Assembly (NCBI GenBank): GCA_014728425.1
Contig: WJLO01000082.1
Location: forward strand, 1 to 6,213
Length of the DNA: 6,213 bases
Direction of reading: 5' to 3'
Origin: Minisyncoccota bacterium
GTDB lineage: Bacteria > Patescibacteriota > Microgenomatia > UBA1400 > PJMF01
Shown: piece by piece, positions 1-6,213 of the stretch
Position numbering within the stretch: position 1 is the stretch's first letter
Layout of the letters: the number at the start of each line of letters is the position of its first letter
The notes under the pieces: generated by a model
Databases searched by the model: none
What the model was told of the DNA's origin: nothing
The model's input: only the letters and a program-made list of their open reading frames with translations
Position numbers and translations under genes: made by a program

Positions 1-1897
1 AGCTAGAACTAGCTGCTGTAGACAAAGCTGATAAAGCTTTACTTACCGAACCCAAAGATTCAGTTATACTGGCAACTTGCGTCACTCCACTACTGGCTTG
101 ACCAACTCCATCTTGAGCAAGAGCGCCAGCAGCCCAATAACTATTCATTGATCGGCTATCTGACTGATTAAAGCTAACTGGCAACTGCGACAAAGCTTTA
201 GTGGAAACTCCTAATGCTGTGCCATAAACCAAGTAATTCTCCCACAAAATAATCGAATCTATTGGGTAATTTTTGGTTTTTTGATAATCTTGAAGATGAT
301 TTTTAAAAGCTTGCCACTTAGCTGCTTCCTGCCTGCCTTTTTCAGTCCTTTTTTCGCCTTGGCTTTTGAAAATCAGTGCTATGATAAACAGCCCTATGGC
401 TAGAACAGCCCCCAAAACACAAGAAAGCATCACCAAAGGCATGATTACTGCTATCTCTTGACTACTACTCCAAGCAGACACACCTATTTGCGCCAATCCA
501 ACTAAAAACAAACCAACCACCCCTTTATAATCTTGAGCTTGTTGATGAGCTGACCGCTCAAACCAGCCCTGCTTAAGGCTAATTTGAAAACTCAATCGCT
601 CTAAACTTTTAAAAAATCTCCTCACTGCATGATGATGACGCCGGCAATACTTAACAAGTTTGTTAAACCACAATTGTTTTTTTCCGCTACCCACTCGTTT
701 AAAAATAAAATCATAAACTTGTTGTTGGAGTTTGGTTAACTTAACTTGACGATTGGTTTTTTCTAAACCATATTCATAATCCTTAAAAATAAGGCCTGTT
801 TTCTCTTTGCTGCGAATGATCTTAGCAGCCCGAGCCTGCACCAAAGACAATACCATCGCAGTAAATGCTCGCGGCAACAGGCTCTTGTTACCTCTCAACA
901 ACTGCATTACCTGAGTGGGTTCAAGTTCACTGGGTGGTTCCCAAAGAGTATTAGTGGGATTAATTTTGGGCAAACGCCGATCTTTGCCATCGCGCCAAAA
1001 CTTGATGAGCTCTTTAATAAAAATCACGCCAGCTAATATGTGCAAGCCCAAGGAAATCGCTAACCAAAGCCAGCCTTGTTGAACCTGTTTTTTGGTTTGA
1101 GCAATAAACTCAGCCTCCTGAGATTGGATTTGTGATCGCGAAAAATTGCCAGTTGCAAACTGAGCTGACTGAGTAGCTGCAAAAGCACCTTGATTCATCA
1201 ACACCCGCCCTTCAAAAAACTTGCCTGCTGGCAAATGATCAACTTTAAAATTAAGCTGCTCCAGATTAGGAATCGCTACTTGGCCATCTAAGGGACCATG
1301 AACCCAAGCTTGCAACTGTTCATCTATAATTCCAGCTGGTAATTGCAAAGTCACTTGAACATTGTTTTGATCTAAAGCCCATTGATCACCGACCCATTGC
1401 CAATAAAGTTCTGCCACATCTGAGTGCCAAGTAACTGCGTTTTTAACTGTATAGCGTAATTGAAAACGCCGTTTTTCATCAACAGCCCGATAGAACCACT
1501 GAATATGCAGTTGATCGCCATTTTGCTGGATATAAAAACTCTGAACTGGATTAGCACGCGGTTGCTCTTGATCAACTTGACTAGCAGGTAATTGTTGATA
1601 ACAAAACTCAGCCTCACAAACCTGCACATCAGTAAGCTCATAAGCAAGAGTGCGACCTGGATTGGCACTTTGATCGGGCACTAAGTTAATATCTTGATAA
1701 GCATAAGCATACTGGCCATCAAACTGGTATTCCCGCTCCTCTACCACTTGCATAGAGCCATCTGCCTGTAACTGAGCAGTAATCTGTACTTGGTTAATAG
1801 AATAAGACTTGGCCAATACTAGACTGGGCCAGCAACTTAAATTAAAAGCGGCTGCAATTAATAACAAAACTAACAAGAGCATTTTTTTTAAAAACAT
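1..1897 (-). CDS. DUF2207 family predicted membrane protein (C-terminus cut by window edge)
   Basis: The frame is open from an ATG at 1897-1895 to the left edge, giving 632 residues with no stop. Residues 1-29 form a signal peptide (two Lys, a Leu-rich core, then Ala-rich, possible cleavage near VLA-K). An extracytoplasmic beta-rich DUF2207 domain follows (about 30-265, with the typical opening of SINQVQITAQLQADGSMQV). Membrane segments lie at about 276-298, 459-478 and 483-509, with a basic cytoplasmic stretch (about 299-455) between the first and second. The part after the last helix carries the family's hallmark: W528..F531, then YPIDSIILWENYLVYGTALG around 544-563. DUF2207 proteins usually end in a Ser/Gly-rich tail; the Ser/Ala-rich end here (614-632) suggests only a short piece is missing. 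Molecular function is unknown for the family. It is transcribed away from rplJ. No Shine-Dalgarno precedes the ATG. Family assignment is from recalled motifs and is strong. Confidence 0.87.
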   Translation of the reverse strand, partial: MFLKKMLLLVLLLIAAAFNLSCWPSLVLAKSYSINQVQITAQLQADGSMQVVEEREYQFDGQYAYAYQDINLVPDQSANPGRTLAYELTDVQVCEAEFCYQQLPASQVDQEQPRANPVQSFYIQQNGDQLHIQWFYRAVDEKRRFQLRYTVKNAVTWHSDVAELYWQWVGDQWALDQNNVQVTLQLPAGIIDEQLQAWVHGPLDGQVAIPNLEQLNFKVDHLPAGKFFEGRVLMNQGAFAATQSAQFATGNFSRSQIQSQEAEFIAQTKKQVQQGWLWLAISLGLHILAGVIFIKELIKFWRDGKDRRLPKINPTNTLWEPPSELEPTQVMQLLRGNKSLLPRAFTAMVLSLVQARAAKIIRSKEKTGLIFKDYEYGLEKTNRQVKLTKLQQQVYDFIFKRVGSGKKQLWFNKLVKYCRRHHHAVRRFFKSLERLSFQISLKQGWFERSAHQQAQDYKGVVGLFLVGLAQIGVSAWSSSQEIAVIMPLVMLSCVLGAVLAIGLFIIALIFKSQGEKRTEKGRQEAAKWQAFKNHLQDYQKTKNYPIDSIILWENYLVYGTALGVSTKALSQLPVSFNQSDSRSMNSYWAAGALAQDGVGQASSGVTQVASITESLGSVSKALSALSTAASSS

Positions 1898-1904
1898 TAA
1901 AATT

Positions 1905-1913
1905 ATTTTAACA
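1905..1913 (-). promoter_or_regulatory. Candidate extended -10 promoter of the DUF2207 gene, possibly leaderless
   Basis: On the minus strand the bases read TGT-TAAAAT, an extended -10 (TGn plus a TATAAT-like hexamer), ending 7 bases before the ATG at 1897. No credible -35 is seen at 17 bp (TAGTTT). A start of transcription 6-8 bases downstream would fall at or next to the ATG. This fits the absence of a ribosome binding site and suggests a leaderless mRNA. The surroundings are very AT-rich, so a chance match is possible. Confidence 0.35.
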
Positions 1914-1930
1914 AGTTTTTGAAAAATAAA

Positions 1931-1974
1931 CTAACCCACCAACACCATCCGCTAGCTTTTTAACTATCAAGACT
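1931..1974 (+). repeat. Short (internally deleted) unit of the structured repeat family, next to unit A
   Basis: It begins with the family's 5' block (CTAACCCACCAACACCAT) and jumps straight to a version of its 3' block (GCTTTTTAACTATCAAGAC), so the whole folded core is missing. Nearly the same short unit stands directly before unit D at about 5998-6044, with about five mismatches over 43 bases. Short plus full unit may therefore be one composite element rather than a chance deletion. It lies just upstream of the DUF2207 promoter. Confidence 0.7.
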
Positions 1975-1975
1975 C

Positions 1976-2119
1976 CTGATCTACTAACCCATATACTCCA
2001 TGAGGTTGTTAATAGACAACCACTCAGGCACTGGCGAAAGGAGCACAATTTTCTCGAACCAGTGAGAGCAAAATCGTGTCCTGGAGCCAAAACTAGGTGA
2101 GCTTATTAACTATTAAACA
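1976..2119 (+). repeat. Structured repeat, full unit A
   Basis: This full copy of the family runs from CTGATCTACTAACCC to the hairpin-like TTAACTATTAAACA. Visible helices, in order: GGTTGT/ACAACC (2004-2009 with 2016-2021); TCAG/CTGG around the tri-base loop GCA (one U-G pair); and a long stem. The stem is AGGA (2039-2042) with TCCT (2079-2082), then CAC/GTG, then an A/T-rich helix AATTTT with AAAAT. The invariant block GAGCCAAAACTAG follows the stem. The downstream tail (AACAGTTTGCTCTAAC) resembles that of unit C, not B or D. The unit sits between the divergent DUF2207 and rplJ promoters, ending about 50 bp before the rplJ -10. A 60-codon reading frame on the minus strand is judged spurious. 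Confidence 0.85.
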
Positions 2120-2170
2120 GTTTGCTCTAACAATCAGCAACTAAACTCGCCCATAACTTAACCAAAAATA

Positions 2171-2179
2171 TGATATAAT
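2171..2179 (+). promoter_or_regulatory. Extended -10 promoter of rplJ-rplL
   Basis: TGA-TATAAT is a perfect -10 hexamer with the TGn extension, placed 18 bases before the L10 leader's outer stem. No good -35 is seen at 16-18 bp, which extended -10 promoters can tolerate. Transcription would begin near 2185-2188 and give a leader of about 200 nt before the rplJ start. Confidence 0.7.
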
Positions 2180-2196
2180 AACTCTAATTAATCCCA

Positions 2197-2280
2197 AGAC
2201 AGCGTGCAAACACATAAGCCGCGCCGAGGAAAAAACTACAACCTTTTTACTTCAATTTACTGAAGATTCCTCATTTGTCT
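2197..2280 (+). promoter_or_regulatory. Ribosomal protein L10 leader (autoregulatory mRNA structure)
   Basis: The element carries the family's recognisable sequence GACAGC...GCCGAGG and folds as expected. The outer stem is AGACA (2197-2201) with TGTCT (2276-2280). The first arm is GCGTG (2202-2206) with CGCGC (2220-2224), including one G-U pair. The second arm is GAGGAA (2226-2231) with TTCCTC (2267-2272), capped by CTTCA/TGAAG (2250-2254 with 2261-2265). In characterised bacteria the L10-(L7/L12) complex binds this kink-turn-containing leader and represses its own operon. It lies directly downstream of the -10 and 106 nt before the rplJ start, as expected. No poly-U attenuator follows, so control is probably translational or by stability; that part is inference. 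Confidence 0.9.
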
Positions 2281-2285
2281 AAAGA

Positions 2286-2328
2286 TTAACAACCTGCTTA
2301 AGCAGTGGTTAAAACAACTCGCCACCGC
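2286..2328 (+). promoter_or_regulatory. Two competing hairpins between the L10 leader and rplJ
   Basis: CTGC-TTAA-GCAG (2294-2305) can extend outward with TTAAC (2286-2290) and GTTAA (2308-2312). The alternative pairs GCAGTGG (2302-2308) with CCACCGC (2322-2328), with one mismatch. The two share 2302-2312 and exclude each other. This could be a switch linking leader occupancy to rplJ translation, but no direct sign ties either form to the weak rplJ ribosome binding site. It may be coincidental. Confidence 0.3.
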
Positions 2329-2386
2329 TCAAAGCAAGAATTAAAAATTAAATTAACATCAATTAAACATAACTGGATTCATATTT

Positions 2387-2893
2387 ATGCCAAGTCAATA
2401 TAATCAACAACAAGTGGAGCTGATCAAAGAAAAACTAGCTCAAGCTAAATCAGTTACTATCATTAACTACTCAGGAACTAATGTTAATGATCAAGTCAAG
2501 CTTAGAGCTGCAGTAAAACAAGCTGGTGGCGAAGTTTTTGTTACCAAAAACACTTTAATGAAGCTAGCTTTTGAACAACCAGAATTAGCAGAATCTTTGC
2601 AAGGCATGAATGCCTTAGTCTTCTCTTATGAAGATGCTGTGGCTGCTTTAAAAGCCGTGTATGAATTTCATCAAGAGACCGACAAATTAGAGATCAAGCA
2701 AGGCTTAATGGCAGACAAAGTTCTAACTTTAGCAGAAGTTGACGCTTTAAGTAAGCTGCCAAACAAAGATGAACTAATCATCACCTTAATCCACCGCATT
2801 AAAGCTCCAGGAAATGGTTTGGTTAATGTTCTCAATGCCAACATTAGAGATCTAGTACAAGTTTTAAAAGCAGTTAGTGAACAAGAGGCTTAA
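2387..2893 (+). CDS. rplJ: 50S ribosomal protein L10
   Basis: L10 (uL10) anchors the L7/L12 stalk to 23S rRNA at the GTPase-associated centre of the large subunit. At 168 residues it has the usual bacterial length. Visible family motifs are the N-terminal helix (about 5-20), the LR pair of VKLRAAVKQAGGEVFVTKNTL (38-57) with the conserved KNTL, LQGMNALVFSYEDAV (71-85), LEIKQGLM (101-108) and KLPNKDELI (123-131). The helical C-terminus (about 138-165) binds the N-terminal domains of L7/L12 dimers. The ATG has only a weak upstream TGGA as a possible ribosome binding site, which may matter for leader control. The gene ends TAATAA and is followed after 62 bp by rplL. Neither rplK nor rplA lies upstream, unlike the common bacterial order. 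Confidence 0.97.
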   Translation: MPSQYNQQQVELIKEKLAQAKSVTIINYSGTNVNDQVKLRAAVKQAGGEVFVTKNTLMKLAFEQPELAESLQGMNALVFSYEDAVAALKAVYEFHQETDKLEIKQGLMADKVLTLAEVDALSKLPNKDELIITLIHRIKAPGNGLVNVLNANIRDLVQVLKAVSEQEA

Positions 2894-2917
2894 TAAATTA
2901 ACAATTAGCAAATTAAC

Positions 2918-2942
2918 AACTTTAGTTTAAAGTTACTAAAGT
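2918..2942 (+). promoter_or_regulatory. Alternative hairpins in the rplJ-rplL spacer
   Basis: AACTTTA (2918-2924) pairs with TAAAGTT (2928-2934). Alternatively ACTTTAG (2919-2925) pairs with CTAAAGT (2936-2942), ending five bases before the rplL ribosome binding site. Both are weak A/T-rich stems. Their position could tune rplL translation, since L7/L12 is needed in several copies per ribosome, but chance is quite possible in such AT-rich sequence. Confidence 0.25.
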
Positions 2943-2955
2943 AAAAAGGAGAATT

Positions 2956-3450
2956 ATGGCAAAAGACAGCAACAAGGCTGATAAGGCCAACAAAAAAGCT
3001 GCCAAAGACAAAGACGCAGCTAAAGAAGCTAAAGAGGAAAAATCTCAAGACACTCAAAAGCTTTCTAAAAAAGTCCAAAAAATCGTGGACAGTGTTAAGG
3101 AACTTTCTTTGATGGAAGTTTCTGAGCTAGTAAAAGCTCTGGAAGAAGAGTTTGATGTTAGCGCTGCTGCCCCAGTCATGATGGGCGCAATGCCTGCTGG
3201 AGCTGGCAATGGCGAACAAGCTGCTGTTGAAGAAAAAGATGAATTTGATGTGGTCTTAAAAGACGCTGGCTCAAACAAGATTGCTGCTATTAAAGCTGTG
3301 CGAGCTTTAAAAAGCGATCTAGGTTTAAGTGATGCTAAAGCTTTTGTAGAATCTGCCCCTAAAACAGTTCTTGAGGAAGCTAAAAAGGAAGAGGCTCAAG
3401 AGGCTAAAAAGAAGCTTGAAGAAGCCGGCTGTGTGGTTGAGTTAAAATAA
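2956..3450 (+). CDS. rplL: 50S ribosomal protein L7/L12 with a lysine-rich N-terminal extension
   Basis: L7/L12 (bL12) forms the flexible stalk that recruits translational GTPases. Residues 36-70 are the dimerisation domain that docks on L10 ([15 protein letters not shown], then [12 protein letters not shown]). Residues 71-95 are the Ala/Gly/Met-rich hinge. Residues 96-164 are the GTPase-binding domain ([21 protein letters not shown] through [14 protein letters not shown]). At 164 residues it exceeds the usual 120-130, because about 35 Lys/Ala/Asp/Glu-rich residues precede the normal N-terminus. The start is well supported: AGGAG at 2947-2951 sits 4 bases before the ATG, and the first internal Met (residue 53) would destroy the dimerisation domain. 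The helix following the hinge has [15 protein letters not shown] in place of the more usual LGLKEAKDLVEGAPK. It is the last gene of the operon; rpoB does not follow. Confidence 0.97.
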
Positions 3451-3484
3451 ATTAAACTTTACATTTTTCAACAACCAACTGTAA

Positions 3485-3520
3485 AACAAACCATCTCTGT
3501 TGAGGTGGTTTGTTGTTTTT
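3485..3520 (+). terminator. Rho-independent terminator of rplJ-rplL
   Basis: A 12-13 bp stem, ACAAACCATCTC (3486-3497) with GAGGTGGTTTGT (3502-3513), includes one U-G pair and closes on a TGTT loop. It runs into TTGTTTTT. It starts 35 bases after the rplL stop and no plus-strand gene follows at once, so it ends the operon. Confidence 0.92.
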
Positions 3521-3852
3521 CTCCACAACTTTTCCAACTTAAAATACTATAGGATATATTTTAACAATTCAAAAATAATATAGGATAAAATTGTGAATAA
3601 CTTTCAACATATTTAGTTCGTATTTTTTTAGTCACCCAAAAAAACCAAAAATTAACTTCAATAAGTAAAATCAGCTATTTTTAACTGTTTGTTAGCAGAT
3701 AAAATCCCTCTGAAAAACTCCCCCTTGACCCAGTTATTCTTATTCTGCTACTTTAAATATAAATAAAGAAAATTTTGACCCAAAACGTCATATTTTTACA
3801 AAAAATTTTAAAATTATTTATCAACCAAATTTGCTAAATTTAAGGAGCACCT
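3521..3852. other. AT-rich spacer with a paired TATAGGATA motif
   Basis: No gene is supported here. TATAGGATA occurs at 3548-3556 and again at 3579-3587, exactly 31 bp apart (about three helical turns). TATAGGAT occurs once more at 5353-5360. TGTGAATAA (3592-3600) matches the reverse of the DnaA-box consensus TTATNCACA, and TTCTCCACA (3519-3527) is one base off TTATCCACA. These may be chance in AT-rich DNA. The rest holds A/T runs and the candidate promoter at 3725-3754. Confidence 0.4.
3725..3754 (+). promoter_or_regulatory. Candidate promoter of the HTH gene
   Basis: TTGACC (3725-3730), an 18-bp spacer ending in TGC, and TACTTT (3749-3754) give a good -35 with a weaker extended -10. It lies about 100 bases before the start codon and after the rplL terminator. 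A second TTGACC at 3775-3780 has no well-spaced -10. This is the best match found in the spacer, not a proven start. Confidence 0.4.
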
Positions 3853-4164
3853 ATGGCCAAACCAACCCAATCCGCCCAAAATCAACCCAGTCAGGATCAG
3901 AAAAAAAACAATCCTGCTGCTAATCCTAAAAAAAAGACTGGCAAGGCTAGCGATGCTGCTAAATTAGATATAAACAACCTACCCGATCTTTTAACAGTCC
4001 GCGAAGTAGCAGACTTGCTGCGAGTTTCACCACTCACTATTAAACGTTGGGGCAAGCGAGGTAAATTGCCAGCGATTCGCATCAATTCTCGAGGAGATCG
4101 TCGTTATAAAAAAGAAGCAGTGTTGTGGCTGCTGGGTATTAATCCTAATGATGACGACAAATAG
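3853..4164 (+). CDS. Small helix-turn-helix (excisionase/MerR-like) DNA-binding protein
   Basis: A 103-residue protein. Residues 1-40 are Lys/Gln/Asn/Pro-rich and probably disordered. Residues 46-94 form a winged helix-turn-helix of the HTH_17/excisionase kind: LLTVREVADLLRVSPLTIKRW is the helix-turn-helix (46-66), KRGKLPAIRI leads to the wing (68-77), and RGDRRYKKEAVLWLLG closes it (80-95). Such domains bind DNA in excisionases and small regulators. No integrase is nearby, so a role in excision is not implied. The start is backed by AAGGAG at 3842-3847, 5 bases before the ATG. It appears monocistronic and converges on the glycosyltransferase, with 4 bp between stops. The target is unknown; a regulatory role is inferred from the fold alone. 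The basic tail may add nonspecific DNA affinity. Confidence 0.88.
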   Translation: MAKPTQSAQNQPSQDQKKNNPAANPKKKTGKASDAAKLDINNLPDLLTVREVADLLRVSPLTIKRWGKRGKLPAIRINSRGDRRYKKEAVLWLLGINPNDDDK

Positions 4165-4168
4165 CTTG

Positions 4169-4969
4169 TTAACAGCAACTTGACCAAAGTTGATTCCAGA
4201 CCATTTTTATAAACTGCCCTAATCGTAATTGTCGACGCCAGCGCCAAGGCTGTTGTAGTAAACGATAAAGCCACTCCCCACCAATACGTTGGACCCAGGT
4301 TGGCGCCCGTTTCACTTTACCAAGGATAAAATCAAAAGCACCGCCTACTACCATCACCAACCTAACTTTATTTTGCGCTAATAAATCTTGATGAGCTATT
4401 ACCCATTGTTCTTGAAATGGAGCGCCAAAAGCTACAAAAACCAATTCTGGCTGAAGCTTTTGTAAAACAGTTTGTAGCTGTTGTTCTTCTTGCCGAGTTG
4501 GTTGGCTAATGTCTTGATAACCAGGATGCCAAAAAAGTCCTGGTTGCAGCTCACCAACTTGAAAAGACTTAGTTAACTCAACTACTTGCCCACCATTACC
4601 ATAATCACGCCCACCAATCACTAAACTTGACCAACCCTGTTTTTGAATCTTAGGCAACAAGGCTTGCACCACCTCTACTCCAGTTATTCTTGTTGATAAG
4701 GATTGAGCTTGGCCAAACCAACTTAACAGTTTACTAGCCCATACTAAACCAATTCCATCTGGAACTAAAATATCAGCTTGGTGTAAAATTGCTTTAAACT
4801 TAGGGTTTTGGTTAGCCAAAACTAACTGTTCGGGATTGGGGGTAAACAAAATTATTGGTTTTTTAGTAGCTTTTAACTGTAACCATAAATTTCTTAGCAA
4901 ACTAGCCTTTGATCTGCTAAAAAGCTTTAAGTCAAACAAAAAAACGCTTGCATCACTCTTTTTTGTCAT
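4169..4969 (-). CDS. WecG/TagA/CpsF family glycosyltransferase (GT26)
   Basis: At 266 residues it fits the family, whose members add N-acetylmannosamine, its uronate or related sugars from a UDP donor to a polyprenol-linked GlcNAc acceptor at the inner face of the membrane, during polymer or capsule synthesis. Motifs in order: FTPNPEQLV (42-50), ILVPDGIGLVWA (67-78) with the proposed catalytic Asp71, RITG (94-97), GG followed by RDYG (119-124), VAFGAPFQEQW (179-189), VVGGAFDFILGKVKRAPTW (207-225), GEWLYRLLQQPWRWRRQ (231-247). The Arg/Trp-rich C-terminus (about 235-260) corresponds to the membrane-associating appendage described for TagA. The start has AAGGA (4975-4979) five bases upstream. 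No other envelope-polymer genes are adjacent, so the exact sugar cannot be named and no symbol is given. Family call is firm; substrate is not. Confidence 0.95.
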   Translation of the reverse strand: MTKKSDASVFLFDLKLFSRSKASLLRNLWLQLKATKKPIILFTPNPEQLVLANQNPKFKAILHQADILVPDGIGLVWASKLLSWFGQAQSLSTRITGVEVVQALLPKIQKQGWSSLVIGGRDYGNGGQVVELTKSFQVGELQPGLFWHPGYQDISQPTRQEEQQLQTVLQKLQPELVFVAFGAPFQEQWVIAHQDLLAQNKVRLVMVVGGAFDFILGKVKRAPTWVQRIGGEWLYRLLQQPWRWRRQLRLGQFIKMVWNQLWSSCC

Positions 4970-5036
4970 CTAAGTCCTTAAGTAAAAGTTGTTGCTACCA
5001 ATAAAAAGGCCAAAAGTATTTGTCCTAATTTATTAA

Positions 5037-5065
5037 ATTGTATCAAGTTTTCTTTATCACGTCAC
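5037..5065 (-). promoter_or_regulatory. Candidate promoter of the glycosyltransferase gene
   Basis: On the minus strand GTGACG (5065-5060), a 17-bp spacer ending in TGA, and TACAAT (5042-5037) make a good extended -10 promoter with four of six -35 matches. It lies about 68 bases before the ATG, leaving room for a leader with the AAGGA site. A weak plus-strand reading frame across this position has no ribosome binding site and is not taken as a gene. Confidence 0.55.
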
Positions 5066-5469
5066 ATCCAAGCTTAAATCAGTTTCGGTTGTTTTGGGAT
5101 TTATTTGGATTTTTGCCAAAAAACTGCATTTTTTGCATCAAAAAAGCAATTTTTTACTTGCCAACGATCATTAAACACTCAAGTCTTCAAAAACAACTTT
5201 ATGATTTTTCCCGTTTTTGAGTACAATTTGACTTGAGTTAGACATGGTTTTAATTATCATCTTAAACTAACTCAATCAACAACCCTAGCCTGCAAAACCC
5301 AACTTAACCAGCATTAATCTGATTAAAACAAAATTCCAAGATTCTCAAAAATTATAGGATGCTAAACACCAAACAACTACCAAGAAACTCGCACAACCTC
5401 TCCCGCTTAGCTCACTAAAAAAACTCATCTGCGCTATTTAGCCAAACAGCCAATTAACTATTAAAACGC
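5066..5469. other. Gene-free stretch before the repeat array
   Basis: No supported gene. The left part is rich in A and T runs (for example GCATTTTTTGC at about 5126-5137) and includes the inverted repeat at 5177-5238. From about 5380 the sequence (AAACTCATCTGCGCTATTTAGCCAAACAGCC and on to AACTATTAAAACG) resembles the stretch after unit C (near 5872-5910, containing GGCTAAACAGC). It is therefore probably degenerate repeat-array material leading into unit B. Confidence 0.4.
5177..5238. repeat. Two-step imperfect inverted repeat
   Basis: The outer arms ACTCAAGTC (5177-5185) and GACTTGAGT (5230-5238) are perfectly complementary over 9 bp. The inner arms TCAAAAAC (5187-5194) and GTTTTTGA (5213-5220) are perfect over 8 bp. 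The loop is 18 bases; one base separates the arms on the left and nine on the right. It lies in no gene and has no U-tract suited to a terminator. It could be a transcribed hairpin, a protein-binding palindrome or a relic of a mobile element end. Function is not evident. Confidence 0.6.
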
Positions 5470-5638
5470 CTGATTTACTAACCAACAAACACCATGAGGC
5501 TGCTAATTAACAACCATCCAGGCGCTGGCGCAAGGAGCACAATTTTCTCGAACTAGTGAGAGCAAAATTAGTGTCCTGGAGCCAAAACTAGCTAGGCTCT
5601 TAACTATTAAGCATGTTTTTAATTTCAACTACTTTTTG
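5470..5638 (+). repeat. Structured repeat, full unit B
   Basis: This unit is 169 bases long and matches unit D at 165 positions. The differences are three in the 5' block and one in GCAA versus GAAA after CTGGC. Helices: a 5' hairpin GGCTG/CAACC with one mismatch; CCAG-GCG-CTGG (5518-5528); and the long stem AGGA (5533-5536) with TCCT (5574-5577), then CAC/GTG, AATTTT/AAAATT and CTC/GAG, capped by a loop containing ACTAGT. Next comes GAGCC/GGCTC around the invariant CCAAAACTAG. It ends with CTTAA-CTA-TTAAG followed by CATGTTTTT, which could act as a weak terminator of an RNA read on the plus strand. Confidence 0.88.
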
Positions 5639-5690
5639 CAGGTTAAATTACTTTGAAAAGAAGAGTGTTTTTTTTGAATGTTAAAAAGCT

Positions 5691-5835
5691 TAATCTACTA
5701 ACCCACAAACTCCATGAGCTAGTTGTTAAACAACCACTAGGCACTGGCGGCGGGATCACAATTTCCGACTCCCTTTATGGGTTGAGGAAATTAGTGGCCC
5801 AGAGCCAAAACTAGAGAGATTCTTAACTATTAAGC
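5691..5835 (+). repeat. Structured repeat, diverged full unit C
   Basis: The ordered blocks are kept (CTACTAACCC, CTCCATGAG, the core stem, AGAGCCAAAACTAG, CTTAACTATTAAGCA) but the core sequence differs strongly from B and D. The 5' hairpin is GTTGT/ACAAC. CTAG/CTGG (5737-5740 with 5744-5747) replaces CCAG/CTGG using a U-G pair. GGG (5752-5754) with CCC (5798-5800) replaces AGGA/TCCT. CAC/GTG is kept. AATTTCC (5760-5766) with GGAAATT (5786-5792) replaces AATTTT/AAAATT. The apical part is CCC/GGG around TTTAT. Changes on both sides that keep pairing argue for selection on structure. The tail matches that of unit A (CAGTTCGTTCTAAC). Confidence 0.85.
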
Positions 5836-5939
5836 AGTTCGTTCTAACTGTTAGAAACTAAAACTTCCTTAAACTCACCTCTAGTGTTCGGCTAAACAGC
5901 TTTTTACTAATACCATTTGTTCACTAAAACTTAGTTGGT
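5836..5939. other. Spacer after unit C, degenerate array sequence
   Basis: It continues the tail shared with unit A (TTCTAACTGTTAGAAACTAAA and on). It then contains a stretch resembling the sequence before unit B (AAACTCACCTCTAG, GGCTAAACAGC) and ends TTAGTTGG, which can pair with the following TTTACTAACCAA. No gene or separate element is seen. Confidence 0.4.
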
Positions 5940-5969
5940 ATTTACTAACCAATAAACACTACTAACTGT
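5940..5969 (+). repeat. Isolated 5' block of the repeat family
   Basis: TTTACTAACCAATAAACAC matches the 5' block of the units but is followed by ACTAACTGTG and a T run, not by the folded core. It is a fragment or strongly eroded unit within the array. Confidence 0.55.
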
Positions 5970-5997
5970 GTTTTTTAGATTACTAAAGGAATTGGCC

Positions 5998-6044
5998 TAC
6001 TAACCAACAAACACCATTGGCTCGCTTTTTAACTATCAAGACCC
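5998..6044 (+). repeat. Short (internally deleted) unit next to unit D
   Basis: The 5' block (TACTAACCAACAAACACCAT) is joined directly to GGCTCGCTTTTTAACTATCAAGACC, lacking the folded core. It closely matches the short unit at 1931-1974 and stands in the same place relative to its full unit, so the pair is a conserved composite arrangement found twice about 4 kb apart. Confidence 0.7.
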
Positions 6045-6213
6045 CTGATTTACTAACCAATCAACTCCATGAGGCTGCTAATTAACAACCATCCAGGCGC
6101 TGGCGAAAGGAGCACAATTTTCTCGAACTAGTGAGAGCAAAATTAGTGTCCTGGAGCCAAAACTAGCTAGGCTCTTAACTATTAAGCATGTTTTTAATTT
6201 CAACTACTTTTTG
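6045..6213 (+). repeat. Structured repeat, full unit D (array continues past the edge)
   Basis: This unit is nearly identical to B (165 of 169). The outer pairing CTCC (6065-6068) with GGAG (6153-6156) can enclose the unit. Inside are CCAG/CTGG (6093-6096 with 6100-6103) and the long stem: AGGA (6108-6111) with TCCT (6149-6152), CAC (6113-6115) with GTG (6146-6148), and AATTTT (6116-6121) with AAAATT (6139-6144). GAGCC (6154-6158) and GGCTC (6170-6174) form a competing 3' hairpin. The window ends exactly where identity with B can no longer be tested, so the repeat may extend further. Confidence 0.88.

Follow-up and report, generated by a model that had tools for sequence, protein, structure and literature searches.

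A composite intergenic repeat of several ordered unit types in a small draft bacterial genome, oriented with local GC skew and possibly spread as a non-autonomous mobile element

Structure of the Locus

The window analysed here is the whole of contig C71 (6,213 nt), which belongs to a draft genome of 846,113 bases in 124 contigs, rated as 81% complete. It contains four full copies of a repeat, of 144–148 nt each and in a single shared orientation, on the forward (+) strand, as are all of the repeat features described below. Unit A (type I, 1976–2123) lies between a DUF2207 gene on the reverse strand and the leader of rplJ, and was recovered, like unit D (type I, 6045–6188), by the repeat, blastn, and covariance-model searches; units B (type I, 5470–5613) and C (type C, 5690–5836) were recovered by blastn, profile, and covariance-model matches. 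The first-pass annotation had described four full, same-orientation units with ordered invariant blocks, and this was borne out, as TACTAACC, CCATGAG, CAC..GTG, GAGCCAAAACTAG, and TAACTATTAA follow one another in this order in all four. Additional occurrences of TACTAACC are found at 5943 and 5998, and of TAACTATTAA at 5455, and none of the four fixed-letter blocks was found on the opposite strand of the window. The longest repeat family recovered in the window by the repeat search extends over 185 nt, with units A and D being 69% and 96% identical to unit B, respectively, and by blastn, the most divergent of the four is unit C, which is 73% identical to unit B.

Array A opens at its 5' end with a short, core-less module (S, 1930–1981), recognized by eye, in which the profile matches unit positions 5–44 only, and it closes with a 3' tail (2124–2145), also delimited by eye, which is similar to the tail of the second array on contig C44. 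Just downstream from this array, at 2175–2258, there is a match to the Ribosomal protein L10 leader, with a score of 33.7 bits against a curated cut-off of 44 bits and an E value of 0.01.

The second array begins with a unit-tail fragment (5444–5475), identified by its repeat depth, which contains the occurrence of TAACTATTAA at 5455. A connector (5614–5689), traced through colinear matches and also present in contigs C70, C98, and C44, leads from the type I to the type C unit, and is followed, after unit C, by a second connector (5837–5996), common to C70, which includes the truncated unit start at 5943. A further core-less module (5997–6050), recovered by both the repeat search and a profile match, precedes unit D, which is followed by the start of a connector (6189–6213), cut by the contig end. 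In this segmentation, the bodies of units A, B, and D begin at 1982, 5476, and 6051, directly after the module or fragment that precedes each. The partial units that had been suggested are real, and comprise the tail piece, the truncated start, and the core-less modules. The final 107 bases of the contig, to which the last connector belongs, are identical to copy B, and the identity of a contig end to another copy is a usual sign of an assembly break within a repeat. The spacing and identity of unit D are thus less certain, and the array itself is cut by the contig end, given that the window is the whole contig.

This array is gene-free, as had been supposed, with no open reading frame of at least 60 amino acids overlapping 5454–6213, and a simple consensus scan recovered no promoter-like or terminator-like sites in 5444–6213.

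Distribution in the Source Genome and Its Relatives

The source genome is rich in copies. Searches by blastn returned 34 matches when unit B was the query and 39 with the array of contig C70, while a covariance model built from 20 units (R1) returned either 38 or 35 matches, depending on the filter, and eight under the strictest filter. The family forms 15 arrays on 13 contigs of the 846-kb draft, two each on C71 and C44, and one each on C114, C111, C98, C31, C56, C70, C59, C105, C115, C51, and C67, which amounts to approximately 7 kb of sequence. As five of the 15 arrays touch a contig end (C71, C31, C51, C105, and C67), their true number is likely to be higher.

The units of any one array all have the same orientation, and all 10 of the arrays whose two neighbouring genes are present on the contig are intergenic. 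The flanking genes of these arrays are co-directional in five cases, convergent in four, and divergent in one, with convergent gaps accounting for 4/10 arrays versus 20/142 array-free gaps (p = 0.053). This composition speaks neither for nor against a boundary or processing element, which was also proposed at the outset. The array neighbours, classified by domain, include the ribosomal proteins L10 and S15, a penicillin-binding protein, DprA, YebC, Lon, SmpB, topoisomerase I, and RecG. In one locus (L016, 3985–4841), lon and smpB are separated by a multi-unit array, and in another (L018, 4710–4715), the first-unit profile match of the C59 array overlaps the final bases of the recG frame. A stretch of approximately 1.85 kb (L012, 1199–3050), flanked by an array and the gene of a Xer-like recombinase, contains no open reading frame of more than 64 amino acids. 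The G+C content of 14 arrays ranges from 33% to 42%, and that of windows along one source contig, from 34% to 45%.

The wider searches returned no copies. There was no blastn match in 51 other relatives, and R1 found none in the other genomes of the family (41), the order (87), or the phylum (a sample of 378); these sets overlap, and the wide runs were strictly filtered, the widest recovering only eight units of the source genome itself, so that distant forms can be missed. The covariance-model search proposed in the first reading thus recovered further copies in the source genome and none in the relatives covered. An exact pattern had no matches in a collection of genome contigs from which the source genome may be absent. 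In 400 kb of a genome of the same family, 0.13% of the bases are repeated at a depth of at least 3, and not as comparable arrays; the value for the source contigs is 6.6%, although these were chosen for holding arrays, and the contrast is not a fair one.

No recognizable family had been identified in the first reading, and the comparison with Rfam agrees, given that no array was matched, either in the window (at E values of up to 1) or in stretches of 12 other source contigs (at gathering scores); a known RNA family was rejected on this basis. Cargo of phages or plasmids was also rejected, as window positions 5454–5846 had no blastn match in phages and plasmids, and two exact patterns had none in viral contigs. 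The literature searches returned nothing relevant on repeats in the genomes of candidate phyla, and no comparable repeat family in relation to repeat orientation, among the matches listed.

Unit Types and Inferred Block Copying

Iterated profile searches recovered 54 matches on the same strand, to which the profile was restricted, since the core is palindromic and a strand-free run draws matches on the opposite strand. In eight short modules, which have no core, the match is limited to the first 39–44 unit positions. A type was assigned to 33 of the 34 aligned units, sorted manually by sequence, as I (16 units), C (5), II (5), V (4), or IV (3). Units of the same type in different arrays have a mean identity of 84.6% (144 pairs), in comparison with 66.8% for units of different types within one array (32 pairs). 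The best 5' to 3' order of the types, II-IV-I-C-V, has four conflicts in 32 pairs, and was equalled or bettered in 30 of 2000 permutations. The C70 and window arrays are colinear over 722 bp, at 89% identity, with both connectors included. This match, together with the similarity of like types across arrays and their largely fixed order, indicates the copying of multi-unit blocks, and not the separate growth of each array. By eye, the array edges are decayed, and the units found there are often the most diverged; S modules open the arrays A, C98, C44a, and C51, while the 3' ends vary. Immediately beyond their edges, the arrays have dissimilar flanking sequences.

One explanation of this pattern is a passive satellite, in which tandem arrays would spread by recombination and unequal exchange following rare segmental copies, with their orientation reflecting the greater stability of hairpin DNA in one orientation, and not insertion. 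The head-to-tail units of approximately 145 nt, the core-less deletion units, the decayed edge units, and the shared multi-unit blocks are all consistent with such a process. However, unit types resemble each other more between distant arrays than inside a single one, which argues that local exchange was not dominant, and the differing sequences just outside the arrays also stand against the satellite, which is considered here to be unlikely.

Orientation Relative to GC Skew

When the arrays are masked, the + strand of the repeat coincides with the C-rich strand of the local GC skew in 13 of the 15 arrays (two-sided binomial p = 0.007) or, if the window is counted once, in 12 of 14 (p = 0.013), with both values being uncorrected for other looks. 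The exceptions are the C51 array and the second C44 array (13.6–14.1 kb). Contig C31 was counted as agreeing, on the basis of its overall (−0.11) and intergenic (−0.17) skew, while its fourfold sites, all from genes on the minus strand, give +0.17. On C44, the GC skew changes sign near 17 kb, within a long gene (L014, 16000–20000).

At fourfold sites, the two strands of the source contigs differ strongly in composition, with gene strand and contig together determining the asymmetry. Outside the arrays, the fourfold-site GC skew varies from contig to contig, whichever strand the genes are on, in the same way as the strand bias of replication. The leading strand is the G-rich one in most bacteria. 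The GC skew probably marks the direction of replication in the source genome, and if its G-rich strand is the leading one, the minus strand of the repeat would lie on the lagging-strand template. The arrays also run opposite the majority coding strand in eight of 11 single-orientation contigs, a weaker, related pattern, so that the direction of the genes is not fully separated from that of replication.

An orientation of this type might also be maintained by selection, if the repeat were a host element with a one-directional effect on the fork or the chromosome, through pausing, segregation, or lagging-strand priming, for example. The agreement with the skew favors this possibility, as does the conservation of core pairing between types I and C despite their different inner letters. 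A selected function would nevertheless be difficult to reconcile with the lack of a match in the 378 other genomes sampled from the phylum (under strict filters), or of a comparable array in the 400 kb of the same-family genome, or with the decay of several units and the weak folding of five of the 20 cores, all of which make a host element decidedly unlikely.

Hairpin Core and Coding Potential

Units of types I and C both contain an imperfect hairpin of 46–51 nt, with different inner letters. In the window, this core occupies positions 2038–2083 in unit A, where it folds weakly (z = −1.4), 5532–5578 in unit B (z = −3.1 as DNA), and 6107–6153 in unit D (z = −2.5 as DNA), while the core of unit C (5751–5801; z = −2.9 as DNA) has other inner letters on the same fold plan, as reflected in the pair counts. 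As DNA, the mean z of the core is −2.2 (20 units), with five of the 20 cores at −1.4 or nearer zero, and as RNA, it is −1.5 and −1.7 on the two strands (20 units); z favors neither strand. The mean for whole units as DNA, of about −1.0 (34 units), is unremarkable. The foldable core described in the first-pass annotation thus exists, but is modest.

In the alignment of 20 units, 94% of the pairing cells pair, versus 91.2% in shuffles, and both sides are changed in 10 cells, versus 2.5. Further pair types are no more common than in shuffles (10 vs. 10.7), and the double changes occur in only three of 20 pairs, which is reached in 67 of 500 shuffles, and mostly represent one contrast, that of type I with type C. 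RNAalifold keeps three pairs in the 34-unit alignment. The structure of the core is real, though not strong.

The suggestion that the units form a multi-copy small RNA family, or a cis-regulatory one, has found little support. The hairpin core and its partial covariation speak for an RNA, but the conserved pairing amounts mainly to a contrast of one type with another, RNAalifold retains few pairs, and the z values obtained as RNA are modest. The arrays, moreover, have no Rfam match and no fixed relation to gene direction, being found in all gene arrangements, and the consensus scan recovered no promoter-like or terminator-like site in 5444–6213. Overall, an RNA family appears highly improbable.

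Of the 34 units of at least 125 nt, 32 have a stop in all six frames. The excess of silent changes by frame reaches at most 1.4 sd in type I and 1.8 in types I and C pooled, and is below 1 in types C and V (six frames); in type II (5 units), there is an excess in two of the six frames, of 29 vs. 19.7 (sd 3.5) and 25 vs. 17.4 (sd 3.5), that is, 2.7 and 2.2 sd. A hand-made, one-frame peptide returned 51 matches at E values of up to 10, many of them stop-free, including one within an open frame of 99 amino acids, and all located in or at the arrays, with no source gene seen. The remains of a protein gene with a repeat unit of approximately 48 codons would account for the stop-free matches and the type II excess, but is barely credible given the stops, the lack of a silent-change excess in types I, C, and V, and the confinement of the peptide matches to the arrays, and a coding origin was rejected, as the six-frame translation, silent-change test, and peptide search yielded no intact gene.

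Mobility Genes and Proposed Origin

Five mobility domains were sought in the 81%-complete source genome, that is, Y1, reverse transcriptase, TnpB, tyrosine recombinase, and rve. There were no matches to the HUH Y1 transposase (PF01797), the TnpB zinc ribbon (PF07282), or the reverse-transcriptase domain. The two tyrosine recombinases found are Xer-like, with their best scores being obtained with the XerC and XerD models, albeit below those cut-offs, and reaching only 113 and 81.9 bits with the integron-integrase model, versus a cut-off of 265. The core pair (RYYYAAC ... GTTRRRY) of attC, one of the known families named at the outset as a possible refuting match, is absent from all 34 units on either strand. 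An integron was rejected, given the lack of this pair and the low recombinase scores.

Two rve transposases were also found, one of them above the cut-off and IS3-like, and the other below it and IS30-like. The former belongs to an element with two overlapping frames and inverted ends of approximately 20 nt (L090, 1241–2584), while the latter is a transposase frame at L091, 280–1215. The ends of the IS3-like element are unmatched in 14 arrays, the best match having six mismatches in 20 and lying outside the array, no inverted repeat of at least 20 nt joins the array ends in the window, and no transposase genes were seen beside the arrays. The mover may have been lost, may be encoded in the fifth of the genome that is missing from the draft, or may be of another kind.

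The reading preferred here, to which about an even chance is assigned, is that the arrays are a BOX/MITE-like, non-autonomous composite repeat, found in one genome of those searched, which was probably spread by parasitic copying linked to replication, with a predicted insertion in step with the fork, and is now probably decaying. A non-autonomous mobile repeat with a mover that acts at the fork is suggested by the fact that the arrays are gene-free, intergenic, not found in relatives, copied in blocks, and oriented by skew. Three possible identities had been advanced originally, and the non-autonomous element is the best fit, given the dispersed, intergenic, mosaic, and skew-oriented distribution of the repeat in a single genome among those searched. 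The absence of further copies in the source genome or its relatives had been named as a refuting condition, and this came out partly against the first reading, as copies were abundant in the source genome, but were not found in the relatives.

In the proposed mechanism, composite blocks, rather than single units, would be copied to new sites, using one DNA strand at the fork, by means of either an HUH-type or a sliding-clamp-guided transposase, or the annealing of single-stranded copies. The hairpin core may have served the one-strand copying step, and the short modules would be units that have lost this core. A bolder version, which is very unlikely as it stands, is that the repeat represents a new class of replication-coupled, single-strand mobile repeats, in which whole multi-unit blocks enter a single strand at the fork with no HUH transposase of their own, and that the reduced genome either lost the usual mover or never had it.

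Comparison with Known Repeats

The repeat is a new family among the composite interspersed repeats, a group that includes BOX and BIME. It is unusual in that its several unit types follow a largely fixed order, and in its replication-like skew orientation in a small genome that yielded no IS200-type enzyme.

The bcr1 repeat of the Bacillus cereus group is approximately 155 bp long, dispersed, and limited to one group, and thus resembles the present repeat, by description, in its size, dispersal, and restriction, although the arrays described here are ordered and contain several types. Integron cassette arrays are also formed by partly structured units that all face the same way, but they differ in having the attC core pair, which is lacking here, where the two recombinases are Xer-like. 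The arrays differ from MITEs in that no inverted pair of at least 20 nt joins their ends in the window, and those of the IS3-like element are unmatched in 14 arrays, and they are not A+T-rich in comparison with the host.

The BOX elements of Streptococcus pneumoniae are described as composite, modular, intergenic elements of a narrow lineage, which appear to be dormant, parasitic, non-autonomous mobile elements, and which are found, like the IS elements of the pneumococcus, in excess between convergent genes (PMC3049150). The present repeat resembles them in being composite, modular, intergenic, and of narrow lineage, with a tendency to lie between convergent genes (p = 0.053), and it probably shares their parasitic, non-autonomous mobility. 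It is unlike BOX in its middle units of approximately 138–145 nt, its five or more types in a largely fixed order, and the fact that its orientation follows the GC skew.

The REP/BIME palindromes are intergenic, are also found in arrays, and are linked to RAYT transposases, with single-strand processing having been proposed (PMC3733652). The intergenic placement of palindromic units and their arrangement in arrays are shared with the present family, whereas REPs are only 20–40 bp long (PMC3733652), in contrast with repeats of approximately 140 bases here, in a genome in which no Y1 transposase domain was found. A search of one strand of 3/34 units for the REP-type tag (GTAG or CGTC) that lies at the base of the palindrome found none.

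The IS200/IS605 elements are oriented by the direction of replication, and several other clamp-binding IS families have a similar bias (PMC5371812). The copies described here resemble them in being oriented with replication, as deduced from the skew (13/15 arrays), but differ in that no transposase gene was seen beside the arrays and neither a Y1 nor a TnpB domain was recovered from the 81%-complete genome.

Repeats of this kind would be expected to be lost from small genomes, yet approximately 7 kb of this one belongs to a family that the searches recovered from no other genome. Should a closed genome bear out the orientation with the fork, the family would provide a natural test of the replication-linked spread of short non-coding DNA where no IS200-type enzyme is seen. 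Such arrays are also likely to break short-read assemblies, as reflected in the five of 15 that lie at a contig end.
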